From the NCBI RefSeq assembly GCF_004363095.1, contig NZ_SNYO01000007.1:62001-126000 (forward strand): a stretch of DNA of 64,000 nucleotides, written 5' to 3'. The stretch comes from Actinomycetospora succinea (GTDB taxonomy: Bacteria > Actinomycetota > Actinomycetes > Mycobacteriales > Pseudonocardiaceae). Position numbers and translations under genes: made by a program. Below are positions 1-64,000 of this stretch, piece after piece (the stretch's first letter is position 1; every line of letters begins with the position of its first letter). The notes below the pieces were generated by a model. The model was not told the DNA's origin. It worked only from the letters and a program-made list of their open reading frames with translations, and did not search any database.

Positions 1-1
1 G

Positions 2-682
2 GTGCAGCGTGCCGAGGCCGAGCTCGCCGGCGCGGCCACCAGGCTGCGGGGTCTCGCCGACGGCATCACCACCTTCACCGCGCTCGCCGGCCCCGACGCC
101 GCGGTCATGGCCCCGCCGCCCGGTACCCCGCTGCCGTGGCGACCGGTCGAGGTCCCGGGTAGCAGCGGCCCGGGCGGCAGTCCCGGCGGCGGCTCCGCCG
201 GCGAGGAAGGCGGAGGGGGAGGCAACGGAGGGGGAGGCAACGCGGGAGGCAACGGCGGGGGAGGCAGCAGCGGTACCCCGACCGGCACCGGTGCGCCGGT
301 CCCGAGCACCGGGACCGTCCCGCCCGGCGAGGTCGGCGACTGGATCCGCGAGGCGATGGCGATCCTCGCGGCCCACGGCGTCCCGCCCGAGAAGATGGAC
401 CCCGCAGCCATCGCGATGATCATCGAGCACGAGTCCGGCGGCGACCCGAACGCCGTGAACACCGTGGATTCCAACGCCGCCAAGGGCACGCCGTCGCAGG
501 GCCTGATGCAGACGATCGGCCCGACGTTCGACGCCCACAAGCTGCCGGGGCACGGCGACATCCGGAACCCGGTCGACAACATCATCGCCGGGGTCCGGTA
601 CGCGGTCGAGCGCTACGGGTCGGTGTCCCAGGTGCCGGGCGTGCTGGCGGAGGCGAAGGGCGAGGCGTACGTCGGCTACTGA
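2..682 (+). CDS. Lytic transglycosylase (SLT domain), 5' end cut by window
   Basis: The C-terminal half is a lytic transglycosylase fold that would cleave peptidoglycan glycan strands. The catalytic Glu lies in an IIEHESGG motif (residues 140-147), followed by the conserved SQGLMQTIGPTF segment (165-176) and an AGVRYAVERYG helix. A Gly/Ser/Asn-rich linker (about 53-92) separates it from an N-terminal helical stretch. The reading frame is open to the window edge, so the apparent GTG at base 2 may not be the true start and a signal peptide or WXG-like N-terminus may lie outside. The stop is 20 bases before the aminotransferase start. Function of the C-terminal domain is confident; full architecture is not visible. 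Confidence 0.8.
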   Translation: MQRAEAELAGAATRLRGLADGITTFTALAGPDAAVMAPPPGTPLPWRPVEVPGSSGPGGSPGGGSAGEEGGGGGNGGGGNAGGNGGGGSSGTPTGTGAPVPSTGTVPPGEVGDWIREAMAILAAHGVPPEKMDPAAIAMIIEHESGGDPNAVNTVDSNAAKGTPSQGLMQTIGPTFDAHKLPGHGDIRNPVDNIIAGVRYAVERYGSVSQVPGVLAEAKGEAYVGY

Positions 683-702
683 GGTCGTGTCAGGGTGATG
701 AG

Positions 703-1893
703 GTGACGACTCTGGCGCGCCTCGGCCCGGCGGTGCGGGCGACGGTCCCCCCGTTCCACGTGATGGACGTCTGGGCGGCGGCGGGCGAGCGGGCGCGGAC
801 GCACGGCGACCTCGTCAACCTCTCCGCGGGCCAGCCCTCGACCCCGGCGCCCGTCGACGTCCGCGCCGCCGCCGCGCGGGCCCTGGACGAGCAGATCCTC
901 GGCTACTCCAGCTCGCTCGGCACCGTCGAGCTCCGCGACGCGATCGCCGCGCACCACCGGACCCGGTACGACGACGACTCCGTGCGCCGCGAGGACGTCG
1001 TCGTCACCACCGGCGGGTCGGGCGGGTTCCTGCTCGCGTTCCTCGCCGCGTTCGACGCCGGCGACACCGTCGTGCTCGCCCGCCCCGGCTACCCCTGCTA
1101 CCGCAACATCCTCGCGGCGCTGGGCTGCGAGGTCGTCGAGCTGCCGTGCGGCGAGGAGACCCGCTTCCAGCCGACCGTCGCGATGCTCGAGGAGCTGGAG
1201 ACCCTGCCGAAGGGCGTCGTCGTGGCGAGCCCGGCCAACCCGACCGGCAGCGTCATCGAGCCCGGCGAGCTGGCGGCGCTCGCCCGCTGGTGCGAGGAGC
1301 ACGGCGTCCAGCTGATCAGCGACGAGATCTACCACGGCATCGAGTACGGCTCCGGGGAATCAGCGCCGCCGACCGCGAGCGCCTGGAGCACCTCGCGCGA
1401 GGCGATCGTCGTGACGTCGTTCTCGAAGTACTGGTCGATGACGGGCTGGCGGCTGGGCTGGCTGCTCGTGCCCGAGCGGCTGCGGCGGGCTGTGGACGTG
1501 ATCGCCGGCAACTTCACCGTCTGCCCGCCCGTGCCCGCGCAGTACGCGGCGCTGAGCGCCTTCACCCCGGCGTCGCTGGCCGAGGCGGACGGGCACGTCG
1601 AGCGCTACGCCCTCAACCGCCGGATCCTGCTCGACGGCCTGCCGCGCCTCGGCCTGACCCGGCTGGCGCCCGCGGACGGCGCCTTCTACGTCTACGCCGA
1701 CGTCGCCGACCTCACCGACGACACCCTCGCGTTCGGGCAGCGGATGCTCGCCGAGACCGGCGTCGCCGTGGCCCCGGGCATCGACTTCGACCCGATCGAC
1801 GGCCACTCCTGGATCCGCCTCTCGTTCGCCGGCGCCACCGCGGACGTGCGCGAGGGCGTCGATCGACTCGGGCGCTGGTTCCCGACGCTCTAG
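703..1893 (+). CDS. Class I/II PLP-dependent aminotransferase
   Basis: A 396-residue fold-type I aminotransferase of the aspartate aminotransferase superfamily. Visible motifs are ANPTG (residues 178-182), SDEIYHG (206-212) and the PLP lysine K242 in SFSKYWSMTGWRLGW, with the substrate carboxylate Arg near the C-terminus (WIRLSF). The GTG start is preceded by GGGTGATGAG. The preferred amino acid cannot be told from sequence. It lies close behind the transglycosylase gene but has no obvious functional link to it. Confidence 0.85.
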   Translation: MTTLARLGPAVRATVPPFHVMDVWAAAGERARTHGDLVNLSAGQPSTPAPVDVRAAAARALDEQILGYSSSLGTVELRDAIAAHHRTRYDDDSVRREDVVVTTGGSGGFLLAFLAAFDAGDTVVLARPGYPCYRNILAALGCEVVELPCGEETRFQPTVAMLEELETLPKGVVVASPANPTGSVIEPGELAALARWCEEHGVQLISDEIYHGIEYGSGESAPPTASAWSTSREAIVVTSFSKYWSMTGWRLGWLLVPERLRRAVDVIAGNFTVCPPVPAQYAALSAFTPASLAEADGHVERYALNRRILLDGLPRLGLTRLAPADGAFYVYADVADLTDDTLAFGQRMLAETGVAVAPGIDFDPIDGHSWIRLSFAGATADVREGVDRLGRWFPTL

Positions 1894-1898
1894 CGGCT

Positions 1899-1904
1899 TA
1901 CTCT
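1899..1904 (+). promoter_or_regulatory. -10 hexamer TACTCT, probable leaderless start of the K+ channel gene
   Basis: TACTCT ends 8 bases before the ATG at 1913, the geometry of actinobacterial leaderless promoters. This favours ATG 1913 over GTG 1907. Confidence 0.45.
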
Positions 1905-1912
1905 CCGTGGCC

Positions 1913-2698
1913 ATGGAACCGGACGACGAGCCGCGGCTGGAGGCCTGGGAGCGCCGTACCGACTACCCGCTGACGGCGCTCGCGGTGCTCTACCTCGGCG
2001 TCTACGCCGTCCAGGTGCTCGCCACCCGGCCGGGCCAGGCGTCGTGGTGGTGGCTCGACGCGGCCCTGTGGGTGGTGTGGGGCGTGTTCGTCGTCGACTA
2101 CGTCGTCCGCATCACGCTCGCGCGGCGCAAGGGCCGGTTCATCCTCCGCCACCCGCTGGACCTGCTCGTGGTCGCGGCGCCGTTCTTCCGGTTCCTGCGC
2201 CTGCTGCGGCTCGTCGCGGCGATCTCGGTGCTCGGGCGGGTGCTGCGCGACGACTTCCGCGGCCGGGTCGGCAGCTACCTGCTCGTCTCGATCTCCCTGC
2301 TGAGCTTCATCGCGGCGCTCGGGGTGTTCGAGGCGGAGCGCGACGCCCCGGACGCGACGATCCTGACCTTCGGCGACGCCCTGTGGTGGGTGCTGACGAC
2401 GATCACGACCGTCGGTTACGGCGACCTCTCCCCGGTGACGACCGAGGGCCGGCTCGTCGCGGCCGGGCTGATGCTCGCGGGGATCGCGGTCCTCGGCACG
2501 GTGACCGCCGCGATCGCCACGTGGTTCCTCGAGCAGGTCGGCGCCCGCGACGCGTCCGAGGCCGTGGCGGCGCCGCCCCGCGCCGACCCGGCGGACCTGC
2601 GGCACGCGGAGCTCCTCGCCGAGCTGCGCGACCTGCGCCGGCGCCTCGACCACCTCGAGTCCGCGCCCGACCGCCCGGCCGAGTCCGCCCCTAGCTGA
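1913..2698 (+). CDS. Voltage-gated-type potassium channel
   Basis: A membrane K+ channel of the six-helix Kv/Ion_trans type, 261 residues from this ATG. Hydrophobic segments S1-S3 are followed by an S4-like stretch with regularly spaced Arg (FFRFLRLLRLVAAI), S5, a pore helix with the selectivity filter TTVGYGD (about residues 165-171), and S6. A soluble C-terminal tail of about 55 residues ends in a charged helix (RDLRRRLDHLES). GTG 1907 is an in-frame alternative start two codons upstream, but a TACTCT -10 box 8 bases before ATG 1913 supports the later start. It converges on the threonine aldolase gene. Confidence 0.85.
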   Translation: MEPDDEPRLEAWERRTDYPLTALAVLYLGVYAVQVLATRPGQASWWWLDAALWVVWGVFVVDYVVRITLARRKGRFILRHPLDLLVVAAPFFRFLRLLRLVAAISVLGRVLRDDFRGRVGSYLLVSISLLSFIAALGVFEAERDAPDATILTFGDALWWVLTTITTVGYGDLSPVTTEGRLVAAGLMLAGIAVLGTVTAAIATWFLEQVGARDASEAVAAPPRADPADLRHAELLAELRDLRRRLDHLESAPDRPAESAPS

Positions 2699-2748
2699 CG
2701 CCTCGGCGTGTCGCCACACCGAGGATGTGGCGATCCTGGCTTCTGACG

Positions 2749-2769
2749 CCAGCGATGCCGCATCGCTGG
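2749..2769. terminator. Hairpin between convergent genes
   Basis: A perfect 9-bp stem with a 3-base loop lies in the 91-bp gap between the convergent K+ channel and threonine aldolase genes. A second 8-bp inverted repeat (2711-2718 with 2726-2733) lies just upstream. No U-tract is present, as is common in high-GC actinobacteria. Confidence 0.5.
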
Positions 2770-2789
2770 TACTCCCCCCGGGCCTCGAC

Positions 2790-3830
2790 TCAGGCGGGGG
2801 CCGGGACGGCTGCGGCGCGGTCGAGCACCGTCGCGATCATGGTGTCGTCGACGTCGCGGTGGGTCACGAAGCGCACGCCGGGGCCGAAGGGCACCGCGCG
2901 GACGCCGACGTCGAGCAGCGACGCCACCAGCGGCGCCGGGGAGGACGTCGGGACGAGGACGATGTTCGTGTCCGGGGCGATCACCGGCCAGCCGAGCTCC
3001 TGCAGACCGGACGCCAGGCGGGCGGCGCGGGCGTGGTCGCCGGCGAGGTCGCCGGCCTGGTCGAGCGCCACGAGCCCTGCCGCACCGACCACGCCGCCCT
3101 GGCGGATGCCGCCGCCGAGCATCTTGCGCAGCCGCCAGGCCGCGTCGACGAACGCCGCCGACCCGGCGACCACGGAGCCCATCGGCGCGCCGAGGCCCTT
3201 GGACAGGCAGACGCTGACGGTGTCGACGCCCGCGGTCAGCGCCGAGACGGGGACCTCGAGGGCCGTCGCGGCGTGCCAGATCCGCGCGCCGTCGAGGTGC
3301 ACGGCGAGCCCCGCGTCACGGGCCGCCGCCACGAGCGCCGCGTGCTCGTCGACCGGGGTCACCGCCCCGCCGGCCCCGTTGTGCGTGTTCTCGAGGCACA
3401 GCAGCGACGTGCGCAGCCCGAAGTACGGCCCCTGGGTGCCCGCCGCCGCGAGCACCGCGCCGGGCGACGGCCGGCCCGGGCCGGCGTCGTGTGCGAGCGG
3501 CGTCGGCAGCCCGCCGGCGAGCCAGGCCGAGGTGCCGAGCTCCGCCTCGATCACGTGGGCGCCGACCGGCGCGAGGAACCTGTCACCGCGTGTCAGGTGG
3601 TGCATCAGGGCGATCGTGTTCGCCATGCACCCGGTCGGCGTCCACAGCGCCGCCTCGACCCCGAGCAGGTCGGCGACGCGGGCCTGCAGCTTCGCGAGGG
3701 TGGGGTCGCCGTCGAGGACGTCGTCACCGACGTCGGCGCCGGCCATCGCCTCGCGCATCGCGGGCGAGGGCCGGGTGACGGTGTCGGAGCGCAGGTCGAT
3801 GCTGCGCAGGTGAGTGTTCTGGGTCGTCAT
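2790..3830 (-). CDS. ltaE: Low-specificity L-threonine aldolase
   Basis: A fold-type I PLP enzyme that splits threonine or allo-threonine into glycine and acetaldehyde. It has the N-terminal [18 protein letters not shown] signature, a TPTGCMAN loop, HLDGARIW, and the PLP lysine in [16 protein letters not shown] chose ATG 3830 (346 aa) because homology starts there; the frame remains open five codons further upstream. The start codon sits exactly at the centre of a perfect 38-bp palindrome (3811-3848), so an mRNA starting upstream would bury it in a hairpin. Confidence 0.88.
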
Positions 3831-3848
3831 GACGACCCAGAACACTCA
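3811..3848. repeat. 38-bp perfect palindrome, copy 1 of an interspersed repeat
   Basis: Bases 3811-3848 equal their own reverse complement. The layout is GTGAGTG-N3-TGGGTCG...CGACCCA-N3-CACTCAC and it is shared with 10449-10494, including flanks (GCGCA before; TGGCG-A-GCC after). The variable positions differ in a mostly pairing-preserving way between copies. Confidence 0.8.
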
Positions 3849-3861
3849 CATGGCGGAGCCA

Positions 3862-4299
3862 TCATCGCGGCAGCTTCACCACCGAGACGAAGAAGTCGTC
3901 GATCTGCCGGATGACGTCGATGAACCGCTCGAAGTCGACGGGCTTGGCGACGTAGGCGTTGGCGTGGAGGTTGTAGCTGCGCAGGATGTCCTCCTCGGCC
4001 TGCGAGGTGGTCAGCACGACGATCGGGATACTGCGCAGCGACTCGTCGTTCTTGACCTCCTCCAGCACCTCGCGCCCGTCCTTCCGGGGCAGGTTGAGGT
4101 CGAGCAGGATCAGCCCGGGCCGCGGCGCGTCGGGGAACTCGCCCTCGCGGCGCAGGAACGACAGCGCCTCGACGCCGTCGGACACCACGTGCAGCTGGTT
4201 GCGCAGCTTGTGGTGCTCGAACGCCTCCTGGGTCATGAGGACGTCGCCGGCGTCGTCCTCGACGAGCAGGACGTCGATCTCGGTCAGCGGCTCGGTCAC
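3862..4299 (-). CDS. Single-domain response regulator (Rcp1 type)
   Basis: A stand-alone receiver of 145 residues. The acidic pocket is in LLVEDDAGD (11-19), the phosphoacceptor is D67 in [13 protein letters not shown], Thr is in VVLTTS, and K119 is in YVAKP. No output domain follows. Its GTG start overlaps the histidine kinase stop by four bases (GTGA), so the two are translationally coupled. It resembles cyanobacterial Rcp1-like partners of bacteriophytochrome-type kinases, which also carry the long insert before the phospho-Asp loop. The partner is inferred to be the kinase encoded immediately upstream. Confidence 0.9.
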
Positions 4300-5948
4300 G
4301 GGGCGGCCTCCAGGGCGGATCCGGCGGGCTCGACGGTGGGCGCGCTCTCCGGCAGGGCGGGGAGGGCGATGACGAAGGTGGTGCCGGGCGGCGGGTGCGC
4401 TTCCAGCCACATGGCGCCGCCGTGGTGCTCGACGATCTTGCGACACATCGCCAGCCCGATCCCGGTCCCGGGATAGGCGTTGCGGGCGTGCAGCCGCTGG
4501 AAGATGACGAAGATCCGCTCGGCGTACTCCGGGTCGATCCCGATCCCGTTGTCGCTGAACCGCAGGAGCCAGCGGTCGGCGTCCGGCTCGCGCTCGGCGT
4601 CCACCCGCAGCCGCGGCGGCTCGTCGCCGCGGAACTTCAGCGAGTTGCCCAGCAGGTTCTGGAACACGGTGGTGAGCAGGGCCGGCGCGCCGGACACGCG
4701 GGGCAGGTCGCCGTGCTCGACGGTGCCGCCCGCCTCCTCCAGCGCGCCCGCCACGTTCTCGACGGCGCGGTCGACCAGGCGGTTGAGGTCGACCTCCTCC
4801 ATCGGGTCGCCCTGGCGCCCCACCCGGGAGAAGGCGAGCAGGTCGTTGATCAGCACCTGCATGCGCTTGGCGCCGTCGGAGGCGAACTCGATGTACTGGT
4901 CGGCGCGCTCGTCGAGCTGGCCCGCGTAGCGGCGCTGCAGGAGCTGGCAGAAGCTCGCGACCTTGCGCAGCGGCTCCTGGAGGTCGTGCGACGCGACGTA
5001 GGCGAACTGCTCGAGGTCGGAGTTGGACCGGGCGAGCTCGTGGCTGCGGGCGTCGAGCTCCGCGCGGGCCCGCTCGGTGTCCGCGAGCTCGCGGACGATG
5101 AGCACGCGCATGGCCTCGACGTCCTCGCCCAGCTCGCTGATCTCGCGCGGCCCGGCGGCGGTGACGTGGTGGTCGAGGTCGCCGTCGACCACCTCCCGCA
5201 CCTCGCCCGCGAGGCGGCGGGTGGGCACCACGACGACGCGGCGCAGCCACAGCAGCAGGCCCGCGATGCCCAGCGCCAGGCCGAGCATCGTGACGACGCC
5301 GATGACCGCGAGCGTGGTCGCCGCCCGGCCGAGGGCGTCGCGGGCCTCGTCGCGCAGCGCGAGCAGGCGGTCCCGCTGGGCGTCGACCGCCGCGCGGACC
5401 TCGTCGAAGGCGGCCTTGCCGGCCTCCGGGGGCAGGCCCGGCGCCCCGCGGCCGACGGCCTCGACGGTGGGGTCGGCGTAGACCGCCCGCCAGCGGGTGG
5501 TCGCCGCCTCGACGGCCGCGAGGTCGCCGAGGGCCTCGGGCTGGTTCGCCTCGAGGGCCCGGATCGCGGGGATCAGGCGCGCCTCCTCGGCGCGCCCCTG
5601 CTCGTAGGGCAGGAGGAAGTCCGGGCTCCGGGCCAGGGCGTAGCCCCGGACGCCGGTCTCCTGGTTGACCGTGGCCGCGTCGAGCTGCTGGGTGGCGACG
5701 AGCGCGGGGCCGATCTCGTCGACGAGCTCGACGCGCCGGTCGCCGAGCACCGAGAGCCCGATCGCCCCGATGACCGCGGCGAGCACCAGGAGGACCGCCA
5801 CGACCGACCCGGTGACGACGAGGATCCGGGCCAGCGACCAGCGGCCCAGGCCCTCCCGCACCCGGCGTCGCGGGCGCGCGGCCGTCGACGGGGGAGCGTC
5901 GCCGGCGTCCGGCGCCCGCTCGTCGGCCCCGATCGTCGGCGCGCTCAC
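4296..5948 (-). CDS. CHASE3/HAMP sensor histidine kinase
   Basis: A 550-residue membrane sensor kinase. TM1 spans about 42-68 and TM2 about 211-235. The extracytoplasmic region between them carries the CHASE3-like [18 protein letters not shown] segment. HAMP follows, then HisKA with H321 in [15 protein letters not shown], then HATPase with [19 protein letters not shown] and [18 protein letters not shown]. The kinase core is of the phytochrome-like subclass that signals to single-domain regulators. GTG 5948 overlaps the upstream phosphatase stop, and its own stop overlaps the response regulator start, making a three-gene operon. The signal it senses is unknown. Confidence 0.9.
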
Positions 5949-7141
5949 CGGTCGGACACCAGCAGCACGGCGGCCACGTCGTCGGTCTGCGCCGTCGACA
6001 GCGACCGCACCCGTTCCATCACGGTGTCCAGCATCGCCCCGGGGTCGTCGCGCCACGGAGGAGGGCTCGCGGTCACCTCGCAGAGGAGCTCGTGGAGCCC
6101 GTCGGTCCACAGGACGTCGCCGGACTCCTGGCGGCCCTCGATCAGCCCGTCGGTGTAGAGCATCAGCGCCCACTTGGGCGGGAGCTCGATCTCCAGCGGC
6201 GGCCAGCTGCGGTCGTTGCCGGCGCCGATGCCCAGCGGCAGGCCCAGGCGGTCGTTGGGCAGGAGCCGGGTGTCGTCGCCCTCGCCGACGAGCGCGGGCG
6301 GCGGGTGGCCGGCCAGGCGCAGCGTCAGCCGGGAGCGGGTGGCGTCGACGGTGACGGCGGCCAGCGTGGTGAACAGCGTCGGGTGGTTGCGCTCGCTGAC
6401 CAGCAGCGCGTGCATCGTCGGCAGGACGCGCTCCGGGTCGATGCCCGAGAGCACGAGCGTGCGCCACGCGATGCGCAGGCTGACCCCGAGCGCGGCCTCG
6501 TCGGGCCCGTGCCCGCAGACGTCGCCCACCACGGCGTGCAGGCGGCCGTCGGAGCTCTCGACGACGTCGTAGAAGTCGCCGCCGAGCAGCGTCTGCTCGG
6601 AGCCCGGTTCGTAGCGGGCGAGGATCTGCATCGACGGGTCGTCGAGCAGCGGCGTGGGGAGCAGGCCGCGCTCGAGGCGGGCGTTCTCGTCGGCGCGGAG
6701 CTTGGCGTCGCGCAGCGCCCGGCGTACCGAGTCGCTGCGCCGGCGCTCGACGGCGTAGCGCACCGCGCGGGCCAGCGCGGGCCCGTCGACCGCGTCCTTG
6801 ACGAGGTAGTCCTGCGCGCCGACCCCCACCGCGTCGGCACCGAGCGACTCGTCGCGTCGCCCGGTGAGCACGAGCACCGCCGGCCCGTCGAGATGCAGCA
6901 GCCGGCGCAGGCCGTCGAAACCCTCGGCGTCGGGCAGCGCGAGGTCCAGCAGCACGCAGTCGAGGGCGTCGACGTCGCCGTCGAGCAGTGCCTCGGCCTC
7001 GGCCAGCGAGGTGGCGCGCGCGAGGTCGACGGTGAGGTCGGCGTCGGCGAAGTGCTCGGTGACGAGGACGGCGTCGGCGTCGTCGTCCTCGACGAGCAGG
7101 ACGCGCAGGGGCGCGGACGAGTCGGTCTCCACCGGATCCAT
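5945..7141 (-). CDS. Receiver-SpoIIE (PP2C) serine phosphatase
   Basis: A 398-residue response regulator with a phosphatase output. The receiver (about 12-133) has D66 in [12 protein letters not shown] and K115 in YLVKD. The SpoIIE/PPM domain has GGDFYD (187-192), GDVCGHG (206-212) and a YTDGLIE motif near 345. Such proteins typically dephosphorylate anti-anti-sigma factors in partner-switching pathways. ATG 7141 follows a purine-rich GGGAGAGGGGGG Shine-Dalgarno. It is the first gene of the phosphatase-kinase-regulator operon. No STAS or anti-sigma gene is adjacent, so its substrate must be encoded elsewhere. Confidence 0.9.
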
Positions 7142-7246
7142 CCGCCCCCCTCTCCCTGCTCCCGACCTACTCACGGGCCTCTCGACCGTAGTCGGCACCG
7201 ATGCCCGGACCGGGTGCGGCCGACGGTGCGTGCGCCGACCGGCCCG

Positions 7247-7252
7247 TAGGCT
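7247..7252 (+). promoter_or_regulatory. -10 hexamer TAGGCT 7 bases before purB GTG
   Basis: TANNNT hexamer, 7-base gap, then GTG; no Shine-Dalgarno is visible. This fits a leaderless purB mRNA. Confidence 0.5.
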
Positions 7253-7259
7253 CGGCCGA

Positions 7260-8690
7260 GTGAGTGGTCCGATGGTCCCGAACGTGCTCGCCGCGCGGTA
7301 CGCCTCCCCGGAGCTGACCGGTCTGTGGTCGCCCGAGCGCAAGATCGTCCTCGAGCGCGAGCTGTGGATCGCGGTGCTCACCGCCCAGCGCGAGCTCGGG
7401 GTCGACGTGCCCGACGGCGTGCTCGAGGACTACCGCGCCGTGGTCGACCGCGTCGACCTCGCGTCCATCGCGGAGCGCGAGCGGGTGACCCGCCACGACG
7501 TGAAGGCGCGCATCGAGGAGTTCGACGCGCTCGCCGGCCACCAGCACGCCCACAAGGGCATGACCAGCCGCGACCTCACCGAGAACGTCGAGCAGCTGCA
7601 GATCCGCGACTCCCTGCACCTCGTCGCCGACAAGACCGTCGCCGTGCTCGCCCGCCTGGCCCGCCGCGCCGGGGAGAACGCCGAGCTCGTCATGGCCGGG
7701 CGCAGCCACAACGTCGCCGCGCAGGCCACCACGCTGGGCAAGCGCTTCGCGAGCGCCGCCGACGAGACGCTCGTGGCGTACCGGCGCGTGACGGAGCTGA
7801 TCGAGCGCTACCCGCTGCGCGGGATCAAGGGCCCGGTCGGCACGGCCCAGGACATGCTCGGCCTGCTCGGCGGCTCGTCGGAGAAGCTGGCGGAGCTGGA
7901 GCGCCGCGTCGCCGGGCACCTGGGGTTCACCGAGGTCCTCACCAGCGTCGGGCAGGTCTACCCGCGCTCGCTCGACCAGGACGTGCTCACCGCGCTGGTC
8001 CAGCTCGCGGCCGGCCCGTCCTCGCTGGCGACGACGATCCGGCTCATGGCGGGCCAGGAGCTCGTCACCGAGGGCTTCCGCCCGGGCCAGGTGGGTTCGT
8101 CGGCGATGCCGCACAAGATGAACACCCGCTCGTGCGAGCGCGTCAACGGGCTCGCGGTGGTGCTGCGCGGCAACGCGGCCATGGTCGGCGAGCTCGCGGG
8201 CGCGCAGTGGAACGAGGGCGACGTGTCCGACTCGGTCGTGCGCCGCGTCGCCCTGCCCGACGCGTTCTTCGCGATCGACGGGCTGCTCGAGACGATCCTG
8301 ACCGTCCTCGACGAGTTCGGCGCGTACCCGGCCGTGATCGCCCGCGAGCTCGACCGCTACCTGCCGTTCCTCGCGACCACCGCGGTGCTCATGGCCGCGG
8401 TGCGCGCCGGGGTCGGCCGCGAGACCGGGCACGAGATCATCTCCGAGCACGCCCGCGCGGTGGCCCTGGACATGCGCGAGAAGGGCGCCGAGGGCAACGA
8501 CCTGCTCGCCCGGCTCGGCGCCGACGCCCGCCTCGGGCTCTCGTCCGCCGACCTCGACACGGCCGTCGGCGACCCCCGCGCCTTCGTCGGCGCCGCCGAG
8601 GCGCAGGTCGCGGAGATCGTCCGCCGGGTCGACGCGATCGTCGCCGATCACCCGGACGCGGCGGCGTACGCGCCGGCGCCCATCCTCTAA
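7260..8690 (+). CDS. purB: Adenylosuccinate lyase
   Basis: A fumarase/aspartase-superfamily lyase acting twice in purine synthesis, on SAICAR and on adenylosuccinate. At 476 residues it has the usual length. The superfamily signature GSSAMPHKMN is at about residues 279-288, with TSRDLTENVEQLQIRDSL and AGRSHNVAAQATT upstream. GTG 7260 was chosen because TAGGCT lies 7 bases upstream; ATG 7272 is an alternative four codons later. It is the first gene of the purine cluster and is followed 67 bases later by purC. Confidence 0.95.
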   Translation: MSGPMVPNVLAARYASPELTGLWSPERKIVLERELWIAVLTAQRELGVDVPDGVLEDYRAVVDRVDLASIAERERVTRHDVKARIEEFDALAGHQHAHKGMTSRDLTENVEQLQIRDSLHLVADKTVAVLARLARRAGENAELVMAGRSHNVAAQATTLGKRFASAADETLVAYRRVTELIERYPLRGIKGPVGTAQDMLGLLGGSSEKLAELERRVAGHLGFTEVLTSVGQVYPRSLDQDVLTALVQLAAGPSSLATTIRLMAGQELVTEGFRPGQVGSSAMPHKMNTRSCERVNGLAVVLRGNAAMVGELAGAQWNEGDVSDSVVRRVALPDAFFAIDGLLETILTVLDEFGAYPAVIARELDRYLPFLATTAVLMAAVRAGVGRETGHEIISEHARAVALDMREKGAEGNDLLARLGADARLGLSSADLDTAVGDPRAFVGAAEAQVAEIVRRVDAIVADHPDAAAYAPAPIL

Positions 8691-8743
8691 GAGGGTCGAG
8701 CTCCGCTCCCCCATCGGCGTGCTCCCCTGATCTCTGTCTCCCG

Positions 8744-8749
8744 TAACCT
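8744..8749 (+). promoter_or_regulatory. -10 hexamer TAACCT 8 bases before purC GTG
   Basis: The TANNNT-to-GTG spacing of 8 bases suggests a separate leaderless promoter for purC. Confidence 0.5.
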
Positions 8750-8757
8750 CCGCGCCC

Positions 8758-9657
8758 GTGGTCTCGCTGAGCTCGTACCCGCACCTGGCCTCCGGCAAGG
8801 TCCGGGACCTCTACGAGGTCGACGACGATACGCTGCTGCTCGTCGCGTCCGACCGGATCTCGGCGTTCGACCACGTCCTGTCCACGCCGATCCCGGACAA
8901 GGGCCGCGTGCTGACGGCGATGAGCGTGTTCTGGTTCGAGCTCCTCGGCGGGGCCGACATCGCCTCGCCGCCGGTGGCCCACCACCTGGTCGCCGCACGC
9001 GACGAGCGCATCCCCGAGGAGGTCCGCGGGCGCGCGCTGCTCGTGCGCCGCCTCGAGATGATCCCGGTGGAGTGCGTCGCCCGCGGCTACCTCGCGGGCT
9101 CGGGCACGGTCGACTACCGCCGCGACGGCGCGGTGTGCGGCGTCCCGCTGCCCGACGGGCTCACCGAGGCGAGCATGCTCCCGTCGCCGATCTTCACGCC
9201 GGCGACGAAGGCCGCGATGGGCGAGCACGACGAGAACGTCGACTTCGAGACGGTCGCGGCGCAGGTCGGGCGCGAGCTCGCCGGCACCCTGCGCGACCAG
9301 ACCCTCGCGATCTACGCGCGCGGCGCGGCGTACGCGGCGTCGCGGGGCCTGATCCTCGCCGACACGAAGCTCGAGTTCGGGCTCTCGCCGGACGGCACGC
9401 TGGTGCTCGGCGACGAGGTGCTCACGCCGGACTCGTCGCGCTTCTGGCCCGCCGAGGGCTACGCCCCGGGCGCGGTGCAGCCGAGCTTCGACAAGCAGTA
9501 CGTCCGCGAGTGGCTCACCTCGCCCGCGTCCGGGTGGGACCGTCACTCCGGCGAGGCGCCGCCGCCCCTGCCCGACGACGTGATCATGGCCACCCGCGAG
9601 CGCTACATCGAGGCCTACACGCGCCTCACCGGCCGCGAGTGGCCCCCCGCCGTCTGA
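8758..9657 (+). CDS. purC: SAICAR synthetase
   Basis: Phosphoribosylaminoimidazole-succinocarboxamide synthase joins CAIR and aspartate using ATP. The 299-residue protein shows [24 protein letters not shown], the [14 protein letters not shown] motif, and LADTKLEFG near the centre. This is the longer actinobacterial/yeast-like form. The GTG start has TAACCT 8 bases upstream and no good Shine-Dalgarno. Confidence 0.95.
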
Positions 9658-9742
9658 GGCGTGCGCTGGGCGTTCGGCCGTCGCCGACCCGAGCCGCCGT
9701 GTTCACCCCCCGGACGCACGGGCGGCATCTCCGGCTGGCCTC

Positions 9743-10441
9743 ATGGGACACGTGACCACCCGTCTGATCGTGTCGGTGTCGGGCCTTCAGCCCGGCGCGC
9801 CGCTGGACGCCGCCGTCGCGCTCGCCGACGCCCTCGATGCCCGCCGCGTGCCCGCCACCTGGCTGGTCGGGCCGCGCCCGCACCCCGAGGTCGCCGCCTG
9901 GGCGACCGCCCGCCGCCGCGTCGGTGACGCGGCGCTGCTCCACGGCACCCGGCCCGACGTGGAGTCCGGCCGCCCCTACCGGCGTCTGCCGGCCCACGAG
10001 GCCGGCCTGCGCCTCACCGCTGCGCTGCGCTCGCGCGACGCCCTCGGTCTCGCCGTCGACGGGTTCGCCGCCCCGGGCTGGGCGGTCTCGCCCGGCACGC
10101 GCGCCGCGCTCGCGGCCGCCGACCTCGGCCTGCTCGTCGACGACGCCGGCGTGCACCGCCTCGGCGCCGACGGCGCGGTCACCCGCTCCTGGCGCGGCCC
10201 GGTCGTCGGCAGCGAGCCCCGGCGTGCCGAGTCGCTGCGTCCCGCTCGCCGACGCGTCGAGTCCGACCTCGTGCACCTCGCCCTGCCGGTCGGCGTCCCG
10301 CTGAGCACGGCCGAGGCCCTCGTCGACGCCGCCCTCGCCGGCGGCGCGACGCCGCTCGGGGCGGGCGAGCTCGTGCCCCGCCGCGGCCCCCGCCGCCCCC
10401 GCCTCGCCGGCGACCCCGAGCACTGGTCGATCACGGCCTGA
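9743..10441 (+). CDS. Polysaccharide deacetylase-like (DUF2334-type) protein, uncertain
   Basis: A 232-residue protein with the order of a (beta/alpha) deacetylase-like fold: RLIVSVSGL strand, ALADALDARRVPATWLVGPR, LLHGTR, GFAAPGWAVSPGTRAALAAADLGLLVDDAGVHRL. The usual metal-binding Asp-Asp and HxxxH motifs of NodB deacetylases are not clear, so it may be non-catalytic. It sits between purC and purS on the same strand. GTG 9752 is an alternative start. The family assignment rests on pattern only. Confidence 0.5.
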   Translation: MGHVTTRLIVSVSGLQPGAPLDAAVALADALDARRVPATWLVGPRPHPEVAAWATARRRVGDAALLHGTRPDVESGRPYRRLPAHEAGLRLTAALRSRDALGLAVDGFAAPGWAVSPGTRAALAAADLGLLVDDAGVHRLGADGAVTRSWRGPVVGSEPRRAESLRPARRRVESDLVHLALPVGVPLSTAEALVDAALAGGATPLGAGELVPRRGPRRPRLAGDPEHWSITA

Positions 10442-10448
10442 TGCTGCG

Positions 10449-10494
10449 CACGTGAGTGAAATGGGTCGCCACGGCGACCCATTCCACTCACGTG
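10449..10494. repeat. 46-bp inverted repeat, copy 2 of an interspersed repeat
   Basis: Two 22-base arms (10449-10470 and 10473-10494) pair with a single mismatch around a 2-base loop. It lies between convergent genes, overlaps the MBL stop codon, and shares layout and flanks with 3811-3848. It may serve as a terminator. Confidence 0.75.
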
Positions 10495-11120
10495 GCGAAG
10501 CCCTCCCCGCGCGGCGCGACGCGGACCTCGGTGCCCTGGGGAGCGAGATTGCGGAACATCCCGTAGTGCAGCTCGGGGTTCGCGAGCACGGCCTCGTGGA
10601 TCGGCACGGCGAGCGGCGGCGCGACCGCGCGCAGGTAGTCGACGGCCTCCGAGACCTTGAGCCACGGCGCCGCCGTGGGCAGGAGCAGCACATCGGGGGT
10701 GCGCTCGGGCACGGTGAAGGCGTCGCCGGGGTGCAGCACGGTGCCGTCGAGCAGGTAGCCGTTGTTGCGGATGCGCGGGATGTCGGGGTGGATCACGGCG
10801 TGGTCGTGGCCGACGACCTCGATGCTCGCGCCGCCGACGGTGAACGTCTCGCCGGGCTCGCGGACCGTGTGGGCGATGTCGTGCTCGCGGAGCTGCTCGG
10901 CGGTGCCCGGGTCGACGACGAGCTCGGCGCCGGGGTTCCGCTCGAGCAGCGCCGGCAGCTTCTCGACGTCGAGGTGGTCGAAGTGCTGGTGGGTGATCAG
11001 CACGGCGTCGAGGCCCTCGAGGGTCTCGTAGCCCTGCGAGAAGGCGCCGGGATCGAACAGGAGGCGGGCCGCGCCGGTGTCGGCGAGCACGCACGCATGA
11101 CCGAGGTGAGCGAGTTCCAC
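10488..11120 (-). CDS. Metallo-beta-lactamase fold hydrolase (UlaG-like)
   Basis: A 210-residue MBL-fold protein with HLGHACVLADTG at the N-terminus, the Zn-binding THQHFDHLD loop, VVGHDHAVIHPDIP, and a late VLHPGDAF Asp. This matches L-ascorbate-6-P lactonase (UlaG)-like members. GTG 11120 was chosen where homology begins; the frame is open further upstream but runs into purS on the other strand. It is divergent from purS. The substrate is unknown. Confidence 0.8.
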   Translation of the reverse strand: MELAHLGHACVLADTGAARLLFDPGAFSQGYETLEGLDAVLITHQHFDHLDVEKLPALLERNPGAELVVDPGTAEQLREHDIAHTVREPGETFTVGGASIEVVGHDHAVIHPDIPRIRNNGYLLDGTVLHPGDAFTVPERTPDVLLLPTAAPWLKVSEAVDYLRAVAPPLAVPIHEAVLANPELHYGMFRNLAPQGTEVRVAPRGEGFAT

Positions 11121-11149
11121 GCCACCCGAGTTCCCCCGCGGCGCCCCGG

Positions 11150-11155
11150 TAACCT
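11150..11155 (+). promoter_or_regulatory. -10 hexamer TAACCT 7 bases before purS GTG
   Basis: The hexamer is followed directly by GGAGGGC and GTG, so the start could be read either leaderless or from this Shine-Dalgarno if transcription began upstream. Confidence 0.45.
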
Positions 11156-11162
11156 GGAGGGC

Positions 11163-11399
11163 GTGGCACGCGTGATCGTGGACGTCCTGCCCAAGGCCGA
11201 GATCCTCGACCCGCAGGGCCAGGCCGTGGCCCGCGCGATGGGTCGCCTGGGTGTCGGCGGCGTGGCCGACGTCCGTCAGGGCAAGCACTTCGAGCTCGAG
11301 GTCGACGACACCGTCGGCGACGCCGAGCTCGAGCACATCGCCGGCACGCTGCTGGCCAACCCGGTGATCGAGGAGTGGGTCGTGCGGAGGGTGCAGTGA
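11163..11399 (+). CDS. purS: FGAM synthase subunit PurS
   Basis: A 78-residue small subunit of the three-part formylglycinamidine synthase complex (PurS-PurQ-PurL), found where PurL is the short form. It shows the [19 protein letters not shown] start and the [12 protein letters not shown] end typical of the family. Its stop overlaps the purQ GTG start by four bases, so the two are coupled. Confidence 0.95.
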
Positions 11400-12091
11400 G
11401 TCGTATCGGGGTGATCACGTTCCCCGGCACGCTCGACGACGTCGACGCCGCCCGCGCCGTGCGCTACGCCGGCGCCGAGGCCGTGAGCCTGTGGCACGAC
11501 GACGCCGACCTGCGCGGGGTCGACGCCGTGGTCGTGCCCGGCGGGTTCTCCTACGGCGACTACCTGCGCGCCGGCGCGATCGCCGCCCGCTCGCCGGTGA
11601 TGGGCCCGGTCGTCGAGGCCGGGCGCGCCGGGATGCCCGTGCTCGGCATCTGCAACGGCTTCCAGATCCTCTGCGAGGCGGGGCTGCTGCCGGGCGCGCT
11701 CGTGCGCAACCACGGGCTGCGGTTCGTGTGCCGCGAGGTCGGGCTGCGCGTGGAGGCCGACACGGCGTGGACCTCGGCGTTCACGGTGGGCCAGCAGATC
11801 ACCGTGCCGCTGAAGTCGGGCGAGGGCCGCTACGTCGCCGACGACGCGACCCTCGACGCGCTCGAGGCCGAGGGCCGCGTGGTGTTCCGCTACACGGAGC
11901 CCGCGCCCAACGGCGCGCTGCGCGACATCGCCGGCATCAGCTCCGCCGACGGCCGCGTCGTCGGCCTCATGCCGCACCCCGAGCACGCCATCGACGCGCT
12001 CACCGGCCCGGGCACCGACGGCCTGGGCCTCTTCACCTCGGTCCTGAGCCGTATCACGGCACCTCCCCCGCCGATGGCGGCGCGGGCGTGA
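11396..12091 (+). CDS. purQ: FGAM synthase glutaminase subunit PurQ
   Basis: A class I glutamine amidotransferase of 231 residues that supplies ammonia to PurL. The nucleophile is in [11 protein letters not shown], the oxyanion region is [14 protein letters not shown], and the His/Glu pair is in LMPHPEHA near the C-terminus. It is translationally coupled to purS (GTGA overlap). A 345-bp intergenic region and an opposite-strand gene separate it from purL. Confidence 0.95.
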
Positions 12092-12127
12092 CGGAGGAGC
12101 GACCGCGGGGCCGATCGTTGCGGGGGT

Positions 12128-12628
12128 CTACGGCAACAGCGTGACGCGGAGCTCCCACAGGTCGGCGTAGACCATCAGCATCCGCCCGCCGAGGTGCAGC
12201 ACGAGCCCGCGCATCTCGTCGGGGTGCTCGACGTGGGTGAGCAGGCGCGACACGTCCTCGACGGCCTCGCCGACGATCTCGTCGAACGGCTCGTCGGCCG
12301 AGACGTCCCGGCCGCCGGGCTCGGTGGGCTGCGCCGCGGGGAGCAGCGGCACCACCGTGTCGCCGCGCGCGCCGGGCGCGAGCGCGAGGACCACGACGCC
12401 GCCGGAACCGTCGTCGACGAGGAACTCGAGCATCCCGGCGGAGGCGTCGACGTGCGGCCGGACGCTCTCGGGCACGCGGCCCGCGAGCTCGAGCTCGTGA
12501 CGGCGGACGCCGAGGAGCTCACGGTCGAGGATGAGGTGGAGCCCGGCGAGGGCGTCGCCGGCTCCCGGCGTGCCGGCCGCGTCACCGGAGGCCGATCCGG
12601 TCGCCGAGGAAGCGGAGGCGGTGGTCAT
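12128..12628 (-). CDS. Conserved actinobacterial protein of unknown function
   Basis: A 166-residue protein that I do not recognise. An Ala/Ser/Gly-rich N-terminus (about 1-25) is followed by an alpha/beta region with LHLILDRELLGVRRHELELAGRV, MLEFLVDDGSGGVVVLAL and a C-terminal GGRMLMVYADLWELRVTLLP. It has no membrane segment or obvious metal site. It lies convergent to purQ and divergent from purL. GGAGCC just before the ATG may serve as a ribosome binding site. Confidence 0.6.
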   Translation of the reverse strand: MTTASASSATGSASGDAAGTPGAGDALAGLHLILDRELLGVRRHELELAGRVPESVRPHVDASAGMLEFLVDDGSGGVVVLALAPGARGDTVVPLLPAAQPTEPGGRDVSADEPFDEIVGEAVEDVSRLLTHVEHPDEMRGLVLHLGGRMLMVYADLWELRVTLLP

Positions 12629-12973
12629 GGCTCCATGATGTATCGAGGGTCCGACACCCCCGGGATTTCACCGACACGCCTCCGCCGTGTCGCGACGAAA
12701 CGTCGGCGGCGGACAGCGAGCGGCCATCCGATCGAGCGAAGGGCCCTGAAAGATGGGCTGAGTGGCGGTGCACACGGTGGGCGTGTGGCGTACGGCGGTC
12801 GATGGTGTCGGTGAGGTGAGGCCGGCGGTGTTTACCGACCGCACATCGTGGGTAACGGTTCGTTCGCCGTACGCGGGTCGAGTGACGCGGCTCTCAGTGC
12901 CCCGTGACCGCCCGTCCGGGGCGCCGGCGACGGCCCCGGTCACCCCGCGACGAGGACGCCTACCCTCGTCGGT
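12629..12973. other. 345-bp divergent intergenic region upstream of purL
   Basis: It contains a perfect 10-bp inverted repeat with arms 12788-12797 and 12865-12874 (67-base loop) and the purL -10 hexamer TACCCT at 12961-12966. I see no convincing gene. It is the most likely place for purine-dependent control of purL. Confidence 0.5.
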
Positions 12974-15310
<2,337 letters not shown>

Positions 15311-15332
15311 GCCGGGACAGCGGCGACCGGAT

Positions 15333-16001
15333 CTACAGCGCCGCGACGAACGCGCGCCCGTAGCGGGCGTAGCCGCGCCCGTTCGGGTGCGCGAGGTCCG
15401 GCCCGACCTCCCAGAGCCGCATCCGGTGCGTCGCGGCTTCCAGCGCCACGGGGCGCAGCCCCGGGTGGGCGGCGACCACCTCGCGCGCCACGGCCGCCAG
15501 GCGGACGGCGTTGCGCTGTGGGGCGCCGCGCTGCAGGTCCGGGACGTCGGCGACGAGCGCGCCGGCGGGCAGGGCCGCGCACACGGCGTCGAGGTCGCGG
15601 CGGAAGTCCTCGGGCGCGACGTCCTGGGCGGCGTCGTTGGTGCCCACGGCGAGGGCGACGACGGTCGCGTCGGCCGGCACCGCGGACAGCTGCGAGGCCA
15701 GCACGTCGGCCACCGTCGCCCCGACGACGCCGAGGTTGACCACACGCACGCGCACGCCGTCGCGCGCCTCGATCGCGTCGGCGAGCCGCCCCGCCCACGA
15801 GCGCTCGGGGTGCACCGCGCCCAGGCCCTGGGCGAGCGAGTCCCCGAGCGCCACGAGCACCACGTCGCCCGGGCTGCGCCCCCGGCGCCGCCAGTAGGCC
15901 GCGTGGTCGGTCTCCATCGTCGTGGCGAGGCGCAGCCGGCGGACCTGCACGAGCACGAGACCCAGGACAGCGGTGAGGACGAGGGAGCGGACGCGCGGCA
16001 C
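15333..16001 (-). CDS. SGNH/GDSL-family hydrolase, membrane-anchored or secreted
   Basis: A 222-residue esterase-like protein. An N-terminal hydrophobic segment (about 7-20) may be a signal anchor. Block I is VALGDSLAQGLG (nucleophile Ser), followed by VNLGVVGATVADVL, block III AVGTNDAAQ, and block V DLAHPNGRGYARYG with the Asp/His pair. It converges on purL (22-bp gap) and diverges from the SCP-like gene. The substrate is unknown. Confidence 0.85.
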   Translation of the reverse strand: MPRVRSLVLTAVLGLVLVQVRRLRLATTMETDHAAYWRRRGRSPGDVVLVALGDSLAQGLGAVHPERSWAGRLADAIEARDGVRVRVVNLGVVGATVADVLASQLSAVPADATVVALAVGTNDAAQDVAPEDFRRDLDAVCAALPAGALVADVPDLQRGAPQRNAVRLAAVAREVVAAHPGLRPVALEAATHRMRLWEVGPDLAHPNGRGYARYGRAFVAAL

Positions 16002-16006
16002 CCGCC

Positions 16007-16012
16007 TATCCT
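16007..16012 (+). promoter_or_regulatory. -10 hexamer TATCCT 8 bases before GTG 16021
   Basis: A TANNNT hexamer precedes the GTG of the SCP-like gene by 8 bases, a leaderless-type arrangement. Confidence 0.5.
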
Positions 16013-16020
16013 GGACGACC

Positions 16021-16422
16021 GTGCCCCGCCGAGCCCCCGACCCCGCGCAGGTGCGCGAGGACCTGCTCGCGGTCGCGCCCTGGGTCGCCGACCCCGACGC
16101 CCACGAGCGCCCGGCGCGCCCCGTGCTCGCCGCCGCCGTCCGGTCGTCCCTGCGCACGCTCGAGCACGCCGCGCCCGGGCATTCGGTCGAGGTCCGGGTG
16201 CCGCCGTTCGGCGCCGTCCAGTGCATCGAGGGGCCGCGCCACACCCGCGGGACGCCGCCGAACGTCGTCGAGACCGATGCCGCGACCTGGCTGGCGCTCG
16301 CGCTCGGGCTGCTGAGCTGGGACGCGGCGGCGGACCGGGTGTCCGCGTCCGGGCACCGGGCGCCGGAGATCGCGCGATGGCTCCCGGTGGTGGACGTGCA
16401 CCGAAGGTGTGAGAACGGCTGA
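16021..16422 (+). CDS. Sterol-carrier-family protein (Rv0807-like)
   Basis: A 133-residue protein with VEVRVPPFGAVQCIEGPRHTRGTPPNVVETD and TWLALALGLLSWDAA, the core of the actinobacterial SCP ortholog family. Its place just before purF matches the mycobacterial order (Rv0807 then purF), although here two extra genes intervene. Ligand and role are not established. Confidence 0.8.
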   Translation: MPRRAPDPAQVREDLLAVAPWVADPDAHERPARPVLAAAVRSSLRTLEHAAPGHSVEVRVPPFGAVQCIEGPRHTRGTPPNVVETDAATWLALALGLLSWDAAADRVSASGHRAPEIARWLPVVDVHRRCENG

Positions 16423-16497
16423 GCCGACCCGGTTGCGCCCGTACGATGCCCATCACCGGACCGTGACGGCCGGGGACGGGAACGGGAAGGGGGCCGG

Positions 16498-17304
16498 GTG
16501 CAGCGGCCGAGCTGGGCTCCCGACGAGGTGGACATCGACAGACCCAGCGCCGCCCGGGTCTACGACTACTACCTGGGCGGTCTCCACAACTTCGCGGTCG
16601 ACCGGGCCATGGCCGCCCGGGCCGTCGCCGACTGGCCCGAGCTGCCGCGCATCATGCAGGCCAACCGCGCCTTCCTGCGGCGGGCGGTGCGCCACCTGGC
16701 CGACCAGGGCATCGACCAGTTCCTCGACATCGGGTCGGGCATCCCGACGGTCGGCAACGTCCACGAGGTCGCCCAGGCCGCGCGCCCGGACGCCCGGGTG
16801 GTCTACGTCGACATCGACCCGGTCGCCGTCGCCCACTCCCGCGCCCTGCTGGCCGACGACCCGCGCACCGGCGTCGTGCACGGCGACTTCACGCAGGTCG
16901 CGGCCGTCCTCGACGACCCGGTCACCCGGTCGCTGATCGACTTCTCGCGGCCCGTCGGCGTGCTCGTGGTCGCGCTGCTGCACTTCGTCGACGACGAGCG
17001 CCGCCCCGGCGAGGTCCTGGGTCGCTACCGCGAGGCGATGCCGCCGGGCAGCCACCTGGTCATCAGTCACGCCAGCGCCGACGGCGCCCCCGACCGCGCC
17101 GACGACCACCAGGCGCTCTACCGGCGCACCGCCACCCCGATGCGGATGCGCACCCGCGACGAGGTCGCCGCGCTCCTCGACGGCTTCACGCTCGTCGACC
17201 CGGGCCTGGTGTTCCTCCCGGAGTGGCGCCCGGACGACCCGTCGGCCGTGCTCGAGCACCCCGAGCGCTTCACCGGGTACGCCGCCGTGGGACGTCGTGA
17301 CTGA
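16498..17304 (+). CDS. SAM-dependent methyltransferase (Methyltransf_19/DUF574)
   Basis: A 268-residue member of the actinobacterial SAM methyltransferase family that starts with the signature PSAARVYDYYLGGLHNFAVDR. The SAM-binding loop is FLDIGSGIPTVGNVHEVAQ, followed by VVYVDIDPVAVAHSRALL and VVHGDF. The substrate is unknown. GTG 16498 has a strong GAAGGGGG upstream and a TACGAT hexamer near 16441. Its last 8 bases overlap the start of the GGDEF-EAL gene, indicating co-translation. Confidence 0.85.
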   Translation: MQRPSWAPDEVDIDRPSAARVYDYYLGGLHNFAVDRAMAARAVADWPELPRIMQANRAFLRRAVRHLADQGIDQFLDIGSGIPTVGNVHEVAQAARPDARVVYVDIDPVAVAHSRALLADDPRTGVVHGDFTQVAAVLDDPVTRSLIDFSRPVGVLVVALLHFVDDERRPGEVLGRYREAMPPGSHLVISHASADGAPDRADDHQALYRRTATPMRMRTRDEVAALLDGFTLVDPGLVFLPEWRPDDPSAVLEHPERFTGYAAVGRRD

Positions 17305-19477
17305 GCCCGCCGGACGCAGCCCGGTCGGCCCGGACGACCCCGTCGACGCCCTCGCCACGGCGTGGGCGGAGGAGGTCGAGGGGACCAGCTACGTCCCGAT
17401 GGCGGCCGACGAGCTGCAGGCGCACCTGCGCGACCTCGCCGGGCTGGTGATCGACGCCGTGCTCGCCGACCCGCCGCGCCCCGACGCGGGCGCCGAGGTC
17501 GGCCGGCGGCTCGTCTCCGCGCACTTCACGGGGCCGGCGACGCTCGAGCGCACGGTGCTGCTGCTCGCCGAGCAGCTGCCCGCGCTCCTCGGCCCCGCGG
17601 TGCTCCCGGCGTCGCTCGCCCTCACCGGCACGCTCGCCGGCGGCTACGCGGCCGCCCTGCGCGACCGGACCCTCGACGAGCAGGAGGCGATCCGCCGGGC
17701 GGTGCTCGCGGCGCGCCACCACACCGAGCAGGCGCTGCACGCCAGCGAGGCCCGCTTCCGCGCGATGTTCCACGAGGCCGCGATCGGCATCGGCCTCGGC
17801 GACATGGACGGGCGGATCCTCGAGGTCAACCCGGCGATGACTCGCATGTTCGGCCACACCGCGGACGAGTTCCGCCGGCTGACCGTCGGCGACCTCACCC
17901 ACCCCGACGACGCGCCCTCGGTCTGGCGGCTCTACGAGCGCCTGCTGCGCGGGGAGATCGACAACTTCCGGCTCGAGAAGCGGTTCTTCCGCCGCAGCGG
18001 CAAGGAGATCGTCGGGCACCTGACGCTGTCGCTGGTGCGCGACCACGAGGGCAACCCCACCTACCAGCTCGCGATGCTCGAGGACGTCAGCGAGCGGCAC
18101 CGGCTCCAGGAGAACCTCGAGTACCAGGCCTTCCACGACCCGCTGACCAAGCTCGCCAACCGCGCGAAGTTCACCGGGCGCCTCGAGCGCGTCTTCGCCC
18201 AGGAGGGCCCGGACTCGACGCGCCGGGTCGGGGTCTGCTTCCTCGACCTCGACGGCTTCAAGGCGATCAACGACAGCCTGGGTCACAGCGTCGGCGACCG
18301 CATGCTCCAGGAGGTCGCCCGCCGGCTCGACGACTGCGTGACCGACGGCGAGCTGGTCGCGCGCATGGGCGGCGACGAGTTCGTGGTGCTCGTCGAGGAC
18401 TCCCACGGCGTCGACCGGCTGATCGGGCTCGCCGACCGCGTCCTCGCTGCGCTGGCCCCACCGCTGCCGCTGGCCGGCCAGGAGCTCGTCGTCGGCGCGA
18501 GCATCGGCGTCGTCGAGCAGGCGGTCCGCGAGACCACGGCGTCCGAGCTGATGCGTGCCGCCGACATCACGCTCTACACCGCGAAGGCCGAGGGCCGCGG
18601 GCGCTGGGCGGTCCACGACCCCGGGCGCGACGAGGCCGAGACCGAGCGGTTCACGCTGGCCGCCGCCCTGCCCGCGGCGGTCGCCCGCGACGAGTTCTTC
18701 GTGCTGTACCAGCCGCTGGTCTCGCTGGCCGACCACCGGGTGCGCGGCGTCGAGGCCCTGGTCCGCTGGCAGCACCCGCGCCTCGGGGTGCTCTCGCCGT
18801 CGCTGTTCATCGGCCCCGCCGAGGAGACCGGCATCATCGTCGAGCTCGGCCGCCGGGTGCTCGAGCACGCGTGCCGCGACGCCCGCGCCTGGCAGGACGA
18901 GTTCGGCGACGCCGCACCCTTCGTCAGCGTCAACGTCGCCCAGCGCCAGCTCGTCGAGCCCGCGCTCGTCTCCGAGATCGCCGACCTGCTCGACCGCACC
19001 GGCCTGCGGCCCGACCGTCTGCAGATCGAGCTCACCGAGCGGGAGCTGACCGCCGACGAGGGCGCTCCGCTCAAGGCCCTCGACGGGCTGCGCGCCATGG
19101 GCGTGCGCATCGCCGTCGACGACTTCGGCACCGGGTACTCGAACCTCTCCTACCTGCGCAAGCTCCCCGTGGACGTCATCAAGCTCGACGGCTCGTTCGG
19201 TGAAGGTCTGCGCGAGGAGGAGCTCTCCGACCCCGTCGACGAGGTCATCGTCGGCACCCTGGTCGCCCTCGGTCACGCGCTCGGCCTCACGGTCACCGCG
19301 GAAGGTGTGGAGACCGGGCCGCAGGCGACGCGGCTGCGCGCGCTCGGGTGCGACGAGGGCCAGGGGTGGCTGTTCGCCCCCGCGCTGCCGGCCGCCGACA
19401 TCGCGCGCATGGTGCGCCGCGGCGCCCCGCTCGGGGATCCGGCGGCGACACCCGGCGGCGGTCTCCTGGGCGCCTGA
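17297..19477 (+). CDS. PAS-GGDEF-EAL c-di-GMP turnover protein
   Basis: A 726-residue cytoplasmic protein. An N-terminal alpha-helical region (about 15-145) may be a sensory globin-like or RsbR-like bundle. PAS follows (about 150-275, SEARFRAMFHEAAIGIGLGDMDG). The GGDEF domain has the intact active site ARMGGDEFVVL near 357. The EAL domain has EALVRWQ near 484, VDDFGTGYSNLSYL and VIKLDGSF. Both catalytic signatures look intact, so it could make or degrade c-di-GMP. It overlaps the methyltransferase gene by 8 bases and lies between the SCP-like gene and purF. Confidence 0.92.
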   Translation: MTEPAGRSPVGPDDPVDALATAWAEEVEGTSYVPMAADELQAHLRDLAGLVIDAVLADPPRPDAGAEVGRRLVSAHFTGPATLERTVLLLAEQLPALLGPAVLPASLALTGTLAGGYAAALRDRTLDEQEAIRRAVLAARHHTEQALHASEARFRAMFHEAAIGIGLGDMDGRILEVNPAMTRMFGHTADEFRRLTVGDLTHPDDAPSVWRLYERLLRGEIDNFRLEKRFFRRSGKEIVGHLTLSLVRDHEGNPTYQLAMLEDVSERHRLQENLEYQAFHDPLTKLANRAKFTGRLERVFAQEGPDSTRRVGVCFLDLDGFKAINDSLGHSVGDRMLQEVARRLDDCVTDGELVARMGGDEFVVLVEDSHGVDRLIGLADRVLAALAPPLPLAGQELVVGASIGVVEQAVRETTASELMRAADITLYTAKAEGRGRWAVHDPGRDEAETERFTLAAALPAAVARDEFFVLYQPLVSLADHRVRGVEALVRWQHPRLGVLSPSLFIGPAEETGIIVELGRRVLEHACRDARAWQDEFGDAAPFVSVNVAQRQLVEPALVSEIADLLDRTGLRPDRLQIELTERELTADEGAPLKALDGLRAMGVRIAVDDFGTGYSNLSYLRKLPVDVIKLDGSFGEGLREEELSDPVDEVIVGTLVALGHALGLTVTAEGVETGPQATRLRALGCDEGQGWLFAPALPAADIARMVRRGAPLGDPAATPGGGLLGA

Positions 19478-19587
19478 CGGCGAGGGCTGAGACGCGGATC
19501 GCGGCGCGCCCCGCCCACGGGACACCCGCCGCGCGTAGTCTGGGCACGGCACGACTCGTGGCACCCCGTCGACAAGGAGCCGTCCCG

Positions 19588-21282
19588 GTGGACGAAGCCG
19601 GAAACGATCCACGGCCCACGTCAACCAGCACACCTCCTCCGGCCCCTCCTGAGCAGCCCGCGTTCGACGACGGGCCCAAGGAGGAGTGCGGCGTCTTCGG
19701 CGTGTGGGCGCCCGGCGAGGAGGTCTCGAAGCTCACGTACTTCGGGCTCTTCGCGCTGCAGCACCGCGGCCAGGAGGCCGCCGGCATGGCGGTCAGCGAC
19801 GGCCGGCAGATCGTGGTCTTCAAGGACCTCGGGCTGGTCAGCCAGGTCTTCGACGAGCAGTCGCTGTCGTCGCTGCGCGGCCACCTCGCGGTCGGCCACA
19901 CCCGCTACTCGACGACGGGCTCGCCCACCTGGGAGAACGCCCAGCCGACGTTCCGCACCACCGCGGCCGGCACGGGCCTCGCGCTGGGGCACAACGGCAA
20001 CCTGGTCAACACCGCCGAGCTGACGCGGCGCCGCGACGCGCTGGCCGCGGTCGGTCCCGGCCACGGCAACGGGGCGGGCAACCGCCGGCCGCGCACCGCC
20101 CTCGACGGCGCGACCACCGACTCGGACGTCGTCACCAGCCTGCTCGCCGACTCCGCCGCCGACCTGGGGGTCGAGGAGGCGGCGCTGCGCCTGCTGCCCG
20201 ACCTCGAGGGCGCGTTCAGCCTGGTGTTCTGCGACGAGACCACGCTCTACGCCGCCCGCGACCGCCACGGGGTCCGCCCGCTGGTGCTCGGCCGGCTCGA
20301 CCGCGGCTGGGTCGCGGCCTCGGAGACCGCGGCGCTCGACATCGTCGGCGCCTCGTTCGTCCGCGAGGTCGAGCCCGGCGAGCTCATCGCCATCGACGCC
20401 GAGGGCCTGCGCAGCTCGCGCTTCGCCGCCCCCGAGCCCAAGGGCTGCATCTTCGAGTACGTCTACCTCGCGCGGCCGGACACCTCGATCGCCGGGCGCG
20501 GGGTGCACTCCGCCCGCGTCGAGATCGGGCGGCGCCTGGCCGACGAGCACCCGGCCGAGGCCGACCTCGTCATCCCCGTCCCGGAGTCGGGCACGCCGGC
20601 GGCCATCGGCTACGCCGAGCGCTCCGGCATCCCGTACGGCCAGGGCCTGGTGAAGAACGCCTACGTCGGGCGCACGTTCATCCAGCCCTCGCAGACGATC
20701 CGCCAGCTGGGCATCCGCCTCAAGCTCAACCCGCTCCGCGAGATCATCCGCGGCAAGCGCCTCGTGGTCGTCGACGACTCGATCGTCCGTGGCAACACCC
20801 AGCGCTCGCTGGTACGCATGCTGCGCGAGGCCGGCGCCGTCGAGGTGCACGTGCGCATCGCGAGCCCGCCCGTGCGCTGGCCCTGCTTCTACGGCATCGA
20901 CTTCGCCTCGCGCGCCGAGCTCATCGCCAACGGCCTCGAGGACGAGGGCGTGCGCCGCTCGGTCGGCGCCGACAGCCTCGGCTACATCTCGCAGGACGGC
21001 CTCGTCGCGGCCACCGACCAGCCGCGCTCGCGCCTGTGCACCGCCTGCTTCTCCGGCGAGTACCCCATCCCGCTGCCCTCCGACGCGATGGTGGGCAAGC
21101 ACCTGCTCGAGGACGTCACCGGCGCCAGCTGCGGCGACGGCGGCACCGGTGGGCCGGTCGTGCACACCGGGCACTCCACGAACGGGGCCGGGATGCCGCG
21201 GGAGACGGAGCGCAGCGGAGGTCGACCCGACATGCTGGGCACGCCGGGTTACGGTGCCGAGGACGCGCTCAGCCGCCCCTGA
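19588..21282 (+). CDS. purF: Amidophosphoribosyltransferase
   Basis: The first committed enzyme of purine synthesis (PRPP plus glutamine to phosphoribosylamine). The 564-residue protein has a 33-residue N-terminal propeptide ending before C34 in EECGVFGVW, the class II glutaminase nucleophile exposed by processing. The glutaminase domain has GHTRYSTTG and GHNGNL. The PRTase domain has VVVDDSIVRGNT. Cysteines consistent with the Fe-S type occur late (LCTACFSGEYP). GTG 19588 follows AAGGAGCC; a TAGTCT hexamer lies about 50 bases upstream, so this mRNA has a leader. Confidence 0.95.
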   Translation: MDEAGNDPRPTSTSTPPPAPPEQPAFDDGPKEECGVFGVWAPGEEVSKLTYFGLFALQHRGQEAAGMAVSDGRQIVVFKDLGLVSQVFDEQSLSSLRGHLAVGHTRYSTTGSPTWENAQPTFRTTAAGTGLALGHNGNLVNTAELTRRRDALAAVGPGHGNGAGNRRPRTALDGATTDSDVVTSLLADSAADLGVEEAALRLLPDLEGAFSLVFCDETTLYAARDRHGVRPLVLGRLDRGWVAASETAALDIVGASFVREVEPGELIAIDAEGLRSSRFAAPEPKGCIFEYVYLARPDTSIAGRGVHSARVEIGRRLADEHPAEADLVIPVPESGTPAAIGYAERSGIPYGQGLVKNAYVGRTFIQPSQTIRQLGIRLKLNPLREIIRGKRLVVVDDSIVRGNTQRSLVRMLREAGAVEVHVRIASPPVRWPCFYGIDFASRAELIANGLEDEGVRRSVGADSLGYISQDGLVAATDQPRSRLCTACFSGEYPIPLPSDAMVGKHLLEDVTGASCGDGGTGGPVVHTGHSTNGAGMPRETERSGGRPDMLGTPGYGAEDALSRP

Positions 21283-21341
21283 CCGAGCCGGCGGACCCCG
21301 CGTCCGCCGCCCCGCCCCAGCCCCGCGAGGAACCCCCACCG

Positions 21342-22445
21342 ATGACCCACGCCCCCGAGGACCCCGACGGCCCGCAGGCCAGCTACGCCGCGGCCGGCGT
21401 GGACGTCGAGGCGGGTGAGCGTGCCGTCGACCGGCTCAAGCCGCTCGCGAAGTCGACGAGCCGCTCCGAGGTCCTCGGCGGCATCGGCGGGTTCGCGGGG
21501 CTCTTCGCGCTGCGCAACGGCAAGTACCGCGAGCCGGTGCTGGCGGCGTCGACCGACGGCGTGGGCACCAAGCTCGCCGTCGCGCAGGCCGCCGACAAGC
21601 ACGACACGGTGGGCCGCGACCTCGTCGCGATGGTCGTCGACGACCTCGTGGTGTGCGGCGCCGAGCCGCTGTTCCTGCAGGACTACCTGGCGATCGGCAA
21701 GCTCGTCCCGGAGAAGGTCGAGAGGATCGTCGCGGGGATCGCCGAGGGCTGCCGGCTCGCGGGCTGCGCGCTGCTCGGCGGCGAGACCGCCGAGCACCCC
21801 GGCGTGATGGAGCCCCACCACTACGACATCTCGGCCACCGGCGTCGGCGTCGTCGAGGCCGACGGCATGCTCGGGCCGGACCGCGTGCGTCCGGGCGACA
21901 CGGTCGTCGCCATGGGCAGCTCGGGCCTGCACTCCAACGGCTACTCGCTCGCGCGCCAGGTGCTGCTCGAGATCGGGCGGATGTCGCTCGACGGCCACGT
22001 CGAGGAGTTCGGCCGCACGCTCGGCGACGAGCTCCTCGAGCCGACCCGCATCTACGCCCGCGACTGCCTCGCCGTCGCCGCCGAGACCGACGTCCGCACG
22101 TTCGCGCACGTCACCGGCGGCGGCCTGTGCGCCAACCTCGCGCGGGTCCTGCCCGCCGGCCTCACCGCCGAGCTGGACCGCACGACCTGGACGCCGGCGC
22201 CGGTCTTCAAGCTCATCGCCGCACGCGGGCGCGTGACCCGCGACGAGATGGAGCGCACCTTCAACATGGGCGTCGGCATGGTCGCCGTCCTGCCGCCCGA
22301 CGACGTCGACCGCGCCATGGCGGTGCTGACCGCCAAGCACGTGCCGTCGTGGGTGCTGGGCGAGGTGCGCGCCACCACCGAGGCCGACGAGGCCCCGGCC
22401 GAGAAGGGGCACGCGATCCTCCGGGGCGACCACCCGCGCTTCTGA
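21342..22445 (+). CDS. purM: AIR synthetase
   Basis: Phosphoribosylformylglycinamidine cyclo-ligase, 367 residues. Visible motifs are AASTDGVGTKLAVAQ, GRDLVAMVVDDLVVCGAEPLF, GCALLGGETAEHPGVM and AFNMGVGM-like TFNMGVGMVAV. It follows purF by 59 bases, as in other actinobacteria. It converges on the DUF2945 gene. Confidence 0.95.
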   Translation: MTHAPEDPDGPQASYAAAGVDVEAGERAVDRLKPLAKSTSRSEVLGGIGGFAGLFALRNGKYREPVLAASTDGVGTKLAVAQAADKHDTVGRDLVAMVVDDLVVCGAEPLFLQDYLAIGKLVPEKVERIVAGIAEGCRLAGCALLGGETAEHPGVMEPHHYDISATGVGVVEADGMLGPDRVRPGDTVVAMGSSGLHSNGYSLARQVLLEIGRMSLDGHVEEFGRTLGDELLEPTRIYARDCLAVAAETDVRTFAHVTGGGLCANLARVLPAGLTAELDRTTWTPAPVFKLIAARGRVTRDEMERTFNMGVGMVAVLPPDDVDRAMAVLTAKHVPSWVLGEVRATTEADEAPAEKGHAILRGDHPRF

Positions 22446-22514
22446 GGTGACCACCGGAGCGCGCCGGAGGTCGCTGAGCAGCGCTGACCAGCGCATCTCC
22501 TTGGCGTCGACAGA

Positions 22515-22733
22515 CTAGTCCGGCATGAGCTCCGAGTGGAGCTTGAGGACCCGCTGGCCGTCGGACTGTTCCAGCACGTAGGCAGGGTTGTCGTCCGACC
22601 CGTTGCGGGTCTTCTTCTTGCCGTCGATGGTGCGTTCGACGCGTTCGGTGTGGACTTCCTTCACGGTGGCCTCGGCCTGGCCGGGGCCCCAGTTCCACTT
22701 CACGTCGTCGCCCTTGCTGAACGCCTTGGTCAC
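22515..22733 (-). CDS. DUF2945 (HVA1-like) small protein
   Basis: A 72-residue protein with the family's FSKGDDVKWNWG start, followed by ATVKEVHTERVERTIDGKKKTRNGSDDNPAYVLEQSDG and VLKLHSEL. The fold is a small Tudor-like beta-barrel. Function is unknown. The GTG start follows GAGGAGAGAC. Confidence 0.85.
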   Translation of the reverse strand: MTKAFSKGDDVKWNWGPGQAEATVKEVHTERVERTIDGKKKTRNGSDDNPAYVLEQSDGQRVLKLHSELMPD

Positions 22734-22859
22734 ACGTCTCTCCTCGCCCGTCGGGCCGCTCGTCGTGAACGGCGGACGGGCGCGGTTACCCGACCGGAGC
22801 GCGGCGAAGCACGCCGCGACCCGGACGGGCGGACCGTGTGTCAGCGCCCGCGAGCGGAA

Positions 22860-23048
22860 TCACCGCTCGTCGTAGCTGTACTCACCCCAGCGTGCGTCGA
22901 CGGGCTCGTCGTCGTCGGAGCGTCGCGTGAACGGGTCCTCGCCGCTGCCCAGTTCCTGCTGCAGCTTGTCGAAGTCCGTGTTCGGGGAGCTGTACTTGAG
23001 CTCTCGGGCCACCTTCGTCTGCTTGGCCTTGGCTCGTCCGCGTCCCAT
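22860..23048 (-). CDS. DUF3073 small protein
   Basis: A 62-residue basic/acidic protein with the highly conserved N-terminus MGRGRAKAKQTKVARELKY and an acidic C-terminal half. This family is nearly universal in actinobacteria and is usually beside purM (as in mycobacterial Rv0810c), as here. Function is unknown. The ATG follows GAGGGGGTCC. Confidence 0.9.
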   Translation of the reverse strand: MGRGRAKAKQTKVARELKYSSPNTDFDKLQQELGSGEDPFTRRSDDDEPVDARWGEYSYDER

Positions 23049-23167
23049 GGGTGGACCCCCTCGCACAGGGCGGGGGCGGCCGGAGCGTCTCCGGCGGCCC
23101 CCTGAAATCTGAGGTAACTCTCGTGCCCACGACAATACCGTGTGTCCGATCGGGGTCGCGACGTGAC

Positions 23168-24091
23168 ATGGCACGATCGGCGGCCGTGCCCGCACCCTTC
23201 GTCTGCTACCTGCGTGTCTACGAACCGCTGGGTGCGCTGCGCGGACCGTTGGCCCAGCGGGTACGGGCCGGACTGGCGCGCGGAGCCGTCCCCGTGGTCG
23301 ACGCCGGGCGGCGCGATCGCGAGGTGTGTCTTCGCGCACAGTTGGGGGTCCCGCCCCGTCTGCTGCCCGGCGAGAAGATCGACGGGACGGCCATCGAGGC
23401 CCCGGCCGACGTCCTGCTCGCCGAGGGCCCGGGCGGCGCCGCGGGCCAGGAGCCGATCGGTCCGCAGACCCTCGTCTGCCCCCTGGAGACCCGCCCGCGC
23501 GCGGCGGCGGCCCTCGTCGGCTTCCTGTCGAGCGAGACCCCGGTGCTGCGCACGGCCGCGCTGACCGCCGAGGAGTCGGTGGTCCGCTCGCGCGCCGAGG
23601 CCGTGGTCGCCGAGCTCGGCGACTCCGCCACCCACATCGTGTCGGCGACCTGGACGGTCCCGCTGCCGTGGTTCGCGCTCGTCGAGCCGGCGGAGCGCAT
23701 CCTCGTGCTGCCCAGCGACGACGCCGTCACCGCGGCCGAGGCCCCGGCCCGCCGCTGCTACTGGCGCGTGCCGGTGGCCGACGCGCTCTCCCGCGCCGAC
23801 GCCGCCGCGGACCTGCTCGCCGACACCCTCGGCGACGACGGGCCGTCCGACGTCCTGCGCGACACCGCCCGCTGGATGCGCCACTTCGACCCGGGCTCGC
23901 TCGTGGAGCTCGACTACGGCGGGCTCGTGACGCTCATGGACGACCAGACCCTCGCGGCCGACACGTCCGCGGAGGACGTCGCCGAGGCCCTCGAGGCCCT
24001 CAAGGCGGGCGACGCCGAGAAGGCGATGGCGAGCTACCGGCGCCTGCGGGACTTCTGGGCGGGCCGGGCGGCCCACCAGCGCGCCAACTAG
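23168..24091 (+). CDS. Conserved actinobacterial protein (Rv0811c-like)
   Basis: A 307-residue protein whose position beside DUF3073 matches mycobacterial Rv0811c. Features include FVCYLRVYEPLGAL, an ETRPRAAAALVGFLSS segment, IVSATWTVPLPWFALVEPAERIL, CYWRVPVADALSRADAAADLLAD and an acidic helical C-terminus. It has no membrane segment. The biochemical role is unknown. The gap to the convergent rsiG gene is only 6 bases. Confidence 0.7.
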   Translation: MARSAAVPAPFVCYLRVYEPLGALRGPLAQRVRAGLARGAVPVVDAGRRDREVCLRAQLGVPPRLLPGEKIDGTAIEAPADVLLAEGPGGAAGQEPIGPQTLVCPLETRPRAAAALVGFLSSETPVLRTAALTAEESVVRSRAEAVVAELGDSATHIVSATWTVPLPWFALVEPAERILVLPSDDAVTAAEAPARRCYWRVPVADALSRADAAADLLADTLGDDGPSDVLRDTARWMRHFDPGSLVELDYGGLVTLMDDQTLAADTSAEDVAEALEALKAGDAEKAMASYRRLRDFWAGRAAHQRAN

Positions 24092-24097
24092 GTGCCG

Positions 24098-24670
24098 TCA
24101 GGCGCCCTCGCGCTCCCGGCGCAGCAGGTCGTCCACCGACGCCGAGCCGTCGCGGTAGCGCCGGCCCATCTCGTCGTTGCACGCGTCCATGACCTGCTGC
24201 ACGCGGCCGCGGTGCTCCGACACCGACCCCTCCTCCTCGGCGTAGGCCGTGGCGGCGGCGGTGAGGTCGTCGTCGGTGAGCGTCGCGACGTCCGACAGGC
24301 CCGTGTCGGCGAGCAGCGCCTCGACGTGGCGGCGGTGCGACTCGGCGCGCGAGGGCTGGACCGTGTGGTGACGCCCGCGGCCCGCCGACGGGCCGAGCGC
24401 GTTGTCGGCGAGGATGCGCGGCAGCTCGTCGACCAGCGTGGGCTCGTCCTCGCCGCGCGCGGTGGCGACCCGCCTGCGCTGCTCGAACCGCACGATGTCC
24501 ATCCGCGCGTGCAGGAGACGCCGCAGGTAGGACAGGTCGGTCTCCTCCTGGGCGGCGTCGTCGCGCTTGGCGCGGACGTCGTCCAGCGGGCAGACCGACA
24601 GGTCGGCGAGGAAGGCGGGGTCGAGCACGCGGTCGAGGCGCCGACGACCGCCCTGACGGAACTCGATCAT
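24098..24670 (-). CDS. rsiG: RsiG-type c-di-GMP-dependent anti-sigma factor (AmfC-like)
   Basis: A 190-residue helical protein with RVLDPAFLADLSVCPLDDVR, typical of the aerial mycelium formation/RsiG family. In Streptomyces, RsiG holds the sporulation sigma factor WhiG through a c-di-GMP dimer bound by two E-X3-S-X2-R-X3-Q-X3-D helices. Here helix 2 matches exactly (E147, S151, R154, Q158, D162). Helix 1 matches except that His replaces Gln (E43, S47, R50, H54, D58). The ATG was chosen where the family begins. No whiG gene is in this window; two GGDEF proteins are. Confidence 0.82.
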   Translation of the reverse strand: MIEFRQGGRRRLDRVLDPAFLADLSVCPLDDVRAKRDDAAQEETDLSYLRRLLHARMDIVRFEQRRRVATARGEDEPTLVDELPRILADNALGPSAGRGRHHTVQPSRAESHRRHVEALLADTGLSDVATLTDDDLTAAATAYAEEEGSVSEHRGRVQQVMDACNDEMGRRYRDGSASVDDLLRREREGA

Positions 24671-24774
24671 GTGTTCATGGTCGCGCGAGCAGGTGGCGCG
24701 TGTCATCCCGCACCCGGGTCGGCGCGTCGAGAGGTGCGTGTCGCGCGCGCGCCGGTCGGGCCGTCGGGCGGGTG

Positions 24775-25740
24775 TCACCCGAACGTCGGCGCCGCGGGCC
24801 CGGCCAGCACCCCGGCGAGCCAGTCCTCGTCGACGTTGCCGCCGCTCACGACGGCGACGGTGCGCCGGGCGCGCTCGGCGGTCGGGAGGGCGAGCCAGCC
24901 CGCGGTGGCGACCGCACCGCTCGCCTCGCACGGCACGCCCGCGGCGTGCAGCCGCCGGGTCGCGTCGGCGATCGCGTCCTCGTCGACGGTGACCACGTCG
25001 GCGACGAGGTCGCGCACGTGCGGCCAGGTGAGCTCGCCGAGCACGGTGGCGCGCAGGCCGTCGGCGGCGGTGGCGGCCACCTGCTCGCGGGGGAAGCGGA
25101 CCCGCTCGCCCGCCCGCTTGCTGGCCGCGGCGTCGCCGGCGAGCGCGGGCTCGGCGCCGAGCACGCGCACACCGGAGTCCCGCAGCGCCGCGGCGATGCC
25201 GCTGATCAGCCCGCCGCCCCCGATCGGCACGACGACCTGCTCGACGTCCGGGCGGTCGGCGAGGATCTCGGCGCCCACCGTGCCCTGACCGGCGATGACG
25301 TGCGGGTGGTCGTAGGGCGGGATCAGCGTCCCGCCGGTCTCGGCGACGACCGCCGCCGCCGCGGACTCGCGCTCGTCGGCGGGCACGCGCACCAGCCGCG
25401 CACCGAGGTCAGCCATCGCCGCGACCTTGGCCGCCACCGCGTCGTCGGGCGCCACGACCGTGCAGGGCACGCCGAGGTGGCGGGCGACCCAGGCGAGCGC
25501 GCGGCCGTGGTTGCCCGAGGAGTGGGTGACGAGCCCGGCCGCCTGCTGCTCGGGCGTCAGACGGCTCGCGGCGTGGAAGGCGCCGCGCAGCTTGAACGCG
25601 CCGATCGGCTGCAGATCCTCGCGCTTCACGGCGAAGCCGGGGGCCAGGTCGGTCAGCGGGGTGCGCACGGCGACGCCGTCGAGCACCGCGGCGGCCGCGG
25701 CGACGTCGGAGGGGCCCAGCAGGATTCCCTGCAGGGTCAT
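24775..25740 (-). CDS. Serine/threonine dehydratase (fold-type II PLP enzyme)
   Basis: A 321-residue PLP lyase. The Schiff-base Lys lies in IGAFKLRGAFHA, the phosphate loop is VPIGGGGLISG, and SSGNHGRALAW binds the substrate carboxylate. There is no ACT regulatory domain, so it is the short catabolic or racemase-like form. Its ATG overlaps the ygfZ-like stop (ATGA), making it the third gene of a Fur-YgfZ-dehydratase operon. Confidence 0.85.
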   Translation of the reverse strand: MTLQGILLGPSDVAAAAAVLDGVAVRTPLTDLAPGFAVKREDLQPIGAFKLRGAFHAASRLTPEQQAAGLVTHSSGNHGRALAWVARHLGVPCTVVAPDDAVAAKVAAMADLGARLVRVPADERESAAAAVVAETGGTLIPPYDHPHVIAGQGTVGAEILADRPDVEQVVVPIGGGGLISGIAAALRDSGVRVLGAEPALAGDAAASKRAGERVRFPREQVAATAADGLRATVLGELTWPHVRDLVADVVTVDEDAIADATRRLHAAGVPCEASGAVATAGWLALPTAERARRTVAVVSGGNVDEDWLAGVLAGPAAPTFG

Positions 25741-26933
25741 CCCTTGAGGCGCCGCATCGCCGCGCGCCCCGGCGGCTCGCCCGTGTCGGGCGGGATCGAG
25801 TCGGGGTCGACCGACGCCGGGCCGGGCACGACGTCGCTGTCCTCGGACTCGGCCGCCACCCACAGCGGGTCGCCGCCCGGCGCGGAGGCCACCGCGGAGC
25901 GCTTGAGCAGCGCGAGCGCCACGGTGCCGAGCTCGTGGTGGCGCACCGCGGTGCCGATGCGGCCCACGGAGCGCCCGCCCTCGCCCGTGAGCACCGGGGT
26001 GCCGGGCGGGGGCAGCGGGTCGTCGCCCGCCTGCAGGTGCAGCAGCACGAGCTGGCGCGGCGGGCGTCCCAGGTTGGCGACGCGCGACACCGTCTCCTGG
26101 CCGCGGTAGCAGCCCTTGTGCAGGTGGACGGCGGCGCCGATCCAGCCCATCTCGTGGGGGATCGCGCGCTCGTCGGTGTCGAGGCCGAGGCGGGGCTTGA
26201 GCGCCGTGACCCGCAGGGCCTCGAACGCGTCGTGACCGGCGGGACGGGCGCCGGCGCCGCGCAGGCGCGACCACCAGGGCGCCAGCTCGGCGCGCGGCAC
26301 GATCAGGTCGGCGGCCGCCTCGGTGTCGGGTCCGGGCCAGGACATGCGGCGCACGACTCCGGCTTCCGGGGTCGAGCTCCGCTGCGCCCCGTCTCCGCCG
26401 CCCGGGAGGGCGACCGCGGCGTGGTCGCCGTGCGGGGCCTCGACGCCGGCGGCGGTGAGCACCTCGTCGACGGCCGGCCCGACGACGGAGAGCACCGCCC
26501 ACTCATCGGAGGCGTCGGCGACCTCGACCTGCGACCAGAAGCGCATCCTGTCGAGGTAGTCGGCGAGCCCGGCCGCGCGGCCCGGCTCGACGTCGAGCCA
26601 CACGGTGTCGCCGACGTGGGCGAGGACCGCGTGGTGCTCGACGCGGCCCTGGGCGTCGAGCACGAGCGCCTCGGTGCCCGCGCCCTCGGCCAGGTCGGCG
26701 ACCTGCTGGGACAGCAGCAGGTGCAGCCAGCTCAGCCGCTCGGGGCCGGTGACGCGCAGGACACCGCGGTGGGAGCGGTCGACGACGCCGGCGCGGCGCG
26801 TCATGGCGCGCTGCTCGCCGAACGGGTCGCCGTAGTGGGCGGGGACGGCGGCGTCGAGCAGGTCGTCTCCGGGCTCGTCGTCCCGGGGCTGCGGGGCGAC
26901 GGCGCCCGGTTCGTCGAAGGACGGGGTCGTCAC
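25737..26933 (-). CDS. ygfZ: Folate-binding Fe-S cluster protein YgfZ/GcvT-like
   Basis: A 398-residue tetrahydrofolate-binding protein related to GcvT that supports Fe-S cluster enzymes. The hallmark motif KGCYRGQE, with its conserved Cys, is present, along with RSHRGVLRVTGPERLSWLHLL at the N-terminus and GRIGTAVRHHELGTVALALL near the C-terminus. A Pro/Asp-rich tail of about 40 residues is variable. Its GTG start overlaps the fur stop codon, and the pairing with a Fur regulator fits an iron theme. Confidence 0.88.
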   Translation of the reverse strand: MTTPSFDEPGAVAPQPRDDEPGDDLLDAAVPAHYGDPFGEQRAMTRRAGVVDRSHRGVLRVTGPERLSWLHLLLSQQVADLAEGAGTEALVLDAQGRVEHHAVLAHVGDTVWLDVEPGRAAGLADYLDRMRFWSQVEVADASDEWAVLSVVGPAVDEVLTAAGVEAPHGDHAAVALPGGGDGAQRSSTPEAGVVRRMSWPGPDTEAAADLIVPRAELAPWWSRLRGAGARPAGHDAFEALRVTALKPRLGLDTDERAIPHEMGWIGAAVHLHKGCYRGQETVSRVANLGRPPRQLVLLHLQAGDDPLPPPGTPVLTGEGGRSVGRIGTAVRHHELGTVALALLKRSAVASAPGGDPLWVAAESEDSDVVPGPASVDPDSIPPDTGEPPGRAAMRRLKG

Positions 26934-27400
26934 GGGGTCTCCTCCGCGAGCTCGGCGTCGGCGCTGTCGGCGCAGTCGCGACACGTGCCGGACAGCGCGA
27001 CGTGGGTGGCGTCGAGACGGAAGCCGTGCGACTCCCGCAGCGCGCCGGCCAGCGCGTCGAGCGCGTCCGCCTCGATCTCGTCGACCCGTCCGCAGTGGTG
27101 GCAGACGAGGTGGACGTGCTCGTGCTCCGACGTCGCGTACGTCGGCGCGCCGTGCCCGAGGTGGGTGTGCTTGACGACGCCGAGCTGTTCGAGCAGGTCG
27201 AGCGTCCGGTAGACGGTGGTGATGTTCACGGCCGGCGCGGTGGCCTGGACGCGGGTGCAGACGGCCTCCGGTGTCGCGTGCCCGAGCTCCGAGACCGCGT
27301 CCAGCACCAGCTGGCGCTGCGGGGTCATGCGCAGGCCACGGCGGTGGAGCGTCTGCCGCAGTTCGGTGTCCACCTCCACGATGGTAGGCGTCCTGACCAC
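26930..27400 (-). CDS. Fur-family metal-responsive repressor
   Basis: A 156-residue Fur-like regulator. The winged-helix region has RGLRMTPQRQLVLDAV and VNITTVYRTLDLLEQLGVV. The dimerisation domain has the HEHVHLVCHHCGRVDE metal site and a second CRDC motif near residue 139, so a structural CXXC...CXXC zinc site is likely. It heads the ygfZ/dehydratase operon. Whether it senses iron, zinc or peroxide cannot be decided from the sequence. Confidence 0.9.
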   Translation of the reverse strand: MVRTPTIVEVDTELRQTLHRRGLRMTPQRQLVLDAVSELGHATPEAVCTRVQATAPAVNITTVYRTLDLLEQLGVVKHTHLGHGAPTYATSEHEHVHLVCHHCGRVDEIEADALDALAGALRESHGFRLDATHVALSGTCRDCADSADAELAEETP

Positions 27401-27519
27401 CCCGCGACCGGAGACGGTGCGGGTGCGGCTCCGTGCGTCGCGGGGTCCCTGTCCCTACGATCAGGAGACCGCGCCTGACACCACGGCCGCGGAGCTGACC
27501 CCGCTGCAGGCAGGTGACG

Positions 27520-28437
27520 ATGACGACCGGTGAGCAGGGACGCACACCGCCCGACGCCGAGCACTACCTGGATCTGTCAGGTGTCGAGGAGGACGCTCCC
27601 GGCCCCCACTTCGACGTCGTCCTGCGCGGGTACGACCGCCGCCAGGTCGACGAGCACGTGGCCGGTCTGCGCCGCATGAACGCCCAGCTCCGGGCGCAGC
27701 TCGCGGTGCGCGAGCGGCGGCGCAGCGGGCCCGGTGCCACCGACGCCTCGGCGCTCGAGAGCCGCGTCTCCGACACGATGCCGGAGGCGCGCCGCGTGCC
27801 GCCCGCCGACGACCAGGGGATGACCGACCCCGACATGGTCGGCGCCTTCAACGACCGCCTGCGCGGCATCCTCCAGGCCGCCGAGCAGGAGGCCCAGCTC
27901 GTCCGCAGCAAGGCCGCCGAGTCGCTGCTGGCCGAGCACGCCGAGTCGCGCGCGGCCCTGGCGGACCTGCGCGCGCAGCGCGACGCCGTCGTCGACGAGC
28001 TGGTGCGGCTGCGCGGGCGCCTCGACGACATCGTGTCCGGGCCCGTGCGCCCGTCCGCGGTGCCACCGGGGCCGCCGCGTCCCGGGCACCCGGGCCCGGC
28101 GGGGCCCTGGCGCGGTCCCGGCCGCCCGCCCGGACCGCCCGCCCCGGGTCCCCGCCCGCCGGCGCCCTACGGCGCCGCTCCGCTCGCACCGCCGGACGGG
28201 AGCCCTGTCGGCTCCTCGGCCGACGACACGGTGACGGTGGCGGCCACACCCGAGCAGCGCGCCGCCGCGAGCGCCGACACCGCGGACGCGGTCCCGGCCG
28301 TCGCGGCGCCCGCCGACGGCGCCGGTGACGCCCCGGTCGACACCGATGCCGAGGTCGAGGTCACCGAGGGCGCCCGATCGGCGTCCGGACCGACCCAGGT
28401 GACCCCGTCCGCTCCGGAGCGTGCGGCAGACGGGTGA
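27520..28437 (+). CDS. DivIVA-like coiled-coil protein
   Basis: A 305-residue protein starting with a DivIVA/Wag31-like signature (HFDVVLRGYDRRQVDEHVAGLRRMN) and a coiled coil, then a second helical block (about 105-170, RGILQAAEQEAQLVRSKAAE) and a long Pro/Gly- and Ala/Asp-rich tail. DivIVA-like proteins organise polar growth or septation; the exact role here is inferred. GTG 27514, two codons upstream, is an alternative start. TACGAT about 60 bases upstream may be the -10. Confidence 0.75.
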   Translation: MTTGEQGRTPPDAEHYLDLSGVEEDAPGPHFDVVLRGYDRRQVDEHVAGLRRMNAQLRAQLAVRERRRSGPGATDASALESRVSDTMPEARRVPPADDQGMTDPDMVGAFNDRLRGILQAAEQEAQLVRSKAAESLLAEHAESRAALADLRAQRDAVVDELVRLRGRLDDIVSGPVRPSAVPPGPPRPGHPGPAGPWRGPGRPPGPPAPGPRPPAPYGAAPLAPPDGSPVGSSADDTVTVAATPEQRAAASADTADAVPAVAAPADGAGDAPVDTDAEVEVTEGARSASGPTQVTPSAPERAADG

Positions 28438-28490
28438 CACGATCCGACGGTCCGTGATCGTCGGAGCCCGCGAGACGACTCCACTCGGCG

Positions 28491-28496
28491 TACTGT
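28491..28496 (+). promoter_or_regulatory. -10 hexamer TACTGT 8 bases before ATG 28505
   Basis: The hexamer-to-ATG spacing of 8 bases with no Shine-Dalgarno suggests a leaderless mRNA for the membrane protein gene. Confidence 0.5.
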
Positions 28497-28504
28497 CGTC
28501 GGTC

Positions 28505-29524
28505 ATGGGCGTGCTGGAATCCCCGATCACCTGGATCGTCGTGGCCGCCGTCCTCGTGGTCATCGCGATCCTGCTGCTGGTGCTCTCCGCGGCGCGGCGC
28601 CGTCGTGCGCGCCGGGCCGCGGCCGCCGCGGCGTGGCCGCCACCGGCGCTCGAGGCGAGCCGGCCGAACCCGGACGCCCCGTGGAGCGGCCCGACCCCGC
28701 TGCCCGAGGAGCGCGTGCGCGTGACGACACGGTCGGCCGTGTCCAACGTCTCCGGCCGCGCCGAGGCCGCCGCGGCGACGCGGTACGCCGAGCCCGACAC
28801 CGCGCCGCTCGACGTCGACACCATCCGTGCCCGGCTGGCCGCCGAGCTCGCGAAGGACGGGACGACGGGCGACCAGCCGGAGGAGCAGCCGGCCGAGGAC
28901 CGCTCGGCGTCGCTGTTCCGGCCGTACGCCCCGAGCGTCCCCGCGGGCGCCTCGGCCACCGGCGACCACGCGCCGGCCCGCGCCCGGCACGCCGCGGCCG
29001 ACGCGGCGGGGGAGACGGACGCGCCCGACACCGGCGAGGACGCCGCGGAGAGCACGGACAGCACCGACACCACCGAGGGCCCGTACGCGACGGCGCCGGC
29101 CGCGCGCCCCCCGACGCCGCCCGCCGGCACCCCGATCGCTCCGCCGACGCCGACCGAGCCCGACACCACCGCGGAGACACCCACCTCCGAGTCCGCCAAG
29201 GACCGGCTGCTCGGCGTCCTGCTCCGCGACCCCCGGGCCGCGGTCGCCGCGCTCGAGGCCGCGGGCCGGGGCGAGGACGCCGCGCCCGGCGAGGGCGACG
29301 TGACGGCGCTCCTGCGCGCCGGCCTCAGCCCGGCCCAGGTCGCCCGCCTTGTGGGCGTCGACGAGCGCGACCTCGCGACGGTCGTCGCGCGGGGCCTCGG
29401 CCTGCTGCCCGCTCAGGCGTCGGGCGGCGACGTCTCCACCGGCGAGAACCGCACCGACGACCCCGGGCGGAGCTGGGCGAACACCGCGAGCTCGGCCGGG
29501 TCGACGACGCCGACGACGGGATAG
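28505..29524 (+). CDS. Single-pass membrane protein with disordered cytoplasmic tail
   Basis: A 339-residue protein. One N-terminal TM (about 8-28, WIVVAAVLVVIAILLLVL) is followed by a basic stop-transfer RRRRARR and a long Ala/Pro/Thr/Asp-rich region. A C-terminal folded piece (LLGVLLRDPRAAVAALEAAG, then LSPAQVARLVGVDERDLATVVARGLGLLP) looks like a helical DNA- or protein-binding module. I do not recognise the family. Its last 112 bases overlap the 3' end of the opposite-strand pxpC gene. Confidence 0.6.
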   Translation: MGVLESPITWIVVAAVLVVIAILLLVLSAARRRRARRAAAAAAWPPPALEASRPNPDAPWSGPTPLPEERVRVTTRSAVSNVSGRAEAAAATRYAEPDTAPLDVDTIRARLAAELAKDGTTGDQPEEQPAEDRSASLFRPYAPSVPAGASATGDHAPARARHAAADAAGETDAPDTGEDAAESTDSTDTTEGPYATAPAARPPTPPAGTPIAPPTPTEPDTTAETPTSESAKDRLLGVLLRDPRAAVAALEAAGRGEDAAPGEGDVTALLRAGLSPAQVARLVGVDERDLATVVARGLGLLPAQASGGDVSTGENRTDDPGRSWANTASSAGSTTPTTG

Positions 29525-30315
29525 CCGCCGGTCGTCGGGTGGTCGGCGAGGAACACCACCGGCTGCCCGTCGGGCGGCACCTGCACCGACCCGCCCACGA
29601 GCCCCTCGCTGCGCAGCTCCTCGCCCCGCCGCGCCGCGGCCCGCTCGAGGGCGGGGCCCTCGAGGCGCACGCCGACCCGGTCGCCGGTCGGCGCCACGGT
29701 CCACGTCCCGGCGCGCAGGCGCCCGGCGGCGTCGTCGACCCAGTCGGCGCGCGGGCCGAGGTGCAGGCGCACCCGCACGGCGTCCGGGGCGGCGGAGACG
29801 CCGACCGCGCCCGTGCCGATCGGCGGGATCGCGGTCGGCGGACCGACGGGCAGGCGGGTGCCGACCTCGAGGGGCGCGGGCCCGAGCCCGGAGAGCGTGT
29901 CGGCGCTGCGGCTGCCGAGGACCTCGTCGACGGCCAGCCCGCCGCCGACCGCGAGGTAGCCGCGCAGGCCGGTGCCCGGCGCGGGCACGACCACGACGTC
30001 GCCGGCGGCCACGTGCACGGCCTGGTGGGACGCGGCCACCCGCTCCCGCCCGTCGCCGCGACGCACGCGCAGGCCTCCCGGCGGGCCGGTGAGCGCCACG
30101 GTCACGGCCTCGCCGGCGCGCAGCGCGAGACCGCCCAGCAGGACCTCGAGCCCCGCGGCACCGGGCGGGTTGCCGACGAGGCGCTGGGCCAGCGCGTGCG
30201 CGGGACCGTCGAGGGCCCCGGCGGTCGGGACGCCGATGTGGGCCCAGCCGGGCCGGCCGCCGTCGACCACGAGGGCCTGCGGGCCGATCTCGGTGACCAC
30301 GAGCTCGCGGGTCAT
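29413..30315 (-). CDS. pxpC: 5-oxoprolinase subunit C family (KipA/biotin-dependent carboxyltransferase)
   Basis: A 300-residue member of the AHS2 family. It shows RPGWAHIGVPTAGALD, LTGPPGGLRV, GYLAVGGGLAVDEVLGSRSAD and VFLADHPTTGGYPVVGVV. With PxpA and PxpB this family forms ATP-dependent 5-oxoprolinase, removing pyroglutamate. Its ATG overlaps the pxpB stop (ATGA). No pxpA (LamB/YcsF) gene is in this window. Confidence 0.87.
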   Translation of the reverse strand: MTRELVVTEIGPQALVVDGGRPGWAHIGVPTAGALDGPAHALAQRLVGNPPGAAGLEVLLGGLALRAGEAVTVALTGPPGGLRVRRGDGRERVAASHQAVHVAAGDVVVVPAPGTGLRGYLAVGGGLAVDEVLGSRSADTLSGLGPAPLEVGTRLPVGPPTAIPPIGTGAVGVSAAPDAVRVRLHLGPRADWVDDAAGRLRAGTWTVAPTGDRVGVRLEGPALERAAARRGEELRSEGLVGGSVQVPPDGQPVVFLADHPTTGGYPVVGVVDPAELAVFAQLRPGSSVRFSPVETSPPDA

Positions 30316-30953
30316 CGCCGCCCCGCGTCCCGGAAGCGGACCGTCGTTCCCGGGACGAGCAGCGCCGGCGGGTCGCGGTCGGGGTCGAACAGGGTCGGCG
30401 CGTCGTCCGCGAGCCGCCCGATGAGCCGCCATCCGCCGGGGGAGGTGCGCGGGTACACGCCGCCGAACTCGCCGGCGACGCCGACCGAGCCGGACGGGAT
30501 GCGCGGGCGCGGGGTGTCGAGCCGGGGCTGCTGGAGCGCCTCGGGTAGCCCGGCGAGGTAGGCGAAGCCCGGGGCGAAGCCGCCGAACGCCACCGTCAGC
30601 TCGGCGCCCGTGTGGGCGGCGACCACGTCGTCGGCCGACCAGCCCGCGTCCCGGGCGACGAGCTCGAGGTCCTCGCCGTCGTAGACCACCGGCAGCTCCA
30701 CGGTGCCCGCCGCGCCCCGGTCCGGGACGACGGTCGGGTCGACCCCGTCCAGCAGCGCCCGCACCGCGCGCAACGCCTCCCGCGCCCCCGGCGCGGTGAC
30801 CAGCACCGTGCGCGCCGCCGGCACCACGTCGACGACGCCGGGGAGATCACCCCGGTCGAGGGCGTCGCGCAGCGCGGCGCCCACCGCGGCGACCTCGTCG
30901 AGGTCGCCGAGCTCGACCAGCAGCGCCTCCGGCCCGGCCGGGAGGACGTCCAA
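30312..30953 (-). CDS. pxpB: 5-oxoprolinase subunit B family (KipI-like)
   Basis: A 213-residue AHS1-family protein. The N-terminal half is alpha/beta (LLVELGDLDEVAAV). The C-terminal half carries the AFGGFAPGFAYLAGLP motif, PRIPSGSVGVAG and SPGGWRLIGR. It pairs with PxpC in 5-oxoprolinase. The start is probably TTG 30953, 3 bases after the stop of the nitrobindin-like gene, which indicates one operon. Confidence 0.87.
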   Translation of the reverse strand: MDVLPAGPEALLVELGDLDEVAAVGAALRDALDRGDLPGVVDVVPAARTVLVTAPGAREALRAVRALLDGVDPTVVPDRGAAGTVELPVVYDGEDLELVARDAGWSADDVVAAHTGAELTVAFGGFAPGFAYLAGLPEALQQPRLDTPRPRIPSGSVGVAGEFGGVYPRTSPGGWRLIGRLADDAPTLFDPDRDPPALLVPGTTVRFRDAGRR

Positions 30954-30956
30954 GAC

Positions 30957-31613
30957 TCAGCCGACGATGCGCTGCAGGCGCGCGGAGGTGTGCGGCTGCA
31001 TCGGCTGGCCCTCCATGGCGCGCTCCTCGACGTAGGCGAGGTCGCCGTTGTCGACGATGCCGTAGAGGCGGGTCGCGCCGACGACCTCCTTGGCCGTCGA
31101 CGTCCGCGCGATCGCGTCGGTCTGCAGCTCCCACGAGGTCTGGGTGCGGCTCTCGCCGTAGTAGAGCTCGACGATCCCGGTGTGGTGGGTGAGCAGCAGC
31201 TCGATCGTGCCGTCCTCCTGGGCGCGCCAGAAGCCGGACTCGCGCGCGGCGGGCCGCACCACGGCGCCGCCCGGACCGTCGAGGATCCAGGCGCGGGCCT
31301 CCCAGGTCAGGAAGGGGCGGCCGTCGTGGGCGACCGTGATCTGCTGCCCGAAGTGGAACGGGCCGTCGATCGTCGGGTAGACGACCTCGCCCTCGCCGCG
31401 CCACACCCCGACGAGCGGCAGGAGTCCCAGCAGCGCGTCGTTCAGCTCGGGGCCGAGCCGCAGGTTGGCGGTGTCGTTCTGGACGGGCAGGTCGGGCCAC
31501 GCCGGCAGGTTCGCGTCGCGCGTGTGCTGCGCGCGCTCCTCGGCGGCCCGGATCGCCTCGTTGCCGCTGGTGCCCTCGGGCAGGTCGGCGGCGTTCTCGG
31601 CAGGCTCGGTCAT
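30957..31613 (-). CDS. Nitrobindin-like FABP-fold protein (Rv0813c-like)
   Basis: A 218-residue protein of the DUF1794/heme-binding THAP4-like family. The [14 protein letters not shown] segment is the G-X-W-X-G-X-G motif, and the C-terminal H in [10 protein letters not shown] is the likely heme ligand. The family binds ferric heme and can react with NO or peroxynitrite. The first 50 residues are an acidic extension. Its ATG overlaps the stop of a 43-codon ORF upstream (ATGA). Confidence 0.85.
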
Positions 31614-31741
31614 CGCGTCTCCTGGACATCTTCGGAGCCGGTGATGAGCTCGTCGCGGAAGAGTCGACGCGTCAGCGCGACGCCGGCGCCGAGGATGCCG
31701 GCACTGCACGCGGCGAGCACAACGGTGTAGAACCACGCCAC
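31610..31741 (-). CDS. Small 43-aa membrane protein, translationally coupled
   Basis: A short ORF beginning at GTG 31741 encodes one hydrophobic helix ([20 protein letters not shown]) followed by a basic TRRLFRDEL and an acidic end. Its TGA overlaps the ATG of the nitrobindin-like gene. A TAGGGT hexamer (31748-31753) lies 6 bases before the GTG, suggesting a leaderless mRNA. It has coding-like GC3 and is placed exactly where the operon promoter should be. Function is unknown. Confidence 0.65.
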
Positions 31742-31761
31742 CCCGACACCCTAACGACAGA

Positions 31762-31809
31762 CCACCGCCCGCCCGCCGCACCCGGGTGGGCGTGGCGAGC
31801 GGGCGGTGG
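31762..31809. terminator. Terminator hairpin downstream of the DUF1416 gene
   Basis: Perfect 11-bp arms (31762-31772 and 31799-31809) lie just after the DUF1416 stop on the minus strand and before the promoter of the next minus-strand operon. Confidence 0.65.
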
Positions 31810-31820
31810 GTGTGGCGTTC

Positions 31821-32119
31821 CTACGCGACCTGGACCTCGTTGGTGAACAGGCCCGGCCCGCCCACGGCGACCTCGGTCTGGCCGTTGCCCGAGCGCGAGA
31901 GCGCGCGGACGGTCCAGGTGCCCGGGGCCGCGTAGAAGCGGTAGTCGCCGGTCGCGGACGCGACGACCTCGGCGGTGAACTCGCCGGTGCCGTCGAGGAG
32001 CCGGACGTAGGCCCCGCCGACGGGCGAGCCGCCGGAGGTCACCTTGCCGACGAGCACCGACTCCTTGGTGAGGTCGGTGCCGGCGGGCAGCTCAGCGGTC
32101 TGCTCGGGGGCGCTGCACA

Positions 32120-32120
<1 letters not shown>
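31821..32120 (-). CDS. sseC: DUF1416 protein (SseC-like)
   Basis: A 99-residue protein with a beta-sandwich-like pattern: VLVGKVTSGGSPVGGAYVRLLD, EVVASATGDYRFYAAPGTWTVRALS. It is the usual partner encoded next to the CysA2 rhodanese in actinobacteria and is inferred to act in sulfur metabolism. Its ATG overlaps the last base of the cysA2 stop codon. Confidence 0.88.
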
Positions 32121-32965
<845 letters not shown>

Positions 32966-33098
32966 GTGCGGTACTCCTCGGATGCGTTCTCGGGTTCTCG
33001 GGACTCGTGCGTTGCGGGGACGCTCGCGACCGGGACCTGCGGAAACGCGCGCTGACGCGATCAGGTGAACGGTCCGGCGCGACGTCGGCCGGGAGGGG

Positions 33099-33167
33099 TC
33101 AGCGACAGAGGCTGGAGTCGAGGCGGCACAGGTCGACCGTGCGCCGCTGGGTGAGCCCTCCGTTCAC
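33099..33167 (-). CDS. Cys-containing leader peptide upstream of cysA2 (Ms5788A-like)
   Basis: A 22-codon ORF from GTG 33167 ends in RRTVDLCRLDSSLCR, the LTRRRAVDLCR-type pattern of actinobacterial putative leader peptides, with two Cys codons within the last nine. TACCGT at 33175-33180 is 7 bases before the GTG, so the ORF is probably leaderless. In mycobacteria such ORFs make downstream cysA2 expression respond to cysteine supply through translational attenuation. An in-frame GTG at 33176 is a less likely start. The 133-base gap to cysA2 holds the presumed attenuator. Confidence 0.75.
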   Translation of the reverse strand: MNGGLTQRRTVDLCRLDSSLCR

Positions 33168-33220
33168 GGGCGCCACGGTACCGAAGATTCGGGCGTCGAC
33201 CGAGAGTGATGTCGCGCAGG

Positions 33221-33721
33221 TCAACCGGTGCGGCGGATCGGCCCGAGCGTGCCCAGCAGATCCGCCCGCCGCGGCACCCCGACGGTGCGGGCGAGCTCGA
33301 CCCCGGACGGGTCCACGACGAGCGTCGTCGGGGTGCGGCGGATGCCCAGCAGCCGCACGAGCTCGGGGCGCATCGCGACGTCGACCTCCCGGACCGTGAC
33401 CCCGGGGTGCTCGGAGGCGACGTCGGTGAGCACGGCCCGCGAGGCGCGGCAGTCGGCGCAGAACTGCGAGGAGAGCTGCAGCAGGGCGAGACCGCCGGGC
33501 GGGGCGGCGAGGTCGCGCGGCAGCACGCCGCTGACGGCGCCGCCGGGGTGCGGGGCGACGGCGCGCAGGTCGCGGCGCGTGCCCTCGGGGCCGGCGTCGT
33601 CGACCGGGGGCACGGCGGCCGGGTCGGGGCGGCGCCGTCGTCGCACGACGGCGAGCACCACCGCGGCGACGAGGACCGCCGCCAGGGCCGCGACCACGGC
33701 CACGAGCACCCAGCTCGACAC
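33221..33721 (-). CDS. Membrane-anchored thioredoxin-like protein (ThiX-like)
   Basis: A 166-residue protein with an N-terminal TM (SSWVLVAVVAALAAVLVAAVVLAVV), a basic RRRRR stop and an extracytoplasmic or membrane-proximal thioredoxin fold. The redox motif is FCADC, followed by VTVREVDVAMRPELVRLLGIRRTPTTLVVD with the cis-Pro. The location next to cysA2/sseC matches mycobacterial Rv0816c. GTG 33721 was chosen for its GGGGGG Shine-Dalgarno; GTG 33739 is possible. Confidence 0.8.
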   Translation of the reverse strand: MSSWVLVAVVAALAAVLVAAVVLAVVRRRRRPDPAAVPPVDDAGPEGTRRDLRAVAPHPGGAVSGVLPRDLAAPPGGLALLQLSSQFCADCRASRAVLTDVASEHPGVTVREVDVAMRPELVRLLGIRRTPTTLVVDPSGVELARTVGVPRRADLLGTLGPIRRTG

Positions 33722-33874
33722 CCGACCCCCCGTCGCCACACCGTGTCTGTGCAGCGTAGCCCGCAGACGGTGATGTCCTCGTCGGCGGGATGACCGAGTG
33801 ACGTCGACCGCGCGGGCAGGTGACGGCGCGGTGAACTGGTCTATCGTCCACTCCACGATCGCGGAGGGAGACTC

Positions 33875-34744
33875 GTGGAGCTGCTGCTGCTCACCGCCGA
33901 CCCCGAGCCGACGTCAGTGTTGCCGTCGCTGGCCCTGCTACCCCACGGACTCCGGACCGCGGCCCCCGAGGTCGCGGCCCTGCTCGATGCCGGTCCGCAC
34001 GACGCCGTGCTGGTCGACGCCCGCCACGACCTCGCCGCCGCCCGCAGCCTCTGTCGCCTGCTGGGCTCCACCGGCCTGGACGTCCCCGTCATCGCCGTGC
34101 TCACCGAGGGCGGCCTCGTCGCCGTCTCCCTCGAGTGGGGCATCGACGAGGTGCTGCTGCCCGGTGCCGGGCCCGCCGAGGTCGACGCGCGCCTGCGTCT
34201 GCTGCGGGCCCGCCGCGCCTCGGACGGCGCCGCCGTCGAGGGCGCGCTGGTGCTGGGCGAGCTCAACATCGACGAGTCCACCTACACCGCGCGCCTGCGC
34301 GGGCGCCCGCTCGACCTGACCTACAAGGAGTTCGAGCTCCTCAAGTACCTCGCCCAGCACGCGGGCCGGGTGTTCACCCGCGCCCAGCTGCTGCAGGAGG
34401 TCTGGGGCTACGACTTCTTCGGCGGCACGCGCACCGTCGACGTCCACGTGCGGCGGCTGCGCGCGAAGCTGGGGCCCGAGCACGAGCAGCTCATCGGCAC
34501 CGTCCGCAACGTCGGGTACAAGTTCGTGCGCCCGGTGCGCGGCGTGCTCGGCACCGGCCGGAGCACCCGGGACGAGACCGACGACCCCGTCGGGTCGGAC
34601 GAGGAGGACGCCCCCGGACGAGGGGGCTCCGGTCCGTCGACGCCCCCGGCCACGCGGCTCCCGGCGACGCCGGTACCGCGGTCGGGCGGCTCGTGGGACG
34701 ACGCGCGGGCGGTCCGGTCGGCCTCCTGGGCCCGGGGTGTCTGA
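33875..34744 (+). CDS. glnR: Nitrogen regulator GlnR (OmpR-family, atypical receiver)
   Basis: A 289-residue regulator. The N-terminal receiver lacks the full acidic pocket ([10 protein letters not shown] in place of VEDD) but keeps a lone Asp at D48 in AVLVDARHD, as in orphan GlnR proteins. The winged helix has [28 protein letters not shown] and [13 protein letters not shown] Pro/Ser/Gly-rich tail follows. The position before mshD matches Rv0818 (GlnR). TATCGT at 33842-33847 is a plausible -10 and GGAGGG the Shine-Dalgarno. It likely controls ammonium and nitrate assimilation genes elsewhere. Confidence 0.88.
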
Positions 34745-34770
34745 CCCGCGGCGATGATCCCGGGACGCGC

Positions 34771-34776
34771 TACGGT
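34771..34776 (+). promoter_or_regulatory. -10 hexamer TACGGT 7 bases before mshD GTG 34784
   Basis: A TANNNT hexamer with a 7-base gap to GTG argues for a leaderless mshD start inside the longer frame. Confidence 0.45.
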
Positions 34777-34783
34777 CGCCGGC

Positions 34784-35707
34784 GTGCTGACGAGCCGGTG
34801 GGTGTCGACCGCGACGCCGCAGGACGCCGAGGAGGTCCGGGCGCTGGTCGGCGCCGCCGCGGGCGCCGACGGTGTCGACGCCTTCGCCGAGCCGGCGCGC
34901 CGGGACATCGCCGCGCTCGGCGCCGACGGCGGCCGTGCCGGGTCCCGTCACCTGCTGGTGCACGAGGGTGACGAGCTCGTCGGGTACGCCCTGCTCGACA
35001 CCGAGAACGCCGACGACCCGGTCGCCGAGCTGACCGTGCTGCCGGAGCGCCGCCGCCACGGCGTCGGGGCCGCGGTCGTCGACGCCGTCGTCGAGGAGTC
35101 GCCCGCCGTCCGCTTCTGGGCCCACGGCGACCACCCGGGCGCCGGGCACCTGGCCCTGCGCGTGGGTCGCCGCCGCGCCCGCGAGCTCTGGCGGATGCGC
35201 CGCCCCGCGCCGGGCCACGAGGCCCCGCCGCTGCCCGAGCTCGTCGTCCCCGAGGGCGTGACGATCGCGCCGCTGCGGGTCGGGCGCGACGAGGACGCCG
35301 TCGTCGCCGTCAACAACCGCGCCTTCTCGTGGCACCCGGAGCAGAGCGGCTGGACGCGCGCCGACGTCGAGGAGATCGAGGCCGAGTCCTGGTTCGAGGC
35401 CGCGGGCGTCCTGCTGGGCTGGGACGCGGTGACCGGCGACCTGCTCGGCTTCCACTTCACGAAGGTCCACGAGGTCTCGCCGACCGTCCCCGAGCCGCTC
35501 GGCGAGGTCTACGTCGTCGGTGTCGACCCGTCCGCCCAGGGGCGCGGTCTGGGGCGCGCGCTCACCCTGGCGGGGCTCCATCACCTGGCTGGTCGCGGAC
35601 TGCGCACCACCCTCCTGTACGTGGAGGGCGACAACGCCCCGGCGATCGCCACATACCGCCGGCTGGGCTTCGAACGTGACGCGGTCGACGTCTCCTACCA
35701 GCGATGA
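34784..35707 (+). CDS. mshD: Mycothiol synthase
   Basis: A tandem-GNAT acetyltransferase of about 307 residues that acetylates Cys-GlcN-Ins in the last step of mycothiol synthesis. The N-terminal GNAT half has AELTVLPERRRHGVGAAVV and the active C-terminal half has VYVVGVDPSAQGRGLGRALTLAGL, NAPAIATYRRLGFE. I chose GTG 34784 because homology begins near there and TACGGT lies 7 bases upstream; ATG 34754 is the annotated-style alternative ten codons earlier. It confirms an actinobacterial host. Confidence 0.92.
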   Translation: MLTSRWVSTATPQDAEEVRALVGAAAGADGVDAFAEPARRDIAALGADGGRAGSRHLLVHEGDELVGYALLDTENADDPVAELTVLPERRRHGVGAAVVDAVVEESPAVRFWAHGDHPGAGHLALRVGRRRARELWRMRRPAPGHEAPPLPELVVPEGVTIAPLRVGRDEDAVVAVNNRAFSWHPEQSGWTRADVEEIEAESWFEAAGVLLGWDAVTGDLLGFHFTKVHEVSPTVPEPLGEVYVVGVDPSAQGRGLGRALTLAGLHHLAGRGLRTTLLYVEGDNAPAIATYRRLGFERDAVDVSYQR

Positions 35708-35766
35708 TCACTAGATGTGACCGCCGTCGCAGCTGATCACTCGATCAGTTGTACGCCACCGGGGCA

Positions 35767-35788
35767 GTTCATCTCGCGTTCACCTTGC
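35767..35788 (+). promoter_or_regulatory. PHO box (PhoP-binding direct repeats) upstream of pstS
   Basis: Two adjacent 11-base units, GTTCATCTCGC and GTTCACCTTGC, match the actinobacterial PHO box (GTTCACC-type direct repeats). They lie about 28 bases before a TAGCCT -10 hexamer (35816-35821) and 107 bases before the pstS start, as expected for induction by phosphate starvation. Confidence 0.8.
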
Positions 35789-35894
35789 TAGCTCCGTGTG
35801 TCCACCCCGCCTGCCTAGCCTGCCGGTCGTGGTGCGAGCCCGCGCCGCGACCTGCCCGGATCGAGACGGGCACAACGGACACGGAGGACCCTCT

Positions 35895-37004
35895 GTGAGG
35901 TATCAGCGGCGCGTGGCGGCGGTCGGTCTGATCGCCGCATCGGCGCTCGTGCTCGGCGCGTGCGGCAGCGACGAGAACGCTGGTGGTGGCGGGGTGACCG
36001 CCGTCGAGGGCGTGCAGTGCGGCGGCAAGCCGGACCTGCGCTCGAGCGGCTCGTCGGCCCAGAACAACGCCATGACCCGTTTCGTGGCGACGTACCAGCA
36101 GACCTGCCAGGGGCAGACGCTGAACTACACCCCCAGTGGCTCCGGTGCGGGCCGCAACGAGTTCCTCGGCGGTCAGACCGACTTCGCCGGCTCGGACTCG
36201 GCGCTCAAGGACGGCGACGAGACCAACCGCGCCCAGCAGCGCTGCGCCTCCCCGGCGTGGAACCTGCCGCTGGTGTTCGGCCCGGTCGCCGTCGCCTACA
36301 ACGTCGCGGGCGTCACCGACCTGGTGCTCGACGGCACCACCACGGCCCGCATCTTCAACGGGCAGATCACCACCTGGAACGACCCGGCCATCGCCGCGCT
36401 GAACCCGGGCAAGGCGCTGCCGGCCGCCCCGATCGTCGTGAACTTCCGCTCCGACGAGTCCGGCACCACCGAGAACTTCCAGAAGTACCTGGTCGCCGCC
36501 TCCAACGGCGCCTACGGCAAGGAGGCCGCCCAGACGTTCAACGGCGGCGTCGGCGCCGGTGCCCGCGGCAGCCAGGGCGTCGCGGACGCCACGAAGAACA
36601 CCCCGAACTCGATCACCTACGTCGAGGCCTCCTTCGCCCAGCGCGGCGGCCTGGCGATGGCGCAGATCATCAACGCCGGCGGCGGCGCCCCGGTCGCCCT
36701 CTCGCCGGAGTCGGTGGGCGCGGCGATCAACAACGTGCAGGTCTCGGGCCAGGGCAACGACCTCAAGCTCGACCTGAACAGCCTCTACCAGGCGAGCGCC
36801 CCGGGCGCGTACCCGATCGCGCTGGCCACCTACGAGATCGTCTGCTCGAACTACGCGGACGACCAGACCGCCTCCGCGGTCCGGGCGTTCCTGCAGACCG
36901 CTCTCTCGCCGAACGCGCAGCAGGCGCTGCCGGAGGCCGGCTACGTCCCGCTGCCCGACCAGTTCAAGCAGCGGCTGACCACCGCGGTCAACGCCATCCA
37001 GTAA
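35895..37004 (+). CDS. pstS: Phosphate-binding lipoprotein PstS
   Basis: A 369-residue periplasmic-type phosphate receptor. The signal peptide ends in a lipobox LVLGAC (lipidated C23). Phosphate-binding motifs include [24 protein letters not shown] and [15 protein letters not shown] 35895 has a strong ACGGAGGA Shine-Dalgarno. An in-frame GTG at 35829, 7 bases after TAGCCT, could give a 22-residue extension but would bury the signal peptide. It is the first gene of pstSCAB. Confidence 0.95.
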
Positions 37005-37068
37005 GGCCGTCCCCGAAGGACAGGCGAGACCGATCGACAGCGACGACGAGGCGGACGGAACCCCGGCT

Positions 37069-38118
37069 GTGACCGAACGCACCACGGAGCAGGCCCCGTC
37101 GCGGAGCTCTCAGGACGAGAACTCCGCGGCCGGGTCGTCCACCATCGACACCGTGACCGAACCCGACCCTGCACGTGGACGGTCCCACGGGTCACCCATC
37201 CAGGGACGCGGTGAGCGGATCTTCCGGGGGCTGACCTCGGGGTCCGGCCTCCTCGTCGTCGCGGCCGTCGCCGCGATCGGGCTCTTCCTGCTCGTGCAGG
37301 CGGTGCCCTCGCTGCTGGCCAACAACGCCAACTTCTTCACGTCGCCGGTGTTCGACACCCGCGACGCGGCGAACCTCAACTTCGGCATCCGTGACCTGCT
37401 CGTGGTCACGCTGCTGTCGTCGCTGTTCGCGCTCGCGATCGCGATGCCGATCTCGCTGGGCATCGCGCTCTTCCTGACCCAGTACACGCCCAAGCGGGTC
37501 TCGCGCCCCTTCGCCTACATCATCGATCTGCTGGCCGCCGTGCCGTCGATCATCTACGGCCTCTGGGGCATCGCGGTCCTCGCGCCCGCGCTGCTCCCGA
37601 TCGCCACGTGGCTGTCGACCAACCTCGGGTGGTTCTTCCTGTTCGCGCCGGGCAACCTGCCGGTGCTGACGGGGACGATCTTCACGGGCGGCGTCGTGCT
37701 CGCGGTGATGATCCTGCCGATCATCACCGCGGTCACCCGCGAGGTGTTCTCCCAGACCCCCCGCTTCCACATCGAGGCCGCCCAGGCGCTCGGTGCCACG
37801 CGCTGGGAGGTCATCCGGATGGCCGTGCTGCCCTACGGCCGCAGCGGCTACATCGCCGGCTCGATGCTCGGCCTCGGTCGCGCGCTCGGTGAGACCATCG
37901 CGGTCCTCATCGTCATCCGGGCGGCCACCACGCCCTCGGGCTTCAGCCTCTTCGACGGCGGCTACACGTTCGCCTCGCTGATCGCCTCGGCGGCCTCGGA
38001 GTTCAGCCAGCCGCTGCCGACCGGCGCCTACATCGCCGCCGGCCTGGTCCTGTTCGTCCTGACCTTCGTGGTCAACGCGATCGCCCGCGTGGTCGCCGGC
38101 GGGAAGGTGAACGGCTGA
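37069..38118 (+). CDS. pstC: Phosphate ABC transporter permease PstC
   Basis: A 349-residue integral membrane permease with about six TM helices. The cytoplasmic N-terminus is 50 residues and hydrophilic. The EAA-like coupling loop is [25 protein letters not shown], and [14 protein letters not shown] is the PstC signature. Its stop overlaps the pstA ATG (TGATG). Confidence 0.95.
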
Positions 38119-39032
38119 TGAGCACCGCGACGGGGCTCGACTCCCCGGACCGGCCCGCCCACGGGCCCACGTTCCAGGCCCTCAGCACGGGCCGGAAGAT
38201 CAAGGACAAGGCCGCCACCGTGCTGGTGACCCTCGCGTTCCTCATCGCCCTCGTGCCCCTGGTCTGGGTCCTCGTGACGGTGGTCGGGCGCGGGATCGGC
38301 GCGATCATCTCCGCCGACTGGTGGGGCCGGTCCCTCAACGGGGTCCTGCCGGAGTCGTACGCCGGCGGCGTCTACCACGCGATCTACGGCACGATCATCC
38401 AGGCGCTGCTGGCCGCGGTCATCGCCGTGCCGGTCGGCATCGCCGCCGCGGTCTACCTCGTCGAGTACGGCCGCGGGCGCCTGGCGAAGACGACCAGCTT
38501 CATGGTCGACATCCTCGCCGGCGTCCCGTCGATCGTCGCCGCGCTGTTCGTGTTCGCCGCCTTCATCTCGATCATGGGCGGCGTCCAGAGCGCCTTCATG
38601 GTGTCGCTGGCCCTGGTGCTGCTGATGCTCCCGGTGGTCATCCGCAACACCGAGGAGATGCTGCGGCTGGTGCCCGACGAGCTGCGCGAGGCGTCCTACG
38701 CGCTCGGCATCCCGAAGTGGAAGACGATCCTGCGGATCGTGCTGCCGACCGCGCTGTCTGGCACCGTCACCGGCGTCATGCTGGCGCTCGCCCGCGTCAT
38801 GGGGGAGACCGCGCCGGTGCTGGTCCTGGTCGGCTACTCGCAGTCGATCAACTTCGACCCGTTCTCCGGCAACATGGCGTCGCTGCCGCTGCTGATGTTC
38901 TCGGAGCTGTCGAACCCGGAGCCCGCCGGTCAGTTCCGCATCTGGGGCGCGGCGCTCACGCTGATCCTCATCATCATGATCCTGCAGCTCGGGGCGAGCG
39001 TCGTGTCGCGCTTCTCCGCCATCTCGAAGTAG
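38118..39032 (+). CDS. pstA: Phosphate ABC transporter permease PstA
   Basis: A 304-residue permease partner of PstC. It has six predicted TM helices, [15 protein letters not shown], and the coupling loop [26 protein letters not shown]. It overlaps pstC by one base and is followed 11 bases later by pstB. Confidence 0.95.
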
Positions 39033-39043
39033 AGGGAAACCCC

Positions 39044-39820
39044 GTGGCCAAGCGTCTCGACCTGAAAGACGTCGACATCTACTACGGCGACTTCCACGCC
39101 GTGGCGGGCGTGAACCTGTCGGTCGCCCCGCGCAGCGTCACCTCCTTCATCGGCCCGTCGGGCTGTGGCAAGTCGACCGTGCTCCGCACGCTCAACCGCA
39201 TGCACGAGGAGATCCCCGGCGCCCGCGTCGAGGGCGAGGTGCTCCTCGACGGCGAGGACATCTACAACCGCAGCTCCGACGCGGTCGCCGTGCGCAAGAC
39301 CATCGGCATGGTGTTCCAGCGCCCGAACCCGTTCCCGACGATGTCCATCCGCGACAACGTCGTGGCCGGCCTGAAGCTCTCGGGCGTGCGGGACAAGAAG
39401 AAGCTCGACGAGGTCTGCGAGGCCTCGCTGCGCGGCGCGAACCTCTGGAAGGAGGTGTCGGGCCGTCTGGACAAGCCCGGCGGCGGCCTCTCCGGTGGTC
39501 AGCAGCAGCGTCTGTGCATCGCCCGCGCGATCGCGGTGGCGCCCGACGTCCTGCTGATGGACGAGCCCTGCTCGGCGCTCGACCCCATCTCGACGCTGGC
39601 GATCGAGGACCTCATCGCGGACCTCAAGAAGGAGTACACGATCGTCATCGTCACCCACAACATGCAGCAGGCCGCGCGGGTGAGCGACCAGACGGCGTTC
39701 TTCAACCTCGAGGCCACCGGCAAGCCCGGCAAGCTCGTGGAGATCGACGACACCGAGAAGATCTTCTCGAACCCGACCGAGCAGGCCACCGAGGACTACA
39801 TCTCCGGCCGCTTCGGTTAG
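39044..39820 (+). CDS. pstB: Phosphate ABC transporter ATPase PstB
   Basis: A 258-residue ABC ATPase. Walker A is GPSGCGKST, the Q-loop VFQRPNPFP is the PstB hallmark, the signature is [14 protein letters not shown], Walker B is [12 protein letters not shown], and the switch His is in [11 protein letters not shown] 39044 follows AGAGGGAAA. It powers Pst import and completes the operon; a strong bidirectional terminator follows. Confidence 0.96.
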
Positions 39821-39914
39821 TCGCCGGGTGTCCCCCGACAGGAGCGCGCCGCCGCAGCCGACACGTTGCGCGACGAAGGAGCGCAACGGGTCGTGACCGG
39901 CTTGGCGCGAGAAC

Positions 39915-39947
39915 AGAGCCCCTCCCGCACCGTGCGGGAGGGGCTCT
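39915..39947. terminator. Bidirectional terminator between pstB and phoU
   Basis: A perfect 15-bp stem (39915-39929 with 39933-39947) with a 3-base loop lies between the convergent pstB and phoU genes. It is among the strongest hairpins in the window. Confidence 0.85.
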
Positions 39948-39972
39948 CGTCGTTCCGGGGTCGGTCGGGCGC

Positions 39973-40629
39973 TCAGGCCTCGGGGGTGTTGGGCATCTTG
40001 CCGGTGACCATGAAGACGACGCGGCGGGCCACGGCAACGGCGTGGTCGGCGAACCGCTCGTAGAAGCGGCCCAGCAGGGTCACGTCGATGGCGGGGGCGA
40101 CGCCGCTGGGCCAGTCCTTGCTCAGCAGCAGGGTGAACAGGTGGCGGTGCAGGTCGTCCATGGCGTCGTCGTCGGACTCCATGGTGAAGGCGAGCTCGAC
40201 GTCGCGGGTCAGGATGACCTGACGGGCGTCCTGGGCCAGGTCGAGGGCGACCCGGCCCATCTCGGCGAAGTAGGGGGCGACGTCCTCGGGCAGCACCTTG
40301 GCGGGGTGCCGCCGCCGGGCCGCCTTGGCGACGTGGAGGGCGAGGTCGCCCATCCGCTCGAGGTCGCCCGCGGAGTGGATGGCCGCGATGACCGACCGGA
40401 GGTCGCCCGCGACCGGCGCCTGCAGGGCGAGGAGCCCGAACGCCTGCTCCTCGGCCTGGCTGCGCAGGGCATCGATCTTGTTGTCGGCCGAGATGACCTC
40501 TTCGGCGAGGTCGAGGTCGCCCTCGAGGAGGGCGCTCGTCGCCTTCTTCATGGCCTCGCCGGCCAGCAGGGACATCTCGGCCAGCTCGCCGGACAGGGCG
40601 TCGAGCTTCTCGTGGTAGGCCGCGCGCAT
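39973..40629 (-). CDS. phoU: Phosphate signalling protein PhoU
   Basis: A 218-residue protein of two three-helix PhoU repeats, with the metal-binding patterns [30 protein letters not shown] and [16 protein letters not shown]. PhoU couples Pst transporter activity to the SenX3-RegX3/PhoR-PhoP system. It is transcribed toward pstB rather than with it, an arrangement also seen for actinobacterial phoY2-type genes. The start is ATG 40629, where the family begins. Confidence 0.93.
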
Positions 40630-40745
40630 ACGCCGCAACCTACGCGGATCCCAGGACGCGCATCCGACCGCGGCGTGAACCAGGGATGAACGAGATCGGG
40701 GAAACCCCTCGTCAGAGGGGTGATCGTCGTCGCTCCGCCGAGTGC

Positions 40746-43085
40746 CTAGGCGCAGGAGGCGTCGGCGGCCGTGATCATCGGGTTGACCGGCGTCGACGGC
40801 GCGCCGTCGCGGTCCCCGCCCGAGCGCACGCGGCCGTCGAAGTCGTCGCCGAGCGTCAGGGTCAGGGCGCCGCTGCCCGACGCCGTGGGCTCGAGCGTCG
40901 CGCCCGGGACCGCCGCGGCCAGCGCCTGCGCCGCGGCCGCCTGGTCGGGCGAGTAGCGGATCGTCGTCCCGCGCGTCCCGTCCGAGGCGCCGCTGTCGTC
41001 GCTGACGACCCCGAAGCCGGCGGAGCGCAGCCGCTCCGCGATCGAGGACGCCGACGGGCCGCTGTCCTCGGACTCCTCGGAGTCGCCGTCGTCGCCGCTG
41101 TCCTCGCCGGCGGGTGAGCGTCCGTCGACCAGGCGGACGTCGACGGGCGCCGGGGCCGGCGCGGCGGGTGCGGCCGGCGCGCCCGGTGCCCCCGGCAGCG
41201 GGCGGCCCTCGATGATCGCGCTGAACATCGCCCGCTCCTCGCGGGGACGCAGGACCTCGTTGCCGCGGTCGTTGGCGATGCCCGTCGTGGGCACGGTGAC
41301 GAAGGTGACCGCGTGCGGGTCGAGGCTGCCCAGCGACTGGGACAGCGTGAGCAGCTGGTCCGACCCGATGTTCTCGCCGAACGTCGAGCGGGCCACCGCC
41401 TCCACGAGCCCGTCGAGCCGGCCCGGGTCGAGCAGCGTGCCGGCCGAGAGCACCGAGCGCAGCAGCGCGCCGAGGAAGCGCTGCTGGCGCTGGATGCGGC
41501 CGTAGTCGCTGGAGGGGTCGCCCTCGACGTGGCGGGCGCGCACGTAGTCGAGGGCCTGCTGGCCGGTCAGCACCGTGGGCCCGGCCTGGTCGATGATCGG
41601 GCCGAGCACCGAGTCGCGCACCGGCCGCTCGACGCAGATCGGCACGCCGCGCACCGAGTCGACCATGCCCTGGAAGCCCTGGAAGTCGACGCCGAGGAAG
41701 CGGTTGATCGCGAGCCCCGACAGCTCCTGGACCGCGCGGGTGACGCAGCGCGGACCGCCCGCCGCGTACGCCGAGTTGAGCTTCACCCGCGGCGTCGGCG
41801 GGAGCATCTGGGGCGAGTAGGCGCCGGAGACCGGGTCCCAGCGCTCGCAGGCGGGCCGGGTGATCTCCAGGTCGCGGGGGAACGAGACGACCGTGACGCC
41901 CGTGCGGTCCTTGGGGACGTGCACGATCATGATCGTGTCGGTGCGGGCGCCCGGGACGTCGGCGGTGTCGCCGGCGTCCTCCGAGGGCGGCGCCCCGGCG
42001 CGGCTGTCCGAGCCGACGACGAGGAAGTTCTGGTCGCCGGCCTGCGCGGCGGCGTCCTGGATGGCGGGCGAGTTCGGGTCGAGCGCGCCGATCTGGCGCA
42101 CTGCCGCCTCGACCCACGACGCGGCGCCCCACCCCAGCCCGCACACGACGACCACGAGCACCGCGCACGTCGCGGTCATCAGCCGCAGCACCCGCGGCCC
42201 GGTCCAGCCGCGGCGCCACGTCGCGAGCCGGGCGCCCGCCGACGCGAGCACCGCGGACGTCGCGGCGTAGTCGGCCTCGCCCTCCCGCGCCTCGGCGGCG
42301 GGGCGGCGGCGCTCCTCGGCGGGCGTCGAGCCGTTCGTGCCGGCCGGGGGGTCGGGCGCGGGCGCCGACGGCGTGGGCTCCGCGGCGCCCGCGGGCACCG
42401 ACGTCACCGCGAGGGCGAGGACGTTCTTCGACTTGTCAGGGGCCGGGTCCTCGAGGACGGGCTTCTCGACGGCCGGCTCGGCAGGCGGCTTCGCGGCGGG
42501 CGGCGGTCCGGCGGCCGGCGGTCCCGCGGCCGGCGGCGGGACGGGTGGGCGAGCGGCCGCCGCGGGCCCGCCGATGCCGGGAGGCGCCGGGGGCGCGGCC
42601 GAGCGCGGCCGCGGCGCGCCGTCCGGGTGCGGCGGGATGCGCGGCGCAGGCGGGGCGGGCGGGGCGGGCTGGTCGCCGGCGGGCTCCGGTCGCGCGGCGG
42701 GCGTCTCGACGTAGCGGCCGGTCCCGCGCGCGGGCACGCGTCCCGCGGGCAGGGTCACGGCGTCGACGGGCCCGCGGGTCGACGGCGCGGGGGCCGCCGC
42801 GGGCGACGGGATGCCCGAGGACGGGGTCCCCGGGCCCGACCCCGCCGGGGCGGTCGCCGTCGGCGCGGTGACGAGGCCGGCGCCGGGCGGGCGCAGGCCG
42901 AACCGCGGGCCGCTGCGGCGCGTCAGGCGCACCATCGTCGGCCGGCGGTCGGCGACCGGGGTCGCGACGGGGATCCGGAAGGGAGCCGAGGCGGGCCCCG
43001 CGAGGGCGGACGTGCGGACCGCGTCGGCACCGGTCGTCGCGGGGCGGGAGCCCCGGACCGGGTCACCGGCGCGGTCGTCGGTCAC
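40746..43085 (-). CDS. LytR-CpsA-Psr (LCP) cell-wall ligase with LytR_C domain
   Basis: A 779-residue protein. A very long cytoplasmic Pro/Ala-rich N-terminus (about 1-300) precedes one TM near 300-320. The extracellular LCP domain follows: [56 protein letters not shown]-like [24 protein letters not shown]-terminal LytR_C domain (VDVRLVDG...[14 protein letters not shown]) ends it. LCP enzymes attach arabinogalactan or other glycopolymers to peptidoglycan. The N-terminal extension is unusually long. Confidence 0.9.
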
Positions 43086-43278
43086 GCGGCTCCTCGTGGG
43101 TGGATGACCCCGGACCGTGCGACCGGATCCCGGGGGTACGTCAGCAGCGGGATACTACGGCGCCTACCGGTCGGTTCGGCGGCGGGTCCACTACGCCACG
43201 CGGACACCCGGACACAACGGGCGCCACACGACCGGGGGACAGCACACACCCCGAAACGCTCAGTTCCGGCTCAGTCGT

Positions 43279-44223
43279 TCACGCGGACGGGAACGCCCGC
43301 CGCACGGCCGCCCCGATGCCGCGCCGGCCACCCGCGGCGCCGGCGAGGCGCACCTCGCCGTCGGCGGCGTCGCGGAACGCCACCGCGTTGCGGCCGGCGC
43401 GCTTGGCGACGTAGAGCAGGGCGTCCGCGGCGTCCAGGCCCGGCGACCCCGAGGAGCCGAGGCACGCGACCCCGACGCTGACCGTCACCCGCAGGTCCTC
43501 GGCGATCTCGTGCCACGGGTGGGCGTCGACGCGGGCGCGGGCCTCCTCGCAGACCCGCACGGCGTCGGCGGGCTCGACCCCGGGCAGCACGAGGGCGAAC
43601 TCCTCGCCGCCGTAGCGGGCGCAGAAGCCGTCCTCGGGGAGCTCCTCGCTCATGAGGTCGACGAGGCGGCGCAGCACCTCGTCGCCGAGCGCGTGGCCGT
43701 GGGTGTCGTTGACCTGCTTGAAGTGATCGACGTCGGCGAGCGCCACGCACACCGGGCCGTCCTCGGAGCCATCACGCAGCGTGCCGAGGCGCTCGTCGAG
43801 GTAGCGCCGGTTCCAGGTGGCCGTGAGGCTGTCGCGGCGGCTCTGCTCGCGCGCCTCGGCGCGCTCGCGGCGGAGACGGTCGACCTCGACGCGTAACTGA
43901 TCGGGCACGCTCGACGGGACTGTCTGCTCGTCGCGCACGAGCGACACGGCGGCCTTCAGGTGGTGGTAGGCCTTGCGCCAGTCACCGCGGTCGGCGAGGA
44001 CCTCGGCGGCGGCCTCGTGCGCCCGCGCCTGGTCGGCCCGGCCGTCGGGCGAGGTCTCCGCGGACGGGACGGCGTCGAGCCCGACGATCGGCGACGTGGG
44101 GAAACCGCAGGTGACGGACGGCGCCGGCGAGGCGGCCGGCGTCTCGGCGTCCGCGGTGCGCGACGGCTCGGCGGTCGTCACCGCCGTGCTCCCGCGTCCG
44201 TGGAGCAGCCCGGCCAGCCGCAC
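43279..44223 (-). CDS. Diguanylate cyclase (GGDEF) with helical N-terminus
   Basis: A 314-residue protein. The N-terminal region (about 60-115) has a TPR-like helix pair (AHEAAAEVLADRGDWRKAYHHLKAAVSLV) and a coiled coil leading into a GGDEF domain (DSLTATWNRRYLDERL start). The active site is the intact variant GGEEF (YGGEEFALVLPG) with DVDHFKQVNDTHGHALGDEVL upstream, so it probably makes c-di-GMP. GTG 44223 was chosen for the GGAGG 8 bases upstream; two in-frame GTGs lie just before it. Confidence 0.88.
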   Translation of the reverse strand: MRLAGLLHGRGSTAVTTAEPSRTADAETPAASPAPSVTCGFPTSPIVGLDAVPSAETSPDGRADQARAHEAAAEVLADRGDWRKAYHHLKAAVSLVRDEQTVPSSVPDQLRVEVDRLRRERAEAREQSRRDSLTATWNRRYLDERLGTLRDGSEDGPVCVALADVDHFKQVNDTHGHALGDEVLRRLVDLMSEELPEDGFCARYGGEEFALVLPGVEPADAVRVCEEARARVDAHPWHEIAEDLRVTVSVGVACLGSSGSPGLDAADALLYVAKRAGRNAVAFRDAADGEVRLAGAAGGRRGIGAAVRRAFPSA

Positions 44224-44459
44224 ACACACCACCTCCGTCCCGCCTCTAGTGTCGCCCGGGATCACCGCCGTGTAACGGTCATTCCCCGCGTCGCCGACAA
44301 CTTCAGTCGTCCGGCGCAGGTGACGCTGCGTTGCCGTACCGGCGGCCGACCCGTTCGGCCCACCTTGAGTCGCCCGCGCCGGTGGTCCTGCGGGAACGGC
44401 GGGTGCCTGGCAGTGACGTGACCCGCGTCGCGGGCACGAAGAGTAGCGCCCGGGAAGGG

Positions 44460-45578
44460 TCAGCCGCCGCTGTGCATGACGTCGGCGGCGGCCGGGACGG
44501 TGTCGTCCTCGGGGTCGTCGAGCCAGCCCTCGGGCAGCGTCACGTGGGCCGGCGAGCCCTGCCGGCCGCGCGGCCCGTCGGCGTCGGCGGGGAAGGGCAG
44601 GTCCGGGTCGAGCCGGGCCAGCAGCTCGTCGAGGCGCTCCAGCCCGTCGATCATCCCGAGCTCGCGGCGCAGCTCCGAGCCGACGGCGAACCCGTGCAGG
44701 TACCAGGACATGTGCTTGCGGGAGTCGCGCACGCCCTTGTGGTGGCCGTGGTGCGCGATGAGCAGCTCGACGTGCCGGCGCATGACCGTCGCGACCTCGC
44801 CGAGGGTCGGCGGCGTCGGGATCGGCCGCCCGGCCAGGGCCGCCTCGAGCTCGCCGAAGAGCCACGGCCGCCCGAGGCACCCGCGCCCGACGACCACGCC
44901 GTCGCAGCCGGTCTTCTCCATCATCGCCACGGCGTCGGACGCCGCGAAGATGTCGCCGTTGCCCAGCACCGGCGTCGTCGCGGGCAGGGCGTCGCGCAGC
45001 TGCGTGATCCGGTCCCAGTCGGCGTGGCCCGAGTAGCGCTGCGACGCCGTGCGCGCGTGCAGGGCCACGGAGGCGGCCCCCTCGTCGGCGGCGATGCGGC
45101 CGGCGTCGAGGAACGTCACGTGGTCGTCGTCGATGCCGACGCGCATCTTCACCGTCAGCGGCAGCCCGCCCCGCGCGGCCGCCTCGACCGCCGCGCGCAC
45201 GATCGAGCCGAACAGCCGCCGCTTGAACGGCAGCGCGGCGCCGCCGCCGCGGCGCGTCACCTTGGGTACCGGGCAGCCGAAGTTGAGGTCGACGTGGTCG
45301 GCGAGGTCCTCGTCGACGATGCGGTCGACCGCGCGTCCGATCGTCACCGGGTCGACGCCGTAGAGCTGCATCGAGCGCGGCTTCTCGTCGGCGTCGAACG
45401 CGATCATCTCGGCGGTGCCGGGGTGCTTCTCCACCAGCGCCCGCGCCGTGATCATCTCGCAGACGTAGAGCCCGGCGCCCTGCTCGCGGCAGAGGCGGCG
45501 GAACGCGACGTTGGTGATGCCCGCCATCGGCGCGAGCACGACCGGCGTCGGCAGCTCGAGGGGACCGATGCGCAGCAC
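44460..45578 (-). CDS. dus: tRNA-dihydrouridine synthase (DusB-like)
   Basis: A 372-residue FMN enzyme that reduces uridine in tRNA D-loops. It shows APMAGITNVAFRRLCREQGAGLYVCEMI, VDLNFGCPVPKVTRRGGGAAL with the catalytic Cys, TVKMRVGID, LHARTASQRYSG and VLGNGDIF. The actinobacterial C-terminal extension is present. It starts 4 bases after the stop of the MBL-Rieske gene, so they probably form an operon. Confidence 0.93.
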   Translation of the reverse strand: MLRIGPLELPTPVVLAPMAGITNVAFRRLCREQGAGLYVCEMITARALVEKHPGTAEMIAFDADEKPRSMQLYGVDPVTIGRAVDRIVDEDLADHVDLNFGCPVPKVTRRGGGAALPFKRRLFGSIVRAAVEAAARGGLPLTVKMRVGIDDDHVTFLDAGRIAADEGAASVALHARTASQRYSGHADWDRITQLRDALPATTPVLGNGDIFAASDAVAMMEKTGCDGVVVGRGCLGRPWLFGELEAALAGRPIPTPPTLGEVATVMRRHVELLIAHHGHHKGVRDSRKHMSWYLHGFAVGSELRRELGMIDGLERLDELLARLDPDLPFPADADGPRGRQGSPAHVTLPEGWLDDPEDDTVPAAADVMHSGG

Positions 45579-45582
45579 GAAC

Positions 45583-47166
45583 TCAGTCTCCCAGCTTCTC
45601 GGCCCGGATCTCGTGGCCCGCCGAGGTCAGGCAGCGTCCGGTCCGGAGGTTGAACTTCCAGTTGTGCAGCGAGCAGGTCAGCACCTCGCCGTCGACCGAG
45701 CCGAACTTCGACAGGTCGGCCGAGAGGTGCGGGCAGCGCGCCTGCACCTTCCAGCCGTCGAGCTCGATGTCGCGGCCGTCGTCGTTCTGCGCGTCGTACC
45801 AGTTCTCGACGTAGTCCATCCGCTCCTCGGACAGACACTTGAAGAACGTGTAGAGGTACTCGTTGTACTGGCCCACGCGGGTGGCGGTGAACCGCACCGA
45901 GAGGAACAGCGAGTTCGACCAGTCGACCTCGCCGGTGTCGACGTTCGTCTGCACCAGCGTCGCCGGCACGCCCCAGCGGTAGCGGGCCTGCTCGCCGTTC
46001 CACACGCGGATCTCGCGGGCGGGGAAGTCGAAGGCCAGCGACAGGGTGCCGTCCTCGTCGATCCCCGGCGTGTCCCCGGGCATCCCGTGCAGGTCCATGC
46101 GGACCGGGCCGCCGATGCCGTCGCACATGTGGTCGGCGCGCTTCATCAGCGGCTCGATCCACTCCTTGAGCTGGCGCAGGATGTCGGGCTGCGGTGCCGA
46201 CCAGCCCGCCTTCTGCGCGTCGATCGCCGGGCGGGCCCGCTCGGCGAAGTCGCGCAGGTAGCGCTCCTTGTCGAGGAAGATCGTCTCGACCTCGGCGTCC
46301 GGGATCGGGTGCGTCAGGTCCTCGACGGTGCCGTGACCGATCTCGGCGGTGGTGCCCGGCAGCAGCAGGTGCCCGCCCTCGTGGCCCAGCTCCCGCATCC
46401 GGCCCAGGAACTCCCACTGGTCCGTGAAGATCGACTCGCCCTCGACGCCCTCGTAGCCCAGCCCGTTCCACCGGAAGAGCTCGTCGTCGAGGAAGCACGG
46501 CGGACCGGCGGTCGGGAAGACGTGCGGCGCCCCGACCTCGCGGATGTAGCGCATGGCCCGGTCCTCCTGGCCGATGCGCTTGCGGCGGGCGAACTCGCGC
46601 TTCGCGGCCTGGGGCAGGTCGTAGACCATCGGCCACCAGATCGCGCCCGAGAACTGCGTGAAGTGCGCGTCGTAGGCGCCGAACTCGAGCAGCTTGGGGA
46701 TGTCGAGCGGGTGCGCGTCGTTCTGGTTGACGATGTGCGCGGTGCCGTCGTCGAGGGAGAGCGCCGAGTCGCCGATCGGCCCGTCACCGGGGCCCTTCAG
46801 CGAGGTGATCATGAAGCGGAGGCCGCCGTCGAGCTCCTGCGGCACACCGGTCTCGGTGCGCACGAAGTGCCTGAAACCCAGCTCGCGCAGCTCGTTCTCG
46901 AGCTCGTCGGTGGGGTAGTCCGGCAGCAGGACCCGCGCGTCCTTGGAGACGTTGTCGCGCAGGTTGTCCGCGTCGAAGTGGTCGCGGTGCAGGTGCGAGA
47001 CGTAGAGGTAGTCGACGTCCCCCAGCGCCTTCCAGTCCAGCTGGGTGTTGTCGGGGAACGGCACCCAGGACGCGAAGAACGTCGGGTTGGTCCACGGGTC
47101 GCACAGCACGCTGCCGCCCGCGGTCTCGAAGCGCATTCCCGCGTGCCCGATTCCGGTCACCCGCAC
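45583..47166 (-). CDS. Metallo-beta-lactamase-Rieske [2Fe-2S] fusion protein
   Basis: A 527-residue protein. The N-terminal MBL half has TGIGHAGMRFETAGGSVLCDPW and the metal site SHLHRDHFDADNL. The middle region is long and family-specific. The C-terminal Rieske domain has CPHLSADL (near 478) and CSLHNWKF (near 495), together giving the CXH...CXXH cluster ligands. It resembles mycobacterial Rv3818. A redox-coupled hydrolase or a CMP-NeuNAc-hydroxylase-like architecture is possible; the substrate is unknown. GTG 47166 has GGAGG 10 bases upstream. Confidence 0.85.
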   Translation of the reverse strand: MRVTGIGHAGMRFETAGGSVLCDPWTNPTFFASWVPFPDNTQLDWKALGDVDYLYVSHLHRDHFDADNLRDNVSKDARVLLPDYPTDELENELRELGFRHFVRTETGVPQELDGGLRFMITSLKGPGDGPIGDSALSLDDGTAHIVNQNDAHPLDIPKLLEFGAYDAHFTQFSGAIWWPMVYDLPQAAKREFARRKRIGQEDRAMRYIREVGAPHVFPTAGPPCFLDDELFRWNGLGYEGVEGESIFTDQWEFLGRMRELGHEGGHLLLPGTTAEIGHGTVEDLTHPIPDAEVETIFLDKERYLRDFAERARPAIDAQKAGWSAPQPDILRQLKEWIEPLMKRADHMCDGIGGPVRMDLHGMPGDTPGIDEDGTLSLAFDFPAREIRVWNGEQARYRWGVPATLVQTNVDTGEVDWSNSLFLSVRFTATRVGQYNEYLYTFFKCLSEERMDYVENWYDAQNDDGRDIELDGWKVQARCPHLSADLSKFGSVDGEVLTCSLHNWKFNLRTGRCLTSAGHEIRAEKLGD

Positions 47167-47254
47167 GAGCAGACCACCTCCATCACAGTGCTCACCACCG
47201 ATTGTCCGTGGTGCTGTGGCCCACGGCGGCTCCGGGTGGGGTATCCCTGACCAC

Positions 47255-48292
47255 GTGACCGCCATCCCCGTCGACGGTGACCCGATCGCCGCCCTGCGCG
47301 CCGTCGCCTTCTACCTCGAACGCGAGCGCGCCGAGACCTACCGGGTGAAGGCGTACCGCTCGGCGGCCGAGAAGCTCGCCGAGCTCGACCCCGACGACGT
47401 CGCGAAACGTGCCCGCGCCGGCACGCTGACCGACCTCAAGGGTGTCGGCAAGAAGACCGCCGCCGTCGTCACCGAGGTCCTCGACGGCGGGACCTCGGCC
47501 ACGCTCGCCGACCTCGAGGCGCGCCACACCGAGCCCGTCGCGGGCGGCGCCGCGATCCGCGCCGCCCTGCGCGGCGACTGCCACACGCACTCGACCTGGT
47601 CCGACGGCGGCAGCGACATCCTCGAGATGGCGCGCACGGCCCGCGACCTCGGCCACGAGTGGATGGTGCTCACCGACCACTCCGAGAACCTCACCGTCGC
47701 CAACGGTCTGACCCCCGAGCGGCGCCGGCTCCAGTTCGACGTGATCGCGCAGGTCAACGAGGAGCTCGCGCCGTTCCGGCTGCTGCGCGGCATCGAGGTC
47801 GACATCCTCGAGGACGGCGACATCGACGCCCCCGACGACCTGCTCGAAGAGCTCGACCTCGTCGTCGCGAGCGTGCACTCGAAGCTGCGGGCGCCGAGCG
47901 AGCTGATGACCGCCCGCATGGTCGCCGGGGTGTCGCACCCGCTGGTCGACGTCCTGGGGCACTGCACCGGGCGCCTCGTCACCGGTGGGCGGGGGACGCG
48001 GCCGCCGTCGACGTTCGACGCCGAGGCCGTGTTCGACGCGTGCATCGAGAACGGCGTGGCCGTGGAGATCAACTCGCGGCCGGAGCGCCTCGACCCCCCG
48101 CGCACCCTGCTGCGCCAGGCCCTGGCGTCGGGCTGCGAGTTCGTCGTCGACACCGACGCCCACGCCCCCGGCCAGCTCGACTGGCAGCCCTACGGCGCCG
48201 AGCGCGCCGAGGAGTGCGAGGTGCCGGTGGACCGCATCGTCAACACCCGCTCCGCCGACGACCTCGCCGCCTGGCGCTCGCTCAACCGGTGA
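47255..48292 (+). CDS. Helix-hairpin-helix/PHP-domain protein (PolX-like without polymerase)
   Basis: A 345-residue protein. The N-terminal HhH region (VDGDPIAALRAVAFYLERERAETYRVKAYRSAAEKL, LKGVGKKTAAVVTEVL) resembles the DNA-binding 8-kDa part of PolX. The C-terminal PHP domain has metal ligands in GDCHTHSTWSDGG, VLTDHSENL, GIEVDIL, VASVHSKL, GHCTGR and DTDAHAPGQL. The palm/polymerase domain is absent, so it is likely a nuclease or phosphoesterase. Its end overlaps the opposite-strand ArsR-SRPBCC gene by 11 bases. Confidence 0.85.
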   Translation: MTAIPVDGDPIAALRAVAFYLERERAETYRVKAYRSAAEKLAELDPDDVAKRARAGTLTDLKGVGKKTAAVVTEVLDGGTSATLADLEARHTEPVAGGAAIRAALRGDCHTHSTWSDGGSDILEMARTARDLGHEWMVLTDHSENLTVANGLTPERRRLQFDVIAQVNEELAPFRLLRGIEVDILEDGDIDAPDDLLEELDLVVASVHSKLRAPSELMTARMVAGVSHPLVDVLGHCTGRLVTGGRGTRPPSTFDAEAVFDACIENGVAVEINSRPERLDPPRTLLRQALASGCEFVVDTDAHAPGQLDWQPYGAERAEECEVPVDRIVNTRSADDLAAWRSLNR

Positions 48293-49070
48293 CGGCGACC
48301 TCGCCGGTCTCGAGCACCGACTTGAGGTTCGACAGGATCCCGGGCCATCCCTGCGACACGCCCGCGCGCATCTCGCTGTCGGGCGCGAAGTCGTCGTGGG
48401 TGACGGTGAGCTTCACGGCCTGACCGGCCGGCTCGATGTCGAACGTGACCTTCGAGATCTTCTCCTGCCGCAGCTCGGCGAGGCGCTCGTCGCTCCACCC
48501 GAACATCTCCGCCATCTCGGGCTGGTAGTTGTGCCAGCTGTACGACAGGCGCCGGGGCGGGTCGGCCTCGAGGACGTGCTGGTCCCAGTCGTGGTGCTCC
48601 TCGCCCTGCATCGACCACAGCACCTTCGCGCCGGGCGTCCAGTCGGACTTCGGCCCACCACCGTCGAAGTAGCGGGTGATCCACGCGGGGTCGGTGAGCG
48701 CCTGCCAGAGCTTCTCGGGCGTCGTGCGGATGTAGGTCACGTAGACGAAGTCGTCGGACACGTCGGTCTCCTCCAGAGCGCTCTTGAGATCGGCGAGGGC
48801 CTCCGCCCGCGCCCGGTCGTACCGCCGGATCCACCGGTCGGCGACGTCGTTGATCGGCGCGGCGTTGAGGTGGTGGTGCTTCTCCCGCCCGTGCCACGAC
48901 GTGACGACGAGCCCCGCGTCCTCGAGCACGCCCAGGTGCTTCGCGACGGCCTGGCGGGTCATCTGCAGACCCTCGCCGAGCTCGCGCAGCGACTGCCCGC
49001 CGCGGTCGCGCAGGGCGTCGAGCAGGGCCCGCCGACTCGGGTCGGCGAGGGCCCGGAACACGTCGTCCAT
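48282..49070 (-). CDS. ArsR-type HTH fused to SRPBCC (AHSA1) domain
   Basis: A 262-residue fusion. The N-terminal ArsR winged helix (DDVFRALADPSRRALLDALRDRGGQSLRELGEGLQMTRQAVAKHLGVLEDAGLV) spans about 1-95. An AHSA1/START-like ligand-binding domain (about 110-255, VYVTYIRTTPEKLWQALTDPAWITRYF, WDQHVLEADPPRRLSYSWH) follows. This suggests a repressor that senses a hydrophobic ligand directly. ATG 49070 has GGAG 5 bases upstream; GTG 49076 is an alternative. Two 18-bp operator-like palindromes and a near-consensus promoter lie just upstream. Confidence 0.87.
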   Translation of the reverse strand: MDDVFRALADPSRRALLDALRDRGGQSLRELGEGLQMTRQAVAKHLGVLEDAGLVVTSWHGREKHHHLNAAPINDVADRWIRRYDRARAEALADLKSALEETDVSDDFVYVTYIRTTPEKLWQALTDPAWITRYFDGGGPKSDWTPGAKVLWSMQGEEHHDWDQHVLEADPPRRLSYSWHNYQPEMAEMFGWSDERLAELRQEKISKVTFDIEPAGQAVKLTVTHDDFAPDSEMRAGVSQGWPGILSNLKSVLETGEVAVTG

Positions 49071-49084
49071 CACCACTCCGATCA

Positions 49085-49138
49085 GGCAACCAGCAGGTTG
49101 CCCATCCGACGATAGGGAACCGATCGGTTGCCTGTCAA
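49085..49138 (-). promoter_or_regulatory. Promoter with two tandem 18-bp operators of the ArsR-SRPBCC gene
   Basis: On the minus strand TTGACA (49133-49138), an 18-base spacer and TATCGT (49109-49114) form a near-consensus promoter. The spacer (49115-49132) is exactly one 18-bp inverted repeat of the form GG-N-AACC-N4-GGTT-G-CC. A second, perfect copy occupies 49085-49102, exactly 30 bp away (three helical turns). Autorepression by the downstream gene product is inferred. Confidence 0.75.
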
Positions 49139-49158
49139 CGACGGGCGCCGGAAGCCGT

Positions 49159-49187
49159 TTGCGGGGTGATCGCGACGCGCCTACGTT
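49159..49187 (+). promoter_or_regulatory. Promoter of the mini-ORF/structured RNA
   Basis: TTGCGG (49159-49164), a 17-base spacer and TACGTT (49182-49187) give a housekeeping-type promoter pointing right, back-to-back with the ArsR promoter. Transcription would start near 49194, about 25 bases before the mini-ORF. Confidence 0.5.
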
Positions 49188-49194
49188 GGGACGT

Positions 49195-49446
49195 ACACGG
49201 GAGAGGAGGTGGTCCAGCGTTGAAGAACGACAGGACTCGTGAGGTGTCCGTCAGCTAGTCGCTCGAAGGCCGTGGAATTGGCCGGTCCGCAGGCACAGTG
49301 ATCCTGCGGCAGGGCGGCCAGCGAATCCAGGCAGGACACCAGCCCCCGGAGCCCCCGACCTCGTCCAGTCGGGGCCCGATCGCCCGGCATCGCGCCGGGT
49401 CGACGGGAAGCCGCTCCGGGGGCCTGCCTGTCTCCGGGGCAGGCCA
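49195..49446 (+). ncRNA. Candidate structured RNA containing a 12-codon ORF
   Basis: Downstream of the promoter the + strand shows six perfect stems. P1 is 49243-49249 with 49334-49340, pairing the end of the mini-ORF with downstream RNA. P2 is 49287-49293 with 49303-49309. P3 is 49343-49352 with 49413-49422, enclosing 49353-49359/49368-49374 and 49383-49388/49394-49399. P4 is 49421-49428 with 49438-49445, terminator-like. P3 and P4 share bases 49421-49422. I match it to no known RNA family. Boundaries are estimates. Confidence 0.45.
49220..49258 (+). CDS. 12-aa mini-ORF with very strong Shine-Dalgarno
   Basis: AGAGGAGGTGG, nearly full complementarity to the 16S 3' end, lies 9 bases before a TTG that opens a 12-codon ORF (LKNDRTREVSVS, read with Met at the start) ending in TAG. 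Its last codons pair with 49334-49340. It could be a leader peptide whose translation controls folding of the RNA, or an sRNA-encoded peptide. It is too short to judge by codon bias. Confidence 0.45.
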   Translation: MKNDRTREVSVS

Positions 49447-49463
49447 GTTCCTGCGCTAAGGCG

Positions 49464-49970
49464 CTACCAGCGCGAGGCGTGCAGCCGGTCGTCGACGCCG
49501 AACGACGAGCCGTAGGGCGCGTCGAAGGTCGAGCCGTAGGGGCGCTCCCCGGTCGTCGCGCCCGGGGTCTCGCCGAGCGGGTCGCCCGCGAGCGGGCGGC
49601 CGTCGAACGCCCAGCCACCGGTCGTGGGGGCCGGCTCCGGCGGCGACTCCAGCGGGTCGCCGTGCCGGCCCAGGGGCTCGGAGAGCGCCGACGACGATCC
49701 GGGCAGGGAGTCGGACGGCGTCTCGGTCCGGGTGTCCGGCGGGGTCATCCGGGTCCGGCTCGGGCCGGGACCGTGCGGGCCGGTGCCGGGCAGGCCGCCC
49801 TCGGCGACCCACTTCGCCTCCTGCGCGATCCGGTACGTCTGGCACGGCCAGCTCGCCCGGGAGCCGCCCTGGAAGCACTCGTGGCAGTTCTGCTGCGCGT
49901 CGGGCACGTGCTCGGCGAGCACCTTGCGCCAGACGTCGGGCATCTCGGACATGACCACGGCCATCGACAT
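49464..49970 (-). CDS. Conserved hypothetical protein with Cys/His cluster
   Basis: A 168-residue protein that I do not recognise. Residues 1-60 look folded and contain DAQQNCHECFQGG and SWPCQTYRIAQEA, a possible zinc site of three Cys and one His, followed by KWVAEGG. The remaining 100 residues are Pro/Gly/Ser-rich and probably disordered. ATG 49970 has GGAGAGGAG at 9 bases. It converges on the structured RNA region. Confidence 0.6.
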   Translation of the reverse strand: MSMAVVMSEMPDVWRKVLAEHVPDAQQNCHECFQGGSRASWPCQTYRIAQEAKWVAEGGLPGTGPHGPGPSRTRMTPPDTRTETPSDSLPGSSSALSEPLGRHGDPLESPPEPAPTTGGWAFDGRPLAGDPLGETPGATTGERPYGSTFDAPYGSSFGVDDRLHASRW

Positions 49971-50507
49971 GCGGTGGCTCCTCTCCGTGCGGGCGGCGCG
50001 CCTGGGGGTCAAGCACTCCGTCGGGGCCCGCGGGCAACCGGTGCAGTGGGTGAGGCGTCGAGATCGGGGAGTGCTCCACCTGTCGCATCGGTCGTGCGCG
50101 CCGGAGGCGGAACCTCCGGTACCCGGTGTTCGTACTCGTTTCCTCACCGCGGCACGACAGTGACCCGACGGTGACCATCCGTGACCCTGCGTCAGACGGT
50201 CACCCGACGCTTCGTTCTGGCGAGACCCAGCATGCGGCGGCGTCGGATCCGGGTGCAAGTCCCTGACCAGGCGAAACGCCCCGTCATGTGTCCGGGGCGT
50301 CACGCGGGCTCACCTGGTCGGGAGCGGCCGACTGCACCGAGTGGGGACGCGTGCACGGAGCGCGCCGACGTCAGCGGGCGCGCCGGACGTTCGCCGAACG
50401 CCACGATGGATGCGCCGAACGGACCAGTGATGGACGGGTTCGGCCTGCTCTCGGCGGGTCCGGCGAGTCGCCCGGTTACGCTTTCACCGCGACTCGTCGT
50501 CGTTGCG
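49971..50507. other. 537-bp intergenic region before tRNA-Lys
   Basis: I find no convincing gene. It contains a nested hairpin: outer 10-bp stem 50262-50271 with 50313-50322 (one G-U) and inner 8-bp stem 50276-50283 with 50293-50300. GTGACC/GGTCAC half-sites cluster at 50161-50206. A TACGCT hexamer at 50476-50481 is a possible tRNA promoter -10. Confidence 0.4.
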
Positions 50508-50581
50508 GGGCCTCTAGCTCAATGGGTCAGAGCTACGGACTTTTAATCCGTTGGTTGTGGGTTCGAGTCCCACGGGGCCCA
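50508..50581 (+). tRNA. tRNA-Lys(TTT)
   Basis: All four arms fold: acceptor GGGCCTC with GGGGCCC, D-arm GCTC/GAGC, anticodon arm ACGGA-CTTTTAA-TCCGT with anticodon TTT, and T-arm GTGGG-TTCGAGT-CCCAC. The discriminator is A50581 and CCA is not encoded (ACCC follows). The 3' half is the attachment site of the AICE that follows. Confidence 0.95.
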
Positions 50582-50583
50582 CC
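50547..50583 (+). repeat. attL, 37-bp direct repeat within tRNA-Lys
   Basis: It covers the anticodon-stem 3' side through the tRNA 3' end plus CC. It is identical to 60481-60517 and regenerates an intact tRNA after integration. Confidence 0.95.
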
Positions 50584-50637
50584 CCTCGCCCTGGTCAGGG
50601 CGTTCCACTGTGCAGTTGTCCAAGATCGCGGTACCGC

Positions 50638-51813
50638 TTACGGGCCGGAAACGCCTTCCTCGCCCTCGTCGTGGTGGGCGCGCTCCAGCGCCTCGGCCGC
50701 CGAGGACGACACCGCCCGCCGGCCCAGGTACCGGTTCTGTGTCATCGACACCTGGGCGTGCCCGAGCTGGTCGGCGATCTCCCGAGCGGTCAGCCCGGCG
50801 CCGTCGAGCACCGTCGCGGCCGTCTTGCGGAACACGTGCGAGGTGACCCAGGCGAACTCCTCCGAGCCCCTAGCCGCCCGCAGCGCGCGCAGGGTGTTCG
50901 ACGGGTCCCGCCAGCCGCCGAGCGAGTCCGGGAAGACGGGGCCGCGACCGCCGGCCGCGAGGAATCGACGCCGCAGGATCGAGCGCCCGTACCCGGGGAC
51001 GACCAGCGTGCGCTCCCCGGCGCTGGTCTTGGTCGCCTTGCGCACGAGCCCGACACCCTTGATCCGGATCACCGTCCAGTCGATCGCCACGGTGCCCGCG
51101 TCCAGGTCGACCTCATCCCAGCTCAGCGCGAGCGCCTCACCGATCCGCACCCCGGTCGCGAGCATGAAGGCGCACAGGTCGGGCAGGTCCTTACGCCGGG
51201 CGTCCTCGTCGCCGGCCAGCCGGCTCACCCACGCCTTCCGTTCCTCGGCGGTCAGCGCCCGAGGCCGGCGCTTCGGCTGGCCGCCCACGTTGGCGATCTC
51301 GCGGACGGGGTTCGTCGGCAGCGCCCCGTGCCGCACCGCGAGCCCGAGCACGCCCGAGAGCACGGTCCGGACCAGCTTCGCCGTCGGGGCGCCCTGGTGG
51401 AGGTGGACGAGCTGCACCACCCGGTCGACGCGGGGGACCGTCAGTTCCCGCAGCCGCAGCTCCCCAACCGCGGGCAGGACATGCCCCTGGAGCGTGGACC
51501 GGTAGACCTGGGCGGTGCCGGGCGAGCGCCGGCCCTGCTCGACGAGGACGTCGACCGCGCTCATCCACTGCTCGGCCGCGACCGAGAACCGGGAGTCGCC
51601 GGTGAGCCCGGAGCCACCGGTGACCTTCGCCCGGTCGCGGAGGTCCTCCCGCAGGCGGTTCTTCGCCGCCGCAGCGGTGGCGGCCACCCGCTTCACCTTG
51701 CGGGTCACGCCGTCGTGATCACGGAAGCGCGTGACGGCGCAGAAGCCGCCGCCGGCCACGGGATGCGTGGTGATGTTGCCGTACGTGCCGATGGGCAGGG
51801 GTGGACGAGGCAC
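50638..51813 (-). CDS. int: AICE tyrosine recombinase (integrase)
   Basis: A 391-residue phage-type integrase that recombines attP with the tRNA-Lys attB. It has an arm-binding N-terminus, a SAM-like core domain (VEQGRRSPGTAQVYRSTLQGHVLP) and the catalytic domain with Arg in TGVRIGEALALSWDEVD, the H-X-X-R box SHVFRKTAATVL, LGHAQVSMTQNRYLG with the second His and the nucleophilic Tyr. GTG 51813 begins 3 bases after the xis stop. Its 3' end lies 54 bases from attL. Confidence 0.93.
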   Translation of the reverse strand: MPRPPLPIGTYGNITTHPVAGGGFCAVTRFRDHDGVTRKVKRVAATAAAAKNRLREDLRDRAKVTGGSGLTGDSRFSVAAEQWMSAVDVLVEQGRRSPGTAQVYRSTLQGHVLPAVGELRLRELTVPRVDRVVQLVHLHQGAPTAKLVRTVLSGVLGLAVRHGALPTNPVREIANVGGQPKRRPRALTAEERKAWVSRLAGDEDARRKDLPDLCAFMLATGVRIGEALALSWDEVDLDAGTVAIDWTVIRIKGVGLVRKATKTSAGERTLVVPGYGRSILRRRFLAAGGRGPVFPDSLGGWRDPSNTLRALRAARGSEEFAWVTSHVFRKTAATVLDGAGLTAREIADQLGHAQVSMTQNRYLGRRAVSSSAAEALERAHHDEGEEGVSGP

Positions 51814-51815
51814 GG

Positions 51816-52004
51816 CTACCCCACCTTCTCGACCTGCTCGTCGAGCCACCGCTCGATCTCGGCCTCGCGGTACCTCACGTAGCGGCCGACGCGGGTGCCT
51901 CGCGGGCCGTAGCCGGTCCGGCGCCAGTGGTAGATGGTCATGATCGGGACGCCGAGGAACTCGGCGAGGTCCTGGACGGACCAGAGTCGCTCTCGCGGAT
52001 ACAT
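51816..52004 (-). CDS. xis: Excisionase (MerR/HTH_17 type)
   Basis: A 62-residue winged-helix directionality factor. ERLWSVQDLAEFLGVPIMTIYHWRRTGYGPRGTRVGRYVRYREAEIERWLDEQ is the HTH_17 pattern seen in AICE Xis proteins. It sits between rep and int on the same strand and is coupled to int. Confidence 0.9.
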   Translation of the reverse strand: MYPRERLWSVQDLAEFLGVPIMTIYHWRRTGYGPRGTRVGRYVRYREAEIERWLDEQVEKVG

Positions 52005-52020
52005 CGGGTTGGTCTCCTGG

Positions 52021-53529
52021 TCAGGCTGCGGTGTCGGTCTCCTCCTTGGCGGCTCGCCTCCTGGCTCTGGCGTTGGCGGCCGAGGTGTTGGCGAGCAGCG
52101 CGTCGGCGCTGGTGTGCCAGCCGATGCCGGCGAAGACGAGCGAGTTGACGATGACCTCGGTGGTGTCCTCGTCGGCGAGTTCCTCGTCCTCGTCGGGGCG
52201 CGGAGCGTGCTCGCGGCGCCAGTCGCGACGGGCCTGGCGCAGGGCGCCGAGGGTGGTCGAGTAGCGCCGGGAGCGGGTGGAGAAGTGGCCGCCGAACCCG
52301 AGCATGTGCGCCCAGCGCTGGAGCCGGCCCCAGCCGGCGGCCCACTCCTGGCTGTCGGCCTGCTCAGGTCGGGTGCCGAGGTGCCAGCAGGTGTCGATCT
52401 GGCGGCCGGGGTGGGTGTCGAGGCGGGCGTACTCGCGCACGGTGTCGGGGCGCAGCCGCTTGGACGCATGGCCGGCGAGTTCGGTGGCCTTGGTGGCGTA
52501 CTTCGCAAGGTAGCCGGCGACAGCGCCGGTGGTGATCTCGCCGGTGTCATCGAGGTCCAGGCGCGAGAGTCGCACGGGGCGCGGGTCGACCTGCTCGCCC
52601 CACACGATCGGCCAGCCGGCCTCGCGGGCCGGGTGCGGAGCGGTGGCGAACCGGGTGTCCTCCACCGCTCGACGGAGCACGGTGGCGAGGTGGTGGGCGC
52701 CGACCCGGGCGTCGGGGACGAGGACGGCGTCAGCGTCCTTAGGGTCGCGGCCGTCGAGGCGGACCAGGGCGTGCAGGTGCACCGCGCCGCGCGCCTGGAA
52801 CTCGGCGACCTTCGTGTAGCTCAGACGCAGCGTGATCCGGTGGCGCTTCTCCAGGGTCTTGATGCCGCGTCGGGCGGCGATCATGGTGCGGCGCCACAGC
52901 TCGCCGGCGTGAAGGTTCCACACGGCCTGGGCGGGGTGGTCGTAGCAGTCGAGGCACAGCGGGCTGCCCAGCTCGGGCGCGTCGTCGTCGTGGCGGTCGA
53001 AGCACGCCAGCGGGACGCCGTGCGGGCAGTGCTCGAGGTGGCGGCGCGGGCGGCAGGCGATGGTGCGCCCGGCGCGGTCGGTGCGGTGCGCGTGGACCGG
53101 CCCGAAGGACGGGGCGGTGACGGTCAGAAAGACGCACGGGTGCTCGGCCACCGAGGCGGGGACGCCCTTGCCGCCGACGAGGCCGGCGGTCACGAGCTGG
53201 TAGGTGTCGGCGCGGTAGGTCTCCGCGCACCCGGCGCACACCGAAGCGCGGCGGTTGCCGCAGGGCGTGTACAGCACGCCGTCGGGCATCTCGGTGGTGT
53301 GGGTGTCACGGGTGATCCGGCCGGTGGAGGCCTCGACGCGGGTCACGGTGCCGACCAGGCGGATCGGGTGCGAGCAGCCGGCGGCGTTGGCCACGTGGCT
53401 CATCCACCGGTTGTGATCCGCGCGCACCGCGGTCGCGAGCTCGGCCAGGGAGGCGGTCTTGGCGTCGCGAGCTCGTCGCCGGGCCCCGAGGGACTCGACA
53501 GTCGCACGAGCGTCGGTCGCGGTGGTCAT
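52021..53529 (-). CDS. repSA: RepSA-like rolling-circle replication initiator
   Basis: A 502-residue initiator. Zn-finger-like Cys pairs occur at PCGNRRASVCAGCAETY and in SPLCLDCYDH. The HUH metal motif is in GAVHLHALVRLDG (near 248) and the catalytic Tyr region is VAGYLAKYATKATE (near 341), the order typical of pSAM2 RepSA-type proteins. It nicks the double-strand origin during AICE replication. The ATG overlaps the FtsK-like gene stop (ATGA). Confidence 0.88.
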   Translation of the reverse strand: MTTATDARATVESLGARRRARDAKTASLAELATAVRADHNRWMSHVANAAGCSHPIRLVGTVTRVEASTGRITRDTHTTEMPDGVLYTPCGNRRASVCAGCAETYRADTYQLVTAGLVGGKGVPASVAEHPCVFLTVTAPSFGPVHAHRTDRAGRTIACRPRRHLEHCPHGVPLACFDRHDDDAPELGSPLCLDCYDHPAQAVWNLHAGELWRRTMIAARRGIKTLEKRHRITLRLSYTKVAEFQARGAVHLHALVRLDGRDPKDADAVLVPDARVGAHHLATVLRRAVEDTRFATAPHPAREAGWPIVWGEQVDPRPVRLSRLDLDDTGEITTGAVAGYLAKYATKATELAGHASKRLRPDTVREYARLDTHPGRQIDTCWHLGTRPEQADSQEWAAGWGRLQRWAHMLGFGGHFSTRSRRYSTTLGALRQARRDWRREHAPRPDEDEELADEDTTEVIVNSLVFAGIGWHTSADALLANTSAANARARRRAAKEETDTAA

Positions 53530-54407
53530 GCCGCGTCCCGGGCGCGTAGGCCGGTGGCGTGGTCGGCCAGGGCGTAGACCTGCTCGTCGGACAGGTACGC
53601 GGACTTGATCCGGCGTGGTTCGCCGCCCTCGGCCAGCAGGAGTCCCACGCCCTTGTCTTCGGGCGCGATGTCGGCGGCGGTGTGGCCTCGGGTCGCCCAG
53701 CCGGCACCGAGCACGATGTCCGAGCTGCTATCGGTGGTGCAGCGGAACGCCCACCGGTAGCCGAATAGGTCACGCAGTGACGTGGGGATGATGTCCGAGC
53801 TGGGGCGCTGGGTGGCGGCGACGACGATGATCCCGGCGGCCCGTCCCCGGGCGACGAGGTCGCGCACGCCGACGGAGAAGGCTTCGCGCTGGGTCTTCGT
53901 GCCAACGGTGGCCGAGTAGTAGGCGACCTCGTCGAGCACCACGACTACGGGCTCGATGCCGTGCACGGCGTCGTCGGGGGTGATCTTGCGGCGGCGTTCG
54001 GTGTCGAGCAGCTCGTAGCGGCGGTCCATCTCGCCCTGCAGCGCGCCGAGGGCGTCGATGGCATCGTCGAGGTCCGGGCCGACGAACCGCTCCGCGCAGG
54101 TGCGCCAGAGGCCGAGTTCGACGAGCTTGCCGTCGAAGAGCCAGAGCCCGCAGTCGGTAGCCAGGGCGGCGTGGCCGACGATGCAGTTCAGCCCGACCGA
54201 CTTGCCGGCGCCGGGCTCCCCGGCGAGCAGAGCGTTGCGGTAGGCGAGGGTCACGCGGACCGCACGGCCGTACTCGTCGACCCCGAGGTGGATCGGGTCC
54301 CAGATCGACAGGACGGACGGCGCGGGCGCCTCGTTGCAGACGGCCGGGGTGCGAACGGCGGTGACCCAGTCGCGGAGCAGGGCGCGGAGGCGGGTCGGCT
54401 CAGACAT
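53526..54407 (-). CDS. FtsK/SpoIIIE-like conjugative DNA motor (TraB/TraSA type)
   Basis: A 293-residue hexameric ATPase core that moves double-stranded DNA between mycelia. Walker A is GEPGAGKSVGLN (near 73), Walker B is VVVVLDEVAYY, and ATQRPSSDIIPTSLR is the FtsK-family sensor region. ATG 54407 overlaps the stop of the alternative frame of the upstream gene by 8 bases. As sequenced, the same reading frame is open back to 55232, so a fused 568-residue TM-motor protein is also possible (see upstream entry). Confidence 0.85.
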   Translation of the reverse strand: MSEPTRLRALLRDWVTAVRTPAVCNEAPAPSVLSIWDPIHLGVDEYGRAVRVTLAYRNALLAGEPGAGKSVGLNCIVGHAALATDCGLWLFDGKLVELGLWRTCAERFVGPDLDDAIDALGALQGEMDRRYELLDTERRRKITPDDAVHGIEPVVVVLDEVAYYSATVGTKTQREAFSVGVRDLVARGRAAGIIVVAATQRPSSDIIPTSLRDLFGYRWAFRCTTDSSSDIVLGAGWATRGHTAADIAPEDKGVGLLLAEGGEPRRIKSAYLSDEQVYALADHATGLRARDAA

Positions 54408-55223
54408 AGTCCGACCAGTCCCCGCCACGGTCCGGCACCGCGGTCCGGTCCTCCTTCGCCCGCTCGGTGTGGTCGATGACCAGCGGGACGTCGTCGTGCT
54501 CGTCGAGCGTCGCGCGCGGAGCGGGGACCGACGTACCGGCTCGGTTCCCAGTGCCCGACCAGTGCCGGTTGGCCGGCGTCGGCGGAACGATCCGGTGCCG
54601 CGCGGGGGCGCCTCGCCGGTGGTGGCGGTCCAGTCGTCCAGCTCGGAGGCGATCAGCTCGCAGGCCAGCGGGTCGCGGCGGATCACATCCACCTTCACCA
54701 GGGCGGTCATCCGACGGGTCGGGGTGACGCGGGCGTCGCGGGCGAAGCACCCCGAGGCGATCCACTCGACCTCGCCCTCGACTTCCGACGGGCTGATCCC
54801 GGCGCGCAGCAGCAGCCACACGGTCTCGCCGACCTCGGTCGGGTGCGACCACAGGAACAGCGGAGCGGCGCGGGAGAAGTTCAGGCAGCGACGCTCGACG
54901 AGGACCTGACGCAGCCGGTGGCGGGTCATCGTCGCCATTGCTCGTCGGCTCACGCACCTGCGCAGGGCGGGAACCGCCGCCAGGACGGCGATCACGACGG
55001 CGACGAGAGCGAGCGCGGCGCCCCAGGGCATCCAGGTCGTGAGCAGCAGCCAGCCGGCGACCACGGCGAGGCCCGCCATGATCTCGGCGCGGAGCCGGAT
55101 TGCCAGGCCCGCGACACGTGCGGCGGGGTGCGTGGTCGGGGCGGTGATGATCTCGAACCCGTCGGTACGAGAGGCGCGGAGGAATGGACGGGATCGGGCG
55201 GAAAACGAGGCGGAACGGGCCAT
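54400..55223 (-). CDS. AICE transfer-associated membrane protein, frame change at a G/C run
   Basis: The N-terminal part (about 1-200) has two TM helices (IMAGLAVVAGWLLLTTWMPWG, ALVAVVIAVLAAVPAL), then HRLRQVLVERRCLNFSRAAPLFLWSHP and a soluble ISPSEVEGEVEWIASGCF domain like the N-terminal part of TraB-type motors. Past base 54608 this frame turns Arg/Thr/Ser-rich. The -1 frame looks genuinely coded (IVPPTPANRHW, DDVPLVIDHTERAKEDRTAVPD) and stops at 54400 beside the motor start. The switch falls at a run of five G (54604-54608). A sequencing indel, a mutation or programmed slippage could explain it. Confidence 0.6.
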
Positions 55224-55340
55224 GACGATCACTCCGTGGAGAGCCGAGGCCGGACCGCGCCGGCCGGAAGATGAGACGAGGGAGGGAGGTCGGGGCTGCG
55301 GGGAAGTCAGCCCCGACCCCCGTGGGAGCGGACGGCCCGA

Positions 55341-55592
55341 TCAGTCGGGCCAGGCCAGGGCCGCGCAGATGCCCGCACACGCGAAGACCTGCGAGCCGGT
55401 CTCGGAGCGGCCGACCGGCACGGCCGCGATGCCGGCGGGCCCAGAGCGAGTGCCGGGTACCGGGGCGGGCCGGTAGGCGTCAGGAAGCTCGGGCCAGGTG
55501 AACGAGCGCTCGCACATGACGCACTCCGTGCCGTCGGCCTGAGTGGAGTTGAGTCCATGCCAGAGCGCCTCGCCGCGGGCTGCGGCGGTCAC
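55341..55592 (-). CDS. Small Cys-rich AICE protein
   Basis: An 83-residue protein with CVMCERSFTWPELPDAY and a later VFACAGICAALAW, a possible four-Cys zinc ribbon. I do not recognise a named family; small zinc-ribbon proteins are common in AICEs. The GTG start overlaps the stop of the next gene upstream (GTGA), so they are co-translated. Confidence 0.6.
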   Translation of the reverse strand: MTAAARGEALWHGLNSTQADGTECVMCERSFTWPELPDAYRPAPVPGTRSGPAGIAAVPVGRSETGSQVFACAGICAALAWPD

Positions 55593-55882
55593 GAGCCCGA
55601 GCCCTTCGGCGTGGGCGCCGACGCGGGCGTGTGCTCGATGGCGTCCGCCCTGAACGCGACCCCGGAGCGCTGCGCCTGCTGCCAGGGGATCGCGACGAGG
55701 TTCACCGGCCGGACCTCCGCGCCCTGACCGACGTCAGGTGCCCCCGGAGTGGTCACGGGGATGATCTCCGCACCGTCGTCGTCGAGCTTGATCAGCTGCG
55801 TGACGAACAGCGGGGTACCGGTGATGCGGTCCGTGCGCTGGCGACCCTCCATGTCGTTCTTCGGCTTCGGGACCACGCCCAC
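55589..55882 (-). CDS. Small conserved AICE protein, unknown function
   Basis: A 97-residue protein with a beta-rich pattern (RITGTPLFVTQLIKLDDDGAEIIPVTTPG, VRPVNLVAIPWQQAQRSGVAFRADAIE) similar to small proteins encoded between rep/tra and the regulators of other AICEs; an OB-like fold is possible. The start is GTG 55882; a later in-frame ATG at codon 11 is possible. Translationally coupled to the 83-residue protein downstream. Confidence 0.6.
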   Translation of the reverse strand: MGVVPKPKNDMEGRQRTDRITGTPLFVTQLIKLDDDGAEIIPVTTPGAPDVGQGAEVRPVNLVAIPWQQAQRSGVAFRADAIEHTPASAPTPKGSGS

Positions 55883-56058
55883 GCTCTAGCGGGACGCCGA
55901 GGTGTCCACTTTGATCGCTGCCATGCCTGCGGTCCTCCAGGGACTCGTCGCGCGATTCCCGATCTGTTCGGGGCGCAACACCAGGAAAACCGCAGGTCAG
56001 CGACTCGACCCGCACAAGAGTGCGACCCGCACAGATGTGCGGGTCGTGTGAAGTGCGA

Positions 56059-56616
56059 TCAGGCGGTCGCTGCTCGGCGCGATTCCAGCGCGCGGACGAC
56101 CCATTCGGGGTCGAAGCCGGCGACGACATCCCCACCTGTACCGGAACGAACGGGAACAGGCGGTCCCAGACGACCGGAGTGTGGGTCGAGGAACATCACA
56201 CCGGCCGACGTGAGCGTGTCAAGGGTCGACGCCCATGCCGGGTGAGCCCACAGCCGGTCGTTGACGAACAGCACCGACACGATGGTCGCTCCGGTGCCGA
56301 GTGCATCGCACAGAGTCCCGGTCACGTGGTTGTCCATGACGCCGCGGGCGATCTTGTTGGCCGTGTTAAAGGTCAGCGGGAACGCCACGACGTGATCGGG
56401 GCGGCTCTCTCGTCGTTGCTCGTCGGGCTGGCGACGGCGTGTGGACGCAGGTGCTTCCGACGCCTTGGACAACGTGTCGGCGTCGATCCATTCACTCCCG
56501 GACTCGGTCACGCCGGCCGACACCGACCAGCCGGCGCCGACCAGCGCGCGCGCCACCTCGTCAGCTCGGGCTGCCAGCGGAGCACCGCAGACGACCAGGC
56601 CAAGAGGCGACGACAT
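56059..56616 (-). CDS. Flavoprotein-domain protein (PPC decarboxylase-like)
   Basis: A 185-residue protein of the flavoprotein superfamily. The N-terminal PLGLVVCGAPLAARADEVARALVGAGW resembles the Rossmann start, and the central VVAFPLTFNTANKIARGVMDN matches the FMN-binding APATFNTANKIAxGIxD-type motif of actinobacterial flavoproteins. It follows the Xre regulator stop by 4 bases. This regulator-flavoprotein pairing recurs in actinobacterial mobile elements; its role is unknown. Confidence 0.75.
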   Translation of the reverse strand: MSSPLGLVVCGAPLAARADEVARALVGAGWSVSAGVTESGSEWIDADTLSKASEAPASTRRRQPDEQRRESRPDHVVAFPLTFNTANKIARGVMDNHVTGTLCDALGTGATIVSVLFVNDRLWAHPAWASTLDTLTSAGVMFLDPHSGRLGPPVPVRSGTGGDVVAGFDPEWVVRALESRRAATA

Positions 56617-56620
56617 GACG

Positions 56621-57826
56621 TCAGTGCAGCACACCCGCGCGGGTCGCGAGAGCTTGCAGCGCCGAGCCGTGGCCGCGCTTGGACCGCGCGAGCATCTCGC
56701 GAATGACCTCTCGGGCCATCACGTTGTGCGCGACCGCTTCGGATGCGGCGCTCTCCGCCTCGAGGAGGTTCAGCGTCGCCTCCGCGTCGCGCTTGCGCTG
56801 CGCCTGGGCCCACGCCAGATCGAGATTCACCTGAGCGCGACGGCTCGCGAGACCCTCGGGCAGCCGGTCGAGGTCGACCGCGGCCGCTGCGTCGAGCGCC
56901 GCTGCCGGGTCGCCGAGCTCGGCTGCCACCGAGACCCGGTGGATCGCAACGTTCGTCGGGCCGAAGGCGGTCCAGGCGTAATTCGCGTCGTGCCCGAGCA
57001 TCTCTGCGAGCATCTGAGCGCGATCGAGCCGGCGCTCCGCCTCCCACTTCTCAGCGCGACGGGCGGCGATCACGCTGGATATCAGCCAGAGTGCGCCGGC
57101 TACGGAAACCAGCGCCGGGTCGTCCGACCGCACGCGCGGCACGAGCTGCTCAGCCATCCGCGTCGCGAGCTGCTCGGCCTGGTCGACCTGATCCGACCGC
57201 AGGAGCGCAGTCACGACCTGATAGATCGCCATGCCCTGCACGACGTTCGAGTCGGTGCGGCCTGCTGCCATCGCCGCGCGATCCGCTGTCACAGCGCCGA
57301 GGTCGCCGACGCCGAGCTTCGTCAGCAGCTTCGAGGCGACGACGTATGCCTCGACATAGGACAGTGCCGCCTCGCGGTCATCACCGGCCGCGCCCAGAAG
57401 CGCCGAGTCTGCCTGTCCGATCAGCAACGGCAGCTCGCGGATGACGCTCGCGTACTTGGCCGCCTGATACTCCTGGTGGAGGTCCGAGGCCACGGCGCGA
57501 AGCGACGTCGCCGTCGGCGCCGGTACGTCGTCCTCCACGAGGTTCGCGTATCGAGTGAGTACCGAGCGAATCTCGCCGAGTCCCTCGGCCCGAGGGCCGC
57601 CGTTCGGTGCAAGCTGCCACGGAGTGCCTGTGAGCGCTTGCACCTCAACGTCGAGCAGCCGCGAGAGGTCAAGGAGAACGGACATGCGGTCGACAGATCG
57701 AACGCCACGCTCGACCTGCGAAAGCCAGGACTCAGAACGTCCCAGCAAGCCTGCTAGGGCGGCCTGACTGATGCCGCGACGGCGACGATAGGTAGCGATT
57801 CGCTTGCCTATAGACTCGCCGACCAT
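56621..57826 (-). CDS. Xre-family HTH regulator with TPR-like C-terminus
   Basis: A 401-residue regulator. HTH_3 spans about 4-60 (IGKRIATYRRRRGISQAALAGLLGRSESWLSQVERGVRSVDRMSVLLDL). A long all-helical region with TPR-like repeats follows (EAALSYVEAYVVASKLLTKLG, QVDQAEQLATRMAEQL, DPAAALDAAAAVDL). Similar regulators sense small molecules or peptides through the TPR part. ATG 57826 was chosen because the domain begins there, with CATACT 6 bases upstream; the frame is open seven codons further. It diverges from the cargo gene and may control the element. Confidence 0.85.
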   Translation of the reverse strand: MVGESIGKRIATYRRRRGISQAALAGLLGRSESWLSQVERGVRSVDRMSVLLDLSRLLDVEVQALTGTPWQLAPNGGPRAEGLGEIRSVLTRYANLVEDDVPAPTATSLRAVASDLHQEYQAAKYASVIRELPLLIGQADSALLGAAGDDREAALSYVEAYVVASKLLTKLGVGDLGAVTADRAAMAAGRTDSNVVQGMAIYQVVTALLRSDQVDQAEQLATRMAEQLVPRVRSDDPALVSVAGALWLISSVIAARRAEKWEAERRLDRAQMLAEMLGHDANYAWTAFGPTNVAIHRVSVAAELGDPAAALDAAAAVDLDRLPEGLASRRAQVNLDLAWAQAQRKRDAEATLNLLEAESAASEAVAHNVMAREVIREMLARSKRGHGSALQALATRAGVLH

Positions 57827-57913
57827 GCATTCAGTATGACACAACAACTCCTTGGATGCACCAACAAAGACTCCTGGATCGCCGAAAATAATGACTCGAC
57901 AGTAGGAGGATGA

Positions 57914-58639
57914 GTGCCAACGTTCTTAGCCGTGCTATCCGCGATCTCGCCGATTCTTACCGCGGCTGTCGCTATCGGAGCGATTGTCTACACTCGGCGG
58001 AGTGCCTCCGACACAATCAAGAAGGATCTCGGCGTCAAGCTGTGGGACAAGAGGACGGAGGTCTACCAGGACCTCATGTTGTACGTGAACGAGAGTGACA
58101 TCCGAAAGATGGGCTCAGTCGAAGATTTCTGCGAGAGAGCGCGAGCTGGTGACTCCGCTCTCATTCCCGTCGACGTCGACAGCGAGGAATGGAAGCGTCT
58201 GGGCTCTCGGGTAAGCATCTATGCTTCGAAGAATGTCGCTTCCCTCTTTTCTTTTTGGAAGTTCACTCTCGCGGGTTGGTCGTGGAACCGATCTGCTCTG
58301 GTCGTGAACTCAGATAAGGACAACCCGGACTTTGACCGTGATGCCGCCGAACGAGATGAAGAGGAGACGGCTAAGTCGCTGACCCTTCTTCGAGACGAGC
58401 TACTCTTGCATATCCGGGCGGAGCTCGACTTTCGTCAGCGTGCTATGCCCAAGATCGAGTTTCGCCGAGGTGCTGTTGACGGATTCCAGGCCATTCGAAT
58501 GACGACGCGTGCACCGTTCAGTCCGATGGAATTGGTCGCCGACTCGTACGGCATGATGATTGCTTCCGGCCACCGAGAGCCGGATGGCTGGAGCTTCACC
58601 CTTGTGTTCGATCGGGACCTCTTCGGGCAGGACGGCTAG
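57914..58639 (+). CDS. AICE cargo: N-terminal TM protein of unknown function
   Basis: A 241-residue protein. One TM (about 4-26, FLAVLSAISPILTAAVAIGAIVY) is followed by TRRSASDTIKKDLGVKLWDKRTEVYQDLM and a mixed cytoplasmic domain. GTG 57914 has a strong AGGAGGATGA. Codon use is clearly lower in GC than the chromosome, pointing to recent transfer. The K-X-W-X-K-R-X-E-X-Y pattern recurs in many orphan actinobacterial proteins, but no function is known. A hairpin follows. Confidence 0.7.
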   Translation: MPTFLAVLSAISPILTAAVAIGAIVYTRRSASDTIKKDLGVKLWDKRTEVYQDLMLYVNESDIRKMGSVEDFCERARAGDSALIPVDVDSEEWKRLGSRVSIYASKNVASLFSFWKFTLAGWSWNRSALVVNSDKDNPDFDRDAAERDEEETAKSLTLLRDELLLHIRAELDFRQRAMPKIEFRRGAVDGFQAIRMTTRAPFSPMELVADSYGMMIASGHREPDGWSFTLVFDRDLFGQDG

Positions 58640-58667
58640 TGGTGAGGATTTTCTCTACGTCTTCAAG

Positions 58668-58685
58668 CCGGCCCTGACGGGCCGG
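58668..58685. terminator. Hairpin after the TM cargo gene
   Basis: A perfect 7-bp G/C stem (58668-58674 with 58679-58685) with a 4-base loop lies 28 bases past the stop of the TM cargo gene. Confidence 0.5.
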
Positions 58686-58769
58686 ACGGGCGGGCTCGCT
58701 GCGGCCCCGCCTCCTGTCTTCGACCCGGCGTGCCGCGCGGCCACGCCCGCCGAGGCCCCCCCCGTTCCG

Positions 58770-59324
58770 CTATAGACGAGGAAGCCCTAAGCGGCTGCGC
58801 CAGTCGATCACCACGGTCATGTAATCGAAGCAGGCCAGGTCGAGCCACCTTCCTTGCAGGCTGCCACCCTTCGCGGTCGTGCGCACGATCTCGCTCCGGA
58901 TTTCGTCAGCGATGTCAAGATTCGATAGTTCCGAATAGTCGAAATCGAGCTCGAACTCCTTGCCCTGCCACTCATAGCGTTCCTGACGAAAACGTCGTTG
59001 AAACCGCTTCTGCGGCAGTTTGTACGTATACGCTTTGACGCACGGTCCCGGACCGTCATGTATGAGCCTGAGCCAGCCGATCACCTGAGCGTACGGGAAT
59101 CCGCCTCGGTCATGGACGAGCGAGTCCATCAGTCTGTCCTCAACGCGCTGTATCTGCTCAGGCGAGGCAACTTCGACCACGGATGGCAACATCATGCTCC
59201 TAGCGGTTTCGCGCAGCTCCTCGCGTTCCTTATCCCATCGTTTGGGAGTTACTCGGTAGGCGGCGATCTCAAAGAGCGGTGAGCCGAACTCGGCTCCGAT
59301 GTTCTCGACCGGGCGTCTCTTCAT
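58770..59324 (-). CDS. AICE cargo: protein of unknown function
   Basis: A 184-residue protein that I do not recognise. The N-terminal half is helical (WDKEREELRETARSMMLPSVVEVASPEQIQRVEDRLMDSLV), and the rest is rich in aromatic and charged residues (FPYAQVIGWLRLIHDGPG, RFRQERYEWQGKEFELDFDYSELSNLDIADEIRSEI). It has no TM. GC is lower than the chromosome. It is convergent with the TM cargo gene, an arrangement typical of independently acquired cargo. Confidence 0.65.
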   Translation of the reverse strand: MKRRPVENIGAEFGSPLFEIAAYRVTPKRWDKEREELRETARSMMLPSVVEVASPEQIQRVEDRLMDSLVHDRGGFPYAQVIGWLRLIHDGPGPCVKAYTYKLPQKRFQRRFRQERYEWQGKEFELDFDYSELSNLDIADEIRSEIVRTTAKGGSLQGRWLDLACFDYMTVVIDWRSRLGLPRL

Positions 59325-59490
59325 TGCGAGAGATTATCGAGGTTCTAGCGGCTAAGCTAGCTCCGCGAGCTGAGGGCGGGGTAGGGGTAGTCCTCGCTCG
59401 CCGGGTCGAAGTGCGCTCTACCTGTAGCTATGGGTCGACTTCCGACACGACACTAGGCTAAACGGGTAATCTTGCTTGAAGATCCAAAAC

Positions 59491-59556
59491 AGTTGTCAGA
59501 TTTGTGGTTCCCCCACCCGTCTCGCAGTCTCACCAAATGTCAGAGGACCTGACATT
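59491..59556. promoter_or_regulatory. TGTCAG operator-like cluster
   Basis: A perfect inverted repeat AATGTCAG-N5-CTGACATT (59536-59543 and 59549-59556) and a third TGTCAG half-site (59495-59500) lie upstream of the small gene at 59601. They may bind the element's regulator. Confidence 0.35.
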
Positions 59557-59600
59557 GGCAAAGTGGCGAGGACGTTCTGCTCACCGCTATGAAGGTCCCT

Positions 59601-59873
59601 ATGAACGAAGACCACGACCACGGGGGCCTTAGCCCAAACCGTTGCCATTCTCTATCTCGGCAATTCGACGCCGATAAAGGCGAAGAGCGTCGAGTTCCTC
59701 GTCGTGCGGACCCTCGCGAGCAGTCTACTGCTACGTCGTCAGGTGCACGCGGGCGCGCGCGTGCGCGATTGCGCCGCGCCCTCTACGTAGCTGGAGGGCT
59801 TCTGCTCTCCGGGCTAGCCACCGAGGCAGGCAGCAAGATCCTTGATGCCCTCGTATCTTGGATCGGACTCTAG
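59601..59873 (+). CDS. Small AICE protein with C-terminal hydrophobic helix
   Basis: About 90 residues. The N-terminal half is charged and His/Arg-rich, and the C-terminal half has one hydrophobic helix (YVAGGLLLSGLATEAGSKILDALVSWIGL) consistent with a tail anchor or a small membrane peptide. ATG 59601 has AAGG 6-9 bases upstream; ATG 59589 is in frame. No homology is recognised. Confidence 0.45.
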   Translation: MNEDHDHGGLSPNRCHSLSRQFDADKGEERRVPRRADPREQSTATSSGARGRARARLRRALYVAGGLLLSGLATEAGSKILDALVSWIGL

Positions 59874-59974
59874 GAGTGCCGTCGGCGGGGCGCTCGCCGC
59901 CCCCGCACCCCAGGCGACCTCCGGGGAGGGGGTAGGGCAGGTCTCCCCGCCGGCCACCGCGAGGGCGTAGCACC

Positions 59975-60036
59975 CCAGGGCCAGGGGGCCAGGTCGTTCA
60001 GCGCGTCGGGTGCTCCACCTGGCCCCCTGGCCCTGG
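59975..60036. repeat. Perfect 20-bp inverted repeat with 22-base loop
   Basis: Arms 59975-59994 and 60017-60036 are exact complements. The G/C content makes it very stable. It may be a terminator for the small upstream gene or a single-strand origin for rolling-circle replication. Confidence 0.6.
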
Positions 60037-60124
60037 CGCGCTCCGGGAGGACCTGGCCGACGGGGAGACCGCACAGGCCCGTCATGTCTGGACTACGTCG
60101 ACGAGCTCGGGCAGCGTGCCGGAC

Positions 60125-60325
60125 ATGACCGAGCAGGAGCAGGTCCAGGCCCAGGGTGAGCAGGATGCCTCGATCGCGCTCGCCGAGGAGGACTACTGGC
60201 AGATAGCCGGCGGCGGGATGCTCACGGTCCGACCGGTCGAGGAGTGGGTCCCGAGGGCGCACCGACGTGCCTACCTCGACGGTGCGGCGTCCGTCCTCGG
60301 CTACAAGCCGCTCATCTCGGCCTGA
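60125..60325 (+). CDS. Small protein at the right end of the AICE
   Basis: A 66-residue ORF (from GTG 60116, 69 residues) with an acidic, Gln-rich N-terminus and VRPVEEWVPRAHRRAYLDGAASVLGYKPL. It has chromosome-like GC3. I do not recognise it. It ends 155 bases before attR. Confidence 0.45.
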   Translation: MTEQEQVQAQGEQDASIALAEEDYWQIAGGGMLTVRPVEEWVPRAHRRAYLDGAASVLGYKPLISA

Positions 60326-60480
60326 CGCCGGGACAAGATCACCGGCACCGCTTACTGCCCTCTACCGGCCGCTAACGACCAGCAGGGCCGGGAGACGGCC
60401 GGAACCTCGCGAGAGCGTCAGCGCAGCTCAGCGCGGGTGCTCACCATCGACCGCGAACGTCACCAAGCCCGGACTACGAC

Positions 60481-60517
60481 TCCGTTGGTTGTGGGTTCGA
60501 GTCCCACGGGGCCCACC
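60481..60517 (+). repeat. attR, 37-bp direct repeat of the tRNA-Lys 3' half
   Basis: Identical to 50547-50583 and flanked by non-tRNA sequence. It marks the right boundary of the element and is not a functional tRNA. Confidence 0.95.
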
Positions 60518-60535
60518 ACTCTGCCCAGCGCCCGA

Positions 60536-60865
60536 TCACCGGGCCGGCCGGTACTGGGCCGCCACGCCCTGCGCGCGCTCCAGCGACTCCTTCCACTGCT
60601 GCGTGCTCAACAGGCGTGTCGTCCGACCCGACCGGGCCGCCCCTCCCGCGCCGATGGTGAGCGCCACGCTGGCCGCCGCCGTGTCGTCGGGCGCGTCGAA
60701 GACGATCACGATGTCGCGCTCGCCGAGGGGGTGACCGGCGACCACGACCGTGACGCCGGCAGCGTCGTAGAGGCCTCTGGTGGCCTCCAGGCGATCCTGG
60801 GGCTCGCGGATCTGGGCCGCCAGCGACTCGGCCGTATAGGCGGCCTCGTACATGTACAACGGCAT
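60536..60865 (-). CDS. GYD-domain protein
   Basis: A 109-residue ferredoxin-like small protein with the family's MYEAAYTAESLAAQI, GVTVVVAGHPLGERDIVIVFDAPDD and SVALTIGAGGAARSGRTTRLLS motifs. Function is unknown. It lies just outside attR, on the resident chromosome. Confidence 0.85.
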   Translation of the reverse strand: MPLYMYEAAYTAESLAAQIREPQDRLEATRGLYDAAGVTVVVAGHPLGERDIVIVFDAPDDTAAASVALTIGAGGAARSGRTTRLLSTQQWKESLERAQGVAAQYRPAR

Positions 60866-60912
60866 CGCCGACCTCCTCGGGTTTCGCGCCTCGGTGCGAA
60901 CGCACCTACTCG

Positions 60913-61314
60913 TCAGCGGCCGAGCGCCACGTGGAAAGCGTGCGCGTCGGAGATGTCCTCGAAGGAGGCTTCCAGTCCGTCACGCATGCGGACCACGTGC
61001 GCGAACCGGGATCGGAACGACGTCCCGCTCTCCCGAGCGGTCCCGGCGAACCAGCCGAGCACGACGATCACGTCCCCGGCCTCGAGGAACTCGTCGGGGG
61101 TCACCGTGAACTCGCTCCAGTCCTCGGGGATCGGGGCGAACACGTTGTCCACGATCGCCTGGGGTCCGACGTAGCGGCCCTGATAGGGCCCGGCCCCCTC
61201 GATGCACTCGATGTCGGGCTGCATCACCGCGAGCACACCCGGCACGTCGCCGCTGTTGAAGGCGCCGTACGCGCCCTGGACGGTGGCAACGTTGGTGCTC
61301 TGCGTGGTCGTCAC
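60913..61314 (-). CDS. SnoaL-like (NTF2-fold) protein
   Basis: A 133-residue cone-shaped NTF2-like protein: NVATVQGAYGAFNSGDVPGVLAVMQPDIECIEG, then VDNVFAPI, and VIVVLGWFAGTARESGTSF with a C-terminal HVVRMRDGL strand. Such proteins are isomerases, hydrolases or binding proteins; the specific role is unknown. GTG 61314 was chosen where homology begins. Confidence 0.8.
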   Translation of the reverse strand: MTTTQSTNVATVQGAYGAFNSGDVPGVLAVMQPDIECIEGAGPYQGRYVGPQAIVDNVFAPIPEDWSEFTVTPDEFLEAGDVIVVLGWFAGTARESGTSFRSRFAHVVRMRDGLEASFEDISDAHAFHVALGR

Positions 61315-61404
61315 AGAGCCAGCATCTACCGCGTCACACAGCGCGGACATGACGGCAACTACGTACTGGTCTGCGCGCCCATGACAGCGGGTGCAGCGGC
61401 TCGG

Positions 61405-62562
61405 TCACGCGAACGGCCCGCCCGGCCCGAAGGCGTGCGCGGCGAAGCGCTCGGCGATCAGGCGGTGGGTGGCCGGATCGGGGTGCAGGCGGTCGGGCAG
61501 GGGCAGCGCGGCGGCGTCGCCCTCGCCGTAGAGATCGAGCCCGTCGAGCAGGTGCAGGTTCGCGTCGTCGGCGCGCTGGGCGACGACGCGGGCGAGCTCG
61601 TCGCGGACCACCCGCAGCGAGAGCTTCCCGGTGGGTCCGGCGTTCACGTCGGCCGGGTCGCCGGTGGCCCGGAACCGGACCGTGCCGTCCGCGAAGTCGG
61701 GCGCGCCCGGGCCGGGGGTCGTCTCGTGGATCGGGCAGAGGATCGGCCCGACGACCAGCAGCGGCGTGGTCGGGTGCCCGTCGCGGACCGTGTCGAGGAA
61801 GCCGTGCACGGCGGGGGCGAACGCCCGCCGGCGCATGAGGTCGCCGTTCACGATGTTGATCCCGATCTTGATGCTGAGGAGGTCCGCGGGCATCGCGGCG
61901 ATGGCGCGCGCGACGAACGGGTCGAGCATCATGCCGCCGCTGAACCCGAGGTTGACCAGCTCGAGGCCGCAGCTCGTGGCCACGAGCGAGGGCCACGTCC
62001 CGGTCGGACCCGCGGCGTTGGACCCCTGGCTGATCGAGCTGCCGTGGTGCACCCACACCGGCCGGTCGCCCGACGGTTCGGGGCTCACCGGGGCGTCGGC
62101 ACGCAGCGCGACGAGCTCGGTCGGCTCCTGGTGGGGCAGCCAGACCTCGAGCCGCTTCTCCCGCGGCGGCAGCCCCGCGAACCGGATCGTGGCGACCGGC
62201 CCGTCGTGGGTCTCGGCCTCGCCCGTGGCGAGGTCGAGGACGACGGCGCGGCCGCCGCTCGAGTGCTGCTGGTCGGTGGGGACGCCGTCGACGAGCAGGT
62301 CGAAGCGCCCGTCGGGACGCGGCGGCATGCCCCGGAACGACGTGGTGGTGCGGTGGGCGTCGATCTCGACGACGGTGGCCGTCGTCCGCAGCACCAGCCG
62401 GACCCCCGCCGGGCACGACTCGGCGCCGAGGACCTGCGCCTCCGCGCGCGCCCGTGCCGCCGCGGGCAGGCGGTGCGGTCGGACCCCGCGATCGGTGGCC
62501 TCCAGCTCGACCGCGCCGCGCACGAGCTCGGCGGTGATCGGCACGGCGGTCAGGTCAGGCAC
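61405..62562 (-). CDS. SGNH/GDSL-family hydrolase with N-terminal beta domain
   Basis: A 385-residue protein. The N-terminal half is a beta-sandwich-like region (about 25-165). The C-terminal half is an SGNH domain with the nucleophile in WVHHGSSISQGSNA, NLGFSGGMML, IKIGINIVNG and the Asp/His in LPDRLHPDPATH. This matches GDSL-like acyl esterases of the carbohydrate esterase group. The start overlaps the TetR remnant stop by 13 bases. Confidence 0.85.
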   Translation of the reverse strand: MPDLTAVPITAELVRGAVELEATDRGVRPHRLPAAARARAEAQVLGAESCPAGVRLVLRTTATVVEIDAHRTTTSFRGMPPRPDGRFDLLVDGVPTDQQHSSGGRAVVLDLATGEAETHDGPVATIRFAGLPPREKRLEVWLPHQEPTELVALRADAPVSPEPSGDRPVWVHHGSSISQGSNAAGPTGTWPSLVATSCGLELVNLGFSGGMMLDPFVARAIAAMPADLLSIKIGINIVNGDLMRRRAFAPAVHGFLDTVRDGHPTTPLLVVGPILCPIHETTPGPGAPDFADGTVRFRATGDPADVNAGPTGKLSLRVVRDELARVVAQRADDANLHLLDGLDLYGEGDAAALPLPDRLHPDPATHRLIAERFAAHAFGPGGPFA

Positions 62563-62954
62563 GGCGGCGTCCCCTCCAGGACGGTGTCGAGGGCGTCGAG
62601 CACCCAGGTCCAGCTCTGCTCGGATCCGGGCTCGCTGTGGCTGAACCCGCCGGCGAGCTCGAGGTTCACGAAGCCCCGGAAGGTGCTGCCCAGCAGGCGC
62701 ACCGCGTGGGCCTCGTCGGGCTCGGGCAGGCCGTAGCCGCGCAGCACCGCCCGGATCATGCGGGTGTGCCGGGGCCCGGCGCTCGCGGCGGCGTCGGCCG
62801 GGTCGAGCCGGTACTCGCCGGCGGCGTAGCGGCCGGGGTGGTCGCGGGCGTACTCCCGGTAGACGTCACCCAACGCCACGAGGGCGTCCCGGCCGGCCCG
62901 TCCGGCCAGGGCCGCCGCGCCGAGATCGGCCATCTCGGCCAGCGCCAGCCGACA
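62550..62954 (-). pseudogene. TetR-family remnant (C-terminal domain only)
   Basis: The frame from LALAEMADLG through LRGYGLPEPDEAHAVRLLGSTFRGFVNLELAGGF is the ligand-binding C-terminal domain (TetR_C_33 type) of a TetR regulator. The DNA-binding HTH and about the first 60-80 residues are missing; upstream sequence changes abruptly to unrelated bases near 62955-62985 and then to the VOC gene. A truncated ORF from ATG 62933 (127 residues) remains. It is probably non-functional as a repressor. Confidence 0.7.
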
Positions 62955-62986
62955 TGGGAAAGGAGGGTAATGCCCGTAGCCAGGAG

Positions 62987-63388
62987 CTAGGGCGTGGGCT
63001 GGACCACGGAGATCACCTGGCCGTCCGGGTCGCGGAACCAGGCGATGAGCACGTCCCCGAAGTCGGCGATGCCCCGCTCGTCGGTCCGCCACGGCGGCTC
63101 GCCGTCCATGGACTCCAGGACGACGCCGCGCTCCCGCAGGTCGGCGACGGTCCCGGGGAGGTCGTGCGTCCGGAACGACGCCAGGGGCCACCCCGCCTGC
63201 CCGGCATAGCCGGCGTCGCTCATCAGGTAGAGGAGCGTGCCGCCCCCGGCCCGCAGGACGGTGCCGCCGCCCGGCACCGGCTCGCCGGCGAGGCCGAGGG
63301 TCTCCTCGTAGAACGCCCGGGAGCGGGCCATGTCCGACACCGGGACGACGGTGGCGACCGCCAGGTCGGCGGGGGAGGTCGAGGTCAC
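62987..63388 (-). CDS. VOC-family (glyoxalase-like) protein
   Basis: A 133-residue vicinal oxygen chelate fold: VATVVPVSDMARSRAFYEETLGL, LLYLMSDAGYAG, and IAWFRDPDGQVISVVQ. Metal ligands are partly replaced, so it may be a binding or resistance protein rather than a glyoxalase. The GTG start is used. It lies between the TetR remnant and the aldo/keto reductase. Confidence 0.85.
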   Translation of the reverse strand: MTSTSPADLAVATVVPVSDMARSRAFYEETLGLAGEPVPGGGTVLRAGGGTLLYLMSDAGYAGQAGWPLASFRTHDLPGTVADLRERGVVLESMDGEPPWRTDERGIADFGDVLIAWFRDPDGQVISVVQPTP

Positions 63389-63440
63389 GCCTGCGATCCT
63401 GGAAGAGGACTGACGAGTATGTCAATCGAACCATCGCCGG

Positions 63441-64000
63441 TCAGTTGCCGACGCCGAGGCTCGCCATGAACGCCGCCGGATAGCGGTCGCCGCGTGCCGA
63501 GCCCGCCGGGACGGCCTGCTCGATCCGGGCGAGGTCGTCCGCGCCGAGCGTCAGGTCCGCCGCCGGCAGCGCCTCGTCCAGGCGGGCCCGCGTGCGGGCG
63601 CCCACGAGCGGCACGATGTCGTCGCCCCGGGCGGCCACCCAGGCGAGCGCGAGCTGGGCGACGGTGCAGCTCCGCGCGGCCGCGACCTCGCGCAGCGCCT
63701 CGACGAGGGCGAGGTTGTGCTCGACGTTGCCGGCCGCGAAGCGCGGCGTGGCGCTGCGGACGTCGCCCGGCGCGGTGTGCCCGGCGGTCCAGTGGCCCGA
63801 GATGAGGCCGCGCCCCAGGACGCCGTACGCGGTGAGCCCGATGCCCAGCTCGCGCAGGGTCGGCAGGACGTCGGCCTCCACCGCGCGGGACAGCAACGAG
63901 TACTCGATCTGCAGGTCGCTGATCGGGTGCACGGCGTGGGCGCGGCGGATGGTGGCCGCGTCGACCTCGGAGAGACCGACGTGCCGCACGTGGCCGGCGT
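63441..64000 (-). CDS. Aldo/keto reductase, 5' end cut by window
   Basis: The C-terminal part of an AKR TIM barrel: [84 protein letters not shown]. The catalytic Tyr/Lys/His region is outside the window. The frame is open to base 64000, so no start is visible here. Confidence 0.88.

Follow-up and report, generated by a model that had tools for sequence, protein, structure and literature searches.

The window, the whole stretch of 64,000 nucleotides of Actinomycetospora succinea DNA that was analysed, holds a small structured RNA gene on its plus strand, between two reading frames on the minus strand. The upstream frame is an ArsR-type gene divergent from the RNA, as the first-pass annotation of this DNA had said; the downstream one is convergent, and its true start is probably nearer 49973 than the called end. 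The features discussed below are as follows.

48282-49076, minus strand: gene for an ArsR-type HTH fused to an AHSA1 domain (Pfam HTH_20 and AHSA1), divergent
49159-49187, plus strand: promoter read from the sequence, -35 box TTGCGG at 49159-49164, 17-nt spacer, -10 box TACGTT at 49182-49187
49195-49219, plus strand: 5' leader ACACGGGAGAGGAGGTGGTCCAGCG, its ACAC nearly invariant in 82 loci; the Rfam model begins here
49196-49199, plus strand: 5' arm of helix P0b, CACG, in the leader, paired with 49238-49241
49204-49215, plus strand: extended Shine-Dalgarno sequence AGGAGGTGGTCC, able to pair over 12 nt, one of the pairs being G-U, with the 3' end of 16S rRNA
49212-49215, plus strand: 5' arm of helix P0a, GTCC, in the Shine-Dalgarno tail, paired with 49233-49236
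49220-49255, plus strand: mini-ORF of 12 codons with a TTG start, reading M(L)KNDRTREVSVS; stop codon TAG at 49256-49258
49233-49236, plus strand: 3' arm of P0a, GGAC, codons 5-6, in 83 of 83 aligned rows by construction of the locating motif
49238-49241, plus strand: 3' arm of P0b, CGTG, codons 7-8, paired with 49196-49199
49243-49252, plus strand: ORF arm of the long-range helix P1, codons 8-11
49253-49262, plus strand: 5' arm of helix P2, comprising codon 12, the stop codon and the bases after it
49314-49323, plus strand: 3' arm of P2, partner of 49253-49262
49324-49330, plus strand: conserved bulge of the AATNCCA type, between P2 and P1
49331-49340, plus strand: downstream arm of P1, just 5' of P3
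49343-49352, plus strand: 5' arm of the end hairpin P3, paired with 49413-49422
49363-49366, plus strand: GUCC in the apical loop of P3, in 83 of 83 aligned rows and outside the collecting motifs
49413-49422, plus strand: 3' arm of P3, paired with 49343-49352
49421-49428/49438-49445, plus strand: terminator-like stem without a T-run, not conserved
49464-50303, minus strand: convergent downstream ORF with no Pfam domain, in a cluster of 14 downstream neighbours

The plus-strand segment 49195-49431 is a member of the Rfam family RF02471 (Ms_IGR-5). It matches the covariance model over positions 1-184 of 184 with 51.4 bits, above the gathering cut-off of 45, and with an E-value of 1.3e-08 when the whole window is searched and 8.4e-11 in a 401-nt search; the initial claim that no described family fits is therefore wrong. 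The A. succinea genome has a single copy, and the Actinomycetospora records that hold close copies of the window RNA (L051 and L116) are suggestive of the genus. The Rfam model finds the family in 46 of 61 genomes, that of A. succinea included, and in 249 of 394 genomes sampled from the class, which represent 86 of 138 genera, whereas none of 14 control genomes matches; sets of more than 40 genomes were searched with stricter filters, so absences in them are not firm. A covariance model built with the new helices described below (R1, from an alignment of 83 rows) scores the window copy, itself one of those rows, at 135.7 bits; its reach of 47 of the 61 genomes is a small gain. Under the stricter filters, eight near-complete genomes of the same taxonomic family (G018, G022, G023, G025, G027, G029, G030 and G036) match neither model, possibly through repeated loss of a widespread single-copy RNA, and because of these eight genomes the RNA is probably dispensable. 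Across the phylum, a strict pattern matched 18 of 396 genomes, all 18 within the class; the same pattern misses copies inside the class too, and weaker homologues outside it could therefore be missed. One copy (L097), with TTT in place of the start codon, lies in a metagenome bin labelled Spirochaetia, which possibly contains misbinned DNA.

RF02471 was known before as a listed sRNA, as a transcript and from ribosome reads. According to passages of the source papers, the S. lividans transcript SLIV_16488 of this family has RNA-seq support (PMC8079986), the S. avermitilis RNA is reported as an sRNA transcription unit (PMC8780764), and the homologues of M. abscessus and M. smegmatis carry ribosome-protected reads (PMC4974804). 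The latter source, in the part consulted, also describes footprints on a large majority of characterised ncRNAs, and ribosome reads on an sRNA may therefore be background (PMC4974804). The mini-ORF and the new helices are absent from these passages. No function is assigned to RF02471 or Ms_IGR-5 in the open-access literature searched, and a published description may exist elsewhere. Searches under the labels Rv0812 and Rv0813c with sRNA terms gave nothing on this RNA among the matches listed, and the parts of the literature seen on another label, scr4389, contain no link to it. What is new here is the conserved ORF, the helices that pair with it, and a peptide on which no selection is seen.

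The comparison across relatives uses 195 sequences, the window and 194 loci, of which 194 were placed by a locating motif; the one missed (L045) was re-read as a locus with a variant ORF (L238). The placed sequences comprise 187 distinct cores and 136 distinct ORFs. The motif demands part of the Shine-Dalgarno sequence and NGG-ACN-NGT-GAG-GTG at codons 5-9, and neither a start nor a stop codon. The demanded bases, and with them Thr6, Glu8 and Val9, are therefore constant by design of the motif; the counts of start and stop codons do not depend on it. A pattern scan requiring the Shine-Dalgarno sequence, GGAC and GTGAGGTG, again without start or stop, contributed 120 loci among the matches listed, and because this pattern holds parts of the ORF, loci derived from model matches are counted separately below. 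Twenty extra loci were chosen manually among the listed matches to the model that had no locus yet; eight come from one genus (g65), and one (L221) repeats another (L056).

Covariation was assessed in a plain MAFFT alignment (A1) of 83 dereplicated sequences, those with a similarity ratio above 0.80 having been collapsed. Six loci (L087, L097, L120, L127, L136 and L154) were left out when an ungapped search missed their P1 partner, and A1 therefore favours P1; two more (L072 and L140) were removed by hand for Ns or a contig end, and L018 and L039 were manually trimmed to shorter ranges. On re-reading, L120 and L136 prove to be truncated where their contigs end, P1 is paired at 10 of 10 positions in L140, and L087, L127, L154, L072 and L097 can pair, by eye, with one bulged base.

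The 12-codon ORF lies where it was first read, and its start, stop and length are conserved across relatives. A stop follows directly after codon 12 in 194 of 194 motif-placed sequences (TAG 171, TGA 16, TAA 7), none of which has an internal stop; codon 1 is TTG, ATG or GTG in 191, the other three having ATC, ATT and TTT, and CTG never occurs. When only distinct sequences are counted, the stop is found in 187 of 187 and the start in 184 of 187; for distinct sequences derived from covariance-model matches the figures are 73 of 73 and 71 of 73. In all 20 further loci from model matches, 19 of them new and one a duplicate, the ORF is again 12 codons long, between a proper start codon and a stop. 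Read in the frame of the ORF, none of the 83 rows of A1 has a stop triplet before the stop position and all 83 have one there; each of the ten codons that come next shows 0-2. Codons 2-4 are 68% A+T, compared with 30% over the 100 nt downstream of the ORF. Judged from this conservation, the pattern indicates that the mini-ORF is translated.

The signals upstream of the ORF were also correctly identified by the first-pass annotation. Its promoter recurs in 82 loci at a fixed distance from the ACAC leader, with TTG at -36 to -34 and a T/A-rich stretch at -13 to -7; the consensus scanner left the plus-strand promoter unscored, and its support is this conservation. An A-rich element, AAA at -43 to -41 from ACAC and directly before the -35 box, is present in the 82 loci as well and is possibly an UP-like or activator site. 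ACAC itself is the probable 5' end of the RNA. The near-perfect Shine-Dalgarno sequence AGAGGAGGTGG, at 49202-49212, is conserved in the family; GGAGGTG is invariant or nearly so in the 83 rows, partly since most loci were collected with it. The distance from the Shine-Dalgarno sequence to the start codon drifts by locus between 3 and 7 nt, while ORF length is constant.

The fold of the window copy has a z-score of -3.35, none of 200 shuffles being equally stable, and the minimum-energy structure, computed without comparative data, holds P0b, P0a, P1 and P3. A scan of 17205 column pairs that was given no structure places P3, P1 and one unexpected helix, P0b, in its top twelve; rank 13 is no standard pair. 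The perfect pairing of 49243-49249 with 49334-49340 that had been pointed out at first is the 7-bp core of P1, a helix of ten positions of which eight are paired in the window. In A1, P1 is 96.5% paired with 57 double-change cells, and 6 of its 10 pairs are changed on both sides; shuffled columns give 88.7% and 7.5 cells, and slid partners 27-65%. P3, whose 10-bp stem had likewise been noticed, is 92.3% paired and shows double changes at 11 of 12 pairs. Conservation among relatives thus holds for the stems as well as for the mini-ORF, with 187 distinct sequences, the new loci and covarying helices in agreement.

P0b, which joins leader CACR to YGUG in the ORF, is closed by 49199 x 49238, the third of all column pairs in the scan. 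It is 97.2% paired. Its double-change cells number 17, where shuffles give 4.4, and all fall on this closing pair; the other three pairs hardly vary in A1. Over 192 sequences the closing pair is G-C in 119, A-T in 55, T-A in 2, G-T in 2, and unpaired in 14, and one locus (L229) changes CAC/GUG to CGC/GCG, a compensatory change at a second pair. P0a is 97.3% paired, and its support is weak because it shows no double changes; in several loci of g65 the Shine-Dalgarno tail differs from GTCC. Positions of P2 differ in how often they are paired, from 34 to 80 of the 83 rows, and its mid-part varies in length and sequence; its arms fit their own partners at -16.8 kcal/mol, versus -12.8 for arms exchanged between species. 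P2, P1 and P3 abut or nearly so. P0a, P0b and P1 each place one arm in the ORF and P2 places one across its end, which leaves most bases between codon 5 and the stop paired; the exceptions are 49237 and 49242, which are unpaired, and 49257, which often is. Mean RNAfold probabilities are 0.74 for P1, 0.83 for P3, 0.53 for P0a and 0.30 for P0b; a P3 value of 0.0 for the window row in these averages is an alignment-register fault, the window's own fold having P3. Between the helices, the AAUNCCA-type bulge is a candidate binding site, and the GUCC loop and GGAC may contact each other or a constant partner; for a GGAC-GUCC kissing contact in cis, the 6-nt linker looks short for a stacked stem by a simple length estimate.

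RF02471 as drawn in Rfam thus shares its sequence and end hairpin with the window RNA, and differs by P0b and P1, which covary yet are missing from the Rfam structure line. The 5' helix that is drawn there (model 14-19/55-60) is rejected: it is 93.0% paired versus 92.7% in shuffles, 49 of 500 of which reach it, with 2 double-change cells only and an RNAfold probability of 0.00. We read this as a fault of the drawn structure rather than of membership, and the drawn 5' structure should be replaced. The terminator-like stem at 49421-49445 is present as first described and shares bases with P3, but it is local: by eye it recurs in one (L038) of nine readable close relatives (ten were printed, L116 being incomplete there, and L051 and L043 share identical cores), and a terminator scan finds 0 terminator-like sites. 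A switch that sequesters the Shine-Dalgarno sequence was also considered. When the ORF is blocked in silico, the freed P1 arm pairs with the Shine-Dalgarno sequence at 0.58 in the window and at a mean of 0.17 over the 83 sequences, among which it finds no consistent new partner; such a switch is plausible for the window copy and not for the family as a whole.

The divergent locus L238 (46 bits, outside A1) is a natural experiment in which P1 has been jointly rewritten while the ORF signals are kept. Its Shine-Dalgarno sequence, TTG, GGAC, P3 and GUCC loop are retained, as is a TAG in frame; the ORF has 13 codons if it starts at the first TTG and 12 if it starts at the ATG that follows. The P1 partner and the larger part of codons 7-12 have changed together, to GGAGG-A-UUCUGC with GCAGAACCUCC, and remain complementary apart from one bulge. 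The match of the leader to codons 6-8 recurs in a new form at 5 of 6 positions by eye, a helix that RNAfold does not choose, and the fold has a z-score of -5.42.

We propose, with a probability of about one half, that 49195 to about 49431 encodes a free-standing RF02471 sRNA whose fold is opened by translation of its own 12-codon ORF, the peptide apparently being unselected. The untranslated RNA would be a closed rod held by P0, P1 and P2. Each ribosome that starts on the ORF and travels to its stop would have to open P0 and P1 together with the base of P2 and, while bound, would keep them from re-forming; the RNA would therefore alternate between the closed rod and an open, ribosome-bound form. 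The selected trait would be translation itself, reporting ribosome availability or initiation, and the readout could be RNA stability or exposure of the ACAC leader, the AAUNCCA bulge and the GUCC loop to a trans partner. The wider proposal that RF02471 as a family, spread over much of the class Actinomycetes, is translation-gated, with selection on the act of translating the 12 codons and with ribosome traffic setting the fold and in this way signalling ribosome or initiation status to a trans partner, is more tentative, and we place it somewhat below even odds. If gating is true, this would be a regulatory RNA whose short ORF is a ribosome-operated switch with no gene attached. Translation, a new 5' structure and an unselected peptide would turn a widespread actinobacterial annotation into a testable mechanism.

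The first alternative, which we consider unlikely, is a dual-function sRNA whose 12-residue peptide is a functional product beside a function of the RNA. SgrS/SgrT and SR1/SR1P combine a small RNA with an ORF that has a peptide product (PMC11133741, in the part seen). In these systems the peptide is the product; the RF02471 peptide appears to lack selection of its own. The ORF is conserved across relatives, as this alternative would have it, and Thr6, Glu8 and Val9 are identical in the 136 distinct ORFs, although the locating motif demanded those codons. The constant residues, however, coincide with constant or paired RNA (GGAC, YGUG and GGUG), and variable bases hit the first positions of codons 5 and 7 as readily as third positions. 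Of 27 single-step differences that separate near-identical ORFs, a small sample, 5 are synonymous, against about 26% expected by chance, and in L238 residues 7 and 9-12 are changed; conservation of the peptide beyond the constraint on the RNA is not found in these data. Translation, then, is apparently conserved and the peptide sequence is not. The suggestion that the locus codes for a peptide stands in so far as the ORF looks translated, and falls in so far as the peptide shows no selection of its own.

About equally improbable is a second alternative, in which the RNA is a high-affinity ligand of free 30S subunits, a decoy or monitor whose short ORF frees the ribosome again. AGGAGGUGGUCC can form a 12-nt duplex with the 16S end of the same genome, GGATCACCTCCTTTCT, which we take to be the 16S 3'-end motif and which is located once in the A. 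succinea genome, and the constancy of GGAGGUG in the 83 rows would fit such a role. The genome, however, has 2 sites matching AGGAGGTGRTCC plus a start codon, no excess over the reversed pattern (1 + 1), so the Shine-Dalgarno site is not singular. A decoy would also have no need for an ORF locked into P0, P1 and P2, and GGAGG lies 9-13 nt from the start codon, farther than is usual at strongly initiating sites.

A third alternative, an ordinary non-coding sRNA acting in trans whose ORF is a by-product of constraints on the RNA, is quite improbable. Rfam does type RF02471 as an sRNA, and pairing explains many of the conserved bases. Constraint on the RNA leaves unexplained, however, why TAG, TGA and TAA replace one another and a sense codon takes their place in none of 194 sequences, why the start is NTG without CTG, and why the first codons are A+T-rich.

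The last alternative places a target in cis. The L001 locus is flanked by ORFs for a class IV aminotransferase and a THAP4-like heme-binding protein, which are taken to belong to the recurrent neighbour clusters of 57 upstream and 56 downstream proteins. The ArsR-AHSA1 gene of the window is the upstream neighbour in a cluster of 11. As called by a home-made gene caller, the next downstream gene in 189 loci lies on the opposite strand in 98, the window included, on the same strand in 82, and was not called in 9; after dereplication to 78, the numbers are 39, 37 and 2. In 75 of the 189 a gene is called on the same strand with its start no more than 350 nt away; these 75 genes have no common family, being scattered over 7 clusters with 27 outside the 25 largest clusters; a family-wide cis target is therefore unlikely. 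Leader-peptide attenuators such as those of trp and ermC have a short ORF whose translation competes with RNA pairing. The window RNA resembles them in having a short ORF that looks translated and would compete with pairing, and differs in being free-standing, with no common cis gene and no run of codons for the same amino acid. The rnTrpL RNA of Sinorhizobium is a uORF-bearing attenuator RNA that acts in trans and derives from the trp operon leader; it is likewise a short RNA able to work away from its gene, whereas the window RNA has no operon.

A leader-peptide attenuator acting in cis on a downstream gene is thus the least probable reading: the parts are alike (ORF, long-range helix and hairpin) and many loci do have a same-strand gene close by, but these genes share no family, the window's own next gene is convergent, and in the S. 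avermitilis source, as far as seen, the RNA is a transcription unit of its own as an sRNA (PMC8780764). The original choice between an attenuator and a peptide-coding sRNA therefore survives as an RNA gene on the plus strand with a translated-looking mini-ORF and structure, and not as attenuation in cis.

Farther downstream, 50508-60516 of the window is an integrative element of the pSAM2 kind at a tRNA-Lys gene. It carries genes for an integrase (50638-51849), a small HTH protein, a RepSA initiator (52021-53529) and an FtsK/SpoIIIE protein (53526-55232), and 60494-60516, which repeats 23 nt of the 3' end of the tRNA exactly, is probably its other attachment site.
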